Assembly (NCBI GenBank): GCA_017626405.1
Contig: JAGAIS010000001.1
Location: forward strand, 124,001-188,000
Length of the DNA stretch: 64,000 nt
Reading direction: 5' to 3'
DNA from: Bacilli bacterium
Lineage (GTDB): Bacteria > Bacillota_I > Bacilli_A > RF39 > UBA660
The notes beneath the pieces were generated by a model. That model did not search any database. It saw only the letters and a program-made list of their open reading frames with translations, and was not told the DNA's origin. Shown piece by piece: positions 1-64,000 of the stretch; positions within the stretch are counted from its first letter, which is position 1, and the number at the start of each line of letters is the position of its first letter. Position numbers and translations under genes: made by a program.

Positions 1-1177
1 GATATTTAAGCTTATTTATATTTAATAATCCGTAAGTAGATATTACTACTAAGACAAATGAATATAGAAATGAATATCGATAAGGCAAATCATTTGGTAC
101 ATGAAATGCATGTAGAATATAATCTAGTCCTGGATTAAAGAATGCAAATATAAAGAAACCGAGAATACATAAATAGCAAAGTTTATTCTTAATTGGTATA
201 TCTAAATTGATTAAATAGACGAATAATAGTGCAACTGATAATATTCCACACGATATATTTGGACTTGTTATCTCATCTGATGCAAATACTGTGGTCGATA
301 CTCCAGTCAAATGCGATTTTAAATAGTCTATTAATTCGAAGTCATAGTATTGACTAGTTGGGAAAGTACCTCCCGTTGCTGAAATAGATTGCATAGAAGA
401 TGCCATTGGAAGTAGTAAAAATGCACCAAGCATTCCAGCAAGTAGTGATGAAGTTCCAAACATAAAACATTTGATTAGTGTATCTTTTGTAACAAATTTC
501 CAATTTTTAATACTAAATTTAGTTTTATATAGGTTATAGAAAATAAAATATAGAACTGAATAAATACATATCATATAACCTATAAAGTAATTTGCTAGTA
601 ACATTATTGCAAGAGAGAAAGTATATAACTTCCATTTTTTCTTATTTACGATATTTTCTATACCTAGAGTAATAAGAGGAAGAAATACCATTCCATCCAA
701 CCACATTATATTCCAATAATAAGCTGAGAAGTAAGCTTGAAATGCATATATTATACCCATTGGAATTAATATAGAACTCTTAGTATTAAATTTTTTACTT
801 AAGTAATAGACCATGGTAACTGAAGAAGCGACAGCTTTTAAACCTATTATATATGAATAACTTGTAATAAGTAGATTTCGCGGAAATAAAAACATAATTA
901 CATTAAATGGACTAGAAAGATAATTAAGTAAGTTTCTAAAAATTGGAAGCCCCGATGCCATATTAAAAGAATATACTAATCCTTCACAAGATTTAATTCG
1001 GTCATAAAATTCTGCTAACATTGGTCCATATTGATGATAAAAATCGACACATAATAACGAATTAGTTCCGAAAGGAGTAACATTATTAAGTTTATATAGA
1101 ATTCCAATAATTGCACAACTTATAATGAATGTTAATACGTATAATTTGTTTGATAATATTTTCTTTAAATACTTCAT
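1..1177 (-). CDS. yfhO: YfhO-family membrane protein, C-terminus outside window
   Basis: An open frame of 392 codons runs from an ATG at 1177, preceded by AGGTGA, leftward off the window edge, so the C-terminus is missing. The product starts MKYLKKILSNKLYVLTF, has a DFYHQYGPM stretch near residue 50 and then repeated hydrophobic helices. This matches the YfhO family of large multi-spanning proteins (about 850 residues), implicated in glycosylation of lipoteichoic acid and related GT-C-type sugar transfer. It is divergent from typA. Family assignment rests on overall pattern and the early acidic/aromatic loop; the substrate cannot be told. Confidence 0.72.
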   Translation of the reverse strand, partial: MKYLKKILSNKLYVLTFIISCAIIGILYKLNNVTPFGTNSLLCVDFYHQYGPMLAEFYDRIKSCEGLVYSFNMASGLPIFRNLLNYLSSPFNVIMFLFPRNLLITSYSYIIGLKAVASSVTMVYYLSKKFNTKSSILIPMGIIYAFQAYFSAYYWNIMWLDGMVFLPLITLGIENIVNKKKWKLYTFSLAIMLLANYFIGYMICIYSVLYFIFYNLYKTKFSIKNWKFVTKDTLIKCFMFGTSSLLAGMLGAFLLLPMASSMQSISATGGTFPTSQYYDFELIDYLKSHLTGVSTTVFASDEITSPNISCGILSVALLFVYLINLDIPIKNKLCYLCILGFFIFAFFNPGLDYILHAFHVPNDLPYRYSFLYSFVLVVISTYGLLNINKLKY

Positions 1178-1194
1178 TTATTTCACCTAAATAT

Positions 1195-1200
1195 ATTATA
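1195..1200 (-). promoter_or_regulatory. -10 box for yfhO-like gene
   Basis: The minus strand reads TGTATAATATATT about 20 bases upstream of the AGGTGA site. TATAAT is a consensus -10. No clear -35 is visible. Confidence 0.45.
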
Positions 1201-1300
1201 CATTAATTAAATAAATATAAGAAGATGTAATTTTATATTGTATATATGATATTTAAATCTATCTTTGGATAATTATAATTGACAAATGATACTAAAAAAG

Positions 1301-1329
1301 TTGCAAAAAAGCCCTAAATGTAGTAATAT
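1301..1329 (+). promoter_or_regulatory. Promoter of typA
   Basis: TTGCAA (1301-1306) and TAATAT (1324-1329) are separated by exactly 17 bases and lie 30 bases before the typA start, giving a predicted transcript start near 1336. Confidence 0.5.
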
Positions 1330-1358
1330 TTAGTAGTTATTAAAAAGGAGTGGAGTTT

Positions 1359-3167
1359 ATGGATAAAATTATAAACATAGCTGTAGTAGCTCACGTTGAT
1401 GCTGGTAAGAGTACATTAGTTGATGCCCTTTTACAACAAAATGGAGTATTCGACAGTCATGCAGAAGTTGTAGAACAAGTAATGGATTCCAATGATATTG
1501 AAAGAGAGAGAGGAATAACTATTTATTCTAAGAACTGTGCAATTAGATATAAAGATTATAAGATCAATATAGTAGATACGCCAGGACATGCTGATTTCTC
1601 ATCAGAAGTAGAAAGAGTTATTAGAACTGTTGATACTGTTATATTGTTAGTAGATTCAGCTGAAGGTGTAATGCCACAAACTAGATTTGTACTAAAGAAG
1701 GCTTTAGAACAAAATTTAAGACCAATATTATTTATCAATAAAATAGATAAGAAGGATGCTCGTATTCAAGAAGTTGTAGATATGACATTTGATCTATTTG
1801 TCGATTTAAATGCAACTGATGAACAATTAGATTTTCCAATTGTTTATGGTATAGCAAAACAAGGTATTGCTACTTTAGATCCTAATGATATTAGCAATGG
1901 AAATATTACACCTTTACTTGAAACTATCTTAAAACAAGTTGAACCTTATAAGGGTAATGAAAATGATGATTTACAATTACAAATATCTTCTTTAGGATAC
2001 GATGGATATATTGGAAGACTTGGTATTGGACGTGTTAATACTGGTAAGATTAAAGCTGGGGAATTAGTAACTTTAGTTAAGAATAATGGTGAAGAAACTA
2101 GCTTTAAAATTACTAAATTATTTGTAAATGAAGGTTTAGATAAACGCCAAAAGGATGTAGCATATTATGGAGATATTGTTACTATTGCTGGATGTGATCA
2201 TATTTCTATTGGTGATACTATATGTGAACATGGAAAACCTAATCCACTTCCTCCAATCGAGATTGAAAGACCAACATTGTCGATGAACTTCTTAGTAAAT
2301 AATTCGCCATTTGCTGGTAAGAGTGGTAAGTTCTTAACTAGTCGTCATATTAAGGCAAGATTAGATAAAGAACTTGAAACTAATGTAGGATTAGAAGTTG
2401 AAGAACTTCCTGGATCAGATGGATTTAAAGTATCTGGTAGAGGAGAACTTCATCTATCAATTTTACTTGAGAATATGAGAAGAGAGGGATATGAACTATC
2501 TGTATCTAAACCTCAAGTATTATATGAAACTATAGATGGAGTAAAATGTGAACCATTTGAAACAGTTATTATTAATACTCCTAGTGATTTTGCATCAACT
2601 ATTATTAATGATTTACAAGAGAGAAAAGGTTTACTTCTAAGTATGACTACTAGTGAAGATAATTATACTCACTTAGAATTCAGTGCTCCAACTCGTGGTT
2701 TAATTGGTTATCGTTCTTCATTTATTACTAATACTAAGGGCGAAGGAATAATGGTTAGATCCTTTGATTCTTATAAACCTTATGCAGGAGATTTGAGTAC
2801 TCGTAAGAATGGCGTATTAGTATCTATGGAAACTGGTAAAACTTTAGGATATTCTCTATTTAACTTACAAGATAGAGGTCAATTAATCGTTGGACCTGCA
2901 ACTGATGTTTATGTTGGTATGGTAGTTGGTATTCACAATCGTGATAACGATTTAAATGTTAACCCATGCAAGAATAAAGAAATGAGCAACACTCGTAGTA
3001 AAAGTGCAGATGATGCAATTGCATTAGTAAAACCTAAGACATTTACATTAGAAGAAGCTTTAGAATTCATTGAAGATGATGAATATGTTGAAGTAACGCC
3101 TGATGATATTCGCATTAGAAAAAGTATTTTGGATCCTAACGAAAGATTTAGAGTTAATAGAAAGTAG
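1359..3167 (+). CDS. typA: Translational GTPase TypA/BipA
   Basis: Ribosome-associated GTPase of the EF-G-like translation factor superfamily that acts in ribosome assembly and stress adaptation. The product is 602 residues, normal for the family. G1 AHVDAGKS is at residues 11-18, the switch region ERGITIYSKN near 50, G3 DTPGHADF near 72 and NKID near 126, followed by EF-Tu domain II, EF-G-like domains III and V and the TypA-specific C-terminal domain. The start at 1359 is chosen because AAGGAG (1345-1350) sits 8 bases upstream; an upstream GTG at 1350 overlaps that site and is unlikely. Monocistronic, with a terminator overlapping the stop codon. Confidence 0.97.
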   Translation: MDKIINIAVVAHVDAGKSTLVDALLQQNGVFDSHAEVVEQVMDSNDIERERGITIYSKNCAIRYKDYKINIVDTPGHADFSSEVERVIRTVDTVILLVDSAEGVMPQTRFVLKKALEQNLRPILFINKIDKKDARIQEVVDMTFDLFVDLNATDEQLDFPIVYGIAKQGIATLDPNDISNGNITPLLETILKQVEPYKGNENDDLQLQISSLGYDGYIGRLGIGRVNTGKIKAGELVTLVKNNGEETSFKITKLFVNEGLDKRQKDVAYYGDIVTIAGCDHISIGDTICEHGKPNPLPPIEIERPTLSMNFLVNNSPFAGKSGKFLTSRHIKARLDKELETNVGLEVEELPGSDGFKVSGRGELHLSILLENMRREGYELSVSKPQVLYETIDGVKCEPFETVIINTPSDFASTIINDLQERKGLLLSMTTSEDNYTHLEFSAPTRGLIGYRSSFITNTKGEGIMVRSFDSYKPYAGDLSTRKNGVLVSMETGKTLGYSLFNLQDRGQLIVGPATDVYVGMVVGIHNRDNDLNVNPCKNKEMSNTRSKSADDAIALVKPKTFTLEEALEFIEDDEYVEVTPDDIRIRKSILDPNERFRVNRK

Positions 3168-3189
3168 CCGTTGCTATTTTCTTTTTTTA
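3159..3189 (+). terminator. Rho-independent terminator of typA
   Basis: Ten-base stem (3159-3168 with 3173-3182, one G-U pair), loop CGTT, then a T run. It overlaps the last codons of typA. Confidence 0.8.
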
Positions 3190-3264
3190 TTTGTAATAAA
3201 AAAGTTGGATATTTATTAAAAGAATGAAAATTTGTGGTATAGTTTAAATAAGAGGAGAGATTTT

Positions 3265-3789
3265 ATGAGGAAGTTGTATATTAGAGAATCTTTCTTAAAA
3301 GATGTATTATTTAATGAAATAACACAGTTTAGAATAAAATTAATAAATAAAATTGTTATAATTAGTGGAATAAGTTTAAATGTTCTGGCTTTTATATTAT
3401 ATTCATTTACGGGAATTCTTATATTTGATAACTTGAATTCTTTTCTAAAAATTGCAAATATGCTTTCTATTATATCTTTTCTTACTATTAATCATAGAGT
3501 TAGTGTTAATAATTTTAATATTTCTAGAGATATCTCTCAATTAGAAAATGATGAATTATTATCATCTAGTATTAGTGATGTTGAGTTAATCCCCAAGAAT
3601 TTTAAACTTTATGAAAATATACCATTAAAAGCTTTAAAGGGAATATATAGGGATGGAGCTTATGTGTTAATTACTACTTCATTAAATGAATTTGTCATTT
3701 ATGCTGTTGGAGATGAAATCTATTTATTAGAAAGCGATGAAGAGTTAGAAGATGTGAAGTCTTTAAAGTTAAAACAGGATACTATTTAG
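3265..3789 (+). CDS. Hypothetical two-helix membrane protein
   Basis: Not recognised. The product of 174 residues has a short charged N-terminus, two hydrophobic segments (about residues 30-55 and 60-80) and a soluble C-terminal half rich in Glu and Leu, so it is probably an inner-membrane protein with a cytoplasmic domain. The ATG at 3265 is preferred because AGAGGAGAG lies 5-6 bases upstream and the earlier in-frame ATG at 3232 falls inside a likely extended -10 (TGGTATAGT). The last bases overlap the convergent gene ending at 3782. Confidence 0.7.
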   Translation: MRKLYIRESFLKDVLFNEITQFRIKLINKIVIISGISLNVLAFILYSFTGILIFDNLNSFLKIANMLSIISFLTINHRVSVNNFNISRDISQLENDELLSSSISDVELIPKNFKLYENIPLKALKGIYRDGAYVLITTSLNEFVIYAVGDEIYLLESDEELEDVKSLKLKQDTI

Positions 3790-4141
3790 TATTTTTTTCT
3801 ATTTTCTCTAGTCTCTTTATAATATTATTTAACATTTCTTTTATATCATCTATTTCTGTTTCACTTGGTGCTGGAAAATCTTCTAATGGCGGATTATTCA
3901 TATAGGGACTTCCTCCATTTTTGTACTTTTTTGAATTAATGTTAAAAGTATTTCCTTTAGTTGCTTCTTCAATGGTTTGTTGTATTGCTGAATTACATTC
4001 GAGAATTTGACCGATTGTCATAAACCAGTTACCGATGGCATTTTGCTGATTTGCCGTATAGTCGCCAATTAGGGCATAGCCAATAATTAAAGCACTTAGT
4101 GTATACGCTTTAGGATTTAAGTAAATCGGCCTATTTTTCAT
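3782..4141 (-). CDS. Hypothetical 119-residue protein, possibly leaderless
   Basis: Not recognised. The N-terminal half (about residues 10-60) is helical and moderately hydrophobic with Asn/Gln-rich turns; the middle is Gly/Pro/Asn-rich; the last 30 residues form an acidic then basic amphipathic helix. There is no Shine-Dalgarno sequence before the ATG; instead TATAAT ends five bases upstream, which would start the mRNA at or next to the ATG. The upstream fem-like gene is separated by a strong terminator, so it needs its own promoter. Eight bases overlap the convergent 3265 gene. Confidence 0.6.
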   Translation of the reverse strand: MKNRPIYLNPKAYTLSALIIGYALIGDYTANQQNAIGNWFMTIGQILECNSAIQQTIEEATKGNTFNINSKKYKNGGSPYMNNPPLEDFPAPSETEIDDIKEMLNNIIKRLEKIEKNTK

Positions 4142-4146
4142 ACTAA

Positions 4147-4152
4147 ATTATA
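4147..4152 (-). promoter_or_regulatory. -10 box adjacent to ATG (leaderless start)
   Basis: Minus strand TATAAT, then TTAGT, then ATG at 4141. The spacing predicts a transcript starting on or within a base or two of the start codon. Confidence 0.45.
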
Positions 4153-4190
4153 TAAAAAAAGAATAGTATTTATGATTAATACTATTCTTT
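4153..4190 (-). terminator. Terminator of the fem-like gene
   Basis: Perfect 13-base stem (4158-4170 with 4178-4190), 7-base loop, followed on the minus strand by a run of T. It overlaps the stop codon of the gene at 4182. Confidence 0.9.
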
Positions 4191-5417
4191 AGTAAACTCA
4201 TCTTCGATAAAACTCGTCTTAATTAGTTTTTTAAATACGGAATCATTACATATTAAATCGAATTCGCCAATATATTCATATACACTAGGTTTAAAGTTAA
4301 GCTTAAATTCATTTAATCCATGATATGCACTAGTTTCATCAAATACTCCAGTTATTCCATTTAAATCGCAATAGCGGAAGTATGGTTTATATCTTTCAAA
4401 AATTGAATGATATAGGAAATGATTAGGATTTAATGGTCTATATTCATTTCCAAATCCACTCATTACAATATATGTACGAGAAAAATGTTTAATAACTAAA
4501 GCTCCGGCAACAATGACAGTCGGATGTTTCTTTAACCCATTAGTTGCTTCAACTACTTTATCTTTATAAGCTTGAAGTTTTTTGTCAGAATCCATTTTTC
4601 TATTTAAGTATTTTTGTTTAGGATCTCTTTGAATTAAATTATTCCATTCATCATTTCTCGTCTGTTCATTTTCATATTGTTGCTTAACAAAATTTAAATA
4701 TTTATTATAATCAAGTTGAATAAAAACTAAATCAATTGAATTATCTCGATTAAATATGTTATAAAGATTGCGATAATATGTTATAGGTCTTTGTGTTTTT
4801 GTCTTAATAAAATCGTATAGGATATCGATATCTTTAGGAGAACCTACGATTAGAGACATACCCATATTATATCCTTTTCTAATCTTTTTTCGATAGTTTC
4901 TATTTAGTTTATTTACATCATATTCTTTTAGATTAATGTAGGCATTAAATTTAGGAGCCATTAAATCAAATTCTTTTAATTCGACTCTTCTCTTAACATT
5001 TTGGGTTTTTAAATCATCGATAATTCTTACATTTCCATTATATGTCATAACATAATTTTTACTTTTATCAGTTTCACCAATTATTATTTCCGGATTAAAT
5101 TTAACAAAGATATAACCTTTATCTTTATAATATTTTCTAATTAATTCTAAGAATTCATGGAGTATTCTCTGATCATAGTAATTTACCAAGAAGCCTTTTG
5201 GAGCATAACCGTATTTAGTTATACTCTTAATTTTCTTTGTTAGTACTAAAGTTGCGGCAACTATTTTGTTGTTTTCATCGACCATTCCGAGATAGTCGTA
5301 GTTATAATCAAATGAACTCATTACTATTGCATACTTAGATGTCTGACAATAACTGCTAAGTGGATGATATTTAGCAAATTCATCAAATTGTTGATAAGAT
5401 AATTCTACAATCCTCAT
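4182..5417 (-). CDS. FemABX-family aminoacyltransferase
   Basis: Probable peptidyltransferase adding amino acids from aminoacyl-tRNA to the peptidoglycan stem peptide (FemABX/MurM family, GNAT-like fold, cytoplasmic). The 411-residue product opens with the family pattern of a short beta-rich segment ending SSYCQTSKYAIVM, has a central helical part (about residues 235-290) rich in Glu, Lys and Gln that matches the tRNA-binding coiled-coil arm of FemA, and ends with a second acyltransferase lobe. The ATG at 5417 has AGGAGTG upstream. Alone in its transcription unit. The amino acid added cannot be predicted. It implies a cell wall. Confidence 0.85.
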   Translation of the reverse strand: MRIVELSYQQFDEFAKYHPLSSYCQTSKYAIVMSSFDYNYDYLGMVDENNKIVAATLVLTKKIKSITKYGYAPKGFLVNYYDQRILHEFLELIRKYYKDKGYIFVKFNPEIIIGETDKSKNYVMTYNGNVRIIDDLKTQNVKRRVELKEFDLMAPKFNAYINLKEYDVNKLNRNYRKKIRKGYNMGMSLIVGSPKDIDILYDFIKTKTQRPITYYRNLYNIFNRDNSIDLVFIQLDYNKYLNFVKQQYENEQTRNDEWNNLIQRDPKQKYLNRKMDSDKKLQAYKDKVVEATNGLKKHPTVIVAGALVIKHFSRTYIVMSGFGNEYRPLNPNHFLYHSIFERYKPYFRYCDLNGITGVFDETSAYHGLNEFKLNFKPSVYEYIGEFDLICNDSVFKKLIKTSFIEDEFTKE

Positions 5418-5438
5418 AGCCAACACTCCTATGTTATG

Positions 5439-5447
5439 ATTATACCA
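5439..5447 (-). promoter_or_regulatory. Extended -10 promoter of fem-like gene
   Basis: Minus strand TGGTATAAT, a perfect extended -10, 21 bases before the start codon. Confidence 0.7.
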
Positions 5448-5599
5448 TAAAATTATAATATTATGAAGATAAATAATTACTTGAAATAAATTAACATCTA
5501 ATTTATACTATATATAGTTTTTTAATTTAAGTTTTGTTGATATTTTCTTGATATCTGACATAACTTATGTTAAATTAATAGGGAAATTAGGTGATAATT

Positions 5600-5815
5600 A
5601 TGGAAACAGCTTTAATAGTTATATCAGTTTTAATTATTGCGCTTGTTCTATTACAAAGTAATAAAGCTCAATCGGGTGGTCAAATAATTAGTGGTGGTAA
5701 TGCCGAGTTATTTCAACATCAAAAAGAAAGAGGAGCAGAATTACTAGTAAGTAGACTAACGTTAATATTAGGAATTGCATTCTTTATTTTAGCATTAGTA
5801 CTATATTTGAAGTAA
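5600..5815 (+). CDS. secG: Preprotein translocase subunit SecG
   Basis: Small integral subunit of the SecYEG channel. The product has 71 residues, usual for Gram-positive SecG, with two membrane helices (about 3-20 and 50-68) joined by a Gly-rich loop containing SGGQIISGGNAELF, and the typical VLLQSNK at the end of the first helix. ATG at 5600 follows AGGTGA; a GTG at 5591 lies inside that site. A strong terminator follows, so it is not transcribed far into rnr, though secG-rnr-smpB adjacency is a common Bacillota arrangement. Confidence 0.92.
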   Translation: METALIVISVLIIALVLLQSNKAQSGGQIISGGNAELFQHQKERGAELLVSRLTLILGIAFFILALVLYLK

Positions 5816-5823
5816 AAGTCAAG

Positions 5824-5853
5824 GCAGTATTTACAATAAATACTGCTTTTTTT
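5824..5853 (+). terminator. Terminator of secG
   Basis: Perfect 9-base stem GCAGTATTT (5824-5832) with 5838-5846, loop ACAAT, then seven T. Confidence 0.92.
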
Positions 5854-5919
5854 GTGAAGTAATATGAGAGTTAATAGACTAATAAGAAAATTGTTGATAA
5901 AATTATTATGGTGAATAAT

Positions 5920-8088
5920 ATGAGGGATAAAATACTAAAATTATTAGAAAATAGTTTTGATGCTATGGACTTAATGACAATTGCAGATAAGCTTAATATT
6001 ACTTCAGTAGAAGATATTGAAAATTTAAAATTTGAGTTAGAAGTATTAGTTAATGATTTAACTGTTTATTTGACTAAGAAAGATAAATATATTTTATATA
6101 CTAAATGTCCTAATTTTAGAAAGGGACGAATTCAATTAAATAAAGCTGGAAATGGGTTTGTTTTATTAGATCCTGAAGATGATTTATTTGTACCTCGCGA
6201 GTCTTTAAATTATGCATTAGATGGAGATTTTGTATTGGTAGAGATATTGACTAGTGAAACTGGTAAAAAAGAGGGAAGAGTAATAAAAATTCTCGAAAGA
6301 GATCTAAAGAATATTGTTGGTATAATTAAGACTAAAAATAGTGAACTTTACTTTGAACCAATAAAGAAAGATTTAAATATTAATTTAACTGTTGATGCTC
6401 TCAGTTTAAAGTCTTGTGTAGATGGTGAAATAGTTGTTGCAACACTTACTGATGATTTAGGAAAAAACAGATATATTGCAGAAATAAGTCAACATATTTG
6501 CCATAAAGATGATGCTAAAGAAGATATATTGACGATTGCTGCCAAATATGAAATATATGATAAGTTTCCCGAAGAAGCTTTAAAACAAGCAGAATCTTTA
6601 CCAAATGAAGTAACGGATGAATCATTAGAAAGTGAACTAAAGAAACGTGTTGATTTAAGAGAAAAAACAATATTTACGATAGATGGTGCAGATACTAAAG
6701 ATATCGATGATGCAATCTCTTTGGAAATTGTTGATGGCATATATAATTTAATAGTTTCAATTGCCGATGTTTCCTATTATGTTACGGAAGGATCTCCTCT
6801 CGATCAGGAAGCTCTAAGAAGAGGTACGTCTTCTTACTTAGCTGATGCAGTTATACCAATGCTACCTCATAAATTATCTAATGGTATATGTTCTTTAAAT
6901 CCGGGAGTAATTAGATATGCTCTATCATGCGATATGAAGATAGATAGTAGAGGTCATGTAATAGATTCAAATATTTATCCTTCAGTTATTAAATCGCGAA
7001 AAAAGATGACATATAAGGATGTAAATAGTATCTTAAATGATGATATAATTCCCGATGGATATGAACCTTTTGCTGAAAATTTAAAGAAAATGCAAGAACT
7101 TGCTCATATTATTAGAAATGAGAGAAATGAACGAGGAGGTTCCAACTTTGAAACTGTCGAAGCAAAAATTGTATGTGATGAAAATGGAAAAGCAATAGAT
7201 ATTTTAAGAAGAATACAAGATGAAGGAGAAAAAATGATTGAAGACTTCATGGTTATTGCAAATGAAACTGTTTCAAGTACCCTTGAGCGTATGGAACTTC
7301 CTTGTGTATATCGTGTTCATGATATTCCAAAACCTGAGAGAATTCAGAGTTTCCTAACGTTCTTAAGTAGTGCAGGATATCATATTGTAGGTAAATTCAA
7401 TAATATTACTAGACCTAAGATGTTCCAAAGATTACTTGATCAAATATCAGAACAGGGAGATGAGGCAGGTATTATTAATGCATTTGCTGTAAGAGCTATG
7501 AATAAAGCATTCTACAGTCCAGAAAATATTGGACACTTTGGACTTGCAAGTCGTGCTTATTCCCATTTTACGAGCCCTATTAGACGATATCCAGATCTTA
7601 TGTTACATAGATTAATTAGAACATTCTTAATAGATGGACATATGGACAATACAACAATTGACTATTATAATAGTAACTTACCAGCTATATGTGAACAATC
7701 ATCAGAGAGAGAAGTAGCTGCTGTTGAATGTGAAAGAGAAGTAGTAAAAGTTAAATCTGCTGAATATATGGAATCGCATATAGGTGAAGAGTATGATGCT
7801 TTTGTATCTGGAGTATTAAAAAGAGGATTCTTTGTTCAAACATCCAATTTAGTAGAAGGATTAGTAAGTGTCGATTCTTTAAAAGGAGATTATTTTGTTT
7901 TCGATGAAGAAAGACAGGCCTTAATTGGAGAAAATTCAAAAAAATCATTTACAATTGGTACTAAAGTTAAAGTAAAATGTATTGGTGCTAACAAAGCATT
8001 GGGAGAAATTGATTTTGAATTATTGAATGTTGAATTTAAGAGCAAAAATAAAGAAGATAAGAAAAAATTTAAAAAACATAAAAAATAG
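5920..8088 (+). CDS. rnr: Ribonuclease R
   Basis: Processive 3'-5' exoribonuclease that degrades structured RNA and helps trans-translation decay tagged mRNAs. The 722-residue product has an N-terminal winged-helix and cold-shock (OB) region, an RNB domain with the catalytic metal-binding motif [11 protein letters not shown] near residue 260, the second RNB signature SPIRRYPDL near 550, and an S1 domain (about 620-700) followed by a Lys-rich tail. ATG 5920 is chosen because GGTGA lies 5 bases upstream; ATG 5908 overlaps it. smpB follows after 13 bases, a functional pairing because RNase R and SmpB act together in trans-translation. Confidence 0.95.
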
Positions 8089-8101
8089 TGGGTGTATTGG
8101 T

Positions 8102-8533
8102 ATGATAGAGATTAAGAATAAAAAAGCTTACTTTGATTACTTTGTATTAGAGGAAATTGAAGCTGGTATAGTTCTTACGGGAACCGAGATTAAATCGATA
8201 AGAAAGGGAAGTGCTGCCCTAAAAGATACTTATGCAAGAATTAAGAATAATGAAGTATATGTAATAAACATGTATATTGCACCTTATGAAGAAGGGAATA
8301 GATTTAATCATGAAGAGAGAAGAGAGAGAAAACTATTACTACATAAAAAAAAGATAAAAAAACTAAATGTAGAAATAAAAGAAAATGGATATTCTCTAGT
8401 TCCCTTGAAATTATATTTTAAAGGAGATAAAGCAAAAATTACTCTAGGATTGTGTAAGGGGAAAAAATTATATGACAAGAGAGAAACTATAAAAAAGCGC
8501 GATTTAGAGCGCGAGAATAAAAGTACTTATTAA
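8102..8533 (+). CDS. smpB: SsrA-binding protein SmpB
   Basis: tmRNA-binding protein needed for trans-translation on stalled ribosomes. The 143-residue product carries the characteristic [18 protein letters not shown] and the C-terminal basic tail [13 protein letters not shown] that enters the mRNA channel. Start at 8102 gives the normal length; its ribosome site (GGGTGT) is weak and translation is probably coupled to rnr. No tmRNA gene was recognised in the window. The last codons form part of the terminator. Confidence 0.96.
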
Positions 8534-8549
8534 AAAAGTACTTTTTTTA
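8519..8549 (+). terminator. Terminator of rnr-smpB
   Basis: Perfect 10-base stem AAAAGTACTT (8519-8528) with 8536-8545, followed by T residues; overlaps the smpB stop. Confidence 0.88.
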
Positions 8550-8631
8550 TATTTCATACTATAATTCGACAAAAAGTGCATATTTTATTTGTTAAGATAG
8601 TCTCGTAAGTTTTAAGAAAAGAGGTGTAGAT

Positions 8632-8847
8632 ATGACTGGAAAAGTTAAATGGTTCAATAATGAAAAGGGTTATGGATTCATTGAATGCTCTAATTTGGAT
8701 GATATCTTTGTTCATTATTCAGCAATTAAATGTGAAGGTTATAAGACATTATCTGCAGGTGATGTTGTATCTTTCAAGTTAGTTGAAACTGTTAAGGGAC
8801 TTCAAGCAATTGATGTAACAACTTGTGGAATCGTTTATTCTTCATAA
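8632..8847 (+). CDS. csp: Cold-shock domain protein
   Basis: Single OB-fold nucleic acid chaperone of the CspA family, 71 residues. RNP1 (KGYGFI, residues 13-18) and RNP2 (DIFVHY, near 26-31) are intact, so RNA binding is expected. Starts at ATG 8632 with AAGAGGTG upstream. It is flanked by the smpB terminator and the hpf promoter, so it is a single-gene unit with about 80 bases upstream in which I see no convincing cold-shock leader structure. Confidence 0.93.
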
Positions 8848-8874
8848 ATAATTCTTTAAAAGTTCATAATTCCT

Positions 8875-8883
8875 TGCTATAAT
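8875..8883 (+). promoter_or_regulatory. Extended -10 promoter of hpf
   Basis: TGCTATAAT, a perfect extended -10, ends 20 bases before the hpf start. Confidence 0.7.
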
Positions 8884-8903
8884 ATAATTAGGAAGGTGAT
8901 ACC

Positions 8904-9434
8904 ATGAATATTAATATTCGAGGAGATAGAATTGAGATTACTGACTCCATTAAAACTTATGTTAAAGATAAGTTAGAAAGATTGGAAAAATACTTTGATG
9001 AGCCAAATTCAATAGATGCTCATGTGTTAGTTAAAGTAAGTAATGGAATGCAAATAATCGAGATTACTATTCCAACAAATAAGTATACTTTAAGAGCTGA
9101 AGAGAAGAATGTTGATTTATATGCTGCAATTGATTTAGTTATTGATGTATTAGAAAGACAAATAAGAAAAAATAAGACTAAATTAAATAGACATAGATCA
9201 ATCGAACCAAGTGGTTTTGTATTTATGGAAGAAAATGATGAAGAGTATACAAGTGATGCTACAATAGTAAAGAGAAAAAATATTGAAACAAAACCAATGG
9301 ATGAAGAAGAAGCAATATTACAAATGGAATTATTAGGACATGATTTCTTTGTATTTAAAAATATTGATGAGGAATGTATTTCTGTATTATATAAGAGAAA
9401 AGATGGAAACTACGGAATCATCAATAGTAAATAA
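8904..9434 (+). CDS. hpf: Long ribosome hibernation promoting factor
   Basis: Binds 30S subunits and dimerises 70S ribosomes to 100S particles in stationary phase. The 176-residue product is the long form: an N-terminal S30AE domain (about 1-100, starting MNINIRGDRIEITDSIK), a linker, and a C-terminal dimerisation domain (about 128-176) containing EEAILQMELLGHDFFVF and YKRKDGNYGII. AGGAAGGTGATACC precedes the ATG. Own promoter and terminator; placed directly before secA as in many Bacillota. Confidence 0.95.
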   Translation: MNINIRGDRIEITDSIKTYVKDKLERLEKYFDEPNSIDAHVLVKVSNGMQIIEITIPTNKYTLRAEEKNVDLYAAIDLVIDVLERQIRKNKTKLNRHRSIEPSGFVFMEENDEEYTSDATIVKRKNIETKPMDEEEAILQMELLGHDFFVFKNIDEECISVLYKRKDGNYGIINSK

Positions 9435-9453
9435 TTATTTTTGTTAAATTTCT

Positions 9454-9479
9454 AAGCACATTTTTGATGTGCTTTTTTA
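9454..9479 (+). terminator. Terminator of hpf
   Basis: Perfect 8-base stem AAGCACAT (9454-9461) with ATGTGCTT (9467-9474), then T residues. Confidence 0.9.
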
Positions 9480-9558
9480 ATTTTTATTATATAATAGATA
9501 TTATCGTGCTTAAATAATCATTTATTTTGCTAATTTTTAGTGAAAAAATGGGGATTTA

Positions 9559-9567
9559 TGGTATAAT
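9559..9567 (+). promoter_or_regulatory. Extended -10 promoter of secA
   Basis: TGGTATAAT, 36 bases before the secA ATG. Confidence 0.7.
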
Positions 9568-9602
9568 AATTTTAGTGCTAAAATTTTTAGGGAGGCGTTA
9601 TT

Positions 9603-12101
9603 ATGGGACTATTGAGAAGTTTAATAGATACTGAATATAAAGAATTAAAAAGATTTAAAAAAATAGCAGATAAGATTGTCGATTTAGAATCTAAATTTGA
9701 AAGTATGAGTGATGAGGAATTAAAAAACATGACTCAAAATTTAAAGGATAGATTAGAAAAAGGTGCAACGATTGATGATGAAGATATCATTGTAGATGCT
9801 TTTGCGACAGTAAGAGAAGCTGCATATCGTACAATTGGTGAAAAACCATACTATGTACAATTACTTGGTGGATTAGCATTGCATTATGGTAATATTGCAG
9901 AGTTAAAAACTGGTGAAGGTAAAACTTTAACTACTACTTTACCAGCATACTTAAATGCATTAACTGGTAAGGGCGTTCATGTTGTTACAGTTAATGAATA
10001 CTTAACACAAAGAAATGCTGATTGGATGGGACCTATTTATGAATTTTTAGGTTTAACAGTAGGTGTTAACTTACATGATATGGAACCTCAAGATAAAAGA
10101 GCAGTTTATAACTGTGATATAACTTACTCTACTAACAATGAAATTGGTTTCGATTATTTGAGAGATAATATGGTTGTTAGAGCTGAAGATAGAGTAATGA
10201 GAAAAATGAACTATGTAATTCTAGATGAAGTTGACTCTATTTTGATAGATGAAGCTAGAACTCCATTAATCATTAGTGGTGGTAAAGTAAATTCGGCTAA
10301 TCTTTATCGTGAAGCTGATAAGGCAGTAAAGGGATTAACTGAGGAAGAGGACTATACTGTTGATGCTAAGACTAAATCAGTTATGTTAACTGAAAGTGGT
10401 TCAAAGAAAATTGAAAAATTCTTCAAGATAACTAATTTATATGATACAAATAATACAGCATTAGTTCATCATATTAATCAAGCGTTAAAAGCTAACTATG
10501 GTATGAGTATAGATGTTGACTATGTTGTCGATGGAGAACAAAATGTCGTTATAGTAGATCAATTTACTGGACGTCTAATGCAAGGTCGTCAGTTCAGTGA
10601 TGGCTTACATCAAGCAATTGAAGCTAAAGAGGGAGTTAAGATTAACGAAGAAACTCGTACAATGGCTACTATAACATTCCAAAATTTATTTAGAATGTAT
10701 GCTAAGATTTCTGGTATGACAGGAACAGCTAAAACAGAAGAAGAAGAGTTTAGAGACATCTATAACATGTATGTTATTGAAATTCCTACGAATAAACCTT
10801 GTATCAGACGTGATATGGATGATGTAATGTATGCAACAATTGATGGCAAATATAATGCTATAGTAAAATACATTGAAAAAGTTCATGCAACAGGTCAACC
10901 AATTCTAGTTGGTACAATATCTGTTGAATCAAATGAAAAATTATCTAGAATGTTAGATAAAGTACATATTAAGCATGAAGTATTAAATGCTAAAAATCAT
11001 GCAAGAGAAGCTGAGATTATTGCCAAGGCTGGTGAAAAGGGAGCAGTTACCATTGCAACTAACATGGCTGGTCGTGGTACTGACATTAAGCTTGGCGAAG
11101 GTGTTGCTGATTTAGGTGGTCTATGTGTAATTGGTACTGAAAGACATGAATCTCGTCGTATCGATAACCAATTACGTGGACGTGCTGGTCGTCAAGGTGA
11201 TCCAGGATATTCTCAATTCTTTATCTCATTTGAAGATGAATTGATGCATCGTTTTGGTGCTGATAGAATTAAAGGAATGGTACAAAGACTAGGACTTGAT
11301 TCTATGGAACAAGTCAGAAGTAAAACTTTCACAAAATCAGTTGAAACTGCTCAAAAGAAAGTTGAAGGAAACAATTATGATATGCGTAAAAATCTACTAG
11401 ATTATGATAATATTGTATCTGAACAGAGAAACATTATTTATGCACGTCGTAATGAAATATTAGATACTGAAGATATTCATCATATTATTATCGATATTAT
11501 AAACGATTATGTAGATGAAATAATTGATGCTCATATAGCACCTGAAGGATATTTAACAGACGCTGATATGGATGCAATCTGCGATGTTGTAAATCATAAC
11601 TTAATTAAGAGAGATAAAATCAAAGAAGATACTTTATATGGTAAAAAAGAAGATGAAGTATTTGAAATAATTTCAAAAAGAGTTATTGAAGATTATGAAG
11701 AAAAAATCTCAGTAGTTCCTGAAGAAATTGTTAAAGATTTTGAAAAACATATTTCACTTCGTGTTATTGACGAAGCTTGGGTTAAACATATTTCTGATAT
11801 GGATAACTTAAGAGAAGGTATAGGACTTCGTGGATATGGTCAAAATAATCCTTTACAAGCTTATGCTTTAGAGGGATACCAAATGTTTGAGTCAATGCAA
11901 GATAATATTGATGCTAGCATTGCAACATTCCTACTTAAAATGGAGATTAAACAAAACTTCCAAGCTAAACCTGTAGAAGGTAAAGCTGAAGATGGTAAAC
12001 AAAAAGCTGCACCAAAACAAGCAAAGAGTAAAAAAGTTGGAAGAAATGATCAATGTCCATGTGGCAGTGGACGCAAGTATAAACAGTGTTGCGGAAAATA
12101 A
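9603..12101 (+). CDS. secA: Preprotein translocase ATPase SecA
   Basis: ATPase motor of the Sec pathway. The 832-residue product shows Walker A in GEGKTLTTTLPA near residue 103, Walker B DEVDSILIDEARTPL near 208, helicase motif VI region QLRGRAGRQGDPG near 522, and a C-terminal SEC-C zinc tail CPCGSGRKYKQCCGK (residues 818-832). AGGGAGG precedes ATG 9603. The 3' end is the integration target of the island: the tail-coding DNA is repeated at 14152, 21076 and, in part, 23044, so the present last 45 bases may have come with an integrated element while keeping the protein intact. Confidence 0.98.
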   Translation: MGLLRSLIDTEYKELKRFKKIADKIVDLESKFESMSDEELKNMTQNLKDRLEKGATIDDEDIIVDAFATVREAAYRTIGEKPYYVQLLGGLALHYGNIAELKTGEGKTLTTTLPAYLNALTGKGVHVVTVNEYLTQRNADWMGPIYEFLGLTVGVNLHDMEPQDKRAVYNCDITYSTNNEIGFDYLRDNMVVRAEDRVMRKMNYVILDEVDSILIDEARTPLIISGGKVNSANLYREADKAVKGLTEEEDYTVDAKTKSVMLTESGSKKIEKFFKITNLYDTNNTALVHHINQALKANYGMSIDVDYVVDGEQNVVIVDQFTGRLMQGRQFSDGLHQAIEAKEGVKINEETRTMATITFQNLFRMYAKISGMTGTAKTEEEEFRDIYNMYVIEIPTNKPCIRRDMDDVMYATIDGKYNAIVKYIEKVHATGQPILVGTISVESNEKLSRMLDKVHIKHEVLNAKNHAREAEIIAKAGEKGAVTIATNMAGRGTDIKLGEGVADLGGLCVIGTERHESRRIDNQLRGRAGRQGDPGYSQFFISFEDELMHRFGADRIKGMVQRLGLDSMEQVRSKTFTKSVETAQKKVEGNNYDMRKNLLDYDNIVSEQRNIIYARRNEILDTEDIHHIIIDIINDYVDEIIDAHIAPEGYLTDADMDAICDVVNHNLIKRDKIKEDTLYGKKEDEVFEIISKRVIEDYEEKISVVPEEIVKDFEKHISLRVIDEAWVKHISDMDNLREGIGLRGYGQNNPLQAYALEGYQMFESMQDNIDASIATFLLKMEIKQNFQAKPVEGKAEDGKQKAAPKQAKSKKVGRNDQCPCGSGRKYKQCCGK

Positions 12102-12135
12102 GCTCGCAAAGCCTTATAAATAAAGGGCTTGCGAG
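12057..12135 (+). repeat. secA-tail repeat copy 1 (left attachment site)
   Basis: Last 14 codons and stop of secA (12057-12101) plus the downstream stretch ending at 12135. The segment 12116-12134 (ATAAATAAAGGGCTTGCGA) is identical over 19 bases to 21123-21141, beyond the stop codon, which shows that the repeat is DNA-level and not just protein conservation. Interpreted as the left attachment site of a composite island. Confidence 0.75.
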
Positions 12136-12141
12136 CTTTTT
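12101..12141 (+). terminator. Terminator of secA
   Basis: Stem AGCTCGCAA (12101-12109) with TTGCGAGCT (12129-12137) extended inward by GCC/GGC-type pairs, then T residues. Its 3' arm is part of the repeated attachment sequence. Confidence 0.88.
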
Positions 12142-12184
12142 GCTACTTACAATTTTTAGGTAATTTTTCATAAAAAAAGGCTTC

Positions 12185-12206
12185 TAGATAAGTTTTAGAT
12201 AAGTTT
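12185..12206 (+). repeat. Paired arm-type repeats, module 1 left
   Basis: TAGATAAGTTT occurs at 12185 and again at 12196, exactly 11 bases apart. The same unit is paired at the other end of the module (14031 and 14043). Likely recombinase or excisionase arm sites by position; unproven. Confidence 0.55.
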
Positions 12207-12234
12207 TTTTATCAATTTGGAACATTTTTTTTGG

Positions 12235-12260
12235 GATTGTAAAATAAATATATTACAATC
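12235..12260. repeat. Inverted repeat upstream of abrB-like gene
   Basis: GATTGTAA (12235-12242) and TTACAATC (12253-12260), 8-base arms with a 10-base spacer, just upstream of the promoter. It has no T run, so an operator is more likely than a terminator. Confidence 0.4.
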
Positions 12261-12270
12261 TCATAATGTG

Positions 12271-12299
12271 TTTACTTTTAAGAATAATAAGTGTATAAT
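12271..12299 (+). promoter_or_regulatory. Promoter of the abrB-ABC operon
   Basis: TTTACT (12271-12276), 17-base spacer, TATAAT (12294-12299). Predicted start near 12306, immediately before a palindrome. Confidence 0.65.
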
Positions 12300-12310
12300 T
12301 AAGTATGAAA

Positions 12311-12328
12311 AGTATAACTTGTTATACT
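12311..12328. promoter_or_regulatory. Palindromic operator, probably autoregulatory
   Basis: AGTATAAC-TT-GTTATACT, perfect 8-base arms, lies just after the predicted transcript start and just before the ribosome site of an AbrB-fold regulator. Position suggests autorepression. Confidence 0.5.
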
Positions 12329-12342
12329 TGAAGGAGGCATAT

Positions 12343-12540
12343 ATGAAAGATAAGTTTGTAGGTATTGCTAAAGTTGGAGAAAAAGGGCAAATAGTAATTC
12401 CTAAAGAAGCAAGAGATATGTTTGATATTAAACCTGGAGATACTGTTGTAGTTTTATGTGATAAAAAGAAAGGAATGGCTATTGTTAAATCTGAAGTATT
12501 AGAAGATACTATGGATAAAATAATGCCAGATAATAAATAA
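12343..12540 (+). CDS. AbrB/SpoVT-family DNA-binding protein
   Basis: Swapped-hairpin AbrB-type regulator, 65 residues. The motif KVGEKGQIVIPKEARDMFDIKPGDTVVV (about residues 10-37, given here by its ends KVGEKGQIVIPKE and DIKPGDTVVV) defines the fold; the rest is a short acidic C-terminus. ATG 12343 has a perfect AAGGAGG six bases upstream; the open frame continues upstream to 12217 but lacks a ribosome site and crosses the promoter. It is one base from the ABC ATPase gene, so the three genes form an operon it probably controls through the palindrome at 12311. Confidence 0.88.
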   Translation: MKDKFVGIAKVGEKGQIVIPKEARDMFDIKPGDTVVVLCDKKKGMAIVKSEVLEDTMDKIMPDNK

Positions 12541-12541
12541 T

Positions 12542-13264
12542 ATGTATTCTATTGAAACAAAGAAATTAACTAAAAAGTTTAAAGATAAAATTGCAGTAAA
12601 TGAAATAGATTTAAATATTAAACAAGGAGAATTATTTGCACTTTTAGGAGTAAATGGAGCTGGAAAAACAACTACAATTAAGATGTTATCTGGTTTAATA
12701 CTTCCAACTTCTGGTGAGATAATAATAGAAAATATGAATATGAAAAAAGACATATTTAAAATAAAAGAAATCTTAAATGTATCACCACAAGAAACCGCCA
12801 TTGCTCCAAATTTAACAGTAAAAGAAAATTTGGAATTTATGGCTGGGGTATATCAAATAAAAGATAAAGAAAAAAAGATTGATGAACTTATTAAACAATT
12901 TAAACTTGATGAGGTTTTAAACAAAAAAGCAAAAACTCTATCTGGTGGATGGCAAAGAAAAGTATCTATTGCAATAAGTTTGATAAATGATCCAAAGATA
13001 TTATTTTTAGATGAACCAACATTAGGATTAGATGTTATTGCAAGAAAAGAGTTATGGAAAGTTATTAATTCATTAAAGGGTAAAATAACAATTATTTTAA
13101 CAACTCATTATATGGAAGAAGCAGAAAGTTTATCAGATAGAATCGGCATAATGGCAAATGGCAAGTTAATAGATATTGGAACTTCACAGGAGTTAATAAA
13201 AAAGACTAAAGCTAAAAACTTTGAAGATGCTTTTGTATCTATTGCAACTGGAGGTGAATTATAA
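12542..13264 (+). CDS. ABC transporter ATP-binding protein
   Basis: ATPase of an ABC-2-type exporter, 240 residues. Walker A GVNGAGKTTT near residue 37, Q-loop near 80, signature LSGGWQRK near 137, Walker B ILFLDEPTLGLDV near 157 and the H-loop in TTHYMEEAE near 190 are all present. No Shine-Dalgarno precedes the ATG, which starts two bases after the AbrB-like stop, so translation is coupled. Overlaps the permease start by one base. Substrate unknown; such trios often export peptides or lipids, or confer resistance. Confidence 0.9.
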   Translation: MYSIETKKLTKKFKDKIAVNEIDLNIKQGELFALLGVNGAGKTTTIKMLSGLILPTSGEIIIENMNMKKDIFKIKEILNVSPQETAIAPNLTVKENLEFMAGVYQIKDKEKKIDELIKQFKLDEVLNKKAKTLSGGWQRKVSIAISLINDPKILFLDEPTLGLDVIARKELWKVINSLKGKITIILTTHYMEEAESLSDRIGIMANGKLIDIGTSQELIKKTKAKNFEDAFVSIATGGEL

Positions 13265-13995
13265 TGAGAATGATTAATTTTGCTAAAAGAAACTTTAAAG
13301 AATTAATTAGAGATCCTTTAAGTTTAGTATTTGAAATTGTTTTACCATTATTCTTATTATTTATATTTCAACAATTTGATATTCCTGCAGAAAATTATAG
13401 ATTAGAAAACTTCACACCGTCTATAATTCTATTTGGATTTTCATTTATTACATTGTTTACTGCTACATTAATTGCAAAGGATAGAACTTCTTCGTTATTA
13501 ATTAGACTTGGAACTTCTCCAATGAAATCAAGTGATTATATTTTAGGATATATATTATCATTACTACCTATAGTACTAATTCAAAATGTTTTATTCTTTA
13601 TAACTGCAATTGCTATGGGGTTAGAATTTACAATTAGTATAATACCAACTATATTAATATCAATGATTATTTCTATTTTCTTTATATCATTAGGTATATT
13701 AATAGGTAGTTTAGTTAGTGAAAAAGGAACAGGTGGATTAGGAAGTATAATTGTTCAATTAGTATGCTTTACAAGTGGTATGTATTTTCCTAAAGAAGTA
13801 ATGGGTGGAGTATTTGAAATTATATGTAAATCATTACCATTTGAAGCGTGTTTAACTATAATTCAAGGAACGTTACATAATGATTTTAGTAATTTAACAC
13901 TTCTTCATATAATAGTATTTTTAATTTATTTCATAACAGTTATTTTCTTGTCAATTATTACATTTAAAAAGAAAATGATTAGTGATAATAAATAG
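13264..13995 (+). CDS. ABC-2-type permease
   Basis: Membrane partner of the preceding ATPase, 243 residues with about six hydrophobic helices (near 25-45, 55-75, 100-125, 135-160, 165-190, 215-235), typical of ABC-2 permeases. Overlaps the ATPase stop (TAATG) and has GGAGGTG seven bases upstream. Last gene of module 1; no terminator is obvious before the paired arm repeats at 14031. Confidence 0.85.
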   Translation: MRMINFAKRNFKELIRDPLSLVFEIVLPLFLLFIFQQFDIPAENYRLENFTPSIILFGFSFITLFTATLIAKDRTSSLLIRLGTSPMKSSDYILGYILSLLPIVLIQNVLFFITAIAMGLEFTISIIPTILISMIISIFFISLGILIGSLVSEKGTGGLGSIIVQLVCFTSGMYFPKEVMGGVFEIICKSLPFEACLTIIQGTLHNDFSNLTLLHIIVFLIYFITVIFLSIITFKKKMISDNK

Positions 13996-14030
13996 TTCGC
14001 AATATTTTGATTTATTTAATTGGATTTTTT

Positions 14031-14052
14031 TAGATAAGTTATTAGATAAGTT
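14031..14052 (+). repeat. Paired arm-type repeats, module 1 right
   Basis: TAGATAAGTT at 14031 and 14043 (12 bases apart), the same unit as at 12185/12196. Their presence about 100 bases inside each end defines module 1. Confidence 0.55.
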
Positions 14053-14151
14053 CTACGAAAAAACTTACAATAATCGAATAAAAAATTATAAATTTAAAAT
14101 AAAAAATACCAATTTAAAAGGAAAAAATTACCTGGTTGTTTTAATATTTTA

Positions 14152-14219
14152 CCATGTGGCTCAGGGAAAAAATACAAACAATGCTGTGGTAAGTAGTAGG
14201 AAATATAAGGGTTTGCGAG
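14152..14219 (+). repeat. secA-tail repeat copy 2 (internal attachment site)
   Basis: Bases 14152-14196 encode PCGSGKKYKQCCGK and a stop, the SecA zinc tail, with nothing of SecA upstream. The following stretch to 14219 resembles the post-secA sequence (GGGTTTGCGAG). A displaced gene 3' end of this kind is what site-specific integration leaves behind. Confidence 0.75.
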
Positions 14220-14222
14220 GAT

Positions 14223-14342
14223 TTTGTCCACGTAAAAATTGACCGAAAATTGCCATTTGTCCACATTTTGTCCACGTAAATTTAAAATTGTGGACAATAG
14301 GGCAAAAAATGTTGTGAAATTTAGTACACGTTTTGTGGACAA
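14223..14342. repeat. TTTGTCCAC repeat cluster, module 2 left
   Basis: TTTGTCCAC occurs at 14223, 14256 and 14267, and its complement GTGGACAA at 14290 and 14335. The 20 bases 14256-14275 are identical to 20923-20942 at the other end of module 2, with the same 11-base spacing. Probable integrase arm-binding sites; a DnaA-box-like role is the alternative, since TTGTCCACA differs from TTATCCACA by one base. Confidence 0.65.
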
Positions 14343-14354
14343 TTTATAAAGATA

Positions 14355-14381
14355 AATGTCATCATTCGATGGCATTTTTTG
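14355..14381 (+). terminator. Small terminator before the integrase
   Basis: ATGTCATC (14356-14363) pairs with GATGGCAT (14368-14375) with one G-U, then six T. It would block read-through from outside the element into the integrase. Confidence 0.6.
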
Positions 14382-14412
14382 TTTACCAATTTTAGAAAAG
14401 GAGAGTATAAAA

Positions 14413-15720
14413 ATGGTAAGCGTAAGAAAACGTGGAAAGGTATATGAATACCGATTTGAAACTGCTTCGGTTGATGGCACAAGAAAATGGATATCTAAAT
14501 CAGGATTTCCAACAAGACAGGATGCATTAAATCAAGGTGCATTAGATTATACAGAATATTATAAGATAGGCAGAGTAAGAAAAAATAAGGATATGTCATA
14601 TTCAGATTATTTAGATTACTGGATTGATACTTATTGCAACTTTAATCTTAAATATTCAACTATTGTCACATACTTAAATATTATTAAACTTTATTTAAAA
14701 CCTATGTTAGGAAGATATGCTCTATGGCAAATTGATTCTCAAATGTTACAAGAGTTTATTAATAAGATATTTGTAGAAAAGAATTTATCTAAATGGTATT
14801 TAAAAAACATTATGAAAGTAGTAAAAGGTTCGTTGAGATATGCATGTTATTCAGTTAATTTTATAAATGAAAATCCTGCTGAAAAAGTACATATTCCAAG
14901 ATATGAAGTAGTATGTGGAGATCCAGCACATATATTTACTCAGGAAGAAATAGAAAAGATATTAGATAGATTTAAAGATGTTCCTTATATTTATTATTCA
15001 TTTCTAACAGCATATTACACAGGAATGAGAGTATCAGAAGTATATGGATTAACTTGGGATAATATTAATTTTGAAAAAAAGACTATAACTGTTAATAAAA
15101 ATATTATTAAAAAGAATAAGTATGGACTACCTAAAAGATATTGTATAAGTAAAGGACACTCTGTTGAAGTATGGAGTTATGGTACTTGTAAAAATCCTCA
15201 AAGTCAAAGAACAATATCTATAGGAGATACATTAGTCAAAGCATTAAAAGAATATAAGAAACTTCAAGAAGAAAATAAAGAATACTATGGAGAATCTTAT
15301 CTAAAACATTATGAAAAAAGAATAATGAATGAATACACAAATAGACCTGAAATAAAAATAGTTGATGCTAAGGTTGAAATAAAAGTAGATCTACCTGAAG
15401 CTAAATTAGTATTTGTAAGTGCTAATGGAGATTTTAGAGGAACTGAATCACCAAGACATGCATTTAAAGTTATTAATTATGAACTTGGAATACCTTGTAG
15501 ATTTCATGATTTTAGAGATACTCATGCAACTAGATTAATAGAACAAGGCGCTGATATAAAAGCAGTATCTAAAAGATTAGGACATTCAACTATAATGACT
15601 ACATATAATATATATGTTAGAGTAACAAATAAAATGGAAACTGAAACAGTTAATAAATTTGAAGATTATGCTAATACTTTAGATATTCCACCTGTACAAG
15701 ATATAGAATATCAAGATTAG
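14413..15720 (+). CDS. int: Tyrosine site-specific integrase
   Basis: Tyrosine recombinase, 435 residues, expected to catalyse integration and excision of the island. Residues 1-50 form an arm-binding AP2-like beta domain (VRKRGKVYEYRFETAS), then a SAM-like core-binding domain (about 60-165), then the catalytic domain: Arg in YYTGMRVSEVYG near 205, HDFRDTH near 365, the LGHS box near 388 and the nucleophile Tyr in IYVRV near 401. All catalytic residues are present, so it looks active. AAAGGAGAG precedes ATG 14413. It lies next to secA-tail copy 2 and the TTTGTCCAC repeats, the usual position of an integrase relative to its own attachment site. Confidence 0.93.
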   Translation: MVSVRKRGKVYEYRFETASVDGTRKWISKSGFPTRQDALNQGALDYTEYYKIGRVRKNKDMSYSDYLDYWIDTYCNFNLKYSTIVTYLNIIKLYLKPMLGRYALWQIDSQMLQEFINKIFVEKNLSKWYLKNIMKVVKGSLRYACYSVNFINENPAEKVHIPRYEVVCGDPAHIFTQEEIEKILDRFKDVPYIYYSFLTAYYTGMRVSEVYGLTWDNINFEKKTITVNKNIIKKNKYGLPKRYCISKGHSVEVWSYGTCKNPQSQRTISIGDTLVKALKEYKKLQEENKEYYGESYLKHYEKRIMNEYTNRPEIKIVDAKVEIKVDLPEAKLVFVSANGDFRGTESPRHAFKVINYELGIPCRFHDFRDTHATRLIEQGADIKAVSKRLGHSTIMTTYNIYVRVTNKMETETVNKFEDYANTLDIPPVQDIEYQD

Positions 15721-15739
15721 TCATTCCCTAAATAAGGAA

Positions 15740-15767
15740 TTGACAAATTTTTAAAAAGTGATAATAT
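15740..15767 (+). promoter_or_regulatory. Promoter of leader peptide transcript
   Basis: TTGACA (15740-15745), 16-base spacer, TAATAT (15762-15767). A consensus -35 is unusual in this window, where most promoters rely on an extended -10. Confidence 0.65.
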
Positions 15768-15812
15768 ATATAACCAATGAAAGAGGTATTCTCTAGAAAT
15801 GGAGGTACAGCT

Positions 15813-15878
15813 ATGAAAAAACAATCGAAATTAATAAATCTTTATAATGAATTATTTAGAGGTGTCGGTAGTATTTAA
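15813..15878 (+). CDS. 21-residue leader peptide
   Basis: A short frame MKKQSKLINLYNELFRGVGS-I preceded by a strong GGAGG (15801-15805) at good spacing. Its stop codon lies in the loop of a 15-base terminator stem, so a ribosome finishing the peptide would sit on the 5' arm. That geometry suits control of the downstream ArpU-like gene by translation of the leader. It may also be an independent small peptide gene. No homologue is recognised. Confidence 0.6.
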   Translation: MKKQSKLINLYNELFRGVGSI

Positions 15879-15906
15879 ACACTTTAATACTATTGACACC
15901 TTTTTT
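15861..15906 (+). terminator. Strong terminator or attenuator overlapping the leader peptide
   Basis: Fifteen-base stem, 15861-15875 with 15886-15900, including two G-U pairs, 10-base loop, then six T. It lies between the leader peptide promoter and the gene at 15935. Confidence 0.88.
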
Positions 15907-15934
15907 CGTAGTATTTAGAAGTAAGGGTGGTAAA

Positions 15935-16558
15935 ATGATTAAAGTAAAGGATGGTAAATTACAAGCTGAATTACTAGATAATAAAGGAACATTATCTAAC
16001 AAAATAATTGAACAATATGATTATATTGAACTAAAAAATGATTTTGCTGAAATAGTAGATATATTATCTACAAATATGTTAGTTCATGCTATGTATCAAG
16101 AGGCATTGAAATATGAAATAACTGAAGACTTGGAATTTAAAATTTTTATTGATGAAAATGTTAAAGATTATACAATGACCTATGATTTTGCTACTAATTA
16201 TACGTATTTTTCTAAAACTAATACTAGTCTAATCACATTAGATAGAAAAAACTATGATAGATCTATAGAAATGTGTATGATTCTTTTAAAAAAAGTAAAA
16301 GCATCATATGATAAATTAAATGAAGTAGAAAAATTTATAATTAAATCTTTAGAGTTTGATAATCCACCTGAAACTGATGAAGAGTTAATGGATAGATTAA
16401 TGACATATAAAAATGGCTATTATTTATCAAAGAAAAGTGCATATATTAAAATGGCATTACAATTAAATATTAAAAATGTTATAAAAAGAGAGAGAACAGA
16501 TATAATAAAACAAGCTATGGCAGATGCTTGTATTGTTACAATTTCTGATAATAAATAA
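15935..16558 (+). CDS. Phage/element protein with ArpU-like C-terminus
   Basis: Not firmly identified; 207 residues. The N-terminal half (1-125) is acidic and has no recognised motif. The C-terminal part, from LNEVEKFIIKSLEF through the Tyr/Ser-rich turn to KKSAYIKMALQLNI, resembles the sigma-like helix-turn-helix of phage ArpU/RinA late-transcription regulators. Start 15935 has GGGTGG upstream; the frame extends into the terminator and is not used there. Its C-terminal 90 residues recur in module 3 (21267-21569). Preceded by the leader/attenuator. Confidence 0.55.
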   Translation: MIKVKDGKLQAELLDNKGTLSNKIIEQYDYIELKNDFAEIVDILSTNMLVHAMYQEALKYEITEDLEFKIFIDENVKDYTMTYDFATNYTYFSKTNTSLITLDRKNYDRSIEMCMILLKKVKASYDKLNEVEKFIIKSLEFDNPPETDEELMDRLMTYKNGYYLSKKSAYIKMALQLNIKNVIKRERTDIIKQAMADACIVTISDNK

Positions 16559-16605
16559 TAATCGGAAATTAGTAATATTACGAACAAAAGAAATTAGAAA
16601 ATGTG

Positions 16606-16614
16606 TGGTATAAT
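16606..16614 (+). promoter_or_regulatory. Extended -10 promoter of the HTH-DUF2975 gene
   Basis: TGGTATAAT, 21 bases before ATG 16635. Confidence 0.65.
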
Positions 16615-16634
16615 TGTTATAGGTTGGTGATGTT

Positions 16635-17519
16635 ATGAACTTTGGTGAAAATCTAAAAAACTTCAGAAAAAATAGTAAAATGTCACAGGAAGTGTTAGCG
16701 GAAAAAGTTGGAGTTTCAAGACAAGCAGTTAGTAGATGGGAAGTTGGGGAAGCATACCCGGAAATGAGTAATATTGTTGCTTTATGTTCTATATTTCATT
16801 GCAATATAAATGATCTTATTAATGACAATATAGTAGATATAGAATCATTTGATAAAGAAACTCAAGATAGCATAGTTAAATTTAAAAAAGAACAACAAAA
16901 GAGGATGAAAGGTTTAAGTAAAGCTATATATATAATTACAAATATTGTTAAAACAATAATTGCAATTCCAACAGTATGTATGATTCTTTTATGTTTAATA
17001 TTTCCATTTGTTTCGAATACATTTGAAATAAATAATAACAAAATTAAAATAATAAATAAAGAAATAGATTATCGTATAAATGGAAATATAATAAATATTG
17101 ATGGAACTGATCATTATGTTGAAACAAGAACTAATATAGATGAATTTATAAAGAGTCATGATAATACATTTTTTAGAATAAGTATTGAATATATATTAAT
17201 ATGTATGACGATTCTTTCAATATTGACAGTCTTATCATTACATTGTTTATATAAATTATATAAAAATATTTATAATGGTAATACACCATTTACAATAGAA
17301 AATGAAAAAATAGTTCATAAAGCTTGTTTGTTTGTGTTAGTAGAAATGGTTCTACAAAAAATAACAGCACTCATTTATTCTATAATAGCTCATTTAGATT
17401 TAGCAATTGATATAAATATAAAAGATATAATTGTTATTTTAATAGGTGTAAGTATTATTTATATATTTAAATATGGTAGAATGATTCAAGCAGATACTAA
17501 AGCCAAGATATATGATTAA
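16635..17519 (+). CDS. XRE-type regulator fused to DUF2975 membrane domain
   Basis: An N-terminal Cro/C1 helix-turn-helix (about residues 5-60; MSQEVLAEKVGVSRQAVSRWE) is joined to a membrane domain with four hydrophobic helices (near 100-120, 180-205, 230-255, 265-285) and the DUF2975 hallmark GNTPFTIEN near 217. Such proteins are membrane-tethered regulators often placed beside ABC transporters. TTGGTGATG precedes the start. A short terminator and the FtsX-type transporter genes follow, which it may regulate. Confidence 0.8.
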   Translation: MNFGENLKNFRKNSKMSQEVLAEKVGVSRQAVSRWEVGEAYPEMSNIVALCSIFHCNINDLINDNIVDIESFDKETQDSIVKFKKEQQKRMKGLSKAIYIITNIVKTIIAIPTVCMILLCLIFPFVSNTFEINNNKIKIINKEIDYRINGNIINIDGTDHYVETRTNIDEFIKSHDNTFFRISIEYILICMTILSILTVLSLHCLYKLYKNIYNGNTPFTIENEKIVHKACLFVLVEMVLQKITALIYSIIAHLDLAIDINIKDIIVILIGVSIIYIFKYGRMIQADTKAKIYD

Positions 17520-17525
17520 TAAAAT

Positions 17526-17546
17526 GCAATCTTTTGATTGCTTTTT
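17526..17546 (+). terminator. Short hairpin terminator
   Basis: GCAATC-TTTT-GATTGC followed by five T. The six-base stem is weak and may allow read-through to the transporter genes. Confidence 0.5.
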
Positions 17547-17620
17547 ATTATGCAATTAAAAAGTGGCAGACAATAATTATAGTTTTTAGTATGATTAATG
17601 TGTCGAAAGGAGAGATTATC

Positions 17621-20053
17621 GTGAGAATAATCATAACACATATTTTAAGAAATATTAAAGAAAAGAAAGGACGTAGTTTATTAATTATATTATCGTTGAT
17701 GATTGCTTCAGTTGTATTTATTTTAAATTTAACTATACCTAATCAAATAGTTGAAACTAAAGCAAAACAATCAAGAGATGCAATTGGTAAATCAGATGTT
17801 TTAGTGGCATCATATGTTCCATTTAATATTAATGATATTAAATTATCTAATGAAGAATCAAAAATAGTAGGAGTAAATGATTTATATACAATTCATAAAG
17901 ATAAGACACTAGTAATATATGGTACTGATATTAAAGAAGCATTTAATATTGATTTAATTAATAATATAGATTTGTTAGATAATGAAATTATTATTAGTAA
18001 AACAACTGCTGATAAATATAAATATAAATTAAATGATATTATAACTATTGATTTAATGGATAGTAAATATGAATTAAAGATAAAAGATATAGTAGAAGCT
18101 AAAGGTTTATTATCATTTAAATCATTATCAGGAATAATTAATAATGATACATATAATAAAATTACTTCTAATGAAAACAATAAATATAGAACATATTATA
18201 TAGATGTATTAAATAATGAAAAAGTAGGTGATGTTAAAAAGTACATTCAAGATAATAATGATAAAAAAGAATATATGGTAGAAAAATTAGTAGATGAGGA
18301 AAAAATAAGAGAAGATAATTATTATACTCAATTTATATTATTAGTTATAATGATCATGGCTACTATAATGATATTTTTTGTAGTAAATACATTAAATAAA
18401 ATGATAGTAATGGAAAGAATGCCTGTTATAGGAACATTTAGATCAGTTGGTGCATCTAAATTTAAGATGAATATGTTATTAGTATTAGAGAATAGTATAT
18501 ATGGATTATTAGGTGGATCAGTTGGTGCATTAGTATCAATTTTAATAAATAATTTTGCTGCAAGTATGTTAACAGGAACAACAATAAAATCAACTGTACC
18601 AGTTAATAATTTAATATCAGGAATAATATTTACTATATGCTTAGAAGTATTTATGTCTTTAGCATCAATTATTAAATCCAATAAATATTCAATTAAAGAA
18701 ATAATGTTTGAAGGTAAAAATAGTAAAGCAGGTTTTAATATTAAAGAATCAATTATTAGTTTTATATTAATTCTTATTTCATTAATAACATATTTTGCTA
18801 TAAGTGATACTAATTCTTTATTAAGTGCATTAAGTTTAATAATGTTCTGGGTAGGCATAGCGTATTTTATACCAACTATGATGTTATTCTTATCAAAGAT
18901 AATATGTGGTATAGCTAAAATGATTAACAGTGGATCACTTTTGATGGCAGGTAAAAATTTAGGCTTTAATAAATTACTTATCTCTTCAACTAGATTAGTA
19001 GTTATATCAACTTCAATTATGTTAGTTATTGTTAATATATCAATGTCATTTAATAGTATGATTGACTCATATAAAATTCAATTTTCTGGATATGATGGGA
19101 CAATTAGAGATATATCTAAAAAATATAATGAATATGCTTCAATAAATAATGTTGATAATGTTAAGAATATAGAATATACATTTATGTATTCTAATGATGA
19201 TATTACATATAATGATGGGAAAACATTAGATGCTGGGCCTATGTTTTTAGGAATGGATAAATCAAATCCATCTATTAAAGAATTAGATTATAAAATAAAT
19301 GATTTAAAAGATGATGAATGTTTATTTGATGAAATACTATTAAAGAATAACAATCTTAAAGTAGGAGATACAATTGATTTTTACCTAAAAACTCAAGATA
19401 GTCATATTAAAGTTAAAATAGTTGGAACAGTTAATTCATATTATATGAGTACTCAAAGAGAGATTGTTGTATTAACTGATGATGTATTCAAACAAAAAAT
19501 AACGGAAGTTCCATTCTCAATTGAATTTTCAGTTAATGATAATAATAAAGTAAGAGATACAATTGAATTAATGGAAAGAGAATTAAAAGATCCAGATATA
19601 ACTATATGGACTATAGATGATTTCTGTAATATTCAAAGAAAGAATATAAATTCATTCATGAGTTTATTCTATATAATTATTGCATTATCATTAATACTAT
19701 CATTTGTAGGTATAATTAATAATCAATTAATAAGTTTTATGGAAAGAACAAAAGAAATTGCAGTACTAAATTCAATATGTATGAGTAAATCTCAATTAAG
19801 AAGAATGTTAGTTATTGAAAATATTACATCTAATATTGTTGCATGTGCATTTGGATTTGGAGTATCAATTATGTCATTAAGATATATGAATAAATTAATG
19901 TATGGAATTAAAATGTATACAGATGTTCAATATCAGTATAATGTAGGATTAATGATCATGGGTATTGTATTAGTAGTATTATTATCTACTGTGATTGTAC
20001 CAATTAATAAGATGAAAAAAATAAATGTAGTAGAAGCTATAAAATATGAATAG
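17621..20053 (+). CDS. FtsX-type ABC transporter permease
   Basis: Large permease of the MacB/FtsX/BceB class, 810 residues. One N-terminal helix (about 17-35) is followed by an extracytoplasmic domain, then clusters of helices near 240-360, 400-500 and 685-800, giving two FtsX domains with a second extracytoplasmic domain near 490-670. The start is taken as GTG 17621 because AAAGGAGAG lies six bases upstream; an earlier in-frame codon at 17534 has none. Works with the ATPase that follows. Candidate roles are export of peptides, lipoproteins or drugs; the substrate is unknown. Confidence 0.82.
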   Translation: MRIIITHILRNIKEKKGRSLLIILSLMIASVVFILNLTIPNQIVETKAKQSRDAIGKSDVLVASYVPFNINDIKLSNEESKIVGVNDLYTIHKDKTLVIYGTDIKEAFNIDLINNIDLLDNEIIISKTTADKYKYKLNDIITIDLMDSKYELKIKDIVEAKGLLSFKSLSGIINNDTYNKITSNENNKYRTYYIDVLNNEKVGDVKKYIQDNNDKKEYMVEKLVDEEKIREDNYYTQFILLVIMIMATIMIFFVVNTLNKMIVMERMPVIGTFRSVGASKFKMNMLLVLENSIYGLLGGSVGALVSILINNFAASMLTGTTIKSTVPVNNLISGIIFTICLEVFMSLASIIKSNKYSIKEIMFEGKNSKAGFNIKESIISFILILISLITYFAISDTNSLLSALSLIMFWVGIAYFIPTMMLFLSKIICGIAKMINSGSLLMAGKNLGFNKLLISSTRLVVISTSIMLVIVNISMSFNSMIDSYKIQFSGYDGTIRDISKKYNEYASINNVDNVKNIEYTFMYSNDDITYNDGKTLDAGPMFLGMDKSNPSIKELDYKINDLKDDECLFDEILLKNNNLKVGDTIDFYLKTQDSHIKVKIVGTVNSYYMSTQREIVVLTDDVFKQKITEVPFSIEFSVNDNNKVRDTIELMERELKDPDITIWTIDDFCNIQRKNINSFMSLFYIIIALSLILSFVGIINNQLISFMERTKEIAVLNSICMSKSQLRRMLVIENITSNIVACAFGFGVSIMSLRYMNKLMYGIKMYTDVQYQYNVGLMIMGIVLVVLLSTVIVPINKMKKINVVEAIKYE

Positions 20054-20063
20054 GAGGATTAAT

Positions 20064-20732
20064 ATGGGAAATATTAAAACAGTTAATTTAATTAAAGAAT
20101 TTGGAGAAAAAGATAATAAAGTTAGAGTATTAGATGATATAGATATTGAAATTAAAGATGGAGAATTTGTATCATTAATGGGACCATCTGGATCTGGTAA
20201 ATCAACACTTTTATATTTAGTAGGAGGATTAGACAAACCAACTAAAGGCAAAGTATTAATCAATGGTAAAGATATATCTAAATTATCTGATAATGAAATG
20301 TCTAAGTTAAGAAGAAGAGATATAGGATTTGTATTCCAATTCTATAACCTAGTACAAAACTTAACAGTAGAAGAAAATATCATGTTACCAGTTGTTATGA
20401 ATGGTGAGAAAGAATCTAATTATAAAGAGAGATTAGATTATATTTTAAAGACAATCGGACTTGAAGATAAAAGAAAAAGTTTACCTAAAGAATTATCAGG
20501 TGGACAACAACAAAGAGTTTCAATAGCAAGAGCAGTTATTTTAAACCCATCAATTATATTTGCTGATGAACCTATAGGTAACTTAGATTCAAAATCAGGT
20601 AAAGAAGTTATGGAATTATTTAAAAAGATAAATGAAGAAGAACATATAACTATTCTTCAAGTAACACATTCAGAAGAATCAGCAAAATATGGTAATAGAA
20701 TAATAAGATTAAAAGATGGAAAAATAGTATAA
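20064..20732 (+). CDS. ABC transporter ATPase, LolD/MacB class
   Basis: ATPase of 222 residues for the FtsX-type permease. Walker A MGPSGSGKSTLL near residue 38, the class-typical FVFQFYNLVQNLTVEENIMLP Q-loop region near 90, signature LSGGQQQRVSIARA near 143 and Walker B IIFADEPIGNLDS near 163 are intact. ATG 20064 has AGGAGGA upstream; an ATG at 20046 overlapping the permease stop lacks a site. Last gene of module 2. Confidence 0.92.
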   Translation: MGNIKTVNLIKEFGEKDNKVRVLDDIDIEIKDGEFVSLMGPSGSGKSTLLYLVGGLDKPTKGKVLINGKDISKLSDNEMSKLRRRDIGFVFQFYNLVQNLTVEENIMLPVVMNGEKESNYKERLDYILKTIGLEDKRKSLPKELSGGQQQRVSIARAVILNPSIIFADEPIGNLDSKSGKEVMELFKKINEEEHITILQVTHSEESAKYGNRIIRLKDGKIV

Positions 20733-20750
20733 GAAGAAAAGTAAAGGTGT

Positions 20751-20772
20751 TCGGAATATTAAGATATTCCGA
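20751..20772. repeat. Inverted repeat after module 2 transporter
   Basis: TCGGAATAT-TAAG-ATATTCCGA, 9-base arms, no T run. It could be an mRNA-stabilising hairpin or an operator. Confidence 0.45.
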
Positions 20773-20779
20773 GATAAGC

Positions 20780-20806
20780 AAAGTTGGTGATATCCAACTT
20801 TTTATT
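20780..20806 (+). terminator. Terminator of module 2 transporter operon
   Basis: AAAGTTGG (20780-20787) pairs with CCAACTTT (20794-20801), followed by TTATTTT. Confidence 0.7.
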
Positions 20807-20851
20807 TTGAATAAAATATCACAACCACTTTTAAGGCGACGGAAAAAAGCC

Positions 20852-20942
20852 TGTCCACATTGATTAAGCAATCAATATATGTTATAATTTCCTTGGAAAC
20901 AAAAGATAAAATGTATGATGACTTTGTCCACATTTTGTCCAC
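20852..20942 (+). repeat. TGTCCAC repeats, module 2 right
   Basis: TGTCCACATT at 20852 and TTTGTCCAC at 20923 and 20934, 11 bases apart. Bases 20923-20942 are identical to 14256-14275. These pair with the left cluster and define module 2 as one recombination unit. Confidence 0.65.
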
Positions 20943-21075
20943 ATTGAACAAATTATTAGTAATATTTATAATACAAATAATACTGATAATAATATGTACT
21001 AAATGCCTATAAAATAAGGCTAAAAGCCATAATACTATATGTACCAAATATAGTGAAAATATGCTCAAAAAGGGA

Positions 21076-21141
21076 GCATGTGGCTCAGGGAAGAAATATA
21101 AACAATGTTGTGGTAAATAGCGATAAATAAAGGGCTTGCGA
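21076..21141 (+). repeat. secA-tail repeat copy 3 (internal attachment site)
   Basis: Bases 21076-21120 encode ACGSGKKYKQCCGK and a stop. Bases 21123-21141 match the post-secA sequence 12116-12134 exactly over 19 bases. In the zinc-tail part it is closer to copy 2 (TGTGGCTCAGGGAA shared) than to secA itself. Confidence 0.78.
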
Positions 21142-21179
21142 AGATTTTCAAAAGTTGAAAATAGGTAAAAAAGTACCAT

Positions 21180-21222
21180 TAGATACGTTTTAGATACGTT
21201 TTTACAAGTCTATAACGTATCT
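21180..21222 (+). repeat. AGATACGTT repeats, module 3 left
   Basis: TAGATACGTTT at 21180 and 21191, again 11 bases apart, plus the inverted copy AACGTATCT at 21214-21222. The last direct copy and the inverted one can fold into a hairpin followed by eight T, so the site could also end transcription. No matching pair was found at the right end of module 3. Confidence 0.55.
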
Positions 21223-21266
21223 TTTTTTTCTATAAATATTATATAATTAGGATAGTAGCGGATAAT

Positions 21267-21569
21267 ATGAAGTTAATATTAAATGGTGGTAGCGATGTTA
21301 ATTTAGTAACTTCTGCAAGACAAAAATTAAATAAAGTAGAAAAATTTATAATAAAATCTTTAGAATTTGATAATCCACTCGAAACTGATGAAGAATTAAT
21401 AGATGGATTAATGACATGTAAAAATGTTTATTATTTATCAAAGAAAAGTGCATATGTTAAAATGGCTATACAATTAAACATTAAAAATGTTAAAAAAATG
21501 GAATCAGATGACTTTTTTAAAAATATGTTAGCTGATACATGTATTGTAGCAATAGGTAATAATAAATAA
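21267..21569 (+). pseudogene. Truncated copy of the ArpU-like gene
   Basis: The last 80 or so of 100 codons match the C-terminus of the 15935 gene: both contain VEKFIIKSLEFDNP, ETDEEL, YYLSKKSAY and KMA-QLNIKNV, and nucleotide similarity is obvious. The N-terminal 120 residues are missing and the first 20 codons are unrelated. No clear ribosome site precedes it. Probably a decayed duplicate, but a shortened functional protein cannot be excluded. Confidence 0.6.
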
Positions 21570-21689
21570 ATCGGACTTTAGTAATATTCTGTTAAGATTA
21601 GAATAAAGATTTTGGCCTTTTTCATTGCTTTGAATTTTAAGATATTAGGATTTAAATATTTCTAAATCTATATCCAAAAGAATAAAAAA

Positions 21690-21716
21690 TTAGCACTCTG
21701 TATTGACAATTGCTAA
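21690..21716. promoter_or_regulatory. CIRCE-like HrcA operator
   Basis: TTAGCACTC (21690-21698), exactly nine bases, then AATTGCTAA (21708-21716). The CIRCE consensus is TTAGCACTC-N9-GAGTGCTAA: the left arm is perfect, the right arm matches 7 of 9. It overlaps the -35 box of the hsp20 promoter, where repression would be effective. Confidence 0.75.
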
Positions 21717-21730
21717 TTTTTGAGTATAAT
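21703..21730 (+). promoter_or_regulatory. Promoter of hsp20
   Basis: TTGACA (21703-21708), 16-base spacer, TATAAT (21725-21730). It leaves a leader of about 95 bases that begins with a hairpin AGTGAG/CTCACT (21738-21760). Confidence 0.75.
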
Positions 21731-21830
21731 TATAATTGTAGTGAGAAAAAGATACTCACTATGGTATTAAAATTATATATTTGATATGTGCTTACCTCAA
21801 ATGGCTCAACACATTTAGGAAAGGAAGTTG

Positions 21831-22253
21831 ATGGATATGATGTTAGTACCAAGAAGAAATTTTGATTTGTTTGATGATATCTTTGATGATTCATTCTTTA
21901 TGCCAACAAACGACAACAAGATGATGAGAACAGATATTGAGGAAAAGGATAATAACTATGAACTTGCCATTGATTTGCCAGGAATGAAGAAAGACAATGT
22001 TAAAATAAGTTTAGAAGATGGGTATTTAACAGTTCATGCTAAACAAGAAAGTAAAAATGATGAAAAGGATAAACATGGTAAGTATATTAGACGCGAAAGA
22101 TATTATGGTGAAGCATCTCGTAGTTTCTATGTTGGAGATGAAGTTACAGAAGAAGATATAAAAGCTAAATTTGAAGATGGAACATTAAAGATTGAAGTTC
22201 CTAAAAAAGAAAACAAACAAATCAAAAATAAAAAGTATATCGAAATTAAATAA
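21831..22253 (+). CDS. hsp20: Hsp20/alpha-crystallin small heat-shock protein
   Basis: ATP-independent holdase chaperone, 140 residues. After an N-terminal LVPRRNFDLFDDIFDD-type segment, the alpha-crystallin domain starts near residue 37 (YELAIDLPGMKKDNVKISLE), contains the Arg-rich ERYYGEASRSFYV strand and ends with the FEDGTLKIEVPK box. AAGGA is five bases before ATG 21831; ATG 21837 is possible. Expression is likely heat-inducible through the CIRCE element. It is a single-gene unit inside module 3, so the chaperone is cargo of the island. Confidence 0.9.
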   Translation: MDMMLVPRRNFDLFDDIFDDSFFMPTNDNKMMRTDIEEKDNNYELAIDLPGMKKDNVKISLEDGYLTVHAKQESKNDEKDKHGKYIRRERYYGEASRSFYVGDEVTEEDIKAKFEDGTLKIEVPKKENKQIKNKKYIEIK

Positions 22254-22259
22254 TGAATT

Positions 22260-22293
22260 GCAAAAGGATTAAACCAATCCTTTTGCTTTTTAT
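22260..22293 (+). terminator. Terminator of hsp20
   Basis: Perfect 11-base stem (22260-22270 with 22276-22286), 5-base loop, T run. Confidence 0.9.
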
Positions 22294-22358
22294 ATTTATG
22301 ATAAGTAAAATTCTCTAAAAAAAAAATATATCTAAAGATTAAGATATTATGGTGAAAA

Positions 22359-22388
22359 AAGAAAATCTAAAATACGATTTTCTTTTAT
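22359..22388 (+). terminator. Orphan terminator
   Basis: AAGAAAATC (22359-22367) pairs with GATTTTCTT (22376-22384), then TTATTTT. No gene ends directly before it; it may be a remnant of a lost gene. Confidence 0.6.
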
Positions 22389-22393
22389 TTTAA

Positions 22394-22543
22394 ATAACTA
22401 TTTTCTATCATATCCATTACTTATGCAAGAAAGAAGGATATTGTTGGATAACAAATAAAAAACTTTCTGAAATGTATAATATAACAATAGAAACAGCTTT
22501 AAGATACATTAAAAAATTAGAAATGATAGGATTAATTAAATAA
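22394..22543 (+). pseudogene. Remnant of a phage/plasmid replisome-organiser HTH domain
   Basis: Stop-free for 49 codons without a start codon. The stretch LCKKEGYCWITNKKLSEMYN followed by ITIETALRYIKKLEMIGLIK has the layout of the N-terminal winged-helix of phage replisome organisers and RepA-like proteins (pattern: residues for a helix, GYC-W/F-TN, SE--N, turn, R-I-KLE--G-I). Only this piece is left, so it is interpreted as a decayed replication gene of the element. Confidence 0.5.
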
Positions 22544-22571
22544 TCAAGATAGTTTTTAAATTCTATTTACT

Positions 22572-22589
22572 AATACCCCTACGGGTGTT
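22572..22589. promoter_or_regulatory. CsoR-family operator
   Basis: AATACCCCTACGGGTGTT contains the GC-rich inverted repeat ACCCCTACGGGT, very unlike the AT-rich surroundings and like known CsoR/CstR operators (ATACCCCTAGGGGGTAT type). It lies 25 bases before the start of a CsoR-like gene. Confidence 0.7.
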
Positions 22590-22613
22590 GTAATATGGTG
22601 TATGGAGATGATT

Positions 22614-22904
22614 ATGATGAAAAATAAATGTGAACATTGTGATGGTTGTGAAAAAATCACTCATAGAGATGAAGTTATTAAAAAGAAACTTAATAAAAGA
22701 CTAAAAACAATTGAAGAGCAAATAAGAGGTATTCAAAATATGATAGATAGTGATGCATATTGTAATGATGTATTAATACAATTACTAGCCATTTCAAAGT
22801 CAATAAAAAGTGTCAGTAATGAAATATTCAGAGATACGTATGAAATAAAAGATGGAAAAGCAATTAAATTAATTCAAGGAATATCCGAAAAACAAGATGG
22901 ATAA
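22614..22904 (+). CDS. CsoR/FrmR-family transcriptional repressor
   Basis: Four-helix DNA-binding repressor of the DUF156 family, 96 residues. The signature RLKTIEEQIRGIQNMIDSD followed by YCNDVL-Q near residues 47-52 includes the first conserved Cys. The His-x3-Cys pair usual in copper sensors is not visible in the second helix (SIKSVSNEIFRDTYE), while the N-terminus has CEHCDGC with three Cys, so its inducer may differ. GGAG precedes ATG 22614 (22602 and 22617 are alternatives). No metal pump follows. Immediately after the stop the same frame stays open for 26 codons (to 22981), perhaps a remnant. Confidence 0.82.
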   Translation: MMKNKCEHCDGCEKITHRDEVIKKKLNKRLKTIEEQIRGIQNMIDSDAYCNDVLIQLLAISKSIKSVSNEIFRDTYEIKDGKAIKLIQGISEKQDG

Positions 22905-23043
22905 AATGGTGAACTGACTGATGAAGTATTAAATCAAGAAAAAGAAGCGTTTGATGAATTTTATATTAAAACTACATCATGAGATAAAAATATATAAAAT
23001 AAATGCAAATAGTGTTTAAAGTTACCTGTTCTTAAACCCTTGC

Positions 23044-23070
23044 AAATAAAGAAAATGCTGTGGTAAATAA
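23044..23070 (+). repeat. secA-tail repeat copy 4 (right end of island)
   Basis: AATGCTGTGGTAA (23054-23066) is identical to copy 2, and the frame reads KCCGK then stop. Upstream similarity fades after about 25 bases. It is followed at once by a strong terminator, as expected of the original secA 3' end pushed away by integrations. Confidence 0.6.
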
Positions 23071-23072
23071 TT

Positions 23073-23098
23073 AAAAGCCTTTATACAAAGGCTTTTTT
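23073..23098 (+). terminator. Terminator at island right end, possibly the ancestral secA terminator
   Basis: AAAAGCCTTT (23073-23082) with AAAGGCTTTT (23087-23096) and further T. It directly follows the KCCGK-stop remnant. Confidence 0.85.
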
Positions 23099-23143
23099 AT
23101 GTAAAACCTTTCATCTATCGTCAAAGTGGTAATCGTAAAAGTG

Positions 23144-23152
23144 TGGTATAAT
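23144..23152 (+). promoter_or_regulatory. Extended -10 promoter of NUDIX gene
   Basis: TGGTATAAT, 21 bases before ATG 23173. Confidence 0.65.
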
Positions 23153-23172
23153 AATTATAGGAGTTGAATGAT

Positions 23173-23754
23173 ATGTCTGAATATAAAAAGATGAGAGAGT
23201 ATTCTCATGAAGAATTTGTTAATTTAGTTATGAGTTTAAATGAAGAAGAATTGTTAGAATTAAGTTCGAAGTATGGGGGATATCCAGTTTTATTTAGAAT
23301 GGCTTTAGATGAGAAAATTAATCATATTCCATTTATTCAAACCGGGTCTGCAATTATTATTAGAAATGAAAAGGGAGAAATACTATTACAGGAAAGAACA
23401 GATAGAAATAAATGGGGACTACCGGGTGGATGTCAAGATCTTGGAGAGGATTTAAGAGTAACTGCTGTTAGAGAAGCTTATGAAGAAACAGGTATTAAAT
23501 TAGATCCAAATAAAATCGAACTAATAGATACACTTTCTGGAGAATCGAGAAAGAATAGTTATCCAAATGGAGATATAGTATATAATAATACTTCATTATA
23601 TCTTGCAGATATAACTGATGTTGATGTAAGTAGTCTAAAAGGAGATTCTGAAACGAAAAGATTAAAATTCTTTAATCCTAATGAAGTGCCAGAAAATCTA
23701 ATGGATGAAGATTTAATTAAATCATATAAAAGTTATATATTAAGAAAAGAGTAA
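23173..23754 (+). CDS. NUDIX hydrolase
   Basis: Hydrolase of nucleoside diphosphate-linked compounds, 193 residues. The Nudix box is complete: GGCQDLGEDL then REAYEETGI (about residues 86-110). A short N-terminal helical extension (1-45) precedes the domain, as in several Gram-positive NUDIX proteins acting on ADP-ribose or similar. TAGGAGTTGA precedes ATG 23173. First gene to the right of the island, with its own promoter. Substrate not predictable. Confidence 0.88.
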   Translation: MSEYKKMREYSHEEFVNLVMSLNEEELLELSSKYGGYPVLFRMALDEKINHIPFIQTGSAIIIRNEKGEILLQERTDRNKWGLPGGCQDLGEDLRVTAVREAYEETGIKLDPNKIELIDTLSGESRKNSYPNGDIVYNNTSLYLADITDVDVSSLKGDSETKRLKFFNPNEVPENLMDEDLIKSYKSYILRKE

Positions 23755-23879
23755 GATATGTGGTATTTTACTTATATTAATAAGTGTTGCTTTATTGTTA
23801 TTAAGTATAATTAGATTTAAGAAGATATATTTTATGTAAAGATATGTATTAATTTGTTGATATATTATATGTCAAATAG

Positions 23880-23909
23880 AGTATTTTATTTAAAATACTT
23901 TATTTTTTT
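23880..23909 (+). terminator. Terminator before the polysaccharide locus
   Basis: AGTATTTT (23880-23887) with AAAATACT (23892-23899), then a T-rich run that merges into the next promoter. Confidence 0.7.
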
Positions 23910-23917
23910 GATATAAT
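23909..23917 (+). promoter_or_regulatory. Promoter of the polysaccharide operon
   Basis: TGATATAAT extended -10. It gives an mRNA leader of about 65 bases before the first glycosyltransferase. Confidence 0.65.
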
Positions 23918-23988
23918 TTAAGAGAATAGAATATTTGCAATTAAAAGGAGAATATGATATTATATTCCCTAATTAAAGGGGTTAGCAG

Positions 23989-24756
23989 GTGAGTAGAGTG
24001 GATAAAAATATGAAAGAAGAATCTATTTTAGGTGTAAATATTGCTGTTACTAATATGCAAAAAACTGTGAATTTTATAATAAATAATATTGATGAATTAT
24101 CTGGAAAATATATCTGTGTCTCAAATGTACATACTACTGTTATGAGTTACGAGAACGAAGAATATAAAAATGTTCAAAATTCGGCTATTTTAAGATTGCC
24201 CGATGGGAAACCTCTTAGTATAGTACAAAAGAAAAGGGGATTTAAAGAGGCAGAAAGAGTAACTGGTCCTGATTTAATGCAAGTTTTATTTGAAAAATCA
24301 TCTGATATGGAACTTCATCACTATTTTTATGGTAGCACTGATAATACATTAGAATTATTGAGAAACAACCTAAAGAACAAGTATCACGATATTAAAATTG
24401 CAGGAATGTATTCTCCACCTTTTAGAAATTTATCTAAAGATGAAGATGAAAAGATTATTGAAATGATAAATTCGAGTGGAGCAGATATTGTATGGGTAGG
24501 TTTAGGCGCTCCTAAACAAGAGAAGTGGATGTATGATCATAAAGATAAAATTAGAGCTTTGATGATTGGGGTAGGAGCAGGGTTTGATTACCATGCTGGA
24601 AATATTAAAAGGGCGCCAAAATGGATGCAAAAATGCTCTCTTGAATGGTTATATAGATTATTACAAGATCCTAAGAGATTGTTTAAAAGGTATTTTAAAA
24701 CTAATTTGAAATTTATTAGGTTAGTGAGTAAGGAAAATAAAAATGGAAAATTATAA
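23989..24756 (+). CDS. WecG/TagA/CpsF-family glycosyltransferase (GT26)
   Basis: GT26 enzyme that adds a ManNAc-type or related sugar to an undecaprenyl-linked acceptor in wall teichoic acid or capsule synthesis, at the inner face of the membrane. About 255 residues, matching the family. Recognised by ILGVNIAVTNMQKTV, the LPDGKPLS region near residue 78, GPDLM near 99, and the C-terminal WVGLGAPKQEKWM plus GVGAGFDYHAG near 165-205. Start uncertain: GTG 23989 (behind AAGGGG), GTG 23998 (behind AGGTGAG) or ATG 24010. Overlaps the next gene by 14 bases. Confidence 0.87.
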   Translation: MSRVDKNMKEESILGVNIAVTNMQKTVNFIINNIDELSGKYICVSNVHTTVMSYENEEYKNVQNSAILRLPDGKPLSIVQKKRGFKEAERVTGPDLMQVLFEKSSDMELHHYFYGSTDNTLELLRNNLKNKYHDIKIAGMYSPPFRNLSKDEDEKIIEMINSSGADIVWVGLGAPKQEKWMYDHKDKIRALMIGVGAGFDYHAGNIKRAPKWMQKCSLEWLYRLLQDPKRLFKRYFKTNLKFIRLVSKENKNGKL

Positions 24757-25912
24757 TGTCTTGTTAGTTCACAATTTTTATAAAGTTTCTGGCGGTGAAG
24801 ATACAGTTTTTAATAGCGAAAAGCAAATGCTCATTGAAACAGGAAATAATGTTTATGAATACACAAAATCTAATAATGAAATTGACAAAATGAACATAAT
24901 ATGTAAAATGTTTGTTCCTTTTTCAAATATATTTTCTTTTAGAACTTATAATGATGTAAAGAAAATTATAAAAACTCACAATATTGATATTGTTCATATT
25001 CATAATTATAATAATTTGATAAGCCCTTCGATTTTGTATGTGTGTAAGAAATTCGATATTCCCGTTGTTCAGACTATACATAATTTTAGACTGTTATGTC
25101 CTAATGGATTATTTTTTCGAAATAATAGAATATGTGAAGACTGTCCCAATAAAGGGCTAAAATTTGCAGTAAGATATAAATGTTTTCATAATAGTAGAAT
25201 ACAAACATTCTTTGTTTCTCTTTCATTAAAAATTCATAGATTGACAGGTATATTAAAATATGTAAATTTCATTTTCTTGACTGATTTTAATAGAAATAAA
25301 TTTATTGAGTATAATCAAAAGATTAAATCTTTTGATGAGAATAAATTCTTTGTTAAACCTAATTTTGTTGATGAAAGCGACTTGCCGGATTTATCTAGAA
25401 TTCAGAAGAAAAATCAATTTATATATGCTGGAAGATTATCTGATGAAAAGGGAATATTAGATTTAGTAAATATATGGGATAAAGTTAATAATGAAAAACT
25501 AGTTATATGTGGTTCGGGTCCTCTTGAAAATAAATTAAAAGAGATAATAAAAGTGAAAAATCTTAATATTCAAATGATTGGTTATTTGAATCACAGAGAT
25601 TTATTAACAGAAATTGCATCATCTAAGGCGTTGATTTTCCCATCAAAGGTATATGAAACATTTGGCTTATCAATTTTGGAAAGTTATTTTGTAAATACTC
25701 CTGTCATATCTAATAATATTGGAAATTCAGCATTACTTAATAATCAAGGTTACTTATACAATAATAATGATGAACTTATAAATTGTATAAAAAACTTTAA
25801 TTTTAATAAAAACATTAGTGTTTTTTCTCAATATAAGAAGAGTTCAAATTATGATATTTTGCTTGGTATATATAAATCAATTATCAATAAAAGGAAGGTG
25901 GATAAAAAATGA
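24743..25912 (+). CDS. Glycosyltransferase family 4
   Basis: Retaining GT-B glycosyltransferase, 389 residues. The N-terminal lobe begins NVLLVHNFYKVSGGEDTVF, a pattern frequent in capsule GT4 enzymes; the C-terminal lobe has the nucleotide-sugar site FIYAGRLSDEKGILDLV near 227 and the E-x7-E region in FPSKVYETFGLSILE near 300. A CPNGLFFRNNRICEDCP Cys cluster (about 130-145) is common in this subfamily. Translationally coupled to both neighbours (overlaps of 14 and 4 bases). Confidence 0.88.
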   Translation: MENYNVLLVHNFYKVSGGEDTVFNSEKQMLIETGNNVYEYTKSNNEIDKMNIICKMFVPFSNIFSFRTYNDVKKIIKTHNIDIVHIHNYNNLISPSILYVCKKFDIPVVQTIHNFRLLCPNGLFFRNNRICEDCPNKGLKFAVRYKCFHNSRIQTFFVSLSLKIHRLTGILKYVNFIFLTDFNRNKFIEYNQKIKSFDENKFFVKPNFVDESDLPDLSRIQKKNQFIYAGRLSDEKGILDLVNIWDKVNNEKLVICGSGPLENKLKEIIKVKNLNIQMIGYLNHRDLLTEIASSKALIFPSKVYETFGLSILESYFVNTPVISNNIGNSALLNNQGYLYNNNDELINCIKNFNFNKNISVFSQYKKSSNYDILLGIYKSIINKRKVDKK

Positions 25913-27078
25913 TATATTTAATTGTGTTTTTTTCATCAGCTTTTTTTATATATTTGTATGAAAAGAATAATACTAGAAAGTCCTTGTTAATAATTGGGTT
26001 ACTATTACCATGCATATTAGCAGGGTTAAGAGATGTTAGTATAGGTACAGATGTTAGCTGGTATGTAAGCAAAATTTTTGATGCTTCTAGAAACTCCAGT
26101 AATTTTAACGAATATTATAATACAATAATTCTAAGCAATGCAGCTGAAGGTTTATTGTATAGAGTTTCTTCTCATGAGTTTGGCTTTGTTTTATTAGAAT
26201 ATTTTACACAACGTATATTTGATAATTTTCAAGTATTGCTTTTTGCTTTAGAATGCTTGATTATTTTACCTGTTTATTTTGCTATAAAAAAGTTTAGTAG
26301 TATAAGTTCAAATAAGAAAATATGGCTAAGTATGTTATTGTACTACTTGTTACTATATAATGCTGGTTTGAATGCAATTAGACAATTTATTTCGATTTCT
26401 TTTTTGCTTTATGGATTTAGTTGTTTTATTAATAATGATTCAAAAAAGTTTATAAAAGTTATAATTTCATTTGTAATTGCTTTATTGTTTCATAAATCGT
26501 CGTGGCTCGGACTGATTTACTACTTTGGTTACTTATTATTTACTAAGCAATTTAAAATAATTCTTAATGAGAACCGCTCAATTAGTAGTTCACTAATATT
26601 ATTAATTTTAATAATTGTTGGTGGTTTAATGTTTTTATATGTTCCAGGACTTAATGTAGTTATTTTAAATATTTTAAATATTGATAGAAGGTACTATTCT
26701 TATCTAGATGGAAATTTTGGTGTAAGTGGTGGCTTTGTTTTTTGTATACCAATTATTTTTGTTTATATTCTAAATAGAAAGAAATTTAAAAAGGAAGCAA
26801 AAAGTAATTATTTTTATTACATTTATTGTTATGTGTTATATATGTTATGTATTCAATTATCTACTGGTGCTACCTTGAATGCTTCTAGATTGTCTTGGAA
26901 TTTTCAAATTTTTAATATAATAAGTCTTCCTTGTTTATTTAAAAATTTTATTAAATATAAATCAGAAACAAGAGATTATGGCACTATTATATTGATTTGT
27001 ATGTGTTTATTCTATTGGTTTTATAAAATAGTATATAGAGGATATTATGATACTTTTCCGTATCAGTTCTTCTTTTGA
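25909..27078 (+). CDS. epsG: EpsG-family polysaccharide polymerase
   Basis: Multi-spanning Wzy-like polymerase of the EpsG family, 389 residues with about ten hydrophobic helices. The N-terminal GLRDVSIGTDVSWYV near residue 40 is the family's conserved R-D--GTD-- motif in the first outer loop. It would join repeat units outside the membrane. ATGA overlap with the GT4 gene and AAGGAAGGTGG upstream. Confidence 0.88.
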   Translation: MIYLIVFFSSAFFIYLYEKNNTRKSLLIIGLLLPCILAGLRDVSIGTDVSWYVSKIFDASRNSSNFNEYYNTIILSNAAEGLLYRVSSHEFGFVLLEYFTQRIFDNFQVLLFALECLIILPVYFAIKKFSSISSNKKIWLSMLLYYLLLYNAGLNAIRQFISISFLLYGFSCFINNDSKKFIKVIISFVIALLFHKSSWLGLIYYFGYLLFTKQFKIILNENRSISSSLILLILIIVGGLMFLYVPGLNVVILNILNIDRRYYSYLDGNFGVSGGFVFCIPIIFVYILNRKKFKKEAKSNYFYYIYCYVLYMLCIQLSTGATLNASRLSWNFQIFNIISLPCLFKNFIKYKSETRDYGTIILICMCLFYWFYKIVYRGYYDTFPYQFFF

Positions 27079-27093
27079 GAATAAGGAGTGTAT

Positions 27094-28113
27094 ATGAAAA
27101 AGAATAGTTTTAGTATTATTATTCCTGTGTTTAATTCGGAAAAATTCTTGGAATTATGCATTAAATCCATTATTAATCAAGAGTATGATAATTTTGAAGC
27201 TGTATTTATAGATGACGGTTCAATAGATAATTCGCTTGCTATTTTAAAAAGATATAGTGAGATTGATAAAAGAATCAAATTTGAACATAAAATAAATGAG
27301 GGTGCAAGTGCTGCTAGAAATAGGGGATTAGATATTGCTAAAAATAAATATGTTTTATTTGTTGATTCGGATGATGTTTTGGAAGCAAATGCACTAAACT
27401 ATTTTAATGAAATAATTAATAGAAATAGCGATATAGATTTTTTTCAAGCATCATTATTACACTTTAAAAATGAAATACCTAATGATTATAATGAATCTTT
27501 TGGTGAAAAGATATTATCAGAAACTGAAAGAATAGCTGCAATAAATAAATTATTGATTGGAGATACAAGACTAACTGAATTTAATGTTTTTCCTGGCCCA
27601 GTTTGTAAAATTTACAAAAAAGAAATTATTGATAGTTATCATATAAGATTTAACAAAGAGTTCTTTATGTATGAAGATGGCATTTTTAATTTAGAGTATT
27701 TATTAAAGTGTAAATCTATGTGTATTTCAAATCGTATTACCTATTTTTATAGAGAAAATATAGATTCAATAACACATGGTTATAATCCGAATTATTTTTC
27801 TCAAAGAATAAGTATGATTGATTATATAAGAAGAATAATTGACAATAATAATCTCGATATTAAATTTTATTATATGTTTATATATCAAAGTACAATAGAT
27901 ATATTGAGTTTTAATGTCTTTTCAAAAAATGTTAAATTGAGTAGTGCAGAAAGAAAAAATCTATTCATTACTCTACGTAATAATGAAAAAATTAGAAATT
28001 CGCTTGATTTTAAATATATAAAAAAAATGGAATTAAAGAAAAAAGTACTAATTATTCTGTTTAAACATAGACAATTTTTATTATTGGAGCTTATATATTT
28101 ATTATTTAAGTAG
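27094..28113 (+). CDS. Glycosyltransferase family 2
   Basis: Inverting GT-A glycosyltransferase, 339 residues. It starts FSIIIPVFNSEKFLELCIKS; DDGSIDNS near 38 and the metal-binding VDSDD near 92-96 are intact. The C-terminal part (230-339) is helical and basic, without membrane helices. ATAAGGAG precedes ATG 27094 (a GTG at 27088 is inside the spacer). Part of the polysaccharide operon. Confidence 0.9.
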   Translation: MKKNSFSIIIPVFNSEKFLELCIKSIINQEYDNFEAVFIDDGSIDNSLAILKRYSEIDKRIKFEHKINEGASAARNRGLDIAKNKYVLFVDSDDVLEANALNYFNEIINRNSDIDFFQASLLHFKNEIPNDYNESFGEKILSETERIAAINKLLIGDTRLTEFNVFPGPVCKIYKKEIIDSYHIRFNKEFFMYEDGIFNLEYLLKCKSMCISNRITYFYRENIDSITHGYNPNYFSQRISMIDYIRRIIDNNNLDIKFYYMFIYQSTIDILSFNVFSKNVKLSSAERKNLFITLRNNEKIRNSLDFKYIKKMELKKKVLIILFKHRQFLLLELIYLLFK

Positions 28114-28144
28114 ATATTGTATATTTTTGAATTGGAGGGAAATT

Positions 28145-29257
28145 ATGAATAAAAAAGTGGCTATTGTAACTTTATATGCAAACAATAATTTTGGTAATAA
28201 ACTTCAAAATTATGCTGTTCAGGAAATCGTAAAAAGAGTATCTGGATACGAAACACAAACTGTAGTTAACTATTATGAAAGATTTAAATTATTAAAGACT
28301 ATTAAAGATATAATAAAAAGAGTTACTCATTATAAGAATTTTGAACCTTTAGATATCAAAAGAGAAAAAAAATTTAAAGAGTTTGATAAATATATAATAA
28401 AGAGTAAAGTTACTAGTAGTTATAGGTTTTCAAATAAAAAATTAGAACGTCTATTTGATTATTTTGTTGTAGGGTCGGATCAAGTATGGAATCAAACAAC
28501 TGGTCATATTAGCGAGTTATTTTTATTAAATTTTGTTAAAGATTCTTCAAAAAAAATCTCTTTTGCAGCTAGTTTAGGGACAGATAATCTTTTAGATGAA
28601 AGTAAAAATCAAATTAAGCTTTTCATAAAAGATTTTAATAGTATTTCTGTTCGTGAAAATTCAGCTAAAGAAATAATCGAGAAAATAACAAACAGAAAAG
28701 ATGTAGAAGTATTGTTAGATCCAACTATGATTCTTACAACCGATGATTGGGATAATGTATCGAAAAAACCAAAACAAATGGTTATTGGTAATGAAAAATA
28801 TATTTTGCTTTATTTTTTAGGCAATTTGTCTGAAGATCGTAAAAAGAACATATTTGATTTTGCAAATAAAAATAATTGTAGGATTATTAATATTTTAGAT
28901 AAAAATGATGAATTTTATAATTGTGGCCCTTCTGAATTTATTTGGTTAGAAAAGCATGCCTATATGGTTTGTACGGATTCCTTCCATTCTTCTGTATTTG
29001 CTATATTATATAAAAGGCCATTTATTGTGTTTAATAGAGATGATGGACAAAACGGAGTAAATGAAATGAATTCAAGAATCGATACTTTACTTTCAAAATT
29101 TGGTTTGGAAGAAAACTATTATGCCGGAATAATAGACATTGGCATTTTAAATAAAAATTATGATTATATTGATAATATCCTTTATAGTGAAAGAAATAAA
29201 GCAATTGAGTTTTTAGAACAATCTTTTGATATTCAAGAAAAAGAAATTAATTCATAA
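28145..29257 (+). CDS. Polysaccharide pyruvyl transferase family protein
   Basis: Likely adds a pyruvyl ketal to a sugar of the exopolysaccharide (CsaB/PssK family), 370 residues. Family marks are VAIVTLYANNNFGNKLQNYA at the N-terminus, VGSDQVWNQ near 105, SFAASLGTD near 135, ISVREN near 165 and TDSFHSSVFAILYKRPF near 278. GGAGGG precedes ATG 28145. No pyruvylated sugar can be named from sequence. Confidence 0.88.
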   Translation: MNKKVAIVTLYANNNFGNKLQNYAVQEIVKRVSGYETQTVVNYYERFKLLKTIKDIIKRVTHYKNFEPLDIKREKKFKEFDKYIIKSKVTSSYRFSNKKLERLFDYFVVGSDQVWNQTTGHISELFLLNFVKDSSKKISFAASLGTDNLLDESKNQIKLFIKDFNSISVRENSAKEIIEKITNRKDVEVLLDPTMILTTDDWDNVSKKPKQMVIGNEKYILLYFLGNLSEDRKKNIFDFANKNNCRIINILDKNDEFYNCGPSEFIWLEKHAYMVCTDSFHSSVFAILYKRPFIVFNRDDGQNGVNEMNSRIDTLLSKFGLEENYYAGIIDIGILNKNYDYIDNILYSERNKAIEFLEQSFDIQEKEINS

Positions 29258-29344
29258 TTAATCTATATAAATACATAGTATGGTTTATATTTTATTTTAG
29301 ATAAATAACTTATTATGGAAAAATAAAGAAAGGAGTTTTTTATT

Positions 29345-30865
29345 GTGAATAATAATAGACAAAGAAAGTTAGGTGCTTTGTTATCATATATTTCAATATT
29401 TGCTAGTACTTTAGTACAGCTTTTATATACACCTTTTTTAATAAGGATGTTAGGTCAAAGTGAGTATGGTTTATACTCTTTGATAGCATCTATAATAGGT
29501 TATTTAACTGTGTTAGATTTAGGTTTTGGAAATGCTATAATAGTGTATACTGCTAAATATAGAGCACAAGGAAAAATTGATGAAGAGAAAAAACTTCATG
29601 GAATGTTTAAAATAGTATTTTATGTAATTGGAATAATTGCTTTTTTACTTGGTATTGTTTTATATTTCAATGTTAATAGTTTATTTGGGAATACAATGAC
29701 TTCTGTAGAGTTAGAAAAAGCTAAAATAATGATGTTAATACTATCATTTAATTTATTTGTTACATTTACATTTAGTATATATCAGTCAATTATTACTGCA
29801 AGTGAAAAATTTGTGTTTCAAAAAATAATGTCTATTTTAAATACAATTTTGAAACCTTTAATGATGATACCTTTATTATTTTTAGGATACAAATCTATTA
29901 CAATGACGATAGTTATTACAATTGTTAATTGCATGATTTTATTATCTAATTATATATATTGTAGAAAAAAACTAAATACTAAAGTTAAATATTCAGGATT
30001 TGATAGGGCGTTATTTAAAGTAATTCTAGGTTATTCTATTTGGTTGTTTTTAGGTGCTGTTGTTGATAAAGTTAATTGGAGTGTTGATCAAGCTATATTA
30101 GGAATGGTTTCAGGAACAGTTGCGGTATCTTTGTATTCAGTTGCAGCAACATTAAATCAATTATTTATTAATTTATCTACAGCAATTAGTGGAGTAATGT
30201 TGCCTAAGGTTACAAAGATGGTTGCTAATAATGCATCATCAAAAGAATTAACTAATGAAATGATCAAAGTAGGAAGAATTCAGTTTTATGTTATATTTTT
30301 AATGGTTACTGGATTAATATTGTTTGGTAAAGAGTTTATAATTTGGTGGGTTGGTAAAGATTTTGAAGGTGCTTATTATGTGGCATTATGGTTAATAATA
30401 CCTATTAGTTTTCCTTTAATTCAAAATATTGGATTAAGTATAATGCAAGCAATGAATAAATATAAATTTAAAGCAATTAGTACTGCTATAATGGCTATAA
30501 TTAATATTTTTATATCCTACTTTTTAGCTAAACAATTTGGTCCATTAGGTTGTGCTATGGGAACTGGATTAGCATTAATAGTTTGTAATATATTTATAAT
30601 TAATATATATTATTACAAAGAAATTAAATTAGATGTTATTAGTTTTTGGAAAGATATTATTAGTATGATGATTAAGTATATTCCTGCAATTATAATAGTA
30701 TTATTAATAATGTATTTTACAAATATAAGTGGATTATTAAGTGTTATAGTATATGGTGGAATTTATGTTATATTCTTTATAACTACATCTTATTTAATTG
30801 TTATGAATGATTATGAGAAAGAACTGATAAATAAAATATTAAGAAAGTTTAAATTATGTAGGTGA
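29345..30865 (+). CDS. Wzx-type polysaccharide flippase
   Basis: MOP-superfamily flippase that moves lipid-linked repeat units across the membrane, 506 residues with about 14 helices. The N-terminus (ISIFASTLVQLLYTPFLIRMLGQSEYGLY, quoted in part: TPFLIRMLGQSEYGLY) and the LGFGNAI segment near 60 are typical. GTG start with AAAGGAG nine bases upstream. A gap of about 90 bases from the pyruvyl transferase gene may hold a promoter, but none is convincing. Confidence 0.9.
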   Translation: MNNNRQRKLGALLSYISIFASTLVQLLYTPFLIRMLGQSEYGLYSLIASIIGYLTVLDLGFGNAIIVYTAKYRAQGKIDEEKKLHGMFKIVFYVIGIIAFLLGIVLYFNVNSLFGNTMTSVELEKAKIMMLILSFNLFVTFTFSIYQSIITASEKFVFQKIMSILNTILKPLMMIPLLFLGYKSITMTIVITIVNCMILLSNYIYCRKKLNTKVKYSGFDRALFKVILGYSIWLFLGAVVDKVNWSVDQAILGMVSGTVAVSLYSVAATLNQLFINLSTAISGVMLPKVTKMVANNASSKELTNEMIKVGRIQFYVIFLMVTGLILFGKEFIIWWVGKDFEGAYYVALWLIIPISFPLIQNIGLSIMQAMNKYKFKAISTAIMAIINIFISYFLAKQFGPLGCAMGTGLALIVCNIFIINIYYYKEIKLDVISFWKDIISMMIKYIPAIIIVLLIMYFTNISGLLSVIVYGGIYVIFFITTSYLIVMNDYEKELINKILRKFKLCR

Positions 30866-30869
30866 TAAG

Positions 30870-31862
30870 ATGAAAACTAAAATAAAAAATGTTATAAAAA
30901 AGATTCCTGGTGTATTCTATATTAGAGATAAAATAAAGTTTCTTGATTTTAATTCAGATAAGGTTTTCTTTTTGAAAAATTATATGTATTCTAATGTAAT
31001 TACGAAAGAAAAAATTGAATATGAAATGATATTAGAAATACACAAGTTAGAAAAAGGTTTTGCTGTAGTTAATCCAAGACCTTTTGGAATTGATAAAGTA
31101 AAAAAAATTATTAATTGTATAAGAAAATATGAAAATAATAATTTTAAATCAGGTTTTGCTTATAATTTAGCTTATAGTTCTTTGGAAGAGTATAAGAAGT
31201 TTTATGAAGAAAAAGAATGGACTGAAACTGAACAATATAAATTAGTTTCAGATTTTATGAATAATGCTAAAGAATATATTTATATTCCTGTTGGAGCATA
31301 TGATTTAAATAAATCAGATTTTATAGAAGATTCAAAAATAGATTTTGATAAATTTTTAAGTAGTAGGAAATCAATTAGAAATTTTGCTGATAAAAAATTA
31401 GAAGCTGAGGATATAACAAAAGCTGTTAATACAGCAATTAAATCACCATCTGCATGTAATAGACAAATGTGTAAAGTTTATTATATAGATAATGTTGATA
31501 ATAAAAAAGTTGTTGAGAAGTATGCTCAAGGTTTAGGTTTATTTGATTTAACAAATGCTAATTATTTTGTTATTACTTTTGATGTAGCTGCTAATTATTT
31601 TGTTGGTGAAAGAAATCAAGGCTGGTTTAATGCCGGATTATTTAGTATGAATTTTGTTAATGCATTGCATTCTTTAGGTATTGGATCTTGTTTCATTCAA
31701 TTTGGTAATTCATTTAAGGAAGAAGAAGAATTTAAGAAATTATTAAATATACCTTCTAGTGAAAGAGTAGCTGTTATAATTACTGCTGGATATTATGATG
31801 AAGTATCTAGAATACCTTATAGTACTAGAAAAGATATTAGTGAAATTTATAGAGTAAGATAG
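30870..31862 (+). CDS. Nitroreductase-family protein of the polysaccharide locus
   Basis: Residues about 160-330 form an FMN-dependent nitroreductase fold: [19 protein letters not shown] near 167, the [16 protein letters not shown] segment near 192 and the IGSCFIQFG segment near 270. The N-terminal 150 residues are an extension found in nitroreductase-like proteins encoded in capsule loci, beginning with a basic helix. The redox role in polysaccharide synthesis is unknown. AGGTGATAAG precedes the ATG. Last intact gene of the locus. Confidence 0.8.
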
Positions 31863-31885
31863 AAATATGTTTTCTATCTTTTTTA
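31856..31885 (+). terminator. Terminator of the polysaccharide operon
   Basis: AAGATAGAAA (31856-31865) with TTTCTATCTT (31871-31880), then T run; overlaps the stop of the preceding gene. Confidence 0.9.
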
Positions 31886-31921
31886 TATTCTATAACAAAA
31901 CTATATTATAGAGGTGAAGTT

Positions 31922-32245
31922 ATGAAAATATTAGTTAGTGGTGGTACTGGTTATATTGGTAATCATACTGTTGTTGAATTACTTAATAACAATTATGATG
32001 TAGTTATTATTGATAATCTATGTAATTATAAGAGTGATGTTATTGATAAGATAAAAAAGAAAGAAATTAATGTTTGTATATATGAATCAACTATTATAGA
32101 AAATACCTTTAATGGAATAGAAGTTATACATGATTTAGAATTATTTAAAGATATTAGTAACGTTATTATTGCTAATAGAACTAGTTCTGATTTCGATGAT
32201 TGTAAGGATAGAGTTTATACTCGTGATATCTTTGATAGAGATTAG
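31922..32245 (+). pseudogene. In-frame galE'-'ugd chimera
   Basis: A 107-codon frame with a good ribosome site (AGAGGTGAAG). Residues 1-45 are the N-terminus of UDP-glucose 4-epimerase ([20 protein letters not shown], the NAD-binding GxxGxxG). From about residue 47 on ([38 protein letters not shown]) it is the C-terminus of UDP-glucose/GDP-mannose 6-dehydrogenase. The join lies near 32055-32066 in an A-rich stretch. A deletion between adjacent galE and ugd genes best explains it. Neither enzyme activity can remain; whether the protein is made is unknown. Confidence 0.8.
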
Positions 32246-32246
32246 T

Positions 32247-32283
32247 AAAAAAGTATTGTAATTAGTTGTTACAATACTTTTTT
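32247..32283. terminator. Strong bidirectional terminator
   Basis: Perfect 15-base stem (32247-32261 with 32269-32283) including A and T runs at its ends, so it works on both strands. Confidence 0.92.
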
Positions 32284-32363
32284 AATGCTATTATTTATTG
32301 AAAAATATAATAATTATTTCGTTTTATTTAATTCTTAAAAGATAATTAATATGAGGTGATAAG

Positions 32364-32510
32364 ATATTTAATAAAGAACATTATAGAATTGATAGATTAA
32401 TTAGTGAAAATGTAGATTATTTTATTTATGATGACAATTATTGTATTAATGCGGTGGATAATAGTATTTGTGCATTGTTCTTTAGGTATAGTTCTTTAAT
32501 TATAAAATAA
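32364..32510 (+). pseudogene. Small frame with ATA in place of a start codon
   Basis: GAGGTGATAAG is followed by ATA and then 47 open codons rich in Asp, Tyr and Asn (reads FNKEHYRIDRLISENVDYF near its start). It looks like a small gene whose ATG mutated to ATA. No homology recognised; a chance frame is possible. Confidence 0.3.
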
Positions 32511-32637
32511 GTGTCCTAACATAAAAAAAGAAGTTTGAGGGTGCTCTCCAACTCTTTTTATTGCCATTTGAGTCTAGCTTAGTCGATATTTAAGGTAATG
32601 AGATAATTAAAAATAGTATCAATGATACCAAAAAGTG

Positions 32638-32666
32638 TTGACTTATTATATTAATATGCATATAAT
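32638..32666 (+). promoter_or_regulatory. Consensus promoter of the MqsR/Panacea pair
   Basis: TTGACT (32638-32643), exactly 17 bases, TATAAT (32661-32666). One of the strongest promoters in the window, as expected for an autoregulated toxin-antitoxin operon. Confidence 0.75.
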
Positions 32667-32687
32667 ATCGGTAGAAAGGGAAAGTTT

Positions 32688-33062
32688 ATGGAATTCAACG
32701 AGAAAAGATTAACAGCAACTGAAGTAATATCTAAAATAGCAACATATGGTGATAAGGATTTTGTTTTAAGTATGGATAGAGATAAAAATGAAGATACTAT
32801 AAATAAATATAAACTTACATCTGAAGATATTATTTATTATATAAGACATTTAACTGTTAATAATAAACCTCATTGTATTGAGAATAAAGATAAAAGATAT
32901 AAGACAAAGTATTTATATGAGTTTAAGAAGAATCCTATAATAACAATTGAAGATGAATATGGTGATTTAGTTTCTGTAAGTATGTTTTTTAAAGTTGGAT
33001 TTCATAGTAATAAAAGTATTATTTATGGCGTATCTTTTCATGAAGATGATTTTATAAAGTAA
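32688..33062 (+). CDS. Putative MqsR-like toxin
   Basis: 124 residues. The order of features resembles Gram-positive MqsR-family mRNA interferases: a KLTSEDIIYYIRHLTV segment near 41-56, a charged loop before YEFKKN, beta strands VSVSMFFKVGF, and a C-terminal GVSFHEDDF close to the family's ISFHEAEF ending. It is expected to cleave mRNA when unbound. GAAAGGGAAAG precedes the ATG. The antitoxin-like gene starts 13 bases downstream, so toxin comes first as in mqsRA. Assignment is moderate because length and core residues were not aligned. Confidence 0.6.
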   Translation: MEFNEKRLTATEVISKIATYGDKDFVLSMDRDKNEDTINKYKLTSEDIIYYIRHLTVNNKPHCIENKDKRYKTKYLYEFKKNPIITIEDEYGDLVSVSMFFKVGFHSNKSIIYGVSFHEDDFIK

Positions 33063-33074
33063 TAGGTGATGAAA

Positions 33075-34073
33075 ATGAAAAAAAATTTATATTGTTTATC
33101 ATGTGATGAAATTAGAGAATGTAATTTGAAAGAAAACAAGATTACAAAAACAATTGATGGTATAACTATTACGTATTTAGAGAAAAAATATATTTGTAGT
33201 GTTTGTGGTGAGGTTGTTTATGATGCAGAAACTTTTGATTATAATATTCATACTGCAAATGATGAACTTAGAAAGCATACTGGATTAATAAGAACATCTG
33301 AGATACAAGAAATAATAGATAAATATTCTATTAGTCAAAAGAATTTATCTAAAGTATTAGGATTTGGAGAAATACAAATATCAAGATATTTGAAATCTGG
33401 TAATCCTAGTAGAGCACATTCTGATATTTTAAAATCTATAAAAGATAATCCATTTGTATTTGAAGGTTACTTACTAAATGCAAAAGATATACTTGATGAA
33501 AAAACATTTAGAAAACAATTGGGAAAGGTTAGACAATTAGAACTTTTGAGTAATCATTCTAAAATATATGATATAAGCGTGTATTTAATGGAACACAATC
33601 CTGATACAACTAATATGTCTCTACAAAAAATATTGTATTTCTTAAATGGTTTTTCTAAAAAGTTTTTAAAATACAATTTATTTAATGATTTAGCTCAAGC
33701 TTGGATTTATGGACCTGTTTATCCTGAAATATACGATGCTTTATCTTATTATTTTTATAATAAGATTGATGTTGATGAAATACTAAAGGATAAGGAAATT
33801 GATTTAAGCGAGGAAGAAATAAACTATATAAATAATGTAAGTAAATTTTTTTCGTGTTATAGTGGTAAGAAGCTTCGCGATATGTCACATTTAACCGATC
33901 CTTGGTTAAATGCAAGAAAAGGTTTATCTGAAAAAGAACCATCAAATAGAATAATAGATAATAAAGATATGGATAATTATTTTAGTAAAGTAATAAAAGA
34001 TTATAATATTGAGACTGTTGATGATGTTAACAAATATGCTCAAGATCTTTTTAATAAAGTTTTAGATAATTAA
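33075..34073 (+). CDS. MqsA-like zinc-ribbon/HTH antitoxin with Panacea (DUF4065) domain
   Basis: 332 residues, predicted antitoxin. The N-terminus has two CxxC pairs (CLSCDE and CSVCGE, near 6-45), an MqsA-like zinc ribbon; next comes a helix-turn-helix (QKNLSKVLGFGEIQISRYL, near 90-110); the C-terminal half is the Panacea/SocA domain with MSLQKILYFLNGFSKK near 180 and AWIYGPVYPEIYDAL near 210. Panacea domains are known to neutralise many unrelated toxins. ATG 33075 is chosen behind AGGTGA; GTG 33066 overlaps that site. Confidence 0.8.
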   Translation: MKKNLYCLSCDEIRECNLKENKITKTIDGITITYLEKKYICSVCGEVVYDAETFDYNIHTANDELRKHTGLIRTSEIQEIIDKYSISQKNLSKVLGFGEIQISRYLKSGNPSRAHSDILKSIKDNPFVFEGYLLNAKDILDEKTFRKQLGKVRQLELLSNHSKIYDISVYLMEHNPDTTNMSLQKILYFLNGFSKKFLKYNLFNDLAQAWIYGPVYPEIYDALSYYFYNKIDVDEILKDKEIDLSEEEINYINNVSKFFSCYSGKKLRDMSHLTDPWLNARKGLSEKEPSNRIIDNKDMDNYFSKVIKDYNIETVDDVNKYAQDLFNKVLDN

Positions 34074-34110
34074 TTAGAAATGTTTAAAACACAAAATAAA
34101 TAGTATATTA

Positions 34111-34116
34111 TATAAT
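34111..34116 (+). promoter_or_regulatory. -10 box of the small RNA
   Basis: TATAAT preceded by AT-rich sequence; predicted start at about 34120-34123, at the first base of the structured RNA. Confidence 0.5.
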
Positions 34117-34119
34117 TAG

Positions 34120-34205
34120 GAGAAGTGGAAAATCTTGCGCCAAGCACCCTAGCGGTTATAAAGAGATGAATGGACAGCGAGTCCTTCCTCCTATCTATTT
34201 TTTGT
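34120..34205 (+). ncRNA. Unidentified structured small RNA candidate
   Basis: An 85-base stretch far richer in G and C than its surroundings and with no reading frame. Its ends pair: AGGAGAAG (from about 34118) with CTTCCTCCT (34186-34194), and a run of six T follows (34199-34204), so closing stem and T run together look like a terminator. Internal pairings include GGAC-AGCGA-GTCC (34172-34184) and CGC/GCG around GCGCCAAGCACCCTAGCG. It does not fit SRP RNA, tmRNA, RNase P, tRNA or the common riboswitches that I know. Could be a small RNA, a self-cleaving RNA or a riboswitch. Confidence 0.5.
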
Positions 34206-34226
34206 AATTTTATAAGTAGTAAATTG

Positions 34227-34249
34227 GGAATGATTATATCATTCCTTTT
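34227..34249 (+). terminator. Terminator downstream of the small RNA
   Basis: GGAATGAT (34227-34234) with ATCATTCC (34238-34245), then four T. Confidence 0.65.
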
Positions 34250-34432
34250 CTAGTGTATATGCGATATTCTTAATAATAAAGTGATAAAACAATCAATTTA
34301 GAAAAATCATACTTATAATAGGTGGTATTTATCATTGAAAAAATATGTAAACAATATTCGTCTTTATCATATTTTTTTCTTTTAATTATATTATTTAATG
34401 TATTATAATATATTTTGTTGAAGGTGAATAGT

Positions 34433-35158
34433 ATGAGCTATAAGAAAAGAAGGGCAATAGTTAATTCTATCTTTGATAAATATAATATTAATATTGAAGA
34501 TAGAGAAGAAATAATTAAGATTATTAGACCTATTGTTAGACATCCTGAGTTTATTAAAAGATTAACTCATGAATTTTTACATCATGATAAAGTAACTTTA
34601 GGATATCATATATTAGAAGATACTGTAGTTACATTTAATTTATGTAAGAAAAATATGTTAACTAAAGAACAAACAGAAATAGCTATGAAGATTGCTATGT
34701 TACATGATTTATATGTTGAACCATGGCAAAATAATGAAAAAGCTAAGAATAATAAATTACTCAATAAGCATGGTTTTCGTCATCCTATAGAAGCTGTTGT
34801 CAATGCTATTACTTGGTTCCCAGAATTTTTTAAGGATGATAATGAAGCTATGATTATTATAGATGGAATAATTCATCATATGTTTCCATTACCTGTAATG
34901 AGTGTCGATAGTACTAACTTTATGGATTTACAACTTAATAATTTAGATTCTTTTCTTAAACTCGATGATAGATATAAGAGACTTATATATAAATCTTGTA
35001 GTAGAAAGAAGTTTAAAAGATTATCTTTTGCAGGATCTTCTTATATTGAGGGAAGATTAATGAGAAAAGCTGATAAATTATCTTCTCTTGATAATTTTAG
35101 TAGCATAAGGGGAGTAGTTGCTTTAGTTACTGGTAAAAATAAACACATAAAAAAATAA
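34433..35158 (+). CDS. HD-domain phosphohydrolase-like protein
   Basis: 241 residues, mostly helical. Candidate metal ligands of an HD domain are the His near residues 45-58 (HEFLHHDKVTLGYH), the HD pair in IAMLHDLYVEPW near 93, GFRHPIEAVV near 115 and IIHHMFP near 146. Such proteins hydrolyse phosphomonoesters or cyclic nucleotides; this one resembles small uncharacterised HD hydrolases of Bacillota. AAGGTGA precedes ATG 34433. Confidence 0.75.
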   Translation: MSYKKRRAIVNSIFDKYNINIEDREEIIKIIRPIVRHPEFIKRLTHEFLHHDKVTLGYHILEDTVVTFNLCKKNMLTKEQTEIAMKIAMLHDLYVEPWQNNEKAKNNKLLNKHGFRHPIEAVVNAITWFPEFFKDDNEAMIIIDGIIHHMFPLPVMSVDSTNFMDLQLNNLDSFLKLDDRYKRLIYKSCSRKKFKRLSFAGSSYIEGRLMRKADKLSSLDNFSSIRGVVALVTGKNKHIKK

Positions 35159-35183
35159 AGGTTAGCAATTATTTGCTAACCTT
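35158..35183. terminator. Bidirectional terminator
   Basis: AAGGTTAGCAA (35158-35168) with TTGCTAACCTT (35173-35183). On the minus strand a T-rich run follows; it overlaps the stop of the TM2 gene and serves both convergent genes. Confidence 0.85.
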
Positions 35184-35399
35184 ATTTAATAACCAATTAG
35201 TAATTTTATTTCCATCTTTATCAGTGAAAGACCCACAGATAATCATGATTAAATCTACTAATGTTCCAATAACAAAGCATCCTGCAGTTAATAACCAAAT
35301 AATACCAGTTCCTACTTTACCAGCATAGAAACGATGTATTCCTAATCCACCTAGTAATAAACATAAAAGTAATGCTGCTGCTCTTGATTTACTACTCAT
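35169..35399 (-). CDS. TM2-domain membrane protein
   Basis: 76 residues with two hydrophobic helices and the TM2 hallmark [19 protein letters not shown] near residues 15-33, then [14 protein letters not shown]2 proteins are small membrane proteins of unclear function. No ribosome site precedes the ATG; an extended -10 (TGCGATAAT) ends four bases upstream, so the mRNA may be leaderless. Confidence 0.88.
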
Positions 35400-35433
35400 A
35401 CTAATTATCGCATATATATTAAATTTTGAATAT

Positions 35434-36396
35434 TTAATTTTTATTTAAAAAATTCATTACTAAATCTATTAATATTTCTTTTTCTTTTGGATTAGACTGT
35501 GCAATGAGTATAGTGATTGCAACTAATGTATTATTATCAATAACTTGTCTGTTATCTTTATAAAGAATATTATAGAAATCTAAAAAATATATAAATAGAG
35601 TAGCAGCTATTCTTTTGTTCCCATCTATAAATGTGTGATTTTTAGTTATTAGATATAAAAGGTTGGCTGCTTTTTCTTGGATAGTTGGATATAAGTCTTC
35701 TCCATTGAATGTTTGATATATAGCACCAATTATAGCTTCTAATCCTTTTTCTCTTTCTAGAGCAAATAATTTGCTATTATTATTAAACCTTAATTTGTTA
35801 ATAATGTTTATACAGTCATCGTAAGTTATTTTATCTTTGTTGATATTGCCTTTAGGTTTCACTATTCTTTTATGATCATAATCATCGAGTAAGTTTAACG
35901 CATTAGAATATATGTTTATAACTTTAATTATATCTAGTGCTTCATTTCCATCTAAGTCTGTATCAATTCTTCCAGCAATATCTATAAGTTTAACAGTCTT
36001 TTCAAGATATTCTAATCTTTTCTCATTAACTGCATAGCCTTTAATCATATAATTCTTTAATATTCTATTGGCCCATTTGCGAAAAATAACACCATTTTGT
36101 GATTTAACTCTATAACCAACACTTATTATAACATCTAGATTATAATAATCTAATTCCCTAGTTTGCGTTTTGTCTTTTATGTTCCCATGTTTGGTGGTAT
36201 GTGCAAATTTTGCACATACCTCATTTTTATGTAATTCGTCATCTTTAAAAATGTTGTTGATATGTCTTAAGATAACCGTTCTGTCTCTATTATATAGCTT
36301 TGACATTTGGTCTAATGATAACCAGACAGTATCGTCATTAACATTTACTTCTAATTTTACTTCTTGATTTTCAAATATTATTATTTCATTTTTCAA
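35434..36396 (-). CDS. RhuM-Fic/DOC fusion protein
   Basis: 320 residues. The N-terminal half (about 20-120) is a RhuM/virulence-type domain with [19 protein letters not shown] and the conserved FRKWAN segment; the C-terminal half is a Fic/DOC domain with the active-site motif [15 protein letters not shown] near residue 250, giving His, Asn and Arg for nucleotide or phosphate transfer to a target. Such fusions act like toxins of the Doc type. Start chosen as TTG 36396, with AAAGGA ten bases upstream; GTG 36405 sits too close to that site. No separate antitoxin gene (Phd-like) is visible beside it. Confidence 0.85.
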
Positions 36397-36486
36397 AATA
36401 AACACATCCTTTACTTATTTATTAACGATAATTTTTTGATTTACTTCGATTTTTTAGTGTAATTTTGATTATTTTGGATTTTAGTG

Positions 36487-36492
36487 TATAAT
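36487..36492 (+). promoter_or_regulatory. -10 box of the 36514 gene
   Basis: TGTATAAT, 22 bases before the ATG. Confidence 0.55.
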
Positions 36493-36513
36493 AAGCACAT
36501 ATGGGGTGATATT

Positions 36514-37206
36514 ATGGATGGAAAACTATTAATTTTATGTGATGAAGATCCAAGAAGTGAAGATAAATTAACTATAAGAGATAAACATTTTTTAGATAGT
36601 GAAATGTGGGATCCTGAAGATAATTCAGATATGCTATTCGTATGTTTTGATTCTCTTATACCTGAAGATAGAACTTTTATAGAAGAGTGTAAGTTATATG
36701 GGACATTTAGAGCAAAACCAGAACCTGATTTTATGTTAAGACAAAAGGGAAAAACAGATTCTAAATATGGAACAATTCATGGAAGCGTTCAAGAGAATAG
36801 TTATTTAGAGACATATCTCAATAATATTGAAATATTAAAATATGTTCAAAGTAAGGAAGAAGATGTGGAAGCAGAAATGCTCGAGATGGCTTGCCAATTT
36901 CAATTTTCTGCTACGGCTAATTTCTTAAGAGATATATCAAAGATTATATCTAAACATGGTATTGTTAGAATCCTTCCAGCATTTAAGAAAGATGCTGATC
37001 CAATTTTTACTAAGTATCGTTTAGAAATGCTTGAGGCTTGGGAAAGCCAAAATAATCTTCCGGGTGAAGATAAAGTATCTGCTAGTTTACTTAAACCAAT
37101 GGAGTATTCAGATTTTGGTGAAGTTTATTCTAGAGCAGTAGATGAAATGATGAAAATTATGTCATTGCCAATATTTGGCGATGAAGAAAAAACACCAAAA
37201 TTCTAA
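36514..37206 (+). CDS. Hypothetical acidic protein
   Basis: Not recognised. 230 residues, soluble, acidic N-terminal third (LCDEDPRSEDK) and a helical C-terminal half. No signal peptide or membrane helix and no known catalytic motif seen. GGGGTGA precedes ATG 36514. Single-gene unit closed by a terminator that overlaps its stop. Confidence 0.75.
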   Translation: MDGKLLILCDEDPRSEDKLTIRDKHFLDSEMWDPEDNSDMLFVCFDSLIPEDRTFIEECKLYGTFRAKPEPDFMLRQKGKTDSKYGTIHGSVQENSYLETYLNNIEILKYVQSKEEDVEAEMLEMACQFQFSATANFLRDISKIISKHGIVRILPAFKKDADPIFTKYRLEMLEAWESQNNLPGEDKVSASLLKPMEYSDFGEVYSRAVDEMMKIMSLPIFGDEEKTPKF

Positions 37207-37241
37207 GATATGTTTATCATATCTTTTTTATTTGTTATAAT
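37205..37241 (+). promoter_or_regulatory. Terminator merged with promoter
   Basis: Stem AAGATATG (37205-37212) with CATATCTT (37218-37225), T run, then TGTTATAAT with the -10 at 37236-37241, which serves the next gene. Confidence 0.75.
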
Positions 37242-37257
37242 TTAATTGGGTGATTAT

Positions 37258-37953
37258 ATGAAATATCCAAAAATCGATTTTAAACAATTGTCATTGAAAG
37301 ATAATATCGAGATTGTTAAATGGGCTTATAATCAGGATGATTCATTAAAAACTAAAGATAAAGTTATTGATTATTTCCCTTTAATAAAGAGTGATAATAT
37401 CGAAGAGCTAGTTACTAGTATGTACTATGAATTATCTAATATTTTTACTGAATCGATAAATAATTATCAAACATTATGGAATTCAATATCCGAATATTAC
37501 TTTAATGAAATATTTGATTATCTATCAGTTGATGATTATCAAGAAACTTTGACTATATATATTGGACTTTTACCCATAGCTCCAAGAGATATTAATAATA
37601 GAGAAATATATATAAATATTAGTATGAAAAAAGAGAGATTTTTAAATATTATTACACATGAGGTATTACATTTTATTTGGTTTGATAAGTTTAAGAAATT
37701 ATATCCGAATATTCAAGATAGCGAATTTATTGCTCCTCATATTTCATGGATTTATAGTGAACTTATTACACCTATTATATTAAATAGAGATTCTATAGTT
37801 AAACTTACTCTTTCAAAGGAAGAATGTCTATATGACTTTATGAATCAAGAAGTAATGGATAATTTGAGGAGTATATTTAATAAAAATATATCAATTGATG
37901 AACGCATTAGAGAGGGTTATCAATACGTGAAAACTTACTTTGAAAATAATTGA
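37258..37953 (+). CDS. Predicted zinc metalloprotease-like protein (HExxH)
   Basis: 231 residues, soluble. THEVLHFIWFDKF near residue 137 contains HExxH, the zinc-binding motif of gluzincin-type proteases, in a predicted helix; the third ligand is not identified with certainty (a downstream Glu in WIYSELI near 165 is possible). Otherwise unrecognised. GGGTGATT precedes ATG 37258. Starts a run of predicted hydrolase genes. Confidence 0.6.
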   Translation: MKYPKIDFKQLSLKDNIEIVKWAYNQDDSLKTKDKVIDYFPLIKSDNIEELVTSMYYELSNIFTESINNYQTLWNSISEYYFNEIFDYLSVDDYQETLTIYIGLLPIAPRDINNREIYINISMKKERFLNIITHEVLHFIWFDKFKKLYPNIQDSEFIAPHISWIYSELITPIILNRDSIVKLTLSKEECLYDFMNQEVMDNLRSIFNKNISIDERIREGYQYVKTYFENN

Positions 37954-37972
37954 TATTAGAAGGTGATAAAAT

Positions 37973-38599
37973 ATGTTAGATAATATAGAAGTATTTACTC
38001 AAAGTAGTATTAAGTTTGATAGAGAACTAAAGATTTATTTTGATCCATATAAAATAAAGAATAGTTATAATGATGCCGATATTATATTTATAACTCATAG
38101 TCATTATGATCACTTATCAATAGAAGATATAAATAAAGTAAAAAAGAGTTCAACTATAGTTGTTGCACCTAGTTCAAGTTCAAGTCTCCTTGAAGATATA
38201 GGTTTAGAACTATTATTTGTTGAACCGAATAAATCTTATCAAGTTGGATGTATTTCATTTGAAACTGTAAGAGCTTATAACAATAATAAAGAATTTCATC
38301 CAATTACAAATAACTGGGTAGGTTATGTAATAAACCTTAATAATACTAGATATTATATAGCTGGAGACACAGATATGACTCAAGATAATATTAGAGTTAA
38401 ATGCGATGTTGCCTTTATTCCAATAGGTGGAAAATTTACCATGGATGCTTATGAGGCAGCAGAACTCACAAATAAAATTAAACCTAAAGTAGTCGTACCT
38501 ATTCACTATGGATCGATTATTGGTTCTAAAGATGATGAACTAAAATTTGTTGAACAAATAAATAAAGATATAGAATGTCGTATTTTACTTAAAATATAA
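37973..38599 (+). CDS. Metallo-beta-lactamase-fold hydrolase
   Basis: 208 residues. The metal site HSHYDHLS is at about 38-45, a second Asp in AGDTDM near 124 and a C-terminal His in PIHYGS near 178 complete the typical set. Resembles the UlaG/YhfI-type small MBL hydrolases. AGAAGGTGATAAA precedes the ATG, 19 bases after the previous gene, so both are probably one unit. Confidence 0.85.
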   Translation: MLDNIEVFTQSSIKFDRELKIYFDPYKIKNSYNDADIIFITHSHYDHLSIEDINKVKKSSTIVVAPSSSSSLLEDIGLELLFVEPNKSYQVGCISFETVRAYNNNKEFHPITNNWVGYVINLNNTRYYIAGDTDMTQDNIRVKCDVAFIPIGGKFTMDAYEAAELTNKIKPKVVVPIHYGSIIGSKDDELKFVEQINKDIECRILLKI

Positions 38600-38617
38600 T
38601 TATTAAATATTAAAATG

Positions 38618-38649
38618 AGTGTTTAAACACTTATTTTATTTTGTTATAA
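38618..38649 (+). promoter_or_regulatory. Terminator-promoter module
   Basis: Palindrome AGTGTTTAAACACT (38618-38631), T-rich run, then TGTTATAAT with -10 at 38644-38649. Confidence 0.55.
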
Positions 38650-38667
38650 TTGATATAGGTGATACTT

Positions 38668-39324
38668 ATGGCTATCAAAGAAAACTTCGATATTAGTAAG
38701 ATAGAAGAAGAATTAACTAATAAATTAGAAAGTGCTGGATTTGAAATAACTTTTGATGATGAAGTAACTCAAGATAGTTCTTTGAATATCTATTTAACTT
38801 CATATGGCTTGGATTGTAGATATGGATTTTTAAATAGTTATGATTCAATTATTAATTTATTAAAAGATCATAAGGTTGCTATAATTAATAATGCTAAATT
38901 GGAAAGTGAAGATCGTACTACTGCTCAAGTTGCGAAGTATGAAATGAAAAAGAATAAAATAGAAGCTAAAGTAATTGATCTAAATCATAGTAGATTCAAT
39001 TTGAGTGATTTTGATGCTATATATTTTAGTGGTGGAGAGCCAAAGTATTTGATGGATGCAATCATTAGTAATAATCTATTTGAAGATTTTGATGATTTTT
39101 TTAGGAGTGGTGGACTTGTAATTGGTCAATCGGCTGGTGCAATGATATTTAATCATGAATACCTTGATACTTCTGAACAAGTTTTAAGAATTCAAAATAA
39201 TGGTTTTGATTATAGTGATAAAATAATTGTTCCCCATTATGATCATCTTTCTAATGATATTATTAATAATTTGCCAAAAAGTATATTGGCAATTAGGGAT
39301 ATTGATGATTTAATTAAATTATAA
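38668..39324 (+). CDS. Peptidase S51 (dipeptidase E-like)
   Basis: 218 residues. The nucleophile elbow GLVIGQSAGAMIFN near residue 154 carries the catalytic Ser of the S51 family, and YFSGGEPKYLMDA near 125 is the family's GG-x substrate loop. Related to dipeptidase E and cyanophycinase. AGGTGATACTT precedes ATG 38668. Followed by an S66 peptidase gene, so it probably acts in peptide or muropeptide turnover in the cytoplasm. Confidence 0.85.
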   Translation: MAIKENFDISKIEEELTNKLESAGFEITFDDEVTQDSSLNIYLTSYGLDCRYGFLNSYDSIINLLKDHKVAIINNAKLESEDRTTAQVAKYEMKKNKIEAKVIDLNHSRFNLSDFDAIYFSGGEPKYLMDAIISNNLFEDFDDFFRSGGLVIGQSAGAMIFNHEYLDTSEQVLRIQNNGFDYSDKIIVPHYDHLSNDIINNLPKSILAIRDIDDLIKL

Positions 39325-39353
39325 AAATTTTTTATTATATAAGGAGAGTAAAT

Positions 39354-40346
39354 ATGAATAAAATAATTCCAGAAAAGTTAAAAATAAATGATGAGGTACG
39401 AGTAATAGCTCCATCTAGAAGTATGGGTATCTTGAGTGATGAGACAATTGATATTGCAGTTAAAGCACTTGAAAGTCTTGGACTCAAAGTTACATTTGGC
39501 AAATATGTCAATGAATCTATTGATGATGATTATAATACTTCATCAATTGAAAATAGAGTTAAGGATTTAATGGATGCTTTTATTGATCCTAATGTTAAAG
39601 CCATACTTACTGTAATAGGCGGATTTAATGTCAATCAGATATTAGACTATATTGATTATGAGGTAATAAAGAATAATCCTAAAATACTTTGTGGATATTC
39701 TGATATAACTGCTCTTTTAGAAGCTATTACTGCTAAGACTGGACTTGTTACTTATTATGGCCCTCACTTTTCGACTTTTGGTATTAAGTTAAAAAACGAA
39801 TATACAATAGATTATTTTAATGAGATGTTATTTAAAAATGAAACTGTTAATGTAAGTCCGTCTGATGAATGGAGTAATGATTTATGGTTTATCAATCAAG
39901 ATAATCGCGAAATGAAAAAGAATGACGGTTTTGATATTATAAGTGAAGGATTGGGAGAGGGAGTTATTCTTGGTGGTAATCTATGTACATTAAATCTTTT
40001 GCAGGGAACTGATTATTTTCCTAAAATAGATGAAGATATAATTCTATTTATTGAAGATGATGGTTTTGCGAGTTCAAATTTCCTTGTCGAATTCGATAGA
40101 AACTTTCAATCATTAATTCATGCGCTAGATAAAGAAAAGATAAAAGGTATAGTTGTTGGAAGAGCTGAATTAAATTGTGAAATGACAATTGATAAATGGA
40201 AGAAGATATTGTTATCAAAAGGTTTAGGTGATATTCCAATAATAATCAATGCCGATTTTGGACATACTAATCCAATGATTACAATTCCTTTAACAGGACA
40301 TGCACTAATTGATACAAATACTAAAAAACTAGAGATAAGTGATTAG
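39354..40346 (+). CDS. S66-family LD-carboxypeptidase
   Basis: 330 residues, full length for the LdcA/MccF family, which removes terminal D-Ala from muropeptides (LD-carboxypeptidase) or cleaves microcin C-like conjugates. VRVIAPSRSM at the N-terminus, the catalytic Ser in CGYSDITALLEA near 117, the Glu in LFIEDD near 231 and the His in ADFGHTNPM near 302 are present. AAGGAGAG precedes the ATG. Confidence 0.9.
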   Translation: MNKIIPEKLKINDEVRVIAPSRSMGILSDETIDIAVKALESLGLKVTFGKYVNESIDDDYNTSSIENRVKDLMDAFIDPNVKAILTVIGGFNVNQILDYIDYEVIKNNPKILCGYSDITALLEAITAKTGLVTYYGPHFSTFGIKLKNEYTIDYFNEMLFKNETVNVSPSDEWSNDLWFINQDNREMKKNDGFDIISEGLGEGVILGGNLCTLNLLQGTDYFPKIDEDIILFIEDDGFASSNFLVEFDRNFQSLIHALDKEKIKGIVVGRAELNCEMTIDKWKKILLSKGLGDIPIIINADFGHTNPMITIPLTGHALIDTNTKKLEISD

Positions 40347-40366
40347 TAGAATTCAGGGTGGTATAA

Positions 40367-42043
40367 GTGATAAACTTTAATGATTATAAATATGAAAGAC
40401 CAAATTATGAAGATATAAAAGCTAAAGTAAATGATCTAATTGATAAGTTCATAAAGTCTGCTAGTGAAAGTGAATGCCTTGAATATTTTAAAAGTATAAT
40501 TGAAATTCAAAACGAGATTGAAGAACTATCTGACTATGCTGATATACGAAATATGCGAGATGGAAATGATGATTTTTTTCTTAAAGAGATGGAATATTGG
40601 AATGAAGAAAAGAGTAAATTTGATCTATTATTCAAGCCATTTTATGAAGCTGTATTAAATCATCAATATTTGGAGTCTTTAAAGAAAATAGCCCCAGAAA
40701 ACTTCTTTAATACAATAGAATATCAACTTAGAATAACAAGTGAAGATATTACAGAATATCAAAGATTAGAAAATGAATTAAAAAGTGCATATCGCAGTAT
40801 AATTCGCTCAAAGATAAAATACAATGGAGAAGAAATAAATCTTGCTTCATTTGCGAAATATTTTAATAGTGAAGATGCTAAAGTGAGAGAAGATGCTCAT
40901 AATGCCTATAATGATTTCTTCTATAATCATTTAACTGAACTTGATAATATTATAAGTGAACTAGTAAGTGTTAGAAATAAGATAGCCACTTCTTGTGGCT
41001 TTAATGATTACTCGGAATACAGTATTTATAAACTTAGAAGATTTGGATATGACTATCACGATATAAAGAGATTTAGAGAAGGAATAATTGAATATTTCAT
41101 ACCAATAAATGAAAAATTAAGAGAGGTTCAAAAGAAAAATTTGGGTGTAGATGAACTTCACTATTATGATACTATATTCTTTAAAGATTCAATAAATCTT
41201 AGATATCATGGCGAAGAACTAGTGAAAAAGTTTATTGAGATTTTTTACAAAATTGATACTGAACTTGGAAGTTTCTTTGAAAGTGCAGTTAATAATAATT
41301 ATATTGATCTTTTAGCAAGAGATAACAAAGTTGGTTTTGCTATTACCAACTATTTATCAAAGATTGGTCTTCCTGCAGTTACTACTAATTATCGTGATAC
41401 ATATTATGATGTCAATGTTACTTTGCATGAAACAGGACATGCTTATCAAAAAATTAATTCTTCTAAATTAGATCAATCTTATGTCGTATCTTCTTTGCTT
41501 AAATATCCTACATTTGATATTTGTGAGATGTTTTCTTATGGTATGCAATTAATTGGACTTGATTATGTAGATTCATTATTCGATGGTGAAAATTACGATA
41601 AATATAAGTTTTCATTCTATAAAGATATAATTACTTCTTTTCCCTATATGGCTTTAGTTGATGAATTTCAAGAGAGTATTTATAAAGATAACTTAAGTGG
41701 AGAAGATATTCGTAAGAAGTGGTTAGAACTTGCTCATAAATACGATTTAGATATTAGTAATTCGGGACATGTCAATCTAGATAGTGGCGCTTACTTTTAT
41801 CGCCAAAGTCATATTTTCATCGATCCTTTTTACTATATTGATTATGCCATTTCTTATTTTGGTGCCGTAGCTATTTATTCAAAGTGTCTAAATGCTTTAA
41901 CAGTGTTTAATCAAGCTGCTAGTGTAGCATCGTACTATCCATTAAAGAAAATATTAGGATATTATGAAATACCTAATCCTTTTGAATTAAAATCTATACA
42001 AGAGATGAGCGAATTATTAATTAAAAAATTAAATCTAAAATAA
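40367..42043 (+). CDS. M3-family oligoendopeptidase
   Basis: 558 residues, matching M3B oligoendopeptidase F-like enzymes that degrade peptides in the cytoplasm. The zinc motif VTLHETGHAYQ lies near residue 352 with downstream Glu in FDICEMFS near 383; a conserved FEYWDYALSYFGA-like region is represented by FYYIDYAISYFGAVA near 490. GTG start with CAGGGTGG upstream, 20 bases after the S66 gene, so they are probably co-transcribed. Confidence 0.92.
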   Translation: MINFNDYKYERPNYEDIKAKVNDLIDKFIKSASESECLEYFKSIIEIQNEIEELSDYADIRNMRDGNDDFFLKEMEYWNEEKSKFDLLFKPFYEAVLNHQYLESLKKIAPENFFNTIEYQLRITSEDITEYQRLENELKSAYRSIIRSKIKYNGEEINLASFAKYFNSEDAKVREDAHNAYNDFFYNHLTELDNIISELVSVRNKIATSCGFNDYSEYSIYKLRRFGYDYHDIKRFREGIIEYFIPINEKLREVQKKNLGVDELHYYDTIFFKDSINLRYHGEELVKKFIEIFYKIDTELGSFFESAVNNNYIDLLARDNKVGFAITNYLSKIGLPAVTTNYRDTYYDVNVTLHETGHAYQKINSSKLDQSYVVSSLLKYPTFDICEMFSYGMQLIGLDYVDSLFDGENYDKYKFSFYKDIITSFPYMALVDEFQESIYKDNLSGEDIRKKWLELAHKYDLDISNSGHVNLDSGAYFYRQSHIFIDPFYYIDYAISYFGAVAIYSKCLNALTVFNQAASVASYYPLKKILGYYEIPNPFELKSIQEMSELLIKKLNLK

Positions 42044-42076
42044 AAACTCAATTAGTGAGTTTTTTTGTGCTATAAT
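42044..42076 (+). promoter_or_regulatory. Terminator merged with promoter
   Basis: AAACTCA (42044-42050) with TGAGTTT (42056-42062), T run, then TGCTATAAT with -10 at 42071-42076. Confidence 0.75.
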
Positions 42077-42098
42077 AATCAGTCAAAGAGGGAGTTTT

Positions 42099-43289
42099 AT
42101 GAAAAAATGTTTAGTTTATCTTTATCCAATAAAAGAATACTATCAAATGTTTGAACTTATTGATAGAGATATTTTTAGAGAATTAAATGATACAATTTAT
42201 AAAAGATATAAGAGTAAGGGATATGATGTATTTGTTACCTTATTCAATGATACTTCTCTTTATGGAATAATGCCAATAAATGTCAATGGGATTATCGATA
42301 TGAATATGAATTTTTCAGATTTTACAAATATAAAAGATAAAGTAAGTGAAGAAGAAATAGAATTTCCGAATCCGGATTTAATATTAGATAGAATAATAGA
42401 TTATAGTGAAGTGGTAGTTACTGGTTTTCATTATAACTCTTGTGTAAGAAAAGTATTAGAGCATCTTTTAAGTAAGAATATAAATGCTAGTATCGATTTA
42501 GATTTGACCGAAAACTTTTCCTATGTTCATAACTCGATATTTTTCAACAAAGAAGAGTATATTCCAGAAAATTTTAAAAATTCAATGATTGAATATTATA
42601 ATGGCTTTGATTGTCTTAATAGTAATGAAGAATTTGATATTACATTTAATAGTCCGTTATTTGGTTTTTATTCGGAATATATTCCGAATGATCCAAAATC
42701 TATAGAAATATACTTAAAACATTCAGAAGAAAGTGTAATTAAAGATTTTATTGTTAAGAGATTTAGATATTTAAAAATAGATGACTATAATATGGATGTG
42801 ATTTTAAAACTATTGATATTAATAAGCAAGAGAATAAGATTTCAAGGAGTAGATTTATTAGTATTAATTAGTGGAATACTTAGAGAATTAGATATTGCAG
42901 ATAAACCTAAAATTGTCGATGATATATTTAAGCTTTTGGGTTATGTTTCGAATATTGTATTGTGTGAAATTAATGGAAGAATGGAAGTGTTTAATATCTA
43001 CTATCCTATATATGGTTCCAACCATCATTTAGTTCTTTATAATGTAGATAGAAGTATTTTATTTATTGATTATAATGGTTCAGTTATAAAGTGTCCTTTC
43101 TTTATTTCTCTTTCAGAAGGAAATGGGTTATTATTTATGCTTGGAAAAACTATAAATTGCAATATTGATAATTCGATAAATATGTTAAAAGATAGTATTG
43201 ATATTTCAGATGATTATGAAGCAGATCAACACAAACTTAAGCTCTCGTGTATAGGTGAGATTAATATAGAAAAAGATTCTTCTATTTGA
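42099..43289 (+). CDS. Hypothetical protein
   Basis: Not recognised. 396 residues, soluble, Asp/Asn/Ile-rich, no membrane helix. The N-terminal 190 residues look like an alpha/beta unit (CLVYLYPIKEYYQ, then IIDYSEVVVTGFHYNSCV near 105); the C-terminal half is predominantly beta. It may be an isochorismatase-like fold at the N-terminus, but no catalytic residues can be named. GAGGGAG precedes the ATG. Confidence 0.65.
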   Translation: MKKCLVYLYPIKEYYQMFELIDRDIFRELNDTIYKRYKSKGYDVFVTLFNDTSLYGIMPINVNGIIDMNMNFSDFTNIKDKVSEEEIEFPNPDLILDRIIDYSEVVVTGFHYNSCVRKVLEHLLSKNINASIDLDLTENFSYVHNSIFFNKEEYIPENFKNSMIEYYNGFDCLNSNEEFDITFNSPLFGFYSEYIPNDPKSIEIYLKHSEESVIKDFIVKRFRYLKIDDYNMDVILKLLILISKRIRFQGVDLLVLISGILRELDIADKPKIVDDIFKLLGYVSNIVLCEINGRMEVFNIYYPIYGSNHHLVLYNVDRSILFIDYNGSVIKCPFFISLSEGNGLLFMLGKTINCNIDNSINMLKDSIDISDDYEADQHKLKLSCIGEINIEKDSSI

Positions 43290-43314
43290 TATACTTATAA
43301 TAGGATGTGATGAT

Positions 43315-44376
43315 ATGGGAAAAGTGTTAGATAATCAATGCCCTTGTTGTGGAGCAGTATTGCACTATAATGCATCTTTACTTAAGTTTAAGTGTGAGTA
43401 TTGTGGAAATGAATTCAATATTAAAGATTTAAAAAAAATTCAAGATACAACATTGAAAGAAGATTATAAAGAAGATGAAAAAGATATCAACTATGTTGAG
43501 TATCATTGCTCAAATTGTGGAGCAGAAATTATAGCTGATGAGCAAACAGCAGCTACATTCTGTCTTTATTGTGGAAATACGGCAATACTAAAGAATAAGC
43601 TTTCAGGAGAATTCAAACCTAGTAAGATTATTCCGTTTGCCAAGGATAAAGAAGAAGCAGTTAAAGCTTTCATTGGATTATCTAAAGGGCGTCCTTTTAT
43701 GCCTAAGTCTTTTAATTCAAAAGAGAATATTGAGAAAATTACAGGTCTATATGTTCCTTTTTGGTTATTTGATGTTAATACAGGCGGACAAGTAAGTGCT
43801 GTCGGTACGAAGGTAACACACTGGTCAGTAGGAGACACGCGTTATACAAAGACGAGCTATTATGATTTAGTTAGAAAGGGAACTATGCAATTTAAACAGA
43901 TACCTGTTGATGGTTCAACGAGATTTAATGATGACTTAATGAATTCATTAGAGCCTTTTTTCTTTAATCGACTTGTAGAATACAATCATGCATATCTATC
44001 GGGTTTTTTAGCTGAAAAATATGATGTGTTAGAACAAGATGCGTATGAATCAGCAGAAAAAAGAGCAATTATATCATCGGAGAGCGTTATGCTTAATAGT
44101 ATGGTAAATTATAATACTAAACAAGTTACTAGCAAGACTATCTCGTCAAATAAAGCTTCCAGTGAATATGTATTACTTCCTATTTGGATGGTTAATGTAA
44201 AATATAAAGATGCATATTATACTTTTGCAATGAATGGTCAAACGGGAGAAATTGTTGGAGATATTCCACTTAATAAAACAAAAGTAGTGTTGTGGTCAAT
44301 TGGAATATTTTTGATTGTATTTAGCTTATTCATATTGGCATCATTCATTATTTATTTGTTGGGAGGTGCTGTATGA
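43315..44376 (+). CDS. Zinc-ribbon (TFIIB-type) membrane protein
   Basis: 353 residues. Two zinc ribbons open the protein: CPCCG and CEYCG (near 9-35) and CSNCG and CLYCG (near 64-87). A beta-rich middle domain follows (130-300) and a single membrane helix ends it (about 320-348), so the ribbons face the cytoplasm. Such proteins are found in Bacillota next to TPM-domain proteins, as here, where the stop overlaps the next start (ATGA). Function unknown. Confidence 0.75.
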   Translation: MGKVLDNQCPCCGAVLHYNASLLKFKCEYCGNEFNIKDLKKIQDTTLKEDYKEDEKDINYVEYHCSNCGAEIIADEQTAATFCLYCGNTAILKNKLSGEFKPSKIIPFAKDKEEAVKAFIGLSKGRPFMPKSFNSKENIEKITGLYVPFWLFDVNTGGQVSAVGTKVTHWSVGDTRYTKTSYYDLVRKGTMQFKQIPVDGSTRFNDDLMNSLEPFFFNRLVEYNHAYLSGFLAEKYDVLEQDAYESAEKRAIISSESVMLNSMVNYNTKQVTSKTISSNKASSEYVLLPIWMVNVKYKDAYYTFAMNGQTGEIVGDIPLNKTKVVLWSIGIFLIVFSLFILASFIIYLLGGAV

Positions 44377-45326
44377 AAAAGTACTTATTAATTCTTATTG
44401 CTCTACTTACTATTACTAGTGGCAGTGTATCGGCTGAAGTTAAGACGTATGATAGACAGCAATATGATAATTATGGTGTAAAAAAAGATATTCATATTAA
44501 TGATAACAATATCAATAATATATATGAAACGGCACTTGTTGATGCTTCGGAAAAAATCTACGATTTTGCTGATATACTAACTGAAGAAGAGGAATTACTT
44601 TTAAGGGAAACTGCCAACAATTTTATTCAAAAAAGTAAAATGGATGTCGTAATATTAACAATAAATAAACAGTATTACAATGATTATGAAAATGAAAATA
44701 TAGCTGCTGATTTTTACGATTATAATGACTTTGGATTGGACTTTGAAAACTATAGTGGTATTCTACTACTTAGAAATGCCTATTCATTAGATCCTTATTA
44801 TGATATGTATACATTTGGTGATGCACAAATTTATTATGATTATTCGCGAATGAATAGTATACTAGATTATATAGGTGATGATATTGGAGATAGAAATTAC
44901 TATAATGCGTTTAAAAGTTTTATATATGAATTGGATTTCTATTATGAAACTGGAATATCTCCTGTATATAGGGATTACTACATAGATTCTAATGGGGATT
45001 TACATAAGAGATTTAATCCGCCAATTATTCCTGCACTTTTTGTATCTTCAATAGTTACTCTTATTATTATAGTTATTTTAGTTAAGAGAAATAAGCTTGT
45101 AAGTAAACCTACAAAAGCCGATGAATACTTAGATGTAAATTCTATTAACTATACGGAAAAAACAGATACTTTCAAGAATGCTGTTACAAGTTCATATACA
45201 GTATCATCATCGAGTGGAGGTTCTAGTGGAGGACATTCAAGTGGTGGCTCACGTTCAAGCGGAGGCTCACATTCTCACGGCTCGAGTGGAAGAGGTCACT
45301 CAAGTGGTGGAGGAAGACATAGATAG
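44373..45326 (+). CDS. TPM-domain protein with Ser/Gly/His-rich tail
   Basis: 317 residues. Signal peptide (1-20, ending SVSA), TPM domain about 50-200 starting YDFADILTEEEELLLRETA, a membrane helix near 222-242 and a low-complexity tail of Ser, Gly and His with repeated SSGG and HSSGG. TPM domains have been linked to membrane-protein quality control and photosystem repair in other lineages; the His-rich tail could bind metal. Translationally coupled to the zinc-ribbon gene. Confidence 0.82.
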   Translation: MKKYLLILIALLTITSGSVSAEVKTYDRQQYDNYGVKKDIHINDNNINNIYETALVDASEKIYDFADILTEEEELLLRETANNFIQKSKMDVVILTINKQYYNDYENENIAADFYDYNDFGLDFENYSGILLLRNAYSLDPYYDMYTFGDAQIYYDYSRMNSILDYIGDDIGDRNYYNAFKSFIYELDFYYETGISPVYRDYYIDSNGDLHKRFNPPIIPALFVSSIVTLIIIVILVKRNKLVSKPTKADEYLDVNSINYTEKTDTFKNAVTSSYTVSSSSGGSSGGHSSGGSRSSGGSHSHGSSGRGHSSGGGRHR

Positions 45327-45335
45327 GGTGATTTT

Positions 45336-46425
45336 ATGCACGAATATTTAAAGGTATTAAATGAAACATTAGAAAATATTAATTCTATTGGGAGGTCACT
45401 TTGACCTTGATTCTAAAATTTCAAAAATTAAAGAATTAGAGGAGTTGCTAAATGATTCTAATATTTGGGATAATGCAGAAAGAGCAACTTCTATTACAAG
45501 TGAACTTGCCAATTTAAAAAAAGAAATAGCAGAATATAATGAGATAAAAAAATTGATTACTGATGAAATAGAATTAATTGAACTCATGAGTGAAGTTGAG
45601 TTTAATGATTATATCGATAATCTAGATAAGGTTATTCTTGATATTAAAGAAAAGGTATCGAGTTTTGAAATAAAAGCATTGTTAAGTGGTGAATATGACG
45701 ATGATAATTGCTTCTTGGAAATTCATCCGGGAGCTGGTGGAACGGAAGCTCAAGATTGGGCTGAAATGTTACTTCGCATGTATTCGATGTTTGCATCAAA
45801 AAATAACTATTCATTTGATGTTCTCGATAAGCAAAATGGAGATGAAGCTGGAATTAAAAGTGTAATTGTTCATATCAAGGGAGATCATGCGTATGGATAT
45901 TTCAAAAGTGAGATAGGAGTTCATAGGTTAGTAAGAATTTCACCATTTGACTCAAGTGCTAGAAGACATACTTCATTTGCTGCTGTCAATGTAACTCCGG
46001 AAATAGCAGAAACTAGCGATATCGAAATTCAGGACGATGATGTTAGAATCGATGTTTATAGATCGAGTGGATGTGGTGGACAGGGAGTAAATACAACGGA
46101 CTCGGCTGTAAGAATTACTCACATTCCAACAGGTATTGTCGTTGCTGTCCAAAATGAGAGAAGTCAGCTTAAGAATAAAGAAATTGCATTTAATATATTA
46201 AGAAGTAAATTAAAGAAATTGAGTGATGAAGCTCGTAAGAATAAGATTAATAGTTTAAAGGGAAATGAGAATATTAATTTTGGTAGTCAAATTAGAAATT
46301 ATGTATTGGAACCATATAGCTTAGTTAAAGATTTACGTACTGATTGTGAATCCAATAATCCAACTAAAGTACTTGATGGAGATATCCTTCCTTTTATCGA
46401 AGCATATCTTAGAATAAAGAGGTAA
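45336..46425 (+). CDS. prfB: Peptide chain release factor 2, programmed +1 frameshift
   Basis: Joins 45336-45401 and 45403-46425, product about 362 residues. Frame 0 starts at ATG 45336 behind GGGTGA and stops at TGA 45402 after 22 codons. Just before, GGGAGG (an internal Shine-Dalgarno) is followed by TCA-CTT-TGA-C, the classical RF2 autoregulatory slip site: low RF2 lets the ribosome shift +1 and continue at GAC. The catalytic GGQ is in SGCGGQGVNTTDS near 250, and the anticodon-like SPF is in VRISPFDSS near 205. RF2 reads UGA and UAA, which shows UGA is a stop here. Confidence 0.97.
45391..45405 (+). promoter_or_regulatory. RF2 frameshift element
   Basis: GGAGG-TCA-CTT-TGA-C: internal ribosome-binding sequence, slippery CTT and in-frame TGA followed by C, the poor termination context. 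Confidence 0.95.
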
Positions 46426-46427
46426 AT

Positions 46428-47258
46428 ATGAAAAGTTTAATGAGATATTTAATTATTGTTATTTCTTGTTTGATTATAGCTCTAGACATTAACTTTATTA
46501 TTATTCCCAATAATTTAGTTATGTTTGGATTTAATGGAATTTCCATTTTAGTATATTATTTAAATCAGACCAATCCAGCAATTAATATATTGTTACTCAA
46601 TATATTATCTATGTTAATCGGGTATTTAGTTTTAAATAAAAAGGTTGTAAAGTATTATTTGCTTCCTGGCTTACTAATTCCATTAATGGTACTTATTACA
46701 CAGCCCCTTACTAATATTATTAGTTTTGAACTCCCTGAGATGTTGCTTGTAGTAATTGTTGGAGGAGTACTAGCAGGTTATGGATATAGTATGATTTATA
46801 AAGAAGGATACTCAGCAGGAAGTATATTCTTGCTTGAAGAAGTATTGGGAAAATTAACACATTTTCACAGTAAGATATATACTTGGATTATTGATATTGG
46901 AATTGTACTTTTATCTATGGTATTATTAAATCCAACTGTTGCTCTTTATTCTCTTGTAATAATAATTATATCTAAGTACATGATAACGAAAGCAAGATTT
47001 GGCATAAATGATTCGAAAATGTTCTATATTATTACAACTAAAGAAAAGGAAGTAAAAAACTTCATTATGCATGATTTAAAATATGAACTTACTGTACTTG
47101 ATGCAAAGGGCGGATTTACTAAAAAAGATAATAAGATATTATTTACTGTTATTTCTTCTAATGATTATTATAAATTAAAAGAGGGAATTAAGGTAATTGA
47201 TGCTAATGCTTTTATAGCTATTACTGATACTTATGATGTTGTATCGAGAAGTGTTTAG
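46428..47258 (+). CDS. YitT-family membrane protein
   Basis: 276 residues. Five to six hydrophobic helices (about 5-175), then a cytoplasmic DUF2179 domain (about 190-276) with FYIITTKEKEVKNFIM and GGFTKKDNKILFTVIS. The FIIIPNNLVMFGFNGISIL segment at the N-terminus is typical. Function of the family is not established. Starts two bases after prfB with AGAGGTAA upstream, so probably co-transcribed. Confidence 0.87.
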   Translation: MKSLMRYLIIVISCLIIALDINFIIIPNNLVMFGFNGISILVYYLNQTNPAINILLLNILSMLIGYLVLNKKVVKYYLLPGLLIPLMVLITQPLTNIISFELPEMLLVVIVGGVLAGYGYSMIYKEGYSAGSIFLLEEVLGKLTHFHSKIYTWIIDIGIVLLSMVLLNPTVALYSLVIIIISKYMITKARFGINDSKMFYIITTKEKEVKNFIMHDLKYELTVLDAKGGFTKKDNKILFTVISSNDYYKLKEGIKVIDANAFIAITDTYDVVSRSV

Positions 47259-47268
47259 AGGTGGAAAT

Positions 47269-47715
47269 ATGAAAAAGATTAAAATATTATTGCTAATTGT
47301 TTCTATTTTATTAGTAAGTGGATGTGGAACGACAAAAGAACCTGTTACTCCGGAAGAGTTCGTATTAATTGCTGAAAATCAAGGTTTAACAACTTATGAT
47401 GATTCTGCTAGCTTTGATTATGTAGAATCAGCCTATGTAGCAGCAATTAAAGATTTAAAAGTTATCTATATTAAGGGTAAGAAGAAAACTGATGTTGAAG
47501 GTACTTTTATTGATCAATGCAATAACATTTATAAGCGCGCATTAGAAGGATATAAAGATTCAAAAAAGAGTGGAAGCAATTGGTCGACATTAAAGATTAC
47601 TGACAGTGATAATTATTATTTTATATCTTTAATTGATGATACATATATTTATATTGAAGGTTCTATTGAAAAGAAAGATAAAATAGAACGCATAATTGAT
47701 GAATTAAAATATTAG
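47269..47715 (+). CDS. Lipoprotein of unknown function
   Basis: 148 residues. A type II signal peptide with lipobox LVSGC (Cys near residue 19) predicts lipidation and anchoring outside the membrane. The mature part is a small alpha/beta domain with no recognised family. AGAGGTGG precedes ATG 47269, ten bases after the YitT gene. Confidence 0.8.
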   Translation: MKKIKILLLIVSILLVSGCGTTKEPVTPEEFVLIAENQGLTTYDDSASFDYVESAYVAAIKDLKVIYIKGKKKTDVEGTFIDQCNNIYKRALEGYKDSKKSGSNWSTLKITDSDNYYFISLIDDTYIYIEGSIEKKDKIERIIDELKY

Positions 47716-47779
47716 AGATATATTTTTGTAAATGGTAATGTAAATAAATTGTTTTATGTACACTAGTTATACTAAAAGT

Positions 47780-47788
47780 TGATATAAT
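47780..47788 (+). promoter_or_regulatory. Extended -10 promoter of the 47812 gene
   Basis: TGATATAAT followed 23 bases later by the ATG. Confidence 0.6.
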
Positions 47789-47811
47789 ACTTTTGTATAG
47801 GAGTGGTGTTT

Positions 47812-48225
47812 ATGCCAGACAATAATAATGTTATTGATTTAGGTAAATTTAGATCTTTCCATGAACAATTAGCTAATATTCAATTGGTCGTTGATAAATT
47901 GCTTACTAAGCAAAATGCTAGTGTATATAATAAAATAGGCACTAAGATTGAAGTTCTATTTAATAGTATAAATGCTATAGATGTAAAAAATGCACCAATA
48001 GAAGAAATTAGAAATTTAATTGATTTATTAAAAAAACTTAGAGAAACATGTATTACTTTAAGTAGTTATAAAAAATACTTATTGTCTGTTCTACCTGGAG
48101 TTGTTAATAATCTTGAAGAGTCTATATCTCAAAATGAGGTACAGAGTGTTGCTCCTCAAGTCCAAGAAAACACTCAATCTGCTAAGATGTTAGAACTTGT
48201 AAATAATGAAGGAAATGCTGCATAA
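47812..48225 (+). CDS. Hypothetical helical protein
   Basis: Not recognised. 137 residues, no signal peptide, mainly helical with Leu/Ile heptad-like spacing (about 15-90) and a Gln/Ser/Glu-rich tail. TAGGAGTGG precedes ATG 47812. Own promoter and terminator. Confidence 0.7.
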   Translation: MPDNNNVIDLGKFRSFHEQLANIQLVVDKLLTKQNASVYNKIGTKIEVLFNSINAIDVKNAPIEEIRNLIDLLKKLRETCITLSSYKKYLLSVLPGVVNNLEESISQNEVQSVAPQVQENTQSAKMLELVNNEGNAA

Positions 48226-48238
48226 CATTTCCTTTTTC
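48209..48238 (+). terminator. Terminator of the 47812 gene
   Basis: AAGGAAATG (48209-48217) with CATTTCCTT (48226-48234), overlapping the stop codon, T run. Confidence 0.85.
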
Positions 48239-48308
48239 ATTTCATTTTCATAAACAAGTTATATATTTTTATTGTGAGATGTGATAAAATCAATAATAGG
48301 TGAGAGTT

Positions 48309-49241
48309 ATGGCAACGAAAATATTCAAAACTCTTGACGAACAGATTGAAATTTTAAAGAATAAAGGGTTAGTTGTAGATGATGTAGACTATGCCAAGAA
48401 TATAATCTTGAGAGAAAACTATTTCTTCTTAATGGGCTATCGTCATTTATTTATGCGTGATGACAACAAAAAGAGATTTATAGAGGGAACAACATTTAGA
48501 GAACTTTATTCATTGTTTTATTTTGATCGTCAACTACGAAATATTATGTTTAAAAATATTTTGATAATTGAAAATAATACTAAGAGTATATTCTCGTATA
48601 TCTTGTCTCAAAAATATGGTTATCGTGAAGCTGAGTATTTGCGTCCACAGAATTATAATCAATCTCCAGAAAAAGTAAGACAAGTTAATGATTTACTTAA
48701 AAAGATGAAGAGACAGATTAGAGTCAATGGTGGTCAACACGAGGCTACTAAGCACTATATAAATAATTATGGATATATTCCATTGTGGGTTGTAGTAAAA
48801 GTGTTATCTTTTGGTATTACTTCTGAATTATATACAATAATGAAAATTAATGATCAAAAAGAGATAGCAAAAGAATTCAATGTTGATTCTGAATACTTAC
48901 TTACATTTTTACCAATACTTTCTAATTATCGTAATCTATGTGCTCACGAAGATATTCTTTTTGAACATCGAACACAAAAATTGATACCGGACACTGAGTA
49001 TCATAAATATTTGAATATTCCATATATTAATGATGAATATATATATGGTAAAGGTGATTTATTTTCAGTAATAATCATATTTAAGTATTTACTTAGTAAG
49101 GATGACTTTAGATTACTTATGAATGAATTATCTTATGAGATTGATGCTTTAAGTGGTAGATTGAATTCTATTTCAATAAACAAGGTATTAGATAGGATGG
49201 GATTTCCATCAAATTATAAATCTTTATTAGAAATTGATTAG
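48309..49241 (+). CDS. Abi_2/AbiD-AbiF-like HEPN protein
   Basis: 310 residues, predicted abortive-infection protein. It follows the Abi_2 pattern: TLDEQIEILKNKGLVVDD at the N-terminus, the ENYFFLMGYRHLF segment near 40, YFDRQLRN near 73, and the HEPN RNase motif NYRNLCAHEDILFEHRTQ near 213 (R-x4-H). HEPN proteins of this group are thought to cleave RNA on phage infection. AGGTGAGAG precedes ATG 48309. It lies among housekeeping genes, 10 bases before htrA. Confidence 0.85.
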   Translation: MATKIFKTLDEQIEILKNKGLVVDDVDYAKNIILRENYFFLMGYRHLFMRDDNKKRFIEGTTFRELYSLFYFDRQLRNIMFKNILIIENNTKSIFSYILSQKYGYREAEYLRPQNYNQSPEKVRQVNDLLKKMKRQIRVNGGQHEATKHYINNYGYIPLWVVVKVLSFGITSELYTIMKINDQKEIAKEFNVDSEYLLTFLPILSNYRNLCAHEDILFEHRTQKLIPDTEYHKYLNIPYINDEYIYGKGDLFSVIIIFKYLLSKDDFRLLMNELSYEIDALSGRLNSISINKVLDRMGFPSNYKSLLEID

Positions 49242-49251
49242 AGGTGGATTT

Positions 49252-50385
49252 ATGGAAAGTAAAAAAAATAATAAGGGATTGATGATTGCACTAATTGTTG
49301 CGATTGTAGTACTAGTAGGATGTGTAGGATTCGATATTTATTTAAATATAATGCCAGAATTATCTCCACATAAGACAGTTGAGACAGTTACAAAGGAACA
49401 GGTTACAATAACTGATGAAGGTATAGCTAAGTCAGTTGATAAAGTATATGATGCAACAGTAATTGTCAAAGATTATAATAGTTCTTCAATTACTGGTTGG
49501 GGAAGCGGATTTGTATATAAGACTGATGATAAGTATGGATATATATTAACAAATCATCATGTTATTGATGGTGCTAAAAAGGTAATAATTGAATATAGTG
49601 ATGAAACAACTGCAGAAGCAACAATAGTCGGAAGCGATGAATATGCTGATGTTGCACTATTAAAAGTGCCTGTTGATACTGTAAAGAAAGTTGCAAGTAT
49701 AGGTTCTAGTGAAAATTTAAATGTTGGAGATACAATTTTTGCTATTGGTACGCCAATTAACTTAGCTTATTCATTTACTGTTACAAGAGGAATTGTCTCA
49801 GGTAAAGATCGCTTAGTTGCTATGAGTAAAGAATCTAATTATACGAGTTATTTTGATCGTTATAAAAATGCTGAAACTTGGTATATGAGTTTAATTCAAA
49901 TAGATGCATCAATTAATTCAGGTAATAGTGGTGGTCCACTTTCAAATGCTAATGGAGAAATTGTTGGAATTACAAATAGTAAATTAACAAGTTCTTATAC
50001 TTCAAGTAGTATTGAAAATATGGGATTTGCTATTCCAATTGAATATGCATTATCTATAGCAGAAAAAATCGAAAAGGGAGAATCATTAGAAAGACCAACT
50101 ATGGGTGTTTCGATGACTACTATTGATGCTGCAAGTAATTCGGGAATCAAGTTAGGTGACGATATAACTTATGGAGCAGTAATTACTGAGGTTGTTAAAG
50201 GGTCTAATGCTGATCGTGCAGGGTTAGAATCTGGTGATGTTATAATTGCTATGGATGATAAGAAGATTACTGATTACAAATATTTAAAATACTATTTATA
50301 TAATTATAGTATAGGAGATACAGCAACTATTAAATATATTAGAAATAATAAGGAACATACAACGAAGATAACTTTTAAAGGATAA
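49252..50385 (+). CDS. htrA: HtrA/DegP-like serine protease with PDZ domain
   Basis: 377 residues, anchored by one N-terminal helix (about 8-28) with the protease outside the membrane. The catalytic triad is His in TNHHVIDG near 103, Asp in DEYADVALLK near 133 and Ser in NSGNSGGPL near 226; a C-terminal PDZ domain (about 280-375) follows. Quality-control protease for exported proteins. AGAGGTGG precedes ATG 49252. Confidence 0.93.
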   Translation: MESKKNNKGLMIALIVAIVVLVGCVGFDIYLNIMPELSPHKTVETVTKEQVTITDEGIAKSVDKVYDATVIVKDYNSSSITGWGSGFVYKTDDKYGYILTNHHVIDGAKKVIIEYSDETTAEATIVGSDEYADVALLKVPVDTVKKVASIGSSENLNVGDTIFAIGTPINLAYSFTVTRGIVSGKDRLVAMSKESNYTSYFDRYKNAETWYMSLIQIDASINSGNSGGPLSNANGEIVGITNSKLTSSYTSSSIENMGFAIPIEYALSIAEKIEKGESLERPTMGVSMTTIDAASNSGIKLGDDITYGAVITEVVKGSNADRAGLESGDVIIAMDDKKITDYKYLKYYLYNYSIGDTATIKYIRNNKEHTTKITFKG

Positions 50386-50453
50386 TATATCCTTTTTTTT
50401 AATTGAATAATAATACTTTATGCTTTATAATACAATAAGAAAAGAGGAATACT

Positions 50454-51560
50454 ATGGGATTAAAAGCTGGTATAGTTGGACTTCCTAATGTTGGAAAGAG
50501 TACTTTATTTAATGCTATTACAAAACAAAAAATATTAGCTGCAAATTATCCGTTTGCAACTATTGATCCAAATGTTGGAGTTGTTACTGTTCCCGATACG
50601 AGACTCGATTATTTAGTATCTCTTTATAATCCGAAGTCAATAGTTCCAACAGCTTATGAGTTTATCGATATTGCTGGACTTGTTAAGGGAGCATCAAATG
50701 GCGAGGGACTTGGGAATAAGTTTTTGAGTCATATTAGAGAAGTAGATGCTATTGTTGAAGTAGTTAGATGCTTTGAATCAAAGGATATAACTCATGTTGA
50801 GGGTACAGTAGATCCAATTCGCGATATTGAAATAATTAATGTCGAATTAATATTGGCAGATTTAGAAGTTATTCAAAATAGAATAAATAAACTTGGTAAG
50901 AAAGTTTCAATGACTAAAGATAAGAGTGAACTATTAGAGATTAATACATTGAATAAATGTATAGAAAATCTTGAAAAGAATATTCCTTTGCGATTAGTAG
51001 AATTTGATGAATTTGAATTGGGAGTACTAAAGAACTTTTCCCTAATAACTTTAAAGCCAATAATATATGCTGCTAATGTATCTGAAGATACGATTGAGAT
51101 AGGAAAAAATGAATATACAGAGATGGTATCAGAGTATGCATCGCGTGAAAAAGCTGGAGTAATTGTTATGTGTGCAAAGATTGAAGAAGAACTAGCTGAT
51201 ATGAGTGATGAAGATCGTGCTATATTTATGGAAGAATTGGGAATACAAAATAGTGGGTTAGACAAGCTTATATTTGCAACTTATAATCTACTAGGACTTG
51301 CAACATTCTTTACAGCAGGAACTGATGAATGCCGTGCATGGACTTTTAAAAAGGGAATGAAAGCTCCTGAATGTGCTGGTATTATTCACACTGATTTTGA
51401 GCGTGGTTTTATTAAAGCTGAAGTAATGAGTTTTGATGATTTAAAAACTTATGGATCAGAGCTAAAGGTAAAGGAAGCAGGAAGAGTAAGACTCGAAGGT
51501 AAAGAATATCTTATGAAGGATGGAGATATTGCATATTTTAGATTTAATGTAAGCAAATAA
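50454..51560 (+). CDS. ychF: Ribosome-associated GTPase/ATPase YchF
   Basis: 368 residues, universal Obg-like P-loop protein that hydrolyses ATP and binds ribosomes. G1 GLPNVGKSTLFNA (9-21), DIAGLVKGAS near 72, the coiled-coil insertion and the C-terminal TGS domain are complete. AAGAGGAA precedes the ATG. Confidence 0.96.
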   Translation: MGLKAGIVGLPNVGKSTLFNAITKQKILAANYPFATIDPNVGVVTVPDTRLDYLVSLYNPKSIVPTAYEFIDIAGLVKGASNGEGLGNKFLSHIREVDAIVEVVRCFESKDITHVEGTVDPIRDIEIINVELILADLEVIQNRINKLGKKVSMTKDKSELLEINTLNKCIENLEKNIPLRLVEFDEFELGVLKNFSLITLKPIIYAANVSEDTIEIGKNEYTEMVSEYASREKAGVIVMCAKIEEELADMSDEDRAIFMEELGIQNSGLDKLIFATYNLLGLATFFTAGTDECRAWTFKKGMKAPECAGIIHTDFERGFIKAEVMSFDDLKTYGSELKVKEAGRVRLEGKEYLMKDGDIAYFRFNVSK

Positions 51561-51593
51561 AGACATATTAATGTCTTTTTTTTATGTTATAAT
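51559..51593 (+). promoter_or_regulatory. Terminator merged with promoter
   Basis: AAAGACAT (51559-51566) with ATGTCTTT (51571-51578), T run, then TGTTATAAT with -10 at 51588-51593. Confidence 0.75.
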
Positions 51594-51615
51594 ATTTTTT
51601 AAGAGGGTGATTTAA

Positions 51616-52752
51616 ATGGTTGTTGCAACATATCATGGAGGCAATACGGATAACGAGGAAATCAATTATACAAATTGGAATGAGTGGATTGCTGCTATTA
51701 GGGAAGATTTTAGAAAATTTATCGAATACAGATTAAATGATATCGATAATAGTAAAAACCTGATAAAACATTTGAGAAGTGTTTCAGAAAATTTATCCAA
51801 TACTTGCCCTTTAGGAATAGATTATTTGGGAGTTTTCAAAATAGATATAGGAGAATTTTATACTATAATTGAATATCCAGTATATGATGGAAAATTTAAT
51901 AGATATAACTGTGCGCATGCAATTATTAGTCGCGATTATCGAGATTTTATATTTGTCGATAATATTAATTCTTCTCCTACTATTACACATTATGAGGTAT
52001 CAGAAAAAGTATTAGAAGAAAAATTTGTTCCTGGAATTGATTTGATTTGGAGCGAAGAAAATTTAGAAGATAATCTCGAATACTTGCGTGGAGATGCGGA
52101 TAGTGTGTTGGAGCTAGGTGGATTTGCCGATGAACCTGAAGATGTAGATGGAGATTATCAATCATTTAATTATTGTCTAGCAATCGATTATGCTTCATCT
52201 ATGTATGATGAAGACTTTGAATCTTTAGGATATATGGGTTCTAATCTATTTAATAAGGTATCATATTGGTTAAATTATAATGGTGAATCAGAAGGTGATG
52301 ATTTAAAATTTATTCAAGGGATACCAAAAGGTGAATTTATGACTGCTTTTAATCGTACATTTTCTGAAGCGGTCTTTGAAAGAAGAATAGGAGATATTGC
52401 TGAGAGTCTAATATATAATGGGAATATTAGACCTAGTTTATATTTTACTGCTATAGCTTTTTCAGAACCGATAGAAGATATCTTAAATCAAATACTTGGA
52501 TACATTAACGATCCTAAAGAGTATGATGCTTTTGTAAATGAATTAATGATTTTAATAAACGAAGAATACATGAGATTAGACGGAGAAGAGAGAACCCAAT
52601 TTATTCAAAGAATAAAAAAATATTTAAACTATATGCCAATTTCTCATAATAAAGATTTTTTAGAAAATAATTATGGTTTTGAATGGTTTGATGATGTTTT
52701 TGTCATAAAGGGAAGAGAAAGAAAATTGAGTGGAGAGATTTCAAATAAATAA
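51616..52752 (+). CDS. Hypothetical acidic protein
   Basis: Not recognised. 378 residues, strongly acidic, no signal peptide or membrane helix. The middle part (about 85-170) has many Asp/Tyr residues; the C-terminal part is helical. GAGGGTGA precedes the ATG. Own promoter and terminator. The small unknown gene at 52825 follows as a separate unit. Confidence 0.72.
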   Translation: MVVATYHGGNTDNEEINYTNWNEWIAAIREDFRKFIEYRLNDIDNSKNLIKHLRSVSENLSNTCPLGIDYLGVFKIDIGEFYTIIEYPVYDGKFNRYNCAHAIISRDYRDFIFVDNINSSPTITHYEVSEKVLEEKFVPGIDLIWSEENLEDNLEYLRGDADSVLELGGFADEPEDVDGDYQSFNYCLAIDYASSMYDEDFESLGYMGSNLFNKVSYWLNYNGESEGDDLKFIQGIPKGEFMTAFNRTFSEAVFERRIGDIAESLIYNGNIRPSLYFTAIAFSEPIEDILNQILGYINDPKEYDAFVNELMILINEEYMRLDGEERTQFIQRIKKYLNYMPISHNKDFLENNYGFEWFDDVFVIKGRERKLSGEISNK

Positions 52753-52770
52753 TTTAAATTTATAGTATAC

Positions 52771-52803
52771 AAGGTTTATAAAACCTTTTTTCTTTGTTAT
52801 AAT
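52771..52803 (+). promoter_or_regulatory. Terminator merged with promoter
   Basis: AAGGTTT (52771-52777) with AAACCTT (52781-52787), T run, then TGTTATAAT with -10 at 52798-52803. Confidence 0.72.
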
Positions 52804-52824
52804 TTATTTATCAGGGTGATTTAT

Positions 52825-53514
52825 ATGAATAAAGCTATATATGAATTAATTATTAGTATTGAAGTTTATTCTTTTTTTAATTACACTCAAGATTATGTTT
52901 TTATGCGTGACAGTTTAGATAAGATAGATGATACTACAATGCGTTCTCTTGATGCTTCTTCTTTTTTTAAAGCTCATGAGAAATTTATATATAGTAGGAT
53001 TTGTTCGTCATTCGAACAAAAACATGGGTTTTCTCCGACTGGTATTGCTTTAGGCAAAGATGGAATTCGCATTAATAAACCTAATGGAGAGCAAATTAGA
53101 GCTTTATTTAAAAAAATAGATTTAAATAATTGTAAAATAGATTTAGATGATATCATTATGAATAGAATGATGCATGGCAATTTAAAAACTTTATATGAAT
53201 GTGATAAAAAGAGAAAAGATATGGAAGATTACGATTCCTTCTTTGCTGGACTTGACGATAGCTTACTTGAAAGAATAGAAATAGATGCTTATGATGCAAA
53301 CGATGTCGTGCTTGTTTGGAATTTTATTAAATCATCTAAGCGCAAATACCCACTAATGAGATTTTTACTAGCTAGTCCAAAAGATAATGATTTTTCTGAA
53401 AAGTGGGATTTATTTAATGAAACTATTCCCTCAAAGGAAGTTATTTATCAGGAAAGGCCAGTTCTATCAAGAGAAACTGAACATGTATATAGACATCCTT
53501 ATAACGATAATTAG
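52825..53514 (+). CDS. Hypothetical protein
   Basis: Not recognised. 229 residues, soluble and helical, charged, with no motif that I can assign. CAGGGTGA precedes ATG 52825; an earlier in-frame codon at 52816 overlaps this site. Confidence 0.7.
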   Translation: MNKAIYELIISIEVYSFFNYTQDYVFMRDSLDKIDDTTMRSLDASSFFKAHEKFIYSRICSSFEQKHGFSPTGIALGKDGIRINKPNGEQIRALFKKIDLNNCKIDLDDIIMNRMMHGNLKTLYECDKKRKDMEDYDSFFAGLDDSLLERIEIDAYDANDVVLVWNFIKSSKRKYPLMRFLLASPKDNDFSEKWDLFNETIPSKEVIYQERPVLSRETEHVYRHPYNDN

Positions 53515-53562
53515 AGTCTTTTTTTCATTCGTAAACATATTATTTGTTATAGAGTTTTATTG

Positions 53563-53591
53563 TTTACAAAAAGATGATTGTTTGCTATAAT
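53563..53591 (+). promoter_or_regulatory. Promoter of the rpsF-ssb-rpsR operon
   Basis: TTTACA (53563-53568), 17-base spacer, TATAAT (53586-53591) preceded by TGC; start near 53598. Confidence 0.8.
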
Positions 53592-53597
53592 ACTTGC

Positions 53598-53656
53598 GAG
53601 CGATGAGCTCCTTGCCTAAATTGTTAGGCCGAAATAGACCATAAGGAGGTGTAGAG
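53598..53656 (+). promoter_or_regulatory. Putative S6:S18 autoregulatory leader
   Basis: Short structured leader with hairpin GCCTAA-ATTG-TTAGGC (53614-53629) followed directly by CGAAAT; the GGCCG end presents the CCG trinucleotide known from S6:S18-binding leaders. AAGGAGG follows before the rpsF start. Confidence 0.55.
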
Positions 53657-53947
53657 ATGAACAAATATGAGATCATGTTCATAGTAAAAACTACTATTGA
53701 AGAGTCAGCAGTAAAAACAATTGCTGAGAGTCTTGAAACAGTTATTACTTCTATGGGAGGTAATATTCTTGAAAGTAAAGATTTAGGAAACAAAAAACTT
53801 GCTTATCCAATCAATAAGGAATTAACAGGTTATTATTTTGTTATCGATTTTGAAGCAAATAATGAAATTGTTTCTGAATTAGATCGTAAAGCAAAGATCA
53901 ATGAAAATGTAATTCGTTATATGATCATTAGAACAGATGAGGAATAA
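53657..53947 (+). CDS. rpsF: 30S ribosomal protein S6
   Basis: Small-subunit protein S6, 96 residues, begins MNKYEIMFIVKTTIEE and contains DLGNKKLAYPINKELTGYYF, the S6 signature. Forms a heterodimer with S18, encoded two genes later. First gene of the conserved rpsF-ssb-rpsR operon, behind AAGGAGGTG and a structured leader. Confidence 0.97.
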   Translation: MNKYEIMFIVKTTIEESAVKTIAESLETVITSMGGNILESKDLGNKKLAYPINKELTGYYFVIDFEANNEIVSELDRKAKINENVIRYMIIRTDEE

Positions 53948-53949
53948 TT

Positions 53950-54402
53950 ATGAATAATGTTTGTTTAGTTGGAAGATTAACAAGAGATCCAGAATTGAGA
54001 ACAACACAATCAGGAATCTCAACTTGTAGATTTAGTATAGCAGTAGATGGAAGACCTGGTGCTAATGGTGAACCTCATACAGATTTTATTAATATTGTCG
54101 TATGGAGAAATCAAGCTGAAAACGTAGCTAAGTATTGCAAGAAGGGTACACAAGTTGGAATTGTTGGTAGAATAACTACAGGAAGTTATCAAACTCAAGA
54201 TGGACAAACGAGATATACTACTGATGTCGTTGCAGATAATGTAAGATTTTTAAGTAGTAAAAATAGTGGTGGCTCTGATATTGATTCAGAACCAGATTAT
54301 AGTATGGGAGATCAAACTTCACAACCTACTGATTTAGATAGCGATCCTTTTAAAGATTTTGGCTCAGAAGTAGTATTAAGTGATGATGATTTACCATTTT
54401 AG
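53950..54402 (+). CDS. ssb: Single-stranded DNA-binding protein
   Basis: 150 residues: OB fold (about 1-105, [21 protein letters not shown] start, then [14 protein letters not shown]) and the acidic protein-binding tip DDDLPF. Starts three bases after rpsF. Confidence 0.97.
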
Positions 54403-54416
54403 AAAGGAATAATAAA

Positions 54417-54632
54417 ATGGCTGAATTTTTTAGAAAAAAGAAAAAAGTATGTCAAATGTGCGCTGGTAAAAGTGTAGATTATAAAGATGTAGCTATTGTT
54501 TCTAAATATATAAATGAAAAAGGTAAGATTATGCCTAGACGTATGACTGGAGCATGTGCTAAACATCAAAGACATATAGCTCAACAAATTAAGAGAGCAA
54601 GATTTATGGCTTTATTACCATTTGTTAAATAA
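54417..54632 (+). CDS. rpsR: 30S ribosomal protein S18
   Basis: 71 residues, ends FMALLPFVK. The N-terminal CQMC and C-terminal CAKH suggest a zinc-binding (C+) form. AAAGGAAT precedes ATG 54417. S18 is the partner of S6 in the platform of the 30S subunit and in leader regulation. Confidence 0.97.
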
Positions 54633-54634
54633 TT

Positions 54635-54658
54635 AGATAGAGTATTCTATCTTTTTTT
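54635..54658 (+). terminator. Terminator of rpsF-ssb-rpsR
   Basis: AGATAGA (54635-54641) with TCTATCT (54646-54652), then T run. Confidence 0.85.
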
Positions 54659-54775
54659 ATTTTGATAACTATTTATCTATGAAATGGATGTGAATTACAT
54701 TAATATATTATATTGATGATTTAATTTCTAGAAGATAAAACAATATCTAATTTTGATGCACTGTATAATAAATTT

Positions 54776-54784
54776 TGATATAAT
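54776..54784 (+). promoter_or_regulatory. Extended -10 promoter of rplI
   Basis: TGATATAAT, 27 bases before the rplI ATG. Confidence 0.65.
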
Positions 54785-54811
54785 AGTGTGTAAGGAAGCG
54801 AGGATGCGTAT

Positions 54812-55249
54812 ATGAAAGTAATATTACTTACAGATGTAAAAAAACAGGGTAAGAAAGATGACATAATTAATGTATCTGATGGATATGCTGAAAATTTTTT
54901 GTTTAAGAATAAATTGGCTGTTCCATATAATACTCAAAACAAGAATAAACTTGAAAGAGATTTAAAGAGTCGTGAAGAAGAGGAGCAGGAAAACATTAAA
55001 GCAGCAAATGAATTAAAGAACAAACTTGCAAATGTAACTGTTAAATTTAAAGCAAAATGTGGAAAAGATGGAAAAATGTTTGGAAGTATATCTAATAAAC
55101 AAATAGAAGAAGAATTAAAGAAGTTAGGATATAATATCGATAAGAAACAAATTGAGTGCGATCACAATATAGATTCTTTAGGAATTCATATTGTCGATAT
55201 TAACTTACATAAAAAAGTAAAAGCAAAGATTAATGTAAGTGTTGAATAG
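54812..55249 (+). CDS. rplI: 50S ribosomal protein L9
   Basis: 145 residues: N-terminal rRNA-binding domain (MKVILLTDVKKQGKKDD, then GYAENFLF), long central helix and C-terminal domain from about 75 (KCGKDGKMFGSIS). AAGGAAGCGAGG region precedes the ATG. Directly upstream of dnaB as in Bacillus. Confidence 0.96.
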   Translation: MKVILLTDVKKQGKKDDIINVSDGYAENFLFKNKLAVPYNTQNKNKLERDLKSREEEEQENIKAANELKNKLANVTVKFKAKCGKDGKMFGSISNKQIEEELKKLGYNIDKKQIECDHNIDSLGIHIVDINLHKKVKAKINVSVE

Positions 55250-55261
55250 GAAGTGAAAAAT

Positions 55262-56620
55262 ATGGCTGAAGTAATTAATACTGAACCTAAGAATTTAGAA
55301 GCTGAGATGTCTGTATTAGGTTGTGCATTTTTATCTAGTGTAGCTTTGGAAAAAGTTTCAGAAGAATTAACTGCAGACATGTTTTTTGATGAAAAGAATC
55401 GTATAATTTTTAATGCAATGGTTGAAATTCATAAAAGGAAAGATGCCATAGATGCTACTATTTTAAAAAATGAAATCGAGAAAATTAACCCAATTAACAA
55501 GATTGGTGGAGTTGAATATTTAAGCGAAGTAATAGATTCCGTGGTTTCAGCTTCCAATGTTGATTCATATATTAATATAATAAGACAAAAGTTTTTAAGA
55601 AGAAAACTAATTAATGTATGTATGAATATTGAAAAGAATGCTAGAGACGAAGCAGTGGATACGGGTTATGTTGTTGAAAGTGCCGAAAAGGAGATATTCA
55701 CAGTCACAAAGACAAGAAGGGCTGGAGAATTCAAAACTAGTGCGGAAGTAATAAAAAATGCTAAACAACAACTTGAAGATTTAAGTAAGCGTAAAAATGA
55801 AATAACTGGTATTGCTACAGGTTTTGCCGATTTTGATAAATTAACTAGTGGACTTCATCCTAATGAATTAATAATCGTGGCTGCTCGTCCTGCAATGGGT
55901 AAAACAGCATTTGCACTTAATATGGCAGTTCATGCAGCACTTACTAGTGGAAAAGCAGTAGCTATATTTAATTTGGAGATGAGCGCTGAACAGTTGATGT
56001 TTCGTATGATATCTGCTGCTGGTGCTGTAGATGGAAATAAATTGAAAACAGGTAATCTACTAAATGATGATTGGAAAAAGGTCAATGAAGCAATGAGTGA
56101 GTTATCGGATGCTCCTCTATATATTGAAGATACTCCGGGAATTACAATTTCTGAAATTCGTGCTAAGTGTCGTCGACTTGATAGTCAAACTGGTGGTCTT
56201 GGATTAATCGTAATAGATTACTTACAGTTAATTTCTGGTGGTCCAGGTTATGGAAATAATCGTCAACAAGAGGTATCTGATATATCTCGTAGTTTAAAGA
56301 CAATGGCAATGGAACTTGGAGTTCCGGTAGTAGCACTTGCTCAACTTTCGCGTAATGTTGAAGGAAGAGAAAATAAAAGACCAATAATGTCAGACTTAAG
56401 AGAGTCTGGTTCTATTGAACAAGATGCCGATATCGTTGCATTCCTTTATCGTGATGACTACTATAATAAACAACCAGGACAAATTGAAGAAAATAATATT
56501 TCAGTATCTGAACTTATTGTCGGTAAACATCGTAGTGGTGCTAATGGTACTATCGAATTGTTATTTGAGAAAAATATAAGTAATTTTAGAAACTATATAA
56601 AAAATGTTCAAGAAAATTAG
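55262..56620 (+). CDS. dnaB: Replicative DNA helicase DnaB
   Basis: 452 residues: N-terminal DnaB domain (NLEAEMSVLGCAFL) and RecA-like C-terminal domain with Walker A AARPAMGKTAFAL near 209, Walker B LIVIDYLQLISG near 315 and the DLRESGSIEQDAD arginine-finger region near 375. No intein. GAAGTGAA precedes ATG 55262. It unwinds DNA at the replication fork. Confidence 0.97.
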   Translation: MAEVINTEPKNLEAEMSVLGCAFLSSVALEKVSEELTADMFFDEKNRIIFNAMVEIHKRKDAIDATILKNEIEKINPINKIGGVEYLSEVIDSVVSASNVDSYINIIRQKFLRRKLINVCMNIEKNARDEAVDTGYVVESAEKEIFTVTKTRRAGEFKTSAEVIKNAKQQLEDLSKRKNEITGIATGFADFDKLTSGLHPNELIIVAARPAMGKTAFALNMAVHAALTSGKAVAIFNLEMSAEQLMFRMISAAGAVDGNKLKTGNLLNDDWKKVNEAMSELSDAPLYIEDTPGITISEIRAKCRRLDSQTGGLGLIVIDYLQLISGGPGYGNNRQQEVSDISRSLKTMAMELGVPVVALAQLSRNVEGRENKRPIMSDLRESGSIEQDADIVAFLYRDDYYNKQPGQIEENNISVSELIVGKHRSGANGTIELLFEKNISNFRNYIKNVQEN

Positions 56621-56629
56621 GTGAGTAAG

Positions 56630-58141
56630 ATGAAAGATAAAATAATTGGGGGTTTAATAACTATTGTTTTTAGTTCTCTTTTGGTGTTTTGCAGTATGGA
56701 GAGTAAAAGTGCATCACTTCCCGATGAGGCTTATCAAGTTTACTTAAATGGTGTTAAAATTGGTATGATTGAATCAAAAGATGAATTATACGATATGATA
56801 GATGAGGAACAAGCTGAAATTAAAGAAAAATATAAAGTTGATAAGGTTTATCCTCCTCACGGATTAGAAATTAAAAAAGTATATACTTATAATGAAAAAA
56901 TTGTCGATACTAATATTATTTATAACCAAATAAAGGATAAAGATCCATTTACTATCGAAGCATATAATGTATTAATAAAATACAACAGTGATAAGTTAGC
57001 CGATGAGGATGTAGAGCAAGAGGAAATCGAAAGAAAAGATATTAATATTTATTTAATGAATAAAGAGTTAATATATGATGGACTTTATAATACAGCAGCC
57101 GCATTCATTGGCACTGATAACTTAAAAGACTTTGAAAACAATACTCAAACGAAAATAGATGATACTGGTGAAATTATTACTTCTGTTTACTTTGATGAGA
57201 CAATTTCGGTTAAAAAAGATTTAGTTTCTGTTGAAGAATACATCTTTGATGATATTGATGAGTTATCGAGATATTTATTATTTGGTACTTTAGAAGAACA
57301 AAATAGTTATACTATTCAAGAAGGAGAAGATTTAGCTACTATTGCCAATAATCATCAATTGAATGTCGAAGAGTTACTTATAGCTAATCCTAAGTATCCA
57401 TCAGCAAATGTTTTATTAGCTGCTGGTGATACATTAAACGTAGGTCTTATCGACCCATTAGTTACTGTTAAATATAATAAGACAGTTGTTGAAGATATTA
57501 GTATTGCTTTTTCTGAAGAGACAGTAAAAGACAATACTAAGAGCACATCTTATCGTGTCGTTCAAACGGAAGGTAAGGATGGTTTGTCTAGAGTTACTCA
57601 AAACATTTCCTATGTCAATGGAGTTATTAGATCATTGGATATTGTTAAACAAGAAGAACTTGTACCTGTTCAAAACAAAGTCATAGTAGTTGGTACTAGA
57701 GGAGCTACTGGTGGTATTAATTATGATCCGACAACATCTTCTAAATGGGCTTGGCCAACGACTATTCCATTTAGAATTGTTTCAAAATTCCAATGGCGTT
57801 GGGGTAGAATGCATCAAGGTATAGATATTTGTACTAATGGAACTGGCTCACCAATATTTGCTGTTGGCGATGGAGTTGTTTATAAGATAAATCGTGTTTC
57901 TAGTAAAGCTGAAGGTATATCGATTAGAATTGATCATGGAGAAGGACATTCGACTATCTACATGCATTTATCTAAGGTGTTAGTTAAAGAAGGACAGACT
58001 GTTAAAAAAGGCGATAAAATTGCATTAATGGGATGTACCGGTAGATGTTATGGCTCACACTTACATTTAGGTGTGTATTTAGGAAGACCTTATGAAGGCG
58101 GGGTTCCTGTTGACCCTTGTAAGACTTTGTTCTCATGTTAG
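56630..58141 (+). CDS. M23 peptidoglycan endopeptidase with LysM and G5 domains
   Basis: 503 residues, exported by an N-terminal signal helix (about 5-25). In order: unknown domain with coiled elements (30-220), LysM (YTIQEGEDLATIANNHQL, about 228-272), G5 domain (about 285-365), and C-terminal M23 LytM domain with zinc ligands in MHQGID near 395 and GSHLHLGVY near 470. Cuts peptidoglycan cross-links outside the cell. Lies between dnaB and walJ. GGTGAG precedes ATG 56630. Confidence 0.92.
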   Translation: MKDKIIGGLITIVFSSLLVFCSMESKSASLPDEAYQVYLNGVKIGMIESKDELYDMIDEEQAEIKEKYKVDKVYPPHGLEIKKVYTYNEKIVDTNIIYNQIKDKDPFTIEAYNVLIKYNSDKLADEDVEQEEIERKDINIYLMNKELIYDGLYNTAAAFIGTDNLKDFENNTQTKIDDTGEIITSVYFDETISVKKDLVSVEEYIFDDIDELSRYLLFGTLEEQNSYTIQEGEDLATIANNHQLNVEELLIANPKYPSANVLLAAGDTLNVGLIDPLVTVKYNKTVVEDISIAFSEETVKDNTKSTSYRVVQTEGKDGLSRVTQNISYVNGVIRSLDIVKQEELVPVQNKVIVVGTRGATGGINYDPTTSSKWAWPTTIPFRIVSKFQWRWGRMHQGIDICTNGTGSPIFAVGDGVVYKINRVSSKAEGISIRIDHGEGHSTIYMHLSKVLVKEGQTVKKGDKIALMGCTGRCYGSHLHLGVYLGRPYEGGVPVDPCKTLFSC

Positions 58142-58899
58142 TATCTGTTCTTGCTAGTGGTTCTGAAGGGAACTGTACATTTATTCAAACTAAAAATAAA
58201 AAGATTCTAATTGATCTTGGAATGAACAACAAATACATAACATCTAAATTAGCGGAGATAGATGTATTACCTTCAGAAATCGACTATGTATTTATAACAC
58301 ACACGCATGCTGATCATACAGGTGCTATGAAAACATTTTTTAAGAATAATACTCCTTTTGTCTTCTTAGATGAAAAAATGTTACCTGAACTCGAATTCTT
58401 AAATGATTATCCAAATTTATGTTTTGATAATTCGACATTGAATTTTGACGGTCTAACTGTCGAGATATTAAAAACTAGTCACGATGCTCCAGGCTCGAGA
58501 GCATATATATTTAGAGAAGATGATTCTTCGGTAGTATATATTACTGATACGGGATATATTAATCAAAAGTATTTTGATAAGTTAACTAATTTATCACTTT
58601 ATATATTTGAATCTAATCATGATGTGGAGATGCTTATGCATGGTAAATATCCTTCTTGGTTGAAGGCTCGAATTAGAAATGATGAAGGTCATTTATCCAA
58701 TAATCAATGTGCTTTCTATTTGAGTAAGTTTATTGGACCTAATACAAAAGAAGTAGTACTTGCCCATATATCAAAGGAAAATAATACTCCTGAAATAGCA
58801 CTAGATACTTTAAAGAGTTCTTTAAGTGAGAATAATATCAAATTTAATAATATCATAGTTGCTAAGCAAAGGGAGAGAACGGATTGTGTTGAAATATGA
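58135..58899 (+). CDS. walJ: WalJ/YycJ metallo-beta-lactamase-fold protein
   Basis: 254 residues. LASGSEGNCTFIQ at the N-terminus and the metal site THTHADHTG near 56 define YycJ/WalJ, linked to coordination of cell-wall division and DNA replication in Bacilli. It overlaps the M23 gene by seven bases and rlmH by four, so it is translationally coupled to both. Confidence 0.93.
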   Translation: MLVSVLASGSEGNCTFIQTKNKKILIDLGMNNKYITSKLAEIDVLPSEIDYVFITHTHADHTGAMKTFFKNNTPFVFLDEKMLPELEFLNDYPNLCFDNSTLNFDGLTVEILKTSHDAPGSRAYIFREDDSSVVYITDTGYINQKYFDKLTNLSLYIFESNHDVEMLMHGKYPSWLKARIRNDEGHLSNNQCAFYLSKFIGPNTKEVVLAHISKENNTPEIALDTLKSSLSENNIKFNNIIVAKQRERTDCVEI

Positions 58900-59330
58900 T
58901 AAATATTATATGTGTTGGTAAGATTAAAGAGAATTATCTCAATGAATTAATAGAAGATTATCGAAAAAGAGTAAATAAATATCATAAAGTAATAATAACT
59001 GAACTTAAAGATAGTGATATTAAAACAGAAGGAGATTTAATACTAAAGAGTATTAAACCTAATGACTTTGTAGTTACTATGGAAATAGAGGGAAACTTAA
59101 TTGATTCTGTTACACTTTCTTCTAATATTGATAATTGGTTAATGAAAAATTCCAATATCGATTTTATTATTGGAGGATCTAATGGAATTGATGAAAGGGT
59201 AAAGAGTATTTCCAATTATAAATTATCTTTTGGAAGTATTACATATCCTCATGGATTATTTAGAGGAATACTTATTGAACAGATATATCGATCATTCAAA
59301 ATACTAAATAATGAAACATATCATAAATGA
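58896..59330 (+). CDS. rlmH: 23S rRNA pseudouridine-1915 N3-methyltransferase RlmH
   Basis: 144 residues, SPOUT methyltransferase of helix 69. The SAM loop IIGGSNGID near 88-96 and the C-terminal HGLFRGILIEQIYR plus the final YHK are present. Coupled to walJ by an ATGA overlap. Confidence 0.96.
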   Translation: MINIICVGKIKENYLNELIEDYRKRVNKYHKVIITELKDSDIKTEGDLILKSIKPNDFVVTMEIEGNLIDSVTLSSNIDNWLMKNSNIDFIIGGSNGIDERVKSISNYKLSFGSITYPHGLFRGILIEQIYRSFKILNNETYHK

Positions 59331-59349
59331 TATGTTTTTATGTTATAAT
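59314..59349 (+). promoter_or_regulatory. Terminator merged with promoter
   Basis: AAACATATCA (59314-59323) with TGATATGTTT (59328-59337), overlapping the rlmH stop, short T run, then TGTTATAAT with -10 at 59344-59349. Confidence 0.72.
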
Positions 59350-59409
59350 TAATTTCGAAGGGGAGTTTATCATAAATCTAGAGCATATGATGGGTTATAA
59401 GGAGATAAT

Positions 59410-60075
59410 ATGATTGGAAATGATTGGGATAGAGAATTGAGTGTTATTTGGAATAGCGAAGGTTTCCATAAATTTATGGAACTTATTGATCATGAGTATG
59501 AAATAAATACTATTTATCCAGCTAAGGAGAATATCTTTGCTGCATTGAAATTGACACCATATAAAGATGTTAAGGTAGTTATTATGGGACAAGATCCATA
59601 TCATGGAGAAGGAGAGGCTCATGGTTTATCATTCTCAGTCATGGATGGAATAAAACTACCTCCAAGTTTAAAGAATATCTACAAGGAATTATATGATGAT
59701 TTAGGTATAATCCCAGCAAATACGGGAAATTTAACGAAATGGGCAAAAGAAGGTGTGTTGCTTTTAAATAGTACACTTACTGTTGTAAAGGATGCTCCGA
59801 ATAGTCATTCCAAATTGGGATGGAATCTATTTACTGATTATATAATAAAAAAATTAAATGAGAGAGAAGAACCTATTGTCTTTATTCTTTGGGGGAACTT
59901 TGCAAGAAGTAAAAAAGAGTTTATTACTAATAAAAGACATTTAGTGATTGAAAGTGCTCATCCATCTCCATTTAGTGCAAGAAATGGTTTTTTTGGTAGT
60001 AGACCATTTTCTAAAACTAATGAATTTTTAGAAAAAAATAATATTGAGCCAATAGATTGGGATATAAAAAAATAG
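59410..60075 (+). CDS. ung: Uracil-DNA glycosylase
   Basis: 221 residues, family 1 UDG that removes uracil from DNA. The water-activating loop GQDPYHGEGEAHGLSFSV (near 62) and the Leu loop SAHPSPFSARNGFFGSRPF (near 185) are intact. AAGGAGATA precedes the ATG. Confidence 0.97.
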   Translation: MIGNDWDRELSVIWNSEGFHKFMELIDHEYEINTIYPAKENIFAALKLTPYKDVKVVIMGQDPYHGEGEAHGLSFSVMDGIKLPPSLKNIYKELYDDLGIIPANTGNLTKWAKEGVLLLNSTLTVVKDAPNSHSKLGWNLFTDYIIKKLNEREEPIVFILWGNFARSKKEFITNKRHLVIESAHPSPFSARNGFFGSRPFSKTNEFLEKNNIEPIDWDIKK

Positions 60076-60099
60076 TTTCTTTTCGAAACTATATTTTTA
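60072..60099. terminator. Bidirectional terminator between ung and lemA
   Basis: ATAGTTTC (60072-60079) with GAAACTAT (60085-60092); T-rich on the plus strand and seven T on the minus strand. Overlaps both stop codons. Confidence 0.85.
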
Positions 60100-60637
60100 T
60101 GCCATCATCTAGTTCATTAAATATTTCTTTTGCATCATAAAATGGTTGGATATTTATCTTATGAATTAAAGCTACAATGTTTGAAGGGAACTTTCTTATC
60201 ATAAGTATAAGTACTGAATTATTCTTATTATAGAAGTCTTTTGCTGCATTGATCTTTGTATCTGATTCTTCTAATTTTCTTATTATTTCCGTAAATTCTT
60301 TTTTTTCATCTAGTTTTGGATAATCATTTAAGATAGTATGTATGGTTGCTATTGATTCAGTTATTTTTTTATCAAAATCATAACTAGATACATTGCTTCT
60401 CTTTGATTTTTCAAGCTCACTGAATATACTTAAATCCATTTTAGTATTCTTTTCTATTGTTGGTTTGGCTTTCATTATTAAGTCAAATCGATTTTGCAAT
60501 TCTTCTAATATTACTTTTTCTGCTTCTTCAATTCTTATTTTGGCAAATTGTAATTTGTTATATAATATAATATATATAGCAGAAATTGCAGAAAGAATAA
60601 TTATGATAGTTAATAAGACGATTACTATTGTTTTCAT
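60089..60637 (-). CDS. lemA: LemA-family membrane protein
   Basis: 182 residues. One N-terminal membrane helix (3-26), then a long helical domain with LQNRFDLIMKAKPTIE near 46, the family's conserved L--R-DL segment. LemA proteins are membrane-anchored, of unclear role, and often occur with TPM-domain proteins (one is at 44373 here, not adjacent). AGGTGA precedes the ATG on the minus strand. Confidence 0.85.
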   Translation of the reverse strand: MKTIVIVLLTIIIILSAISAIYIILYNKLQFAKIRIEEAEKVILEELQNRFDLIMKAKPTIEKNTKMDLSIFSELEKSKRSNVSSYDFDKKITESIATIHTILNDYPKLDEKKEFTEIIRKLEESDTKINAAKDFYNKNNSVLILMIRKFPSNIVALIHKINIQPFYDAKEIFNELDDGIKI

Positions 60638-60688
60638 ATCTTCACCTAGTTTAATTATAACATAAAATATTTATAAGGAGGAAAAATT

Positions 60689-61234
60689 ATGAATGTTAAG
60701 CGTGTTGTTGTCGGTCCATTACAGACAAATTGTTATATTTTAGAGTTAGATAATTCTGTATTAATTATTGATCCGGGAGAAGAATTTTCTTTAATTAGAG
60801 ATTCTATTGGCAATGATAAAACTATTGAGGGAGTTATTATCACTCATTCGCATTTTGATCATATTGGTGCTCTTAAGGATACATTAAATTATTATCATAC
60901 TAAAAAATATGATAAGAGTAATCTTATGGAAGGTATTAATAATATTGGTCCATTTGAGTTTGAAGTTATATATACTGAAGGTCACTATTTCGATTCCATT
61001 TCTCTTTATTTTAAGGAAATGAATTTGATGTTTGTTGGCGATTTTATCTTTAAAAATTCTATTGGTCGCGTCGATTTAGAAGGGGCATCAACTACTGATA
61101 TGATTAAGAGTCTTAAAAAAGTATTAACTATGGATAATGTAAGATTAATGCCTGGTCATGGTCCAACTACAACTCTAGATGATGAAAGAGTAAATTTAAA
61201 TTATTTTATTAAAGATTTGGAGAATAATTTATAG
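60689..61234 (+). CDS. Small metallo-beta-lactamase-fold hydrolase (glyoxalase II-like)
   Basis: 181 residues. It begins VVVGPLQTNCYILE, with THSHFDHIGA near 51, the Asp in FVGDFIFKNS near 113 and MPGHGPTT near 152, the pattern of YcbL/glyoxalase II-like hydrolases. Somewhat short for the family. AAGGAGG precedes the ATG. Its 3' end overlaps the convergent gerQ-like gene by 26 bases. Confidence 0.87.
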   Translation: MNVKRVVVGPLQTNCYILELDNSVLIIDPGEEFSLIRDSIGNDKTIEGVIITHSHFDHIGALKDTLNYYHTKKYDKSNLMEGINNIGPFEFEVIYTEGHYFDSISLYFKEMNLMFVGDFIFKNSIGRVDLEGASTTDMIKSLKKVLTMDNVRLMPGHGPTTTLDDERVNLNYFIKDLENNL

Positions 61235-61541
61235 GTTCTTCAAATTCTACCCAATTGACATATATTAGGGGTATTAGGTACCAATCACCCAAAGAAGGAC
61301 TAGACATGATTACATGGTCTTTTCCTGCTTGTTCAATTATTCCATCATATATTCGATCTCTCCATTCGTTAGAATCAGGATAAGATGCGAATAATTTTGC
61401 TTTTTTATTTTTATTCAATCTTAAAATGTTTTCAATATAACTCTGCTCTTGTGATTGAATAGCGGGAAAGTTATCGCTTTCTTGATTATAATTATTCATA
61501 TTGTTTGGAAACGTTGGATTCGGATAGTATGCTCCGTTCAT
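61209..61541 (-). CDS. gerQ: GerQ-like spore coat protein
   Basis: 110 residues. An Asn/Pro-rich N-terminus (1-28) is followed by the GerQ core: EQSYIENILRLNKNKKAKLF near 32-51, then DSNEWRDRIYDGIIEQAGKD near 56-75 and a closing LIPLIYVNWVEFEE. GerQ is cross-linked into the Bacillus spore coat by transglutaminase and is needed for CwlJ function at germination. Its presence suggests spore formation, or a remnant of it. AGGTGA precedes the ATG on the minus strand. Confidence 0.85.
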   Translation of the reverse strand: MNGAYYPNPTFPNNMNNYNQESDNFPAIQSQEQSYIENILRLNKNKKAKLFASYPDSNEWRDRIYDGIIEQAGKDHVIMSSPSLGDWYLIPLIYVNWVEFEEPINYSPNL

Positions 61542-61624
61542 TTTATCACCTCATTAATCTATATGTATAAATTCTTGATTTATTAATAATTTGTGGTATT
61601 ATATTCGAAAAAAAGAGGAATAAT

Positions 61625-62395
61625 ATGAAAATACAAGAATTGATGGAATCAGATTACGATAGCATTAGGCAATATTTAAATGTTATGACAACTGATAATT
61701 ACAGGGATCTTTATATGATTGATTTTGATGATAAGAGATATGTTGTTACATCGCAAGATGGTGTAGTTTTTATTGTTGAAAATGATAATGGGTTATTAAA
61801 TCCAATAGAGATTAATCTTGATGAAAAGGGTGATTTTATATCTTATTCAACGGAAGAATCTGAGTATGTTTTTTATAATGAACCTAGAATATCATTTGTT
61901 CAAAAAACCAATTGTTTGAGTCACGATGTAAGTCATCTTCATTTTGTTAGGGAACAAGACAAACCTGCTTTATTAGAATATCGCCAGTTTATTGCTTCTA
62001 ATTTTGCTTCTATGACTGCTATATATGAACTTAATAATCATGGATTTAATCCAAATAGTGCTATTGCCTATACTAATTATCATTTGCCTACAACTTTAGA
62101 AATACATGAATCTATTTCTACTAAGTTTTCATATAAAGAGAAAATCTATTTTTATGTTCTAGTAGATGAAGAAAATTATAGGAGACCATACATAGTTAGA
62201 GGAGATAAGTATTATCTATTATCTATCCATAAATATCCGGGATTAAAATTAATTGATGTCTATTGTGAGGGATTAGGATTTATTAATTCGATTGATAGAG
62301 ATTTAGTAAACTGTATGTTGGGAACCAATGAAGAAATCAATAATAAAAAATCTTTAGTCTTGGCATTAATGGATTACAAAAAGGGACAAATATAG
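61625..62395 (+). CDS. Hypothetical protein
   Basis: Not recognised. 256 residues, soluble, beta-rich, Asp/Tyr-rich, no signal or membrane segment. AAGAGGAA precedes the ATG. A terminator overlaps its end, so it is a single-gene unit. Confidence 0.72.
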   Translation: MKIQELMESDYDSIRQYLNVMTTDNYRDLYMIDFDDKRYVVTSQDGVVFIVENDNGLLNPIEINLDEKGDFISYSTEESEYVFYNEPRISFVQKTNCLSHDVSHLHFVREQDKPALLEYRQFIASNFASMTAIYELNNHGFNPNSAIAYTNYHLPTTLEIHESISTKFSYKEKIYFYVLVDEENYRRPYIVRGDKYYLLSIHKYPGLKLIDVYCEGLGFINSIDRDLVNCMLGTNEEINNKKSLVLALMDYKKGQI

Positions 62396-62412
62396 CTATA
62401 ATTTGTCTTTTT
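62385..62412 (+). terminator. Terminator of the 61625 gene
   Basis: GACAAAT (62385-62391) with ATTTGTC (62401-62407), then T run. Confidence 0.75.
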
Positions 62413-62429
62413 ATTTATCAAAAAAATGC

Positions 62430-62456
62430 TTTACATTTGTTTAAATATGATATAAT
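62430..62456 (+). promoter_or_regulatory. Promoter of the transporter gene
   Basis: TTTACA (62430-62435), 15-base spacer, TGATATAAT with -10 at 62451-62456. Confidence 0.6.
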
Positions 62457-62480
62457 TGTCTTAGGAGGTTAGAAAGAAAT

Positions 62481-63941
62481 ATGAAAAAATTATTTGAAAA
62501 GCATGATTTATTCAAATTAGCTGGATTATTTGTTCTTATTGCTATTTTATTATCATGGTTTATTCCTTATGCATTTTATGACAATGGAGTAGCTTATGGT
62601 ATAAATAATGAAGCATTCAAATGGAGTGCTAGTTTGGATTATAAGCATGTTGTTGGTCTATTTGATTGGTCAAGTTATAGTTTATTGGGATTCTGGTATT
62701 TTACAGCTCTATTTATGTTTGTCATTGTAGTTGCTGGATTATACAAATTCTTAAATTCAACTGCTGCTTATCAATCATTAACTGATAAAGTTGCTAACAT
62801 ATTTAAAGGAAAGGAAAAAGTTTTAGTTATTGTTTCAACACTTCTATTTGCAATGTTTGCTGGTGTTGCAACTGATCCATTTATTACTTTAATTCTTATT
62901 CCATTTGTAATTACTATATTTAGTAAACTTAAAGTTGATAAATTATCAGCATTATCTAGTACATTTGGTGGAGTTTTAGTTGGTATGTTTGGAGCTACTT
63001 ATTCAACTAATATAGTTGGAAGTTTAGTAGATTCAAATTACGGATTGGGAAGTGCAAATGTTCAATTTGGTTTTGAAAGAGCTGCAGTATTAGTTTTATT
63101 TGTAGTTGCATATCTTCTAATTACTTATTTTGCAATTTCAAGATTGAGTAAGAAAGATACACCTGTTGTTGACTTATTTGCTGAAGAAGAAGTTAAGACA
63201 ACTAAAAAGACTAAAAAGGCAAAAATTTCTATTGCTCCAATGGCAATATTCTTAGGATTACTATTCCTAGTTGCTATATTAGCTTATATTCCATGGAGTG
63301 GTTCTTTTGGAGTTTCCTTCTTCAATGATTTATACAATGATATCATTGAATATGATGGATTCTTTAAAACAACAATATTTGCTAGTATCTTAGGAGATTC
63401 ATTTAAGGCATTTGGTGAATTAGATTTACTTGGAATTTGTGGTTATATCTTTGTATTTATCTTAATCATTAAGATTATATATCATATTCCATTTGATAAG
63501 ATTATCGATTCGTTTGGCGAAGGTATAAAGAGATTTGGTAAATCATTAGTACTATTAATTGTTATATATGCTGTATTAGAATTTAGTATATTATTCCCAA
63601 CAATTCCTGCTGTTGTAAGTGCAATTTTAGGATTAGGTAATAATTTAATTACTTTATTCGTATCAGGATTATATACAAACCTATTCACAGTAGATTTCCA
63701 ATATACTGTAACTATGGTTGGTAGCGCATTTGCTCAATTTAAAGATGCTAATGTAGCTGCATTAATCTTACAAGCAACTAATGGTATTATTAAATTCTTT
63801 GCTCCAACAAGTGCAATTCTTATGGTTGGACTTTCTATGTTAGATATCAAGTATAAAGATTATTTCAAATATATTTGGAAATTCTTACTAGCTATTACAG
63901 TAGTTACATTAATTGTTTTAGCTATACTTATATACGCATAA
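62481..63941 (+). CDS. Multi-spanning ion/carboxylate transporter-like protein
   Basis: 486 residues with about 11-12 hydrophobic helices and a charged cytoplasmic loop near residue 235 (KTTKKTKKAK). The layout and the repeated FGGVLVGMFGATYS and SFGEGIKRFGKSLVL-type segments resemble the YfcC/DcuC/AbgT group of the ion transporter superfamily. Ligand unknown. AGGAGG precedes the ATG. Confidence 0.65.
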   Translation: MKKLFEKHDLFKLAGLFVLIAILLSWFIPYAFYDNGVAYGINNEAFKWSASLDYKHVVGLFDWSSYSLLGFWYFTALFMFVIVVAGLYKFLNSTAAYQSLTDKVANIFKGKEKVLVIVSTLLFAMFAGVATDPFITLILIPFVITIFSKLKVDKLSALSSTFGGVLVGMFGATYSTNIVGSLVDSNYGLGSANVQFGFERAAVLVLFVVAYLLITYFAISRLSKKDTPVVDLFAEEEVKTTKKTKKAKISIAPMAIFLGLLFLVAILAYIPWSGSFGVSFFNDLYNDIIEYDGFFKTTIFASILGDSFKAFGELDLLGICGYIFVFILIIKIIYHIPFDKIIDSFGEGIKRFGKSLVLLIVIYAVLEFSILFPTIPAVVSAILGLGNNLITLFVSGLYTNLFTVDFQYTVTMVGSAFAQFKDANVAALILQATNGIIKFFAPTSAILMVGLSMLDIKYKDYFKYIWKFLLAITVVTLIVLAILIYA

Positions 63942-63942
63942 T

Positions 63943-63968
63943 TAAGAAACTCATTTGAGTTTCTTTTT
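63943..63968 (+). terminator. Terminator of the transporter gene
   Basis: AAGAAACTCA (from 63943) pairs with TGAGTTTCTT, three-base loop, T run. Confidence 0.88.
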
Positions 63969-64000
63969 TTTATATGTTATATTATTAAGTCAATTAACGA

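What the first reader, a model, noticed from the sequence alone, without database searches (positions are those of the whole stretch)
15740..15937. Leader peptide with its stop codon in the loop of a strong terminator: possible attenuator
A consensus promoter, a strong GGAGG, a 21-codon frame and a 15-base terminator stem are stacked so that the ribosome position decides whether the stem forms. The ArpU-like gene follows 29 bases after the T run. This could sense translation, or the tiny peptide may itself be a signal or a toxin.
Basis: partly seen in the sequence, partly recalled or inferred. Interest (0 to 1): 0.58.

Follow-up and report, generated by a model that had tools for sequence, protein, structure and literature searches.

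The report
Ribosome-coupled attenuator before mobile-element genes
A short regulatory leader sits in front of a mobile-element gene: a tiny translated reading frame runs straight into a transcription-stop hairpin, and dozens of relatives of this leader sit in front of DNA recombinases in a family of uncultured gut Bacilli, so a translating ribosome probably decides whether the mobility genes are switched on.

Summary
The anatomy is real: promoter (15740-15767), hairpin holding the GGAGG, 21-codon ORF (15813-15878), strong terminator (15858-15906) whose loop begins with the ORF's stop, next gene at 15935. It belongs to a conserved family. Relatives occur across one family of uncultured Bacilli, mostly before large serine recombinases of elements inserted at tRNA/tmRNA 3' ends; the window type precedes a weakly ArpU-like gene behind a tyrosine integrase. 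Of 74 leaders with both parts, the Shine-Dalgarno-linked frame is open to the hairpin in 73, against 1 and 3 for the other frames; 18 of 18 divergent clusters are open. Yet the hairpin is entered in all three frames, so no C-terminal peptide is conserved. Two other leaders before ArpU-like genes share the design. Best reading (inferred): a pyrBI/pil1-type attenuator in which a ribosome entering the hairpin blocks termination, with a start-site hairpin as gate. Peptide signal or toxin is disfavoured. Not shown: read-through, its dependence on translation, the signal. No Rfam match; seven searches of an open-access library found no such leader described. Verdict: new variant of a known kind.

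The parts
14356..15720 (+). Tyrosine integrase gene directly upstream; its transcript would also run into the leader
   Evidence: ORF; Pfam Phage_integrase E 2.5e-27; PHROG integrase
15723..15740 (.). Imperfect palindrome ATTCC..GGAAT touching the -35 box, possible operator
   Evidence: Arms of 5 or more in 27 of 82 leaders against 3 of 82 shuffled; function inferred
15740..15767 (+). Promoter TTGACA-16-TAATAT
   Evidence: conserved in relatives
15786..15808 (+). Start-site hairpin that pairs the Shine-Dalgarno sequence
15801..15805 (+). Shine-Dalgarno GGAGG of the leader ORF
   Evidence: sequence
15813..15878 (+). Leader ORF, 21 codons plus TAA
   Evidence: frame kept open in relatives
15858..15906 (+). 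Intrinsic terminator: 18-pair hairpin (5' arm 15858-15875, loop 15876-15885, 3' arm 15886-15903) with T run 15901-15906; stop codon at 15876-15878
15935..16558 (+). Controlled gene, 207 aa, weakly ArpU-like, otherwise unknown
   Evidence: structure prediction failed

Best explanation
A translation-coupled transcription attenuator of mobile elements. RNA polymerase starts near 15772 and transcribes the leader. If no ribosome follows closely, the hairpin 15858-15903 forms and transcription stops at the T run. If a ribosome has started at 15813 and follows the polymerase, it runs into the 5' arm and stops with the first loop bases in its A site, covering that arm; the hairpin cannot form and transcription continues into the gene at 15935 (in most relatives, a large serine recombinase). 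The start site is itself folded into a hairpin, so leader translation, and with it expression, is probably conditional or rare. Shown here: anatomy, conservation, open frame, three entry frames, start-site hairpin (predicted), association with recombinases. Inferred: transcription start, termination, read-through and its direction, and any signal acting on the start-site hairpin.
For: Frame open from ATG to hairpin in 73 of 74 leaders that have both a Shine-Dalgarno-linked ATG and an intact hairpin (82 examined), against 1 and 3 of 74 in the other two frames; 18 of 18 clusters open, shuffled expectation 0.17 each; entry frames over clusters 5/7/6; the stop lies 10-27 nt into the hairpin in 70 of 73. 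Terminator in 24 divergent leaders: mean z -7.1, all with at least 5 T in 8; 4 of 16 hairpin pairs changed on both sides in 28 sequences. Start region folds better than that of 38 window genes (mean z -1.41 against -0.08, p 2e-5). In a sample chosen by recombinase, not by leader, 17 of 28 genes have by script an ORF ending in, or within 12 nt before, a terminator just upstream (2 more of the 30 loci fetched had too little upstream sequence). Sequence-unrelated leaders with the same design precede ArpU-like genes in L006/L126/L128 and L127/L129. No consistent antiterminator partner. Precedent: in pil1 a longer leader whose stop lies in the hairpin raises expression, and start-codon, stop and terminator mutants were made (PMC3894217, abstract and passages); a terminator close behind a stop codon is repressed by the ribosome (PMC4824070, passages).
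Against: No expression data. 8 of the 82 leaders lack one of the parts: L104, L111 and L112 have no Shine-Dalgarno-linked ATG although the recombinases of L111 and L112 look complete; L043 has lost its start codon; L095 has lost its 5' part; L089, L096 and L107 are partial. L088 has an early stop. Three ORFs (L045, L085, L105) read through the hairpin. In the recombinase sample 11 of 28 fail by script: L169 is a script miss (its leader is the one of L051); L154, L162, L165 and L170 have terminator-like hairpins visible by eye that the script did not accept; L151, L153, L164 and L167 have a terminator but no qualifying ORF; L158 and L166 show no such leader. L018, L019, L125, L130 and L131 have a terminator before the ArpU-like gene but no clear ORF. 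Reduced start-site accessibility is only modest (0.31 against 0.47, p 0.03).
Confidence: 0.62

Rival explanations
1. Plain transcription shield: the terminator only protects the mobility gene from outside transcription, as proposed for 5' terminators of insertion sequences; the small ORF is incidental.
For: Terminators before transposases are common ('mobile attenuators', PMC2965389, passages). The serine-recombinase elements lie just behind tRNA/tmRNA genes. Some relatives have the terminator without an ORF.
Against: The leader's own promoter lies upstream of the terminator and is conserved; the Shine-Dalgarno frame is kept open in 73 of 74 against 1 and 3; many tRNA-linked elements carry a further terminator-like inverted repeat with T run right behind the tRNA (read by eye).
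Confidence: 0.17
2. Peptide-specific sensing or activity: the nascent peptide stalls the ribosome for a ligand or antibiotic, or the finished peptide is a signal or small toxin.
For: The N-terminal part is Lys-rich, often with Tyr-Asn, and mildly conserved (pN/pS 0.65); EESVVFRLY recurs in one large group.
Against: Divergent members enter the hairpin in three frames and end in unrelated residues (RGVKSITC, KRCQ, KRSQRY, RGVGSI); in the EESVVFRLY group the hairpin itself constrains the nucleotides.
Confidence: 0.1
3. Protein- or ligand-dependent switch: a factor binds the start-site hairpin or promoter palindrome and alone sets expression, with the ORF as a minor modulator.
For: Conserved 5' hairpin and palindrome at the -35 box.
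Against: Does not explain the strict open frame; no binder known. Compatible with the best explanation as an added layer.
Confidence: 0.11

Closest known systems
Streptococcus gallolyticus pil1/pil3 leader attenuator (PMC3894217)
   Same: Promoter, short ORF with its own ribosome site, stop inside or near a hairpin terminator, downstream operon; ribosome prevents hairpin formation
   Different: There a repeat tract changes ORF length by phase variation and controls pili; here no repeat tract, the frame is kept open, the start site is in a predicted hairpin, and the targets are recombinase or regulator genes of mobile elements
E. coli pyrBI attenuator (recalled; mentioned in passages of PMC4824070)
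   Same: Terminator lies within reach of a translated leader; coupling of ribosome and polymerase sets read-through
   Different: No evidence here of a nucleotide-sensitive pause; different gene and organism; additional start-site hairpin
Tn916 tet(M) orf12 attenuator (PMC9154091, passages; details recalled)
   Same: Leader ORF and attenuation regulating a mobile element of Firmicutes
   Different: Controls a resistance gene and downstream transfer genes; unrelated sequence (recalled, not compared here)
'Mobile attenuators' upstream of transposases (PMC2965389, passages)
   Same: Conserved terminators upstream of mobility genes
   Different: Described there as plain 5' terminators against outside transcription; no leader ORF described in the passages read

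Membership tests
Translation-coupled (pyrBI/pil1-type) attenuator | Promoter, then leader ORF with ribosome site, then intrinsic terminator, then the controlled gene | tested here: met
   by sequence:
Translation-coupled (pyrBI/pil1-type) attenuator | Leader stop inside or close to the hairpin | tested here: met
   10-27 nt into the hairpin in 70 of 73 open leaders
Translation-coupled (pyrBI/pil1-type) attenuator | Selection on the open frame | tested here: met
   73/74 against 1/74 and 3/74; 18 of 18 clusters
Translation-coupled (pyrBI/pil1-type) attenuator | Read-through rises with leader translation | not testable with these tools
   needs reporter fusions or RNA 3'-end mapping
trp/his-type amino-acid attenuator | Run of regulatory codons | tested here: not met
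   no run of one scarce amino acid in the leader peptides listed (read by eye)
trp/his-type amino-acid attenuator | Conserved antiterminator pairing | tested here: not met
   partners of the 5' arm differ or are weak in the 12 leaders shown; 11 of 24 leaders have 6 or more upstream pairs, but at different places
Nascent-peptide stalling leader (tnaC, erm type) | Conserved residues at the stall site | tested here: not met
   three entry frames with different C-termini
Known Rfam families | Match to a curated RNA family | tested here: not met
   0 at gathering score for the window; in seven related loci only tRNA at E up to 1
ArpU family (controlled gene) | Score above the TIGR01637 cut-off | tested here: not met
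   no match for the window protein; 19.5 and 16.5 bits for two homologues, cut-off 43.1

The most novel reading that the evidence does not exclude
A two-stage RNA switch for horizontal transfer: a start-site hairpin gates translation of a frame-free leader ORF, and only a translated leader lets RNA polymerase reach the recombinase, so that element mobility is tied to translation-transcription coupling. The module has spread between unrelated element types (serine-recombinase elements at tRNA/tmRNA ends and tyrosine-integrase elements at secA) and the design has arisen more than once before ArpU-like genes.
Probability: 0.4. Interest if true: 0.68.

Novelty: new variant of a known kind. Interest (0 to 1): 0.52.

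Why it matters
If true, the decision of a large group of mobile elements to express their recombinase depends on ribosome-polymerase coupling, not on a peptide or a ligand sensed by a riboswitch. The natural set of leaders, which keep the frame open but use all three frames, is an unusually clean comparative argument that the position of the ribosome and not the peptide is selected. It gives a ready panel for testing how start-site structure, ORF length and hairpin position set read-through.

Tried and rejected
Rejected: conserved-peptide stalling (first suggested by EESVVFRLY; dropped when distant members showed three frames). Classical antiterminator: no consistent partner. Attachment site: the hairpin is unlikely to be a recombination site, because both arms stay intact in integrated copies (reasoned, not tested). 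Upstream in-frame start at the RNA 5' end: its frame is lost in members with a one-base shorter loop, such as L031 (read).

Led nowhere: leader in plasmid and phage records, no match; pattern in viral contigs, none; ArpU-like protein in viral contigs, none; covariance model in 23 genomes of other families of the class, 0 of 23 (an empty answer without a positive control); model in 247 genomes of the class, 11 with matches, all of the window's family. Structure prediction of the controlled protein failed (mean pLDDT 35.5), so no fold search was made. Model R2 re-found fewer leaders than R1 and missed the window itself; the counts therefore rest on R1 hits and the loci read. One search counts 109 of 291 genomes at E 0.001, but many are short AT-rich chance matches; by my count of its listing 38 of 291 have one at E 1e-10 or better.

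Literature: seven searches; (serine recombinase, leader peptide, attenuation, terminator together) gave 0 papers. Only open-access PMC papers are held. For papers cited I saw: PMC3894217 abstract, section list and passages; PMC4824070, PMC2965389, PMC9154091 and PMC5704250 passages only; all others the search listing only.

Full report
What is there. The leader lies between a tyrosine integrase (14356-15720) and a 207-residue gene (15935-16558). It has a promoter-like site at 15740-15767, a GGAGG at 15801, an ORF 15813-15878 of 21 codons, and a hairpin 15858-15903 followed by TTTTTT. The stop codon forms the first three bases of the ten-base loop. The hairpin is far better than shuffles (z -6.3).

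A family, not a single case. In the window's own genome a second copy (80% identical) lies on another contig before a large serine recombinase. In 291 genomes of the same family, 38 have a match at E 1e-10 or better by my count of the listing. A covariance model built from 28 leaders found 56 of 241 genomes of the order at E 0.001; 40 of the places, mostly the weaker ones, were fetched. Of those 40, 35 had a serine recombinase just downstream by tblastn; the other five were L089, L095, L096, L107 and L115, of which L096 and L115 are cut by contig ends. Record titles of named relatives call them Bacilli, Bacillales or Erysipelotrichaceae, several from rumen or gut of ruminants. No match was found in 23 genomes of other families of the class, nor in the plasmid and phage collections. 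One search had no positive control, so the restriction to one family is provisional.

The frame test. I examined 82 leaders, including near-duplicates. 74 have a Shine-Dalgarno-linked ATG and an intact hairpin start. In 73 the frame is open to the hairpin; the other two frames are open in 1 and 3. The exception, L088, has a recombinase matched only in its residues 2-44. Clustered at 75% similarity of the coding part there are 18 groups, all open; composition-shuffled sequences would be open in 17% of cases each. So the frame is under selection. But the frame in which the hairpin is entered is free: 5, 7 and 6 clusters for the three frames. The peptides end in RGVGSI, EESVVFRLY, RGVKSITC, KRCQ, KRSQRY and others. 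The hairpin carries stops in all frames, so an ORF that enters it usually ends there; three (L045, L085, L105) read through. What is kept is a ribosome arriving at the hairpin, not a peptide. The N-terminal part is mildly conserved (pN/pS 0.65). The hairpin start was found with patterns that I chose after reading the loci; the same interval serves all three frames, so this does not favour one of them.

The hairpins. In 24 divergent leaders the terminator has mean energy -23.7 kcal/mol, z from -8.6 to -4.9, and all have at least 5 T in 8. In 28 sequences 4 of 16 terminator pairs show changes on both sides; 0 of 500 shuffles reach the covariation score of the whole structure, though related sequences can exceed shuffles without structure. 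The start region is predicted to fold into a hairpin that pairs the Shine-Dalgarno sequence. In the closely related set its helix shows only one-sided changes and mismatches, no double changes, so the case there rests on folding: 20 representatives against 38 window genes, mean z -1.41 against -0.08, p 2e-5; accessibility 0.31 against 0.47, p 0.03. In distant members the start hairpin has other sequences of like shape, or the ribosome site lies in the hairpin loop (by eye).

Independent repeats of the design. Homologues of the 207-residue gene were found in 16 of 291 genomes, the window's own included. Upstream of it, L006, L126 and L128 carry a leader unrelated in sequence, MRNKALLIYTRKQFSLLINGFNERN, whose stop lies in a terminator; L127 and L129 carry MANISYYLYLDLLSREC, likewise ending in a terminator (their promoter and first bases resemble the main family, so full independence is not certain); L018, L019, L125, L130 and L131 have a terminator but no clear ORF (L132 and L133 gave no hit there). 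In a sample chosen by recombinase and not by leader, 17 of 28 have by script an ORF ending in, or up to 12 nt before, a terminator; the remainder is described under evidence against.

How it most likely works. Work on other bacteria shows that a ribosome stopping inside or just before a hairpin blocks termination: pil1 of Streptococcus gallolyticus (PMC3894217; abstract and passages read) and a reporter study in which a terminator close behind a stop codon is nearly fully repressed and recovers beyond about 27-30 bases (PMC4824070; passages read). The leaders here have the stop 10-27 nt inside the hairpin in 70 of 73. By that logic the translated leader is read through and the untranslated one terminated. 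The start-site hairpin would keep leader translation low or conditional. I could not find what opens it. No consistent antiterminator was seen.

Elements. The window element lies between extra copies of the secA 3' end at 14153 and 21077 (secA itself 9603-12101; the name secA is recalled from the protein sequence, no call names it). The serine-recombinase elements begin right after the CCA of many different tRNA genes and tmRNA: in 42 of 57 loci scanned such a gene lies upstream on the same strand. The copy in the window's genome is about 8.4 kb long, ends in a 45-bp imperfect repeat, and carries a Mob_Pre relaxase, a PemK-type protein and a PDC-S46 defence candidate. A 2017 review says that mobilizable elements with site-specific serine recombinases insert within dispensable genes, and in the passages read it lists tRNA 3' ends for tyrosine integrases (PMC5704250).

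Novelty and score. The principle is known; the sequence family, its targets, the start-site hairpin and the frame-free conservation are, to my searches, not described. I score it a new variant of a known kind, interest 0.52.

Noticed in passing
L002, L028, L140 and other loci outside the window (42 of 57 scanned): Large serine-recombinase elements sit exactly behind the CCA end of many different tRNA genes and tmRNA, with a shared element end, a conserved roughly 90-aa ORF of unknown family, then the leader and recombinase. The review passages read list tRNA 3' ends for tyrosine integrases.
   Followed up: partly
L140 about 10960-19410 (minus strand), window's genome contig C8: An 8.4-kb element behind tRNA-His with end repeats, Mob_Pre relaxase, PemK-type protein and PDC-S46 defence candidate.
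   Followed up: partly
window 14153-14213 and 21077-21137: Two extra copies of the 3' end of secA (82% alike) flank the window element; the full secA is at 9603-12101. Suggests tandem integration at the secA 3' end.
   Followed up: no
window 14256-14275 and 20923-20942: Identical 20-mers made of two TTTTGTCCAC-like units inside both ends of the element, possible integrase arm sites.
   Followed up: no
window 21267-21569: Truncated second copy of the gene behind the leader (91% over 175 nt), probably left by a related element.
   Followed up: no
window 15908-15919: GTAGTATTTAGA just after the T run repeats part of the hairpin's 5' arm; meaning unknown.
   Followed up: no
L046 and L107: The leader's promoter and 5' part are joined to other sequence without the terminator.
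   Followed up: no

What the first reader, a model, noticed from the sequence alone, without database searches (positions are those of the whole stretch)
34111..34205. Unassigned structured RNA with its own promoter and terminator
About 85 bases, much richer in GC than the flanks, with paired ends that run straight into a T tract, an internal GGAC/GTCC hairpin and a GCGCCAAGCACCCTAGCGG core. The predicted start is the first paired base, so it is a discrete RNA of SRP-RNA size that does not have the SRP GGAA signature. It lies just downstream of a toxin-antitoxin operon.
Basis: partly seen in the sequence, partly recalled or inferred. Interest (0 to 1): 0.62.

Follow-up and report, generated by a model that had tools for sequence, protein, structure and literature searches.

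The report
Orphan skipping-rope RNA, likely toxin antidote
The small folded RNA is a divergent copy of a known RNA family of unknown function (skipping-rope); in plasmids and phages that family sits right beside genes for one type of RNA-cutting toxin, so it is probably the RNA antidote to that toxin, and this window carries the antidote alone.

Summary
The feature is real. Window 34115-34195 (+) is a divergent member of Rfam RF02924 "skipping-rope": 29.9 bits (cut-off 36.7), E=1.1e-4, full length. A model built without the window gives 41.9 bits, E=1.9e-9. The nearest homologue (81% identical) scores 59.3, above cut-off. The fold covaries strongly across homologues.

The larger result is an association for which I found no report. 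PBECR2/PBECR3 (phage barnase/EndoU/colicin/RelE-like) nuclease genes have a skipping-rope RNA beside them. This holds for all 14 plasmid loci examined (Bacillota, Fusobacteriota, Spirochaetota, Mycoplasmatota), 3 Streptococcus phage spbA loci, 4 of 4 viral minor-capsid fusions, and 7 of 8 short chromosomal genes. RNA-first, 13 of 29 loci have a nearby PBECR gene or pseudogene; 0 of 28 controls do. Pseudogenes and one natural toxin-loss allele show the RNA outliving the toxin.

Best explanation: skipping-rope RNA is the antitoxin/immunity RNA of PBECR nucleases (type III-like toxin-antitoxin; RNA immunity for phage MuF toxins), and the window copy is a toxin-less orphan beside an unrelated MqsA/Panacea antitoxin gene. 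Binding and neutralisation are inferred, not shown.

The parts
34115..34195 (+). skipping-rope RNA (RF02924), divergent copy
   Evidence: Rfam 29.9 bits, model 1-80/80, E=1.1e-4; R1 model without the window in its seed 41.9 bits, E=1.9e-9
34117..34122 (+). P1 terminal stem, 5' strand (UAGGAG), pairs with 34188-34193
   Evidence: helix covaries
34188..34193 (+). P1 terminal stem, 3' strand (CUCCUA)
34126..34142 (+). P2 hairpin, reduced to UGG/CCA (34126-34128/34140-34142); five or six pairs in most relatives
34134..34138 (+). pseudoknot strand in the P2 loop (CUUGC), pairs with 34177-34181 (GCGAG; the outer G is shared with P4)
   Evidence: pairing between the two loops exceeds all 5000 permutations
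34146..34156 (+). P3 hairpin (ACC 34146-34148 / GGU 34154-34156)
34160..34168 (+). conserved single-stranded core AAAGAGAUG
   Evidence: identical in the ten closest homologues; GAGAUG is near-invariant family-wide
34168..34187 (+). P4 hairpin (GAA.GGAC / GUCC.UUC, one bulged U)
34194..34204 (+). T tract after P1 (probable terminator tail)
   Evidence: sequence
34083..34111 (+). promoter-like TTTAAA-N17-TATTAT
   Evidence: weak alone; relatives have TTGATA/TTGAGG-N17-TATAAT at the same place (sequence)
34074..34103 (+). possible relic of a PBECR toxin C-terminus (LEMFKTQNK*), stop 12 nt before the RNA as in L059
   Evidence: compare IEEIFKK* (L059), KKGKIEILFDRKDKK* (L064), GKIEKLFDKK* (L069); short, suggestive only
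34210..34250 (+). 3' flank with a second terminator-like hairpin (34226-34246); TTATAAGTAGTAAATTGGGAAT is identical to the flank of the same-genus prophage RNA L059

Best explanation
The window holds a toxin-less (orphan) copy of a skipping-rope RNA. Across plasmids, phages and chromosomes this RNA is the partner of small PBECR2/PBECR3 nucleases. It is transcribed from its own promoter near or inside the 3' end of the toxin gene, folds into a three-hairpin structure locked by a P2-loop/P4-loop pseudoknot with a conserved AAAGAGAUG core, is released by the terminator at its P1 stem, and binds and inhibits the nuclease, as ToxI does with ToxN and RCd22 with AbiF. On plasmids this gives an addiction module; in phages whose minor head protein carries a C-terminal PBECR toxin, the RNA takes the place of the immunity protein. 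Orphan copies such as this one arise when the toxin gene is lost and may protect the cell from PBECR toxins brought in by phages or plasmids. Shown here: family membership, structure conservation, pseudoknot, gene association, toxin loss with RNA retention. Inferred: expression, binding, neutralisation, protective role of the orphan.
For: Family. Structure: 92.6% of pair cells standard against 64.9% shuffled, covariation score 0.658 against 0.178; pseudoknot score 12.06 against 8.48 +/- 0.39, 0/5000. Protein-first association: plasmid loci chosen only by tblastn to PBECR proteins all carry RF02924 at or above cut-off within 7-140 nt (13 loci; the 14th, L096, via its genome copy L053/L075); Streptococcus phage spbA 3 of 3 testable, 19 nt downstream; viral minor-capsid/PBECR fusions 4 of 4; class genomes, PBECR3 open frames under 160 aa 7 of 8, longer polyvalent frames 0 of 5. 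RNA-first: 13 of 29 loci against 0 of 28 controls, p = 4e-5; about 0.001 loci expected by chance; viral RNA-first pattern 5 of 6. RNA outlives toxin: L062 against L063 natural toxin loss, toxin fragments or broken frames beside RNAs in L039, L040, L052, L095, tandem RNAs without toxin in phage contig L235. Neighbour identity.
Against: No experiment. More than half of RNA-first loci have no recognisable PBECR gene nearby, so the RNA may have another or wider role. The cognate toxin of the window's RNA subtype was not found; only one other genome carries the subtype, also without a toxin. The window copy has a weakened P2 and scores below the Rfam cut-off, so it may be decaying. Toxicity of PBECR2/3 proteins was not tested here. 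The RNA is placed variably (downstream, upstream, or convergent on the other strand), which argues against a fixed operon but fits a trans-acting antitoxin.
Confidence: 0.75

Rival explanations
1. The window copy is a non-functional relic left after loss of a PBECR toxin gene: the family works as an antitoxin, but this copy does nothing.
For: P2 is reduced to three pairs and the Rfam score is below cut-off; no PBECR2/3 gene in the genome; possible toxin C-terminal relic just upstream; sporadic distribution, about 15 of 386 family genomes.
Against: P1, P4, pseudoknot, AAAGAGAUG core and T tract are intact; window and L002 are in different genera but share an identical P4 hairpin loop and pseudoknot strands, which suggests selection.
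Confidence: 0.35
2. Skipping-rope is a trans-acting regulatory RNA unrelated to the toxin; both merely travel on the same mobile elements.
For: About half of the RNA loci lack a PBECR neighbour; both occur on plasmids and prophages.
Against: Immediate adjacency (7-140 nt) in every plasmid PBECR locus examined across four phyla, with the two always together but other neighbours changing; not seen with long polyvalent PBECR proteins.
Confidence: 0.1
3. Antisense (type I) antitoxin that pairs with the toxin mRNA.
For: In Bacillus and Planococcus plasmids the RNA is on the opposite strand, convergent with the toxin gene.
Against: Elsewhere it is on the same strand and may lie up- or downstream; the conserved features are structural (stems, pseudoknot, fixed core) while the toxins differ widely.
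Confidence: 0.06
4. A third part of the adjacent MqsA/Panacea toxin-antitoxin operon (its regulator or second antitoxin).
For: The RNA starts 42 nt after the antitoxin stop codon.
Against: No other skipping-rope locus examined has that operon next to it; the nearest homologue lies between an ABC transporter gene and mutS.
Confidence: 0.05

Closest known systems
Rfam RF02924 skipping-rope RNA
   Same: Full-length alignment, same P1-P4 architecture, conserved GAGAUG core, loop-loop pseudoknot (Rfam 14 paper PMC7779021 shows a covarying pseudoknot), T tract after P1
   Different: Window copy scores below the curated cut-off and has a shortened P2; no toxin gene beside it
Type III toxin-antitoxin systems (ToxIN/CptIN/TenpIN)
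   Same: Small pseudoknotted RNA genetically paired with an endoribonuclease-type toxin gene; mobile elements
   Different: Toxin is PBECR2/3, not ToxN-like; one RNA unit rather than tandem repeats; RNA usually downstream or convergent; binding not shown
AbiF/RCd22 (PMC12373285)
   Same: A structured-RNA motif shown to neutralise the toxin encoded next to it by direct binding, active in cis and in trans
   Different: Abi_2/AbiF protein and abiF motif are unrelated in family to PBECR and skipping-rope
MuF polymorphic toxins of temperate phages (PMC5576092) and PBECR domains of polyvalent proteins (PMC5512222)
   Same: Phage head protein carrying a C-terminal nuclease domain
   Different: There the immunity factor is thought to be a small protein encoded downstream; here an RNA gene occupies that place
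spbA plasmid stability locus (Lereclus and Arantes 1992; seen only as a title in the reference list of PMC9430311)
   Same: Streptococcus phage genes annotated spbA are PBECR relatives with the RNA 19 nt downstream; a spbA locus is reported to ensure segregational stability of pHT1030
   Different: The pHT1030 sequence was not found in the collections searched, so its identity with this family is unverified

Membership tests
RF02924 skipping-rope | Covariance-model score at or above the curated cut-off (36.7 bits) | tested here: not met
   29.9 bits, E=1.1e-4; the 81%-identical homologue scores 59.3, and the independent model gives 41.9 bits, so membership rests on transitive homology
RF02924 skipping-rope | P1-P4 architecture aligned end to end (1-80/80) | tested here: met
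   covariation; P2 reduced to three pairs
RF02924 skipping-rope | Loop-loop pseudoknot | tested here: met
   CUUGC/GCGAG
RF02924 skipping-rope | Conserved GAGAUG core | tested here: met
   34163-34168
Type III toxin-antitoxin system (for the RNA family) | RNA gene next to a ribonuclease-type toxin gene | tested here: met
   not met for the window itself
Type III toxin-antitoxin system (for the RNA family) | RNA binds and inhibits the toxin protein | not testable with these tools
   needs bench work
Type III toxin-antitoxin system (for the RNA family) | Tandem-repeat RNA antitoxin upstream of the toxin with a terminator between | tested here: not met
   single RNA units, mostly downstream; upstream in L053/L096, L041, L042
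SRP RNA | Match to an SRP model | tested here: not met
   no such match among 4227 families up to E=5 in 33600-34700
Self-cleaving ribozyme | Self-cleavage, or a match to a ribozyme family | tested here: inconclusive
   no ribozyme family matched; activity needs an assay

The most novel reading that the evidence does not exclude
Skipping-rope RNA is a new class of RNA antitoxin and the first RNA immunity factor for phage-delivered (MuF-type) polymorphic nuclease toxins; orphan copies, including this one, form a chromosomal and phage-borne repertoire of RNA antidotes against incoming PBECR toxins.
Probability: 0.5. Interest if true: 0.85.

Novelty: new variant of a known kind. Interest (0 to 1): 0.72.

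Why it matters
Skipping-rope is a widespread RNA family for which I found no assigned function. Pairing it with one defined nuclease family turns an open question into a simple plasmid experiment. If right, it adds a new RNA-antitoxin class (different toxin family and different RNA from ToxIN and AbiF), shows that polymorphic phage toxins can have an RNA as their immunity factor, and explains sporadic solo copies such as this one as orphan immunity genes.

Tried and rejected
Folding energy as a test: not significant. Searching relatives with the DNA alone: only one true homologue among 193 family genomes, the rest T-tract noise; those chance loci became the controls. The Rfam-family genome search misses the window copy because of its pre-filter. 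Relatives of the MqsA/Panacea protein: none found in genome contigs. The 124-aa ORF upstream: no family in Pfam, NCBIfam, PADLOC, only weak relatives, AlphaFold model too poor to use (pLDDT 63), so its toxin role is only presumed. PBECR model from viral sequences (pLDDT 77): PDB matches weak (BrnT and a TA complex at E about 1); viral matches are a minor capsid protein and, more weakly, MuF C-terminal proteins. Loose viral pattern gave mostly chance matches. No cognate toxin for the window's RNA subtype in viral contigs or 241 order-level genomes. Literature: no paper linking skipping-rope with PBECR in the held library; the paper I recall as the original description of the family, Weinberg 2017, is not held, so an earlier remark there cannot be excluded.

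Full report
What is there. It is not unassigned. A permissive Rfam search aligns it end to end to RF02924 skipping-rope with 29.9 bits, E=1.1e-4, below the curated cut-off of 36.7; the default search of the whole window lists nothing, which is why it looks new. Its closest homologue, 81% identical, in another genus of the family, scores 59.3 bits. A covariance model built from nine relatives without the window gives the window 41.9 bits, E=1.9e-9, and finds it as the only copy in its genome.

Structure. Over 35 distinct homologues 92.6% of pair cells are standard pairs (shuffled 64.9%), 21 of 22 pairs show a change on both sides, and the covariation score is 0.658 against 0.178, with no shuffle of 500 as high; sliding the partners destroys the signal. 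That alignment was fitted to the structure, which favours it, but the margin is very large. A loop-loop pseudoknot, reported for the family in the Rfam 14 paper (PMC7779021), is supported by a permutation test: mean pairing score 12.06 against 8.48 +/- 0.39, 0 of 5000 (relatedness is not removed by this test). The window keeps CUUGC/GCGAG, although P2 has shrunk to three pairs. Folding energy of single sequences is uninformative.

Partner gene. Reading the neighbours of RNA-first loci showed a recurring small protein. Pfam identifies it as PBECR2/PBECR3, phage barnase-EndoU-colicin-RelE-like nuclease. Described in PMC5512222, PBECR domains are predicted RNases found solo in phages and mobile elements and fused to phage head proteins.

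Test from the protein side. PBECR proteins were used to pick plasmid records by tblastn with no regard to RNA. Of the 14 loci fetched, 13 have RF02924 at or above cut-off within 7-140 nt, and the 14th (L096) is the plasmid copy of a genome locus that has it (L053/L075). They span Priestia, Sporosarcina, Brevibacillus, Macrococcus, Bacillus (including pTA1060), Planococcus, Fusobacterium, Treponema and a Mycoplasmatota plasmid. Several are near-duplicates (Bacillus pair types, Fusobacterium), so the independent number is about ten. Three Streptococcus phage spbA genes, PBECR relatives, have the RNA 19 nt downstream at 70.3 bits; a fourth record ends at the gene. Viral contigs with a PBECR tail on a 547-552 aa minor capsid protein: 4 of 4, RNA 10-20 nt after the stop; L109 reads terminase, portal, minor capsid-PBECR, RNA, scaffold-like, capsid-like (gene names by my reading apart from the PBECR domain). 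In 296 class genomes, PBECR3 frames under 160 aa had the RNA in 7 of 8 cases; frames of 238, 513 and over 2300 aa in 0 of 5.

Test from the RNA side. Of 29 distinct loci at or above cut-off, 13 have a PBECR gene or pseudogene within about 650 nt; 0 of 28 control loci do, p = 4e-5, with about 0.001 loci expected by chance. A DNA pattern for the RNA in viral contigs returned six, five with the toxin just upstream.

RNA outlives toxin. In one genus, L063 has rodA-like gene, PBECR gene, RNA, while L062 has the same flanks and a 94%-identical RNA region without the toxin gene. Several toxin genes beside RNAs are broken or truncated (L039, L040, L052/L073, L095). L064 and L069 keep only the toxin's last residues before the RNA, and the window may too (LEMFKTQNK*). 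Phage contig L235 carries two tandem RNAs of different subtypes and no toxin. This asymmetry is what an antitoxin or immunity factor would show.

The window copy. Its genome has no PBECR2 or PBECR3 gene. A same-genus prophage (L059) has a minor capsid-PBECR2 fusion with the RNA 12 nt downstream and an identical 22-nt 3' flank. The upstream neighbour here is an MqsA-type plus SocA/Panacea antitoxin, seen at no other RNA locus examined. So the copy is best read as an orphan, either a working antidote or a relic. Its own cognate toxin was not found.

Mechanism and rank. RNA antitoxins that bind an adjacent toxin are known: ToxIN (PMC5772629, PMC8860590 abstracts) and AbiF/RCd22 (PMC12373285). The present pair would be a new variant: different toxin family, different RNA, single unit, flexible placement. 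For phage MuF toxins, downstream small proteins are the proposed immunity factors (PMC5576092); here an RNA sits in that place. Binding and neutralisation are inference. Novelty is judged against the held library only; the paper I recall as describing the family first is not held.

Noticed in passing
window 32688-34073: Two-gene toxin-antitoxin-like operon: 335-aa antitoxin with MqsA-type zinc/HTH part fused to a SocA/Panacea domain, preceded by a 124-aa ORF of no known family (presumed toxin).
   Followed up: partly
window 35434-36405 (-): RhuM plus Fic protein matching PADLOC candidate defence family PDC-S23; with the TA operon this looks like a small defence-type patch.
   Followed up: no
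L235 1512-1716 (-): Viral contig with two tandem skipping-rope RNAs of different subtypes after an amidase-like endolysin gene and no toxin gene: possible antidote array.
   Followed up: partly
L036/L052/L055/L057 (one contig, G430:C4): Four or five skipping-rope RNAs of differing subtypes within 5 kb, with a PBECR3 pseudogene among them.
   Followed up: partly
L089, L090, L091, L095: Bacillus-plasmid RNA (RF01691) lies about 100 nt beyond the convergent skipping-rope RNA on PBECR plasmids; a 305-aa HTH protein gene lies directly before the toxin gene.
   Followed up: no
window 34226-34246: Second terminator-like hairpin after the RNA; its left flank is identical over 22 nt to the flank of the same-genus prophage RNA although the RNAs themselves differ more.
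   Followed up: partly
window 31922-32245: Short 107-aa open frame matching only the N-terminal part of an NAD-dependent epimerase, apparently a fragment.
   Followed up: no
L041 1195-1289: PGK RNA (RF03040, 79.4 bits) about 210 nt upstream of a skipping-rope RNA.
   Followed up: no
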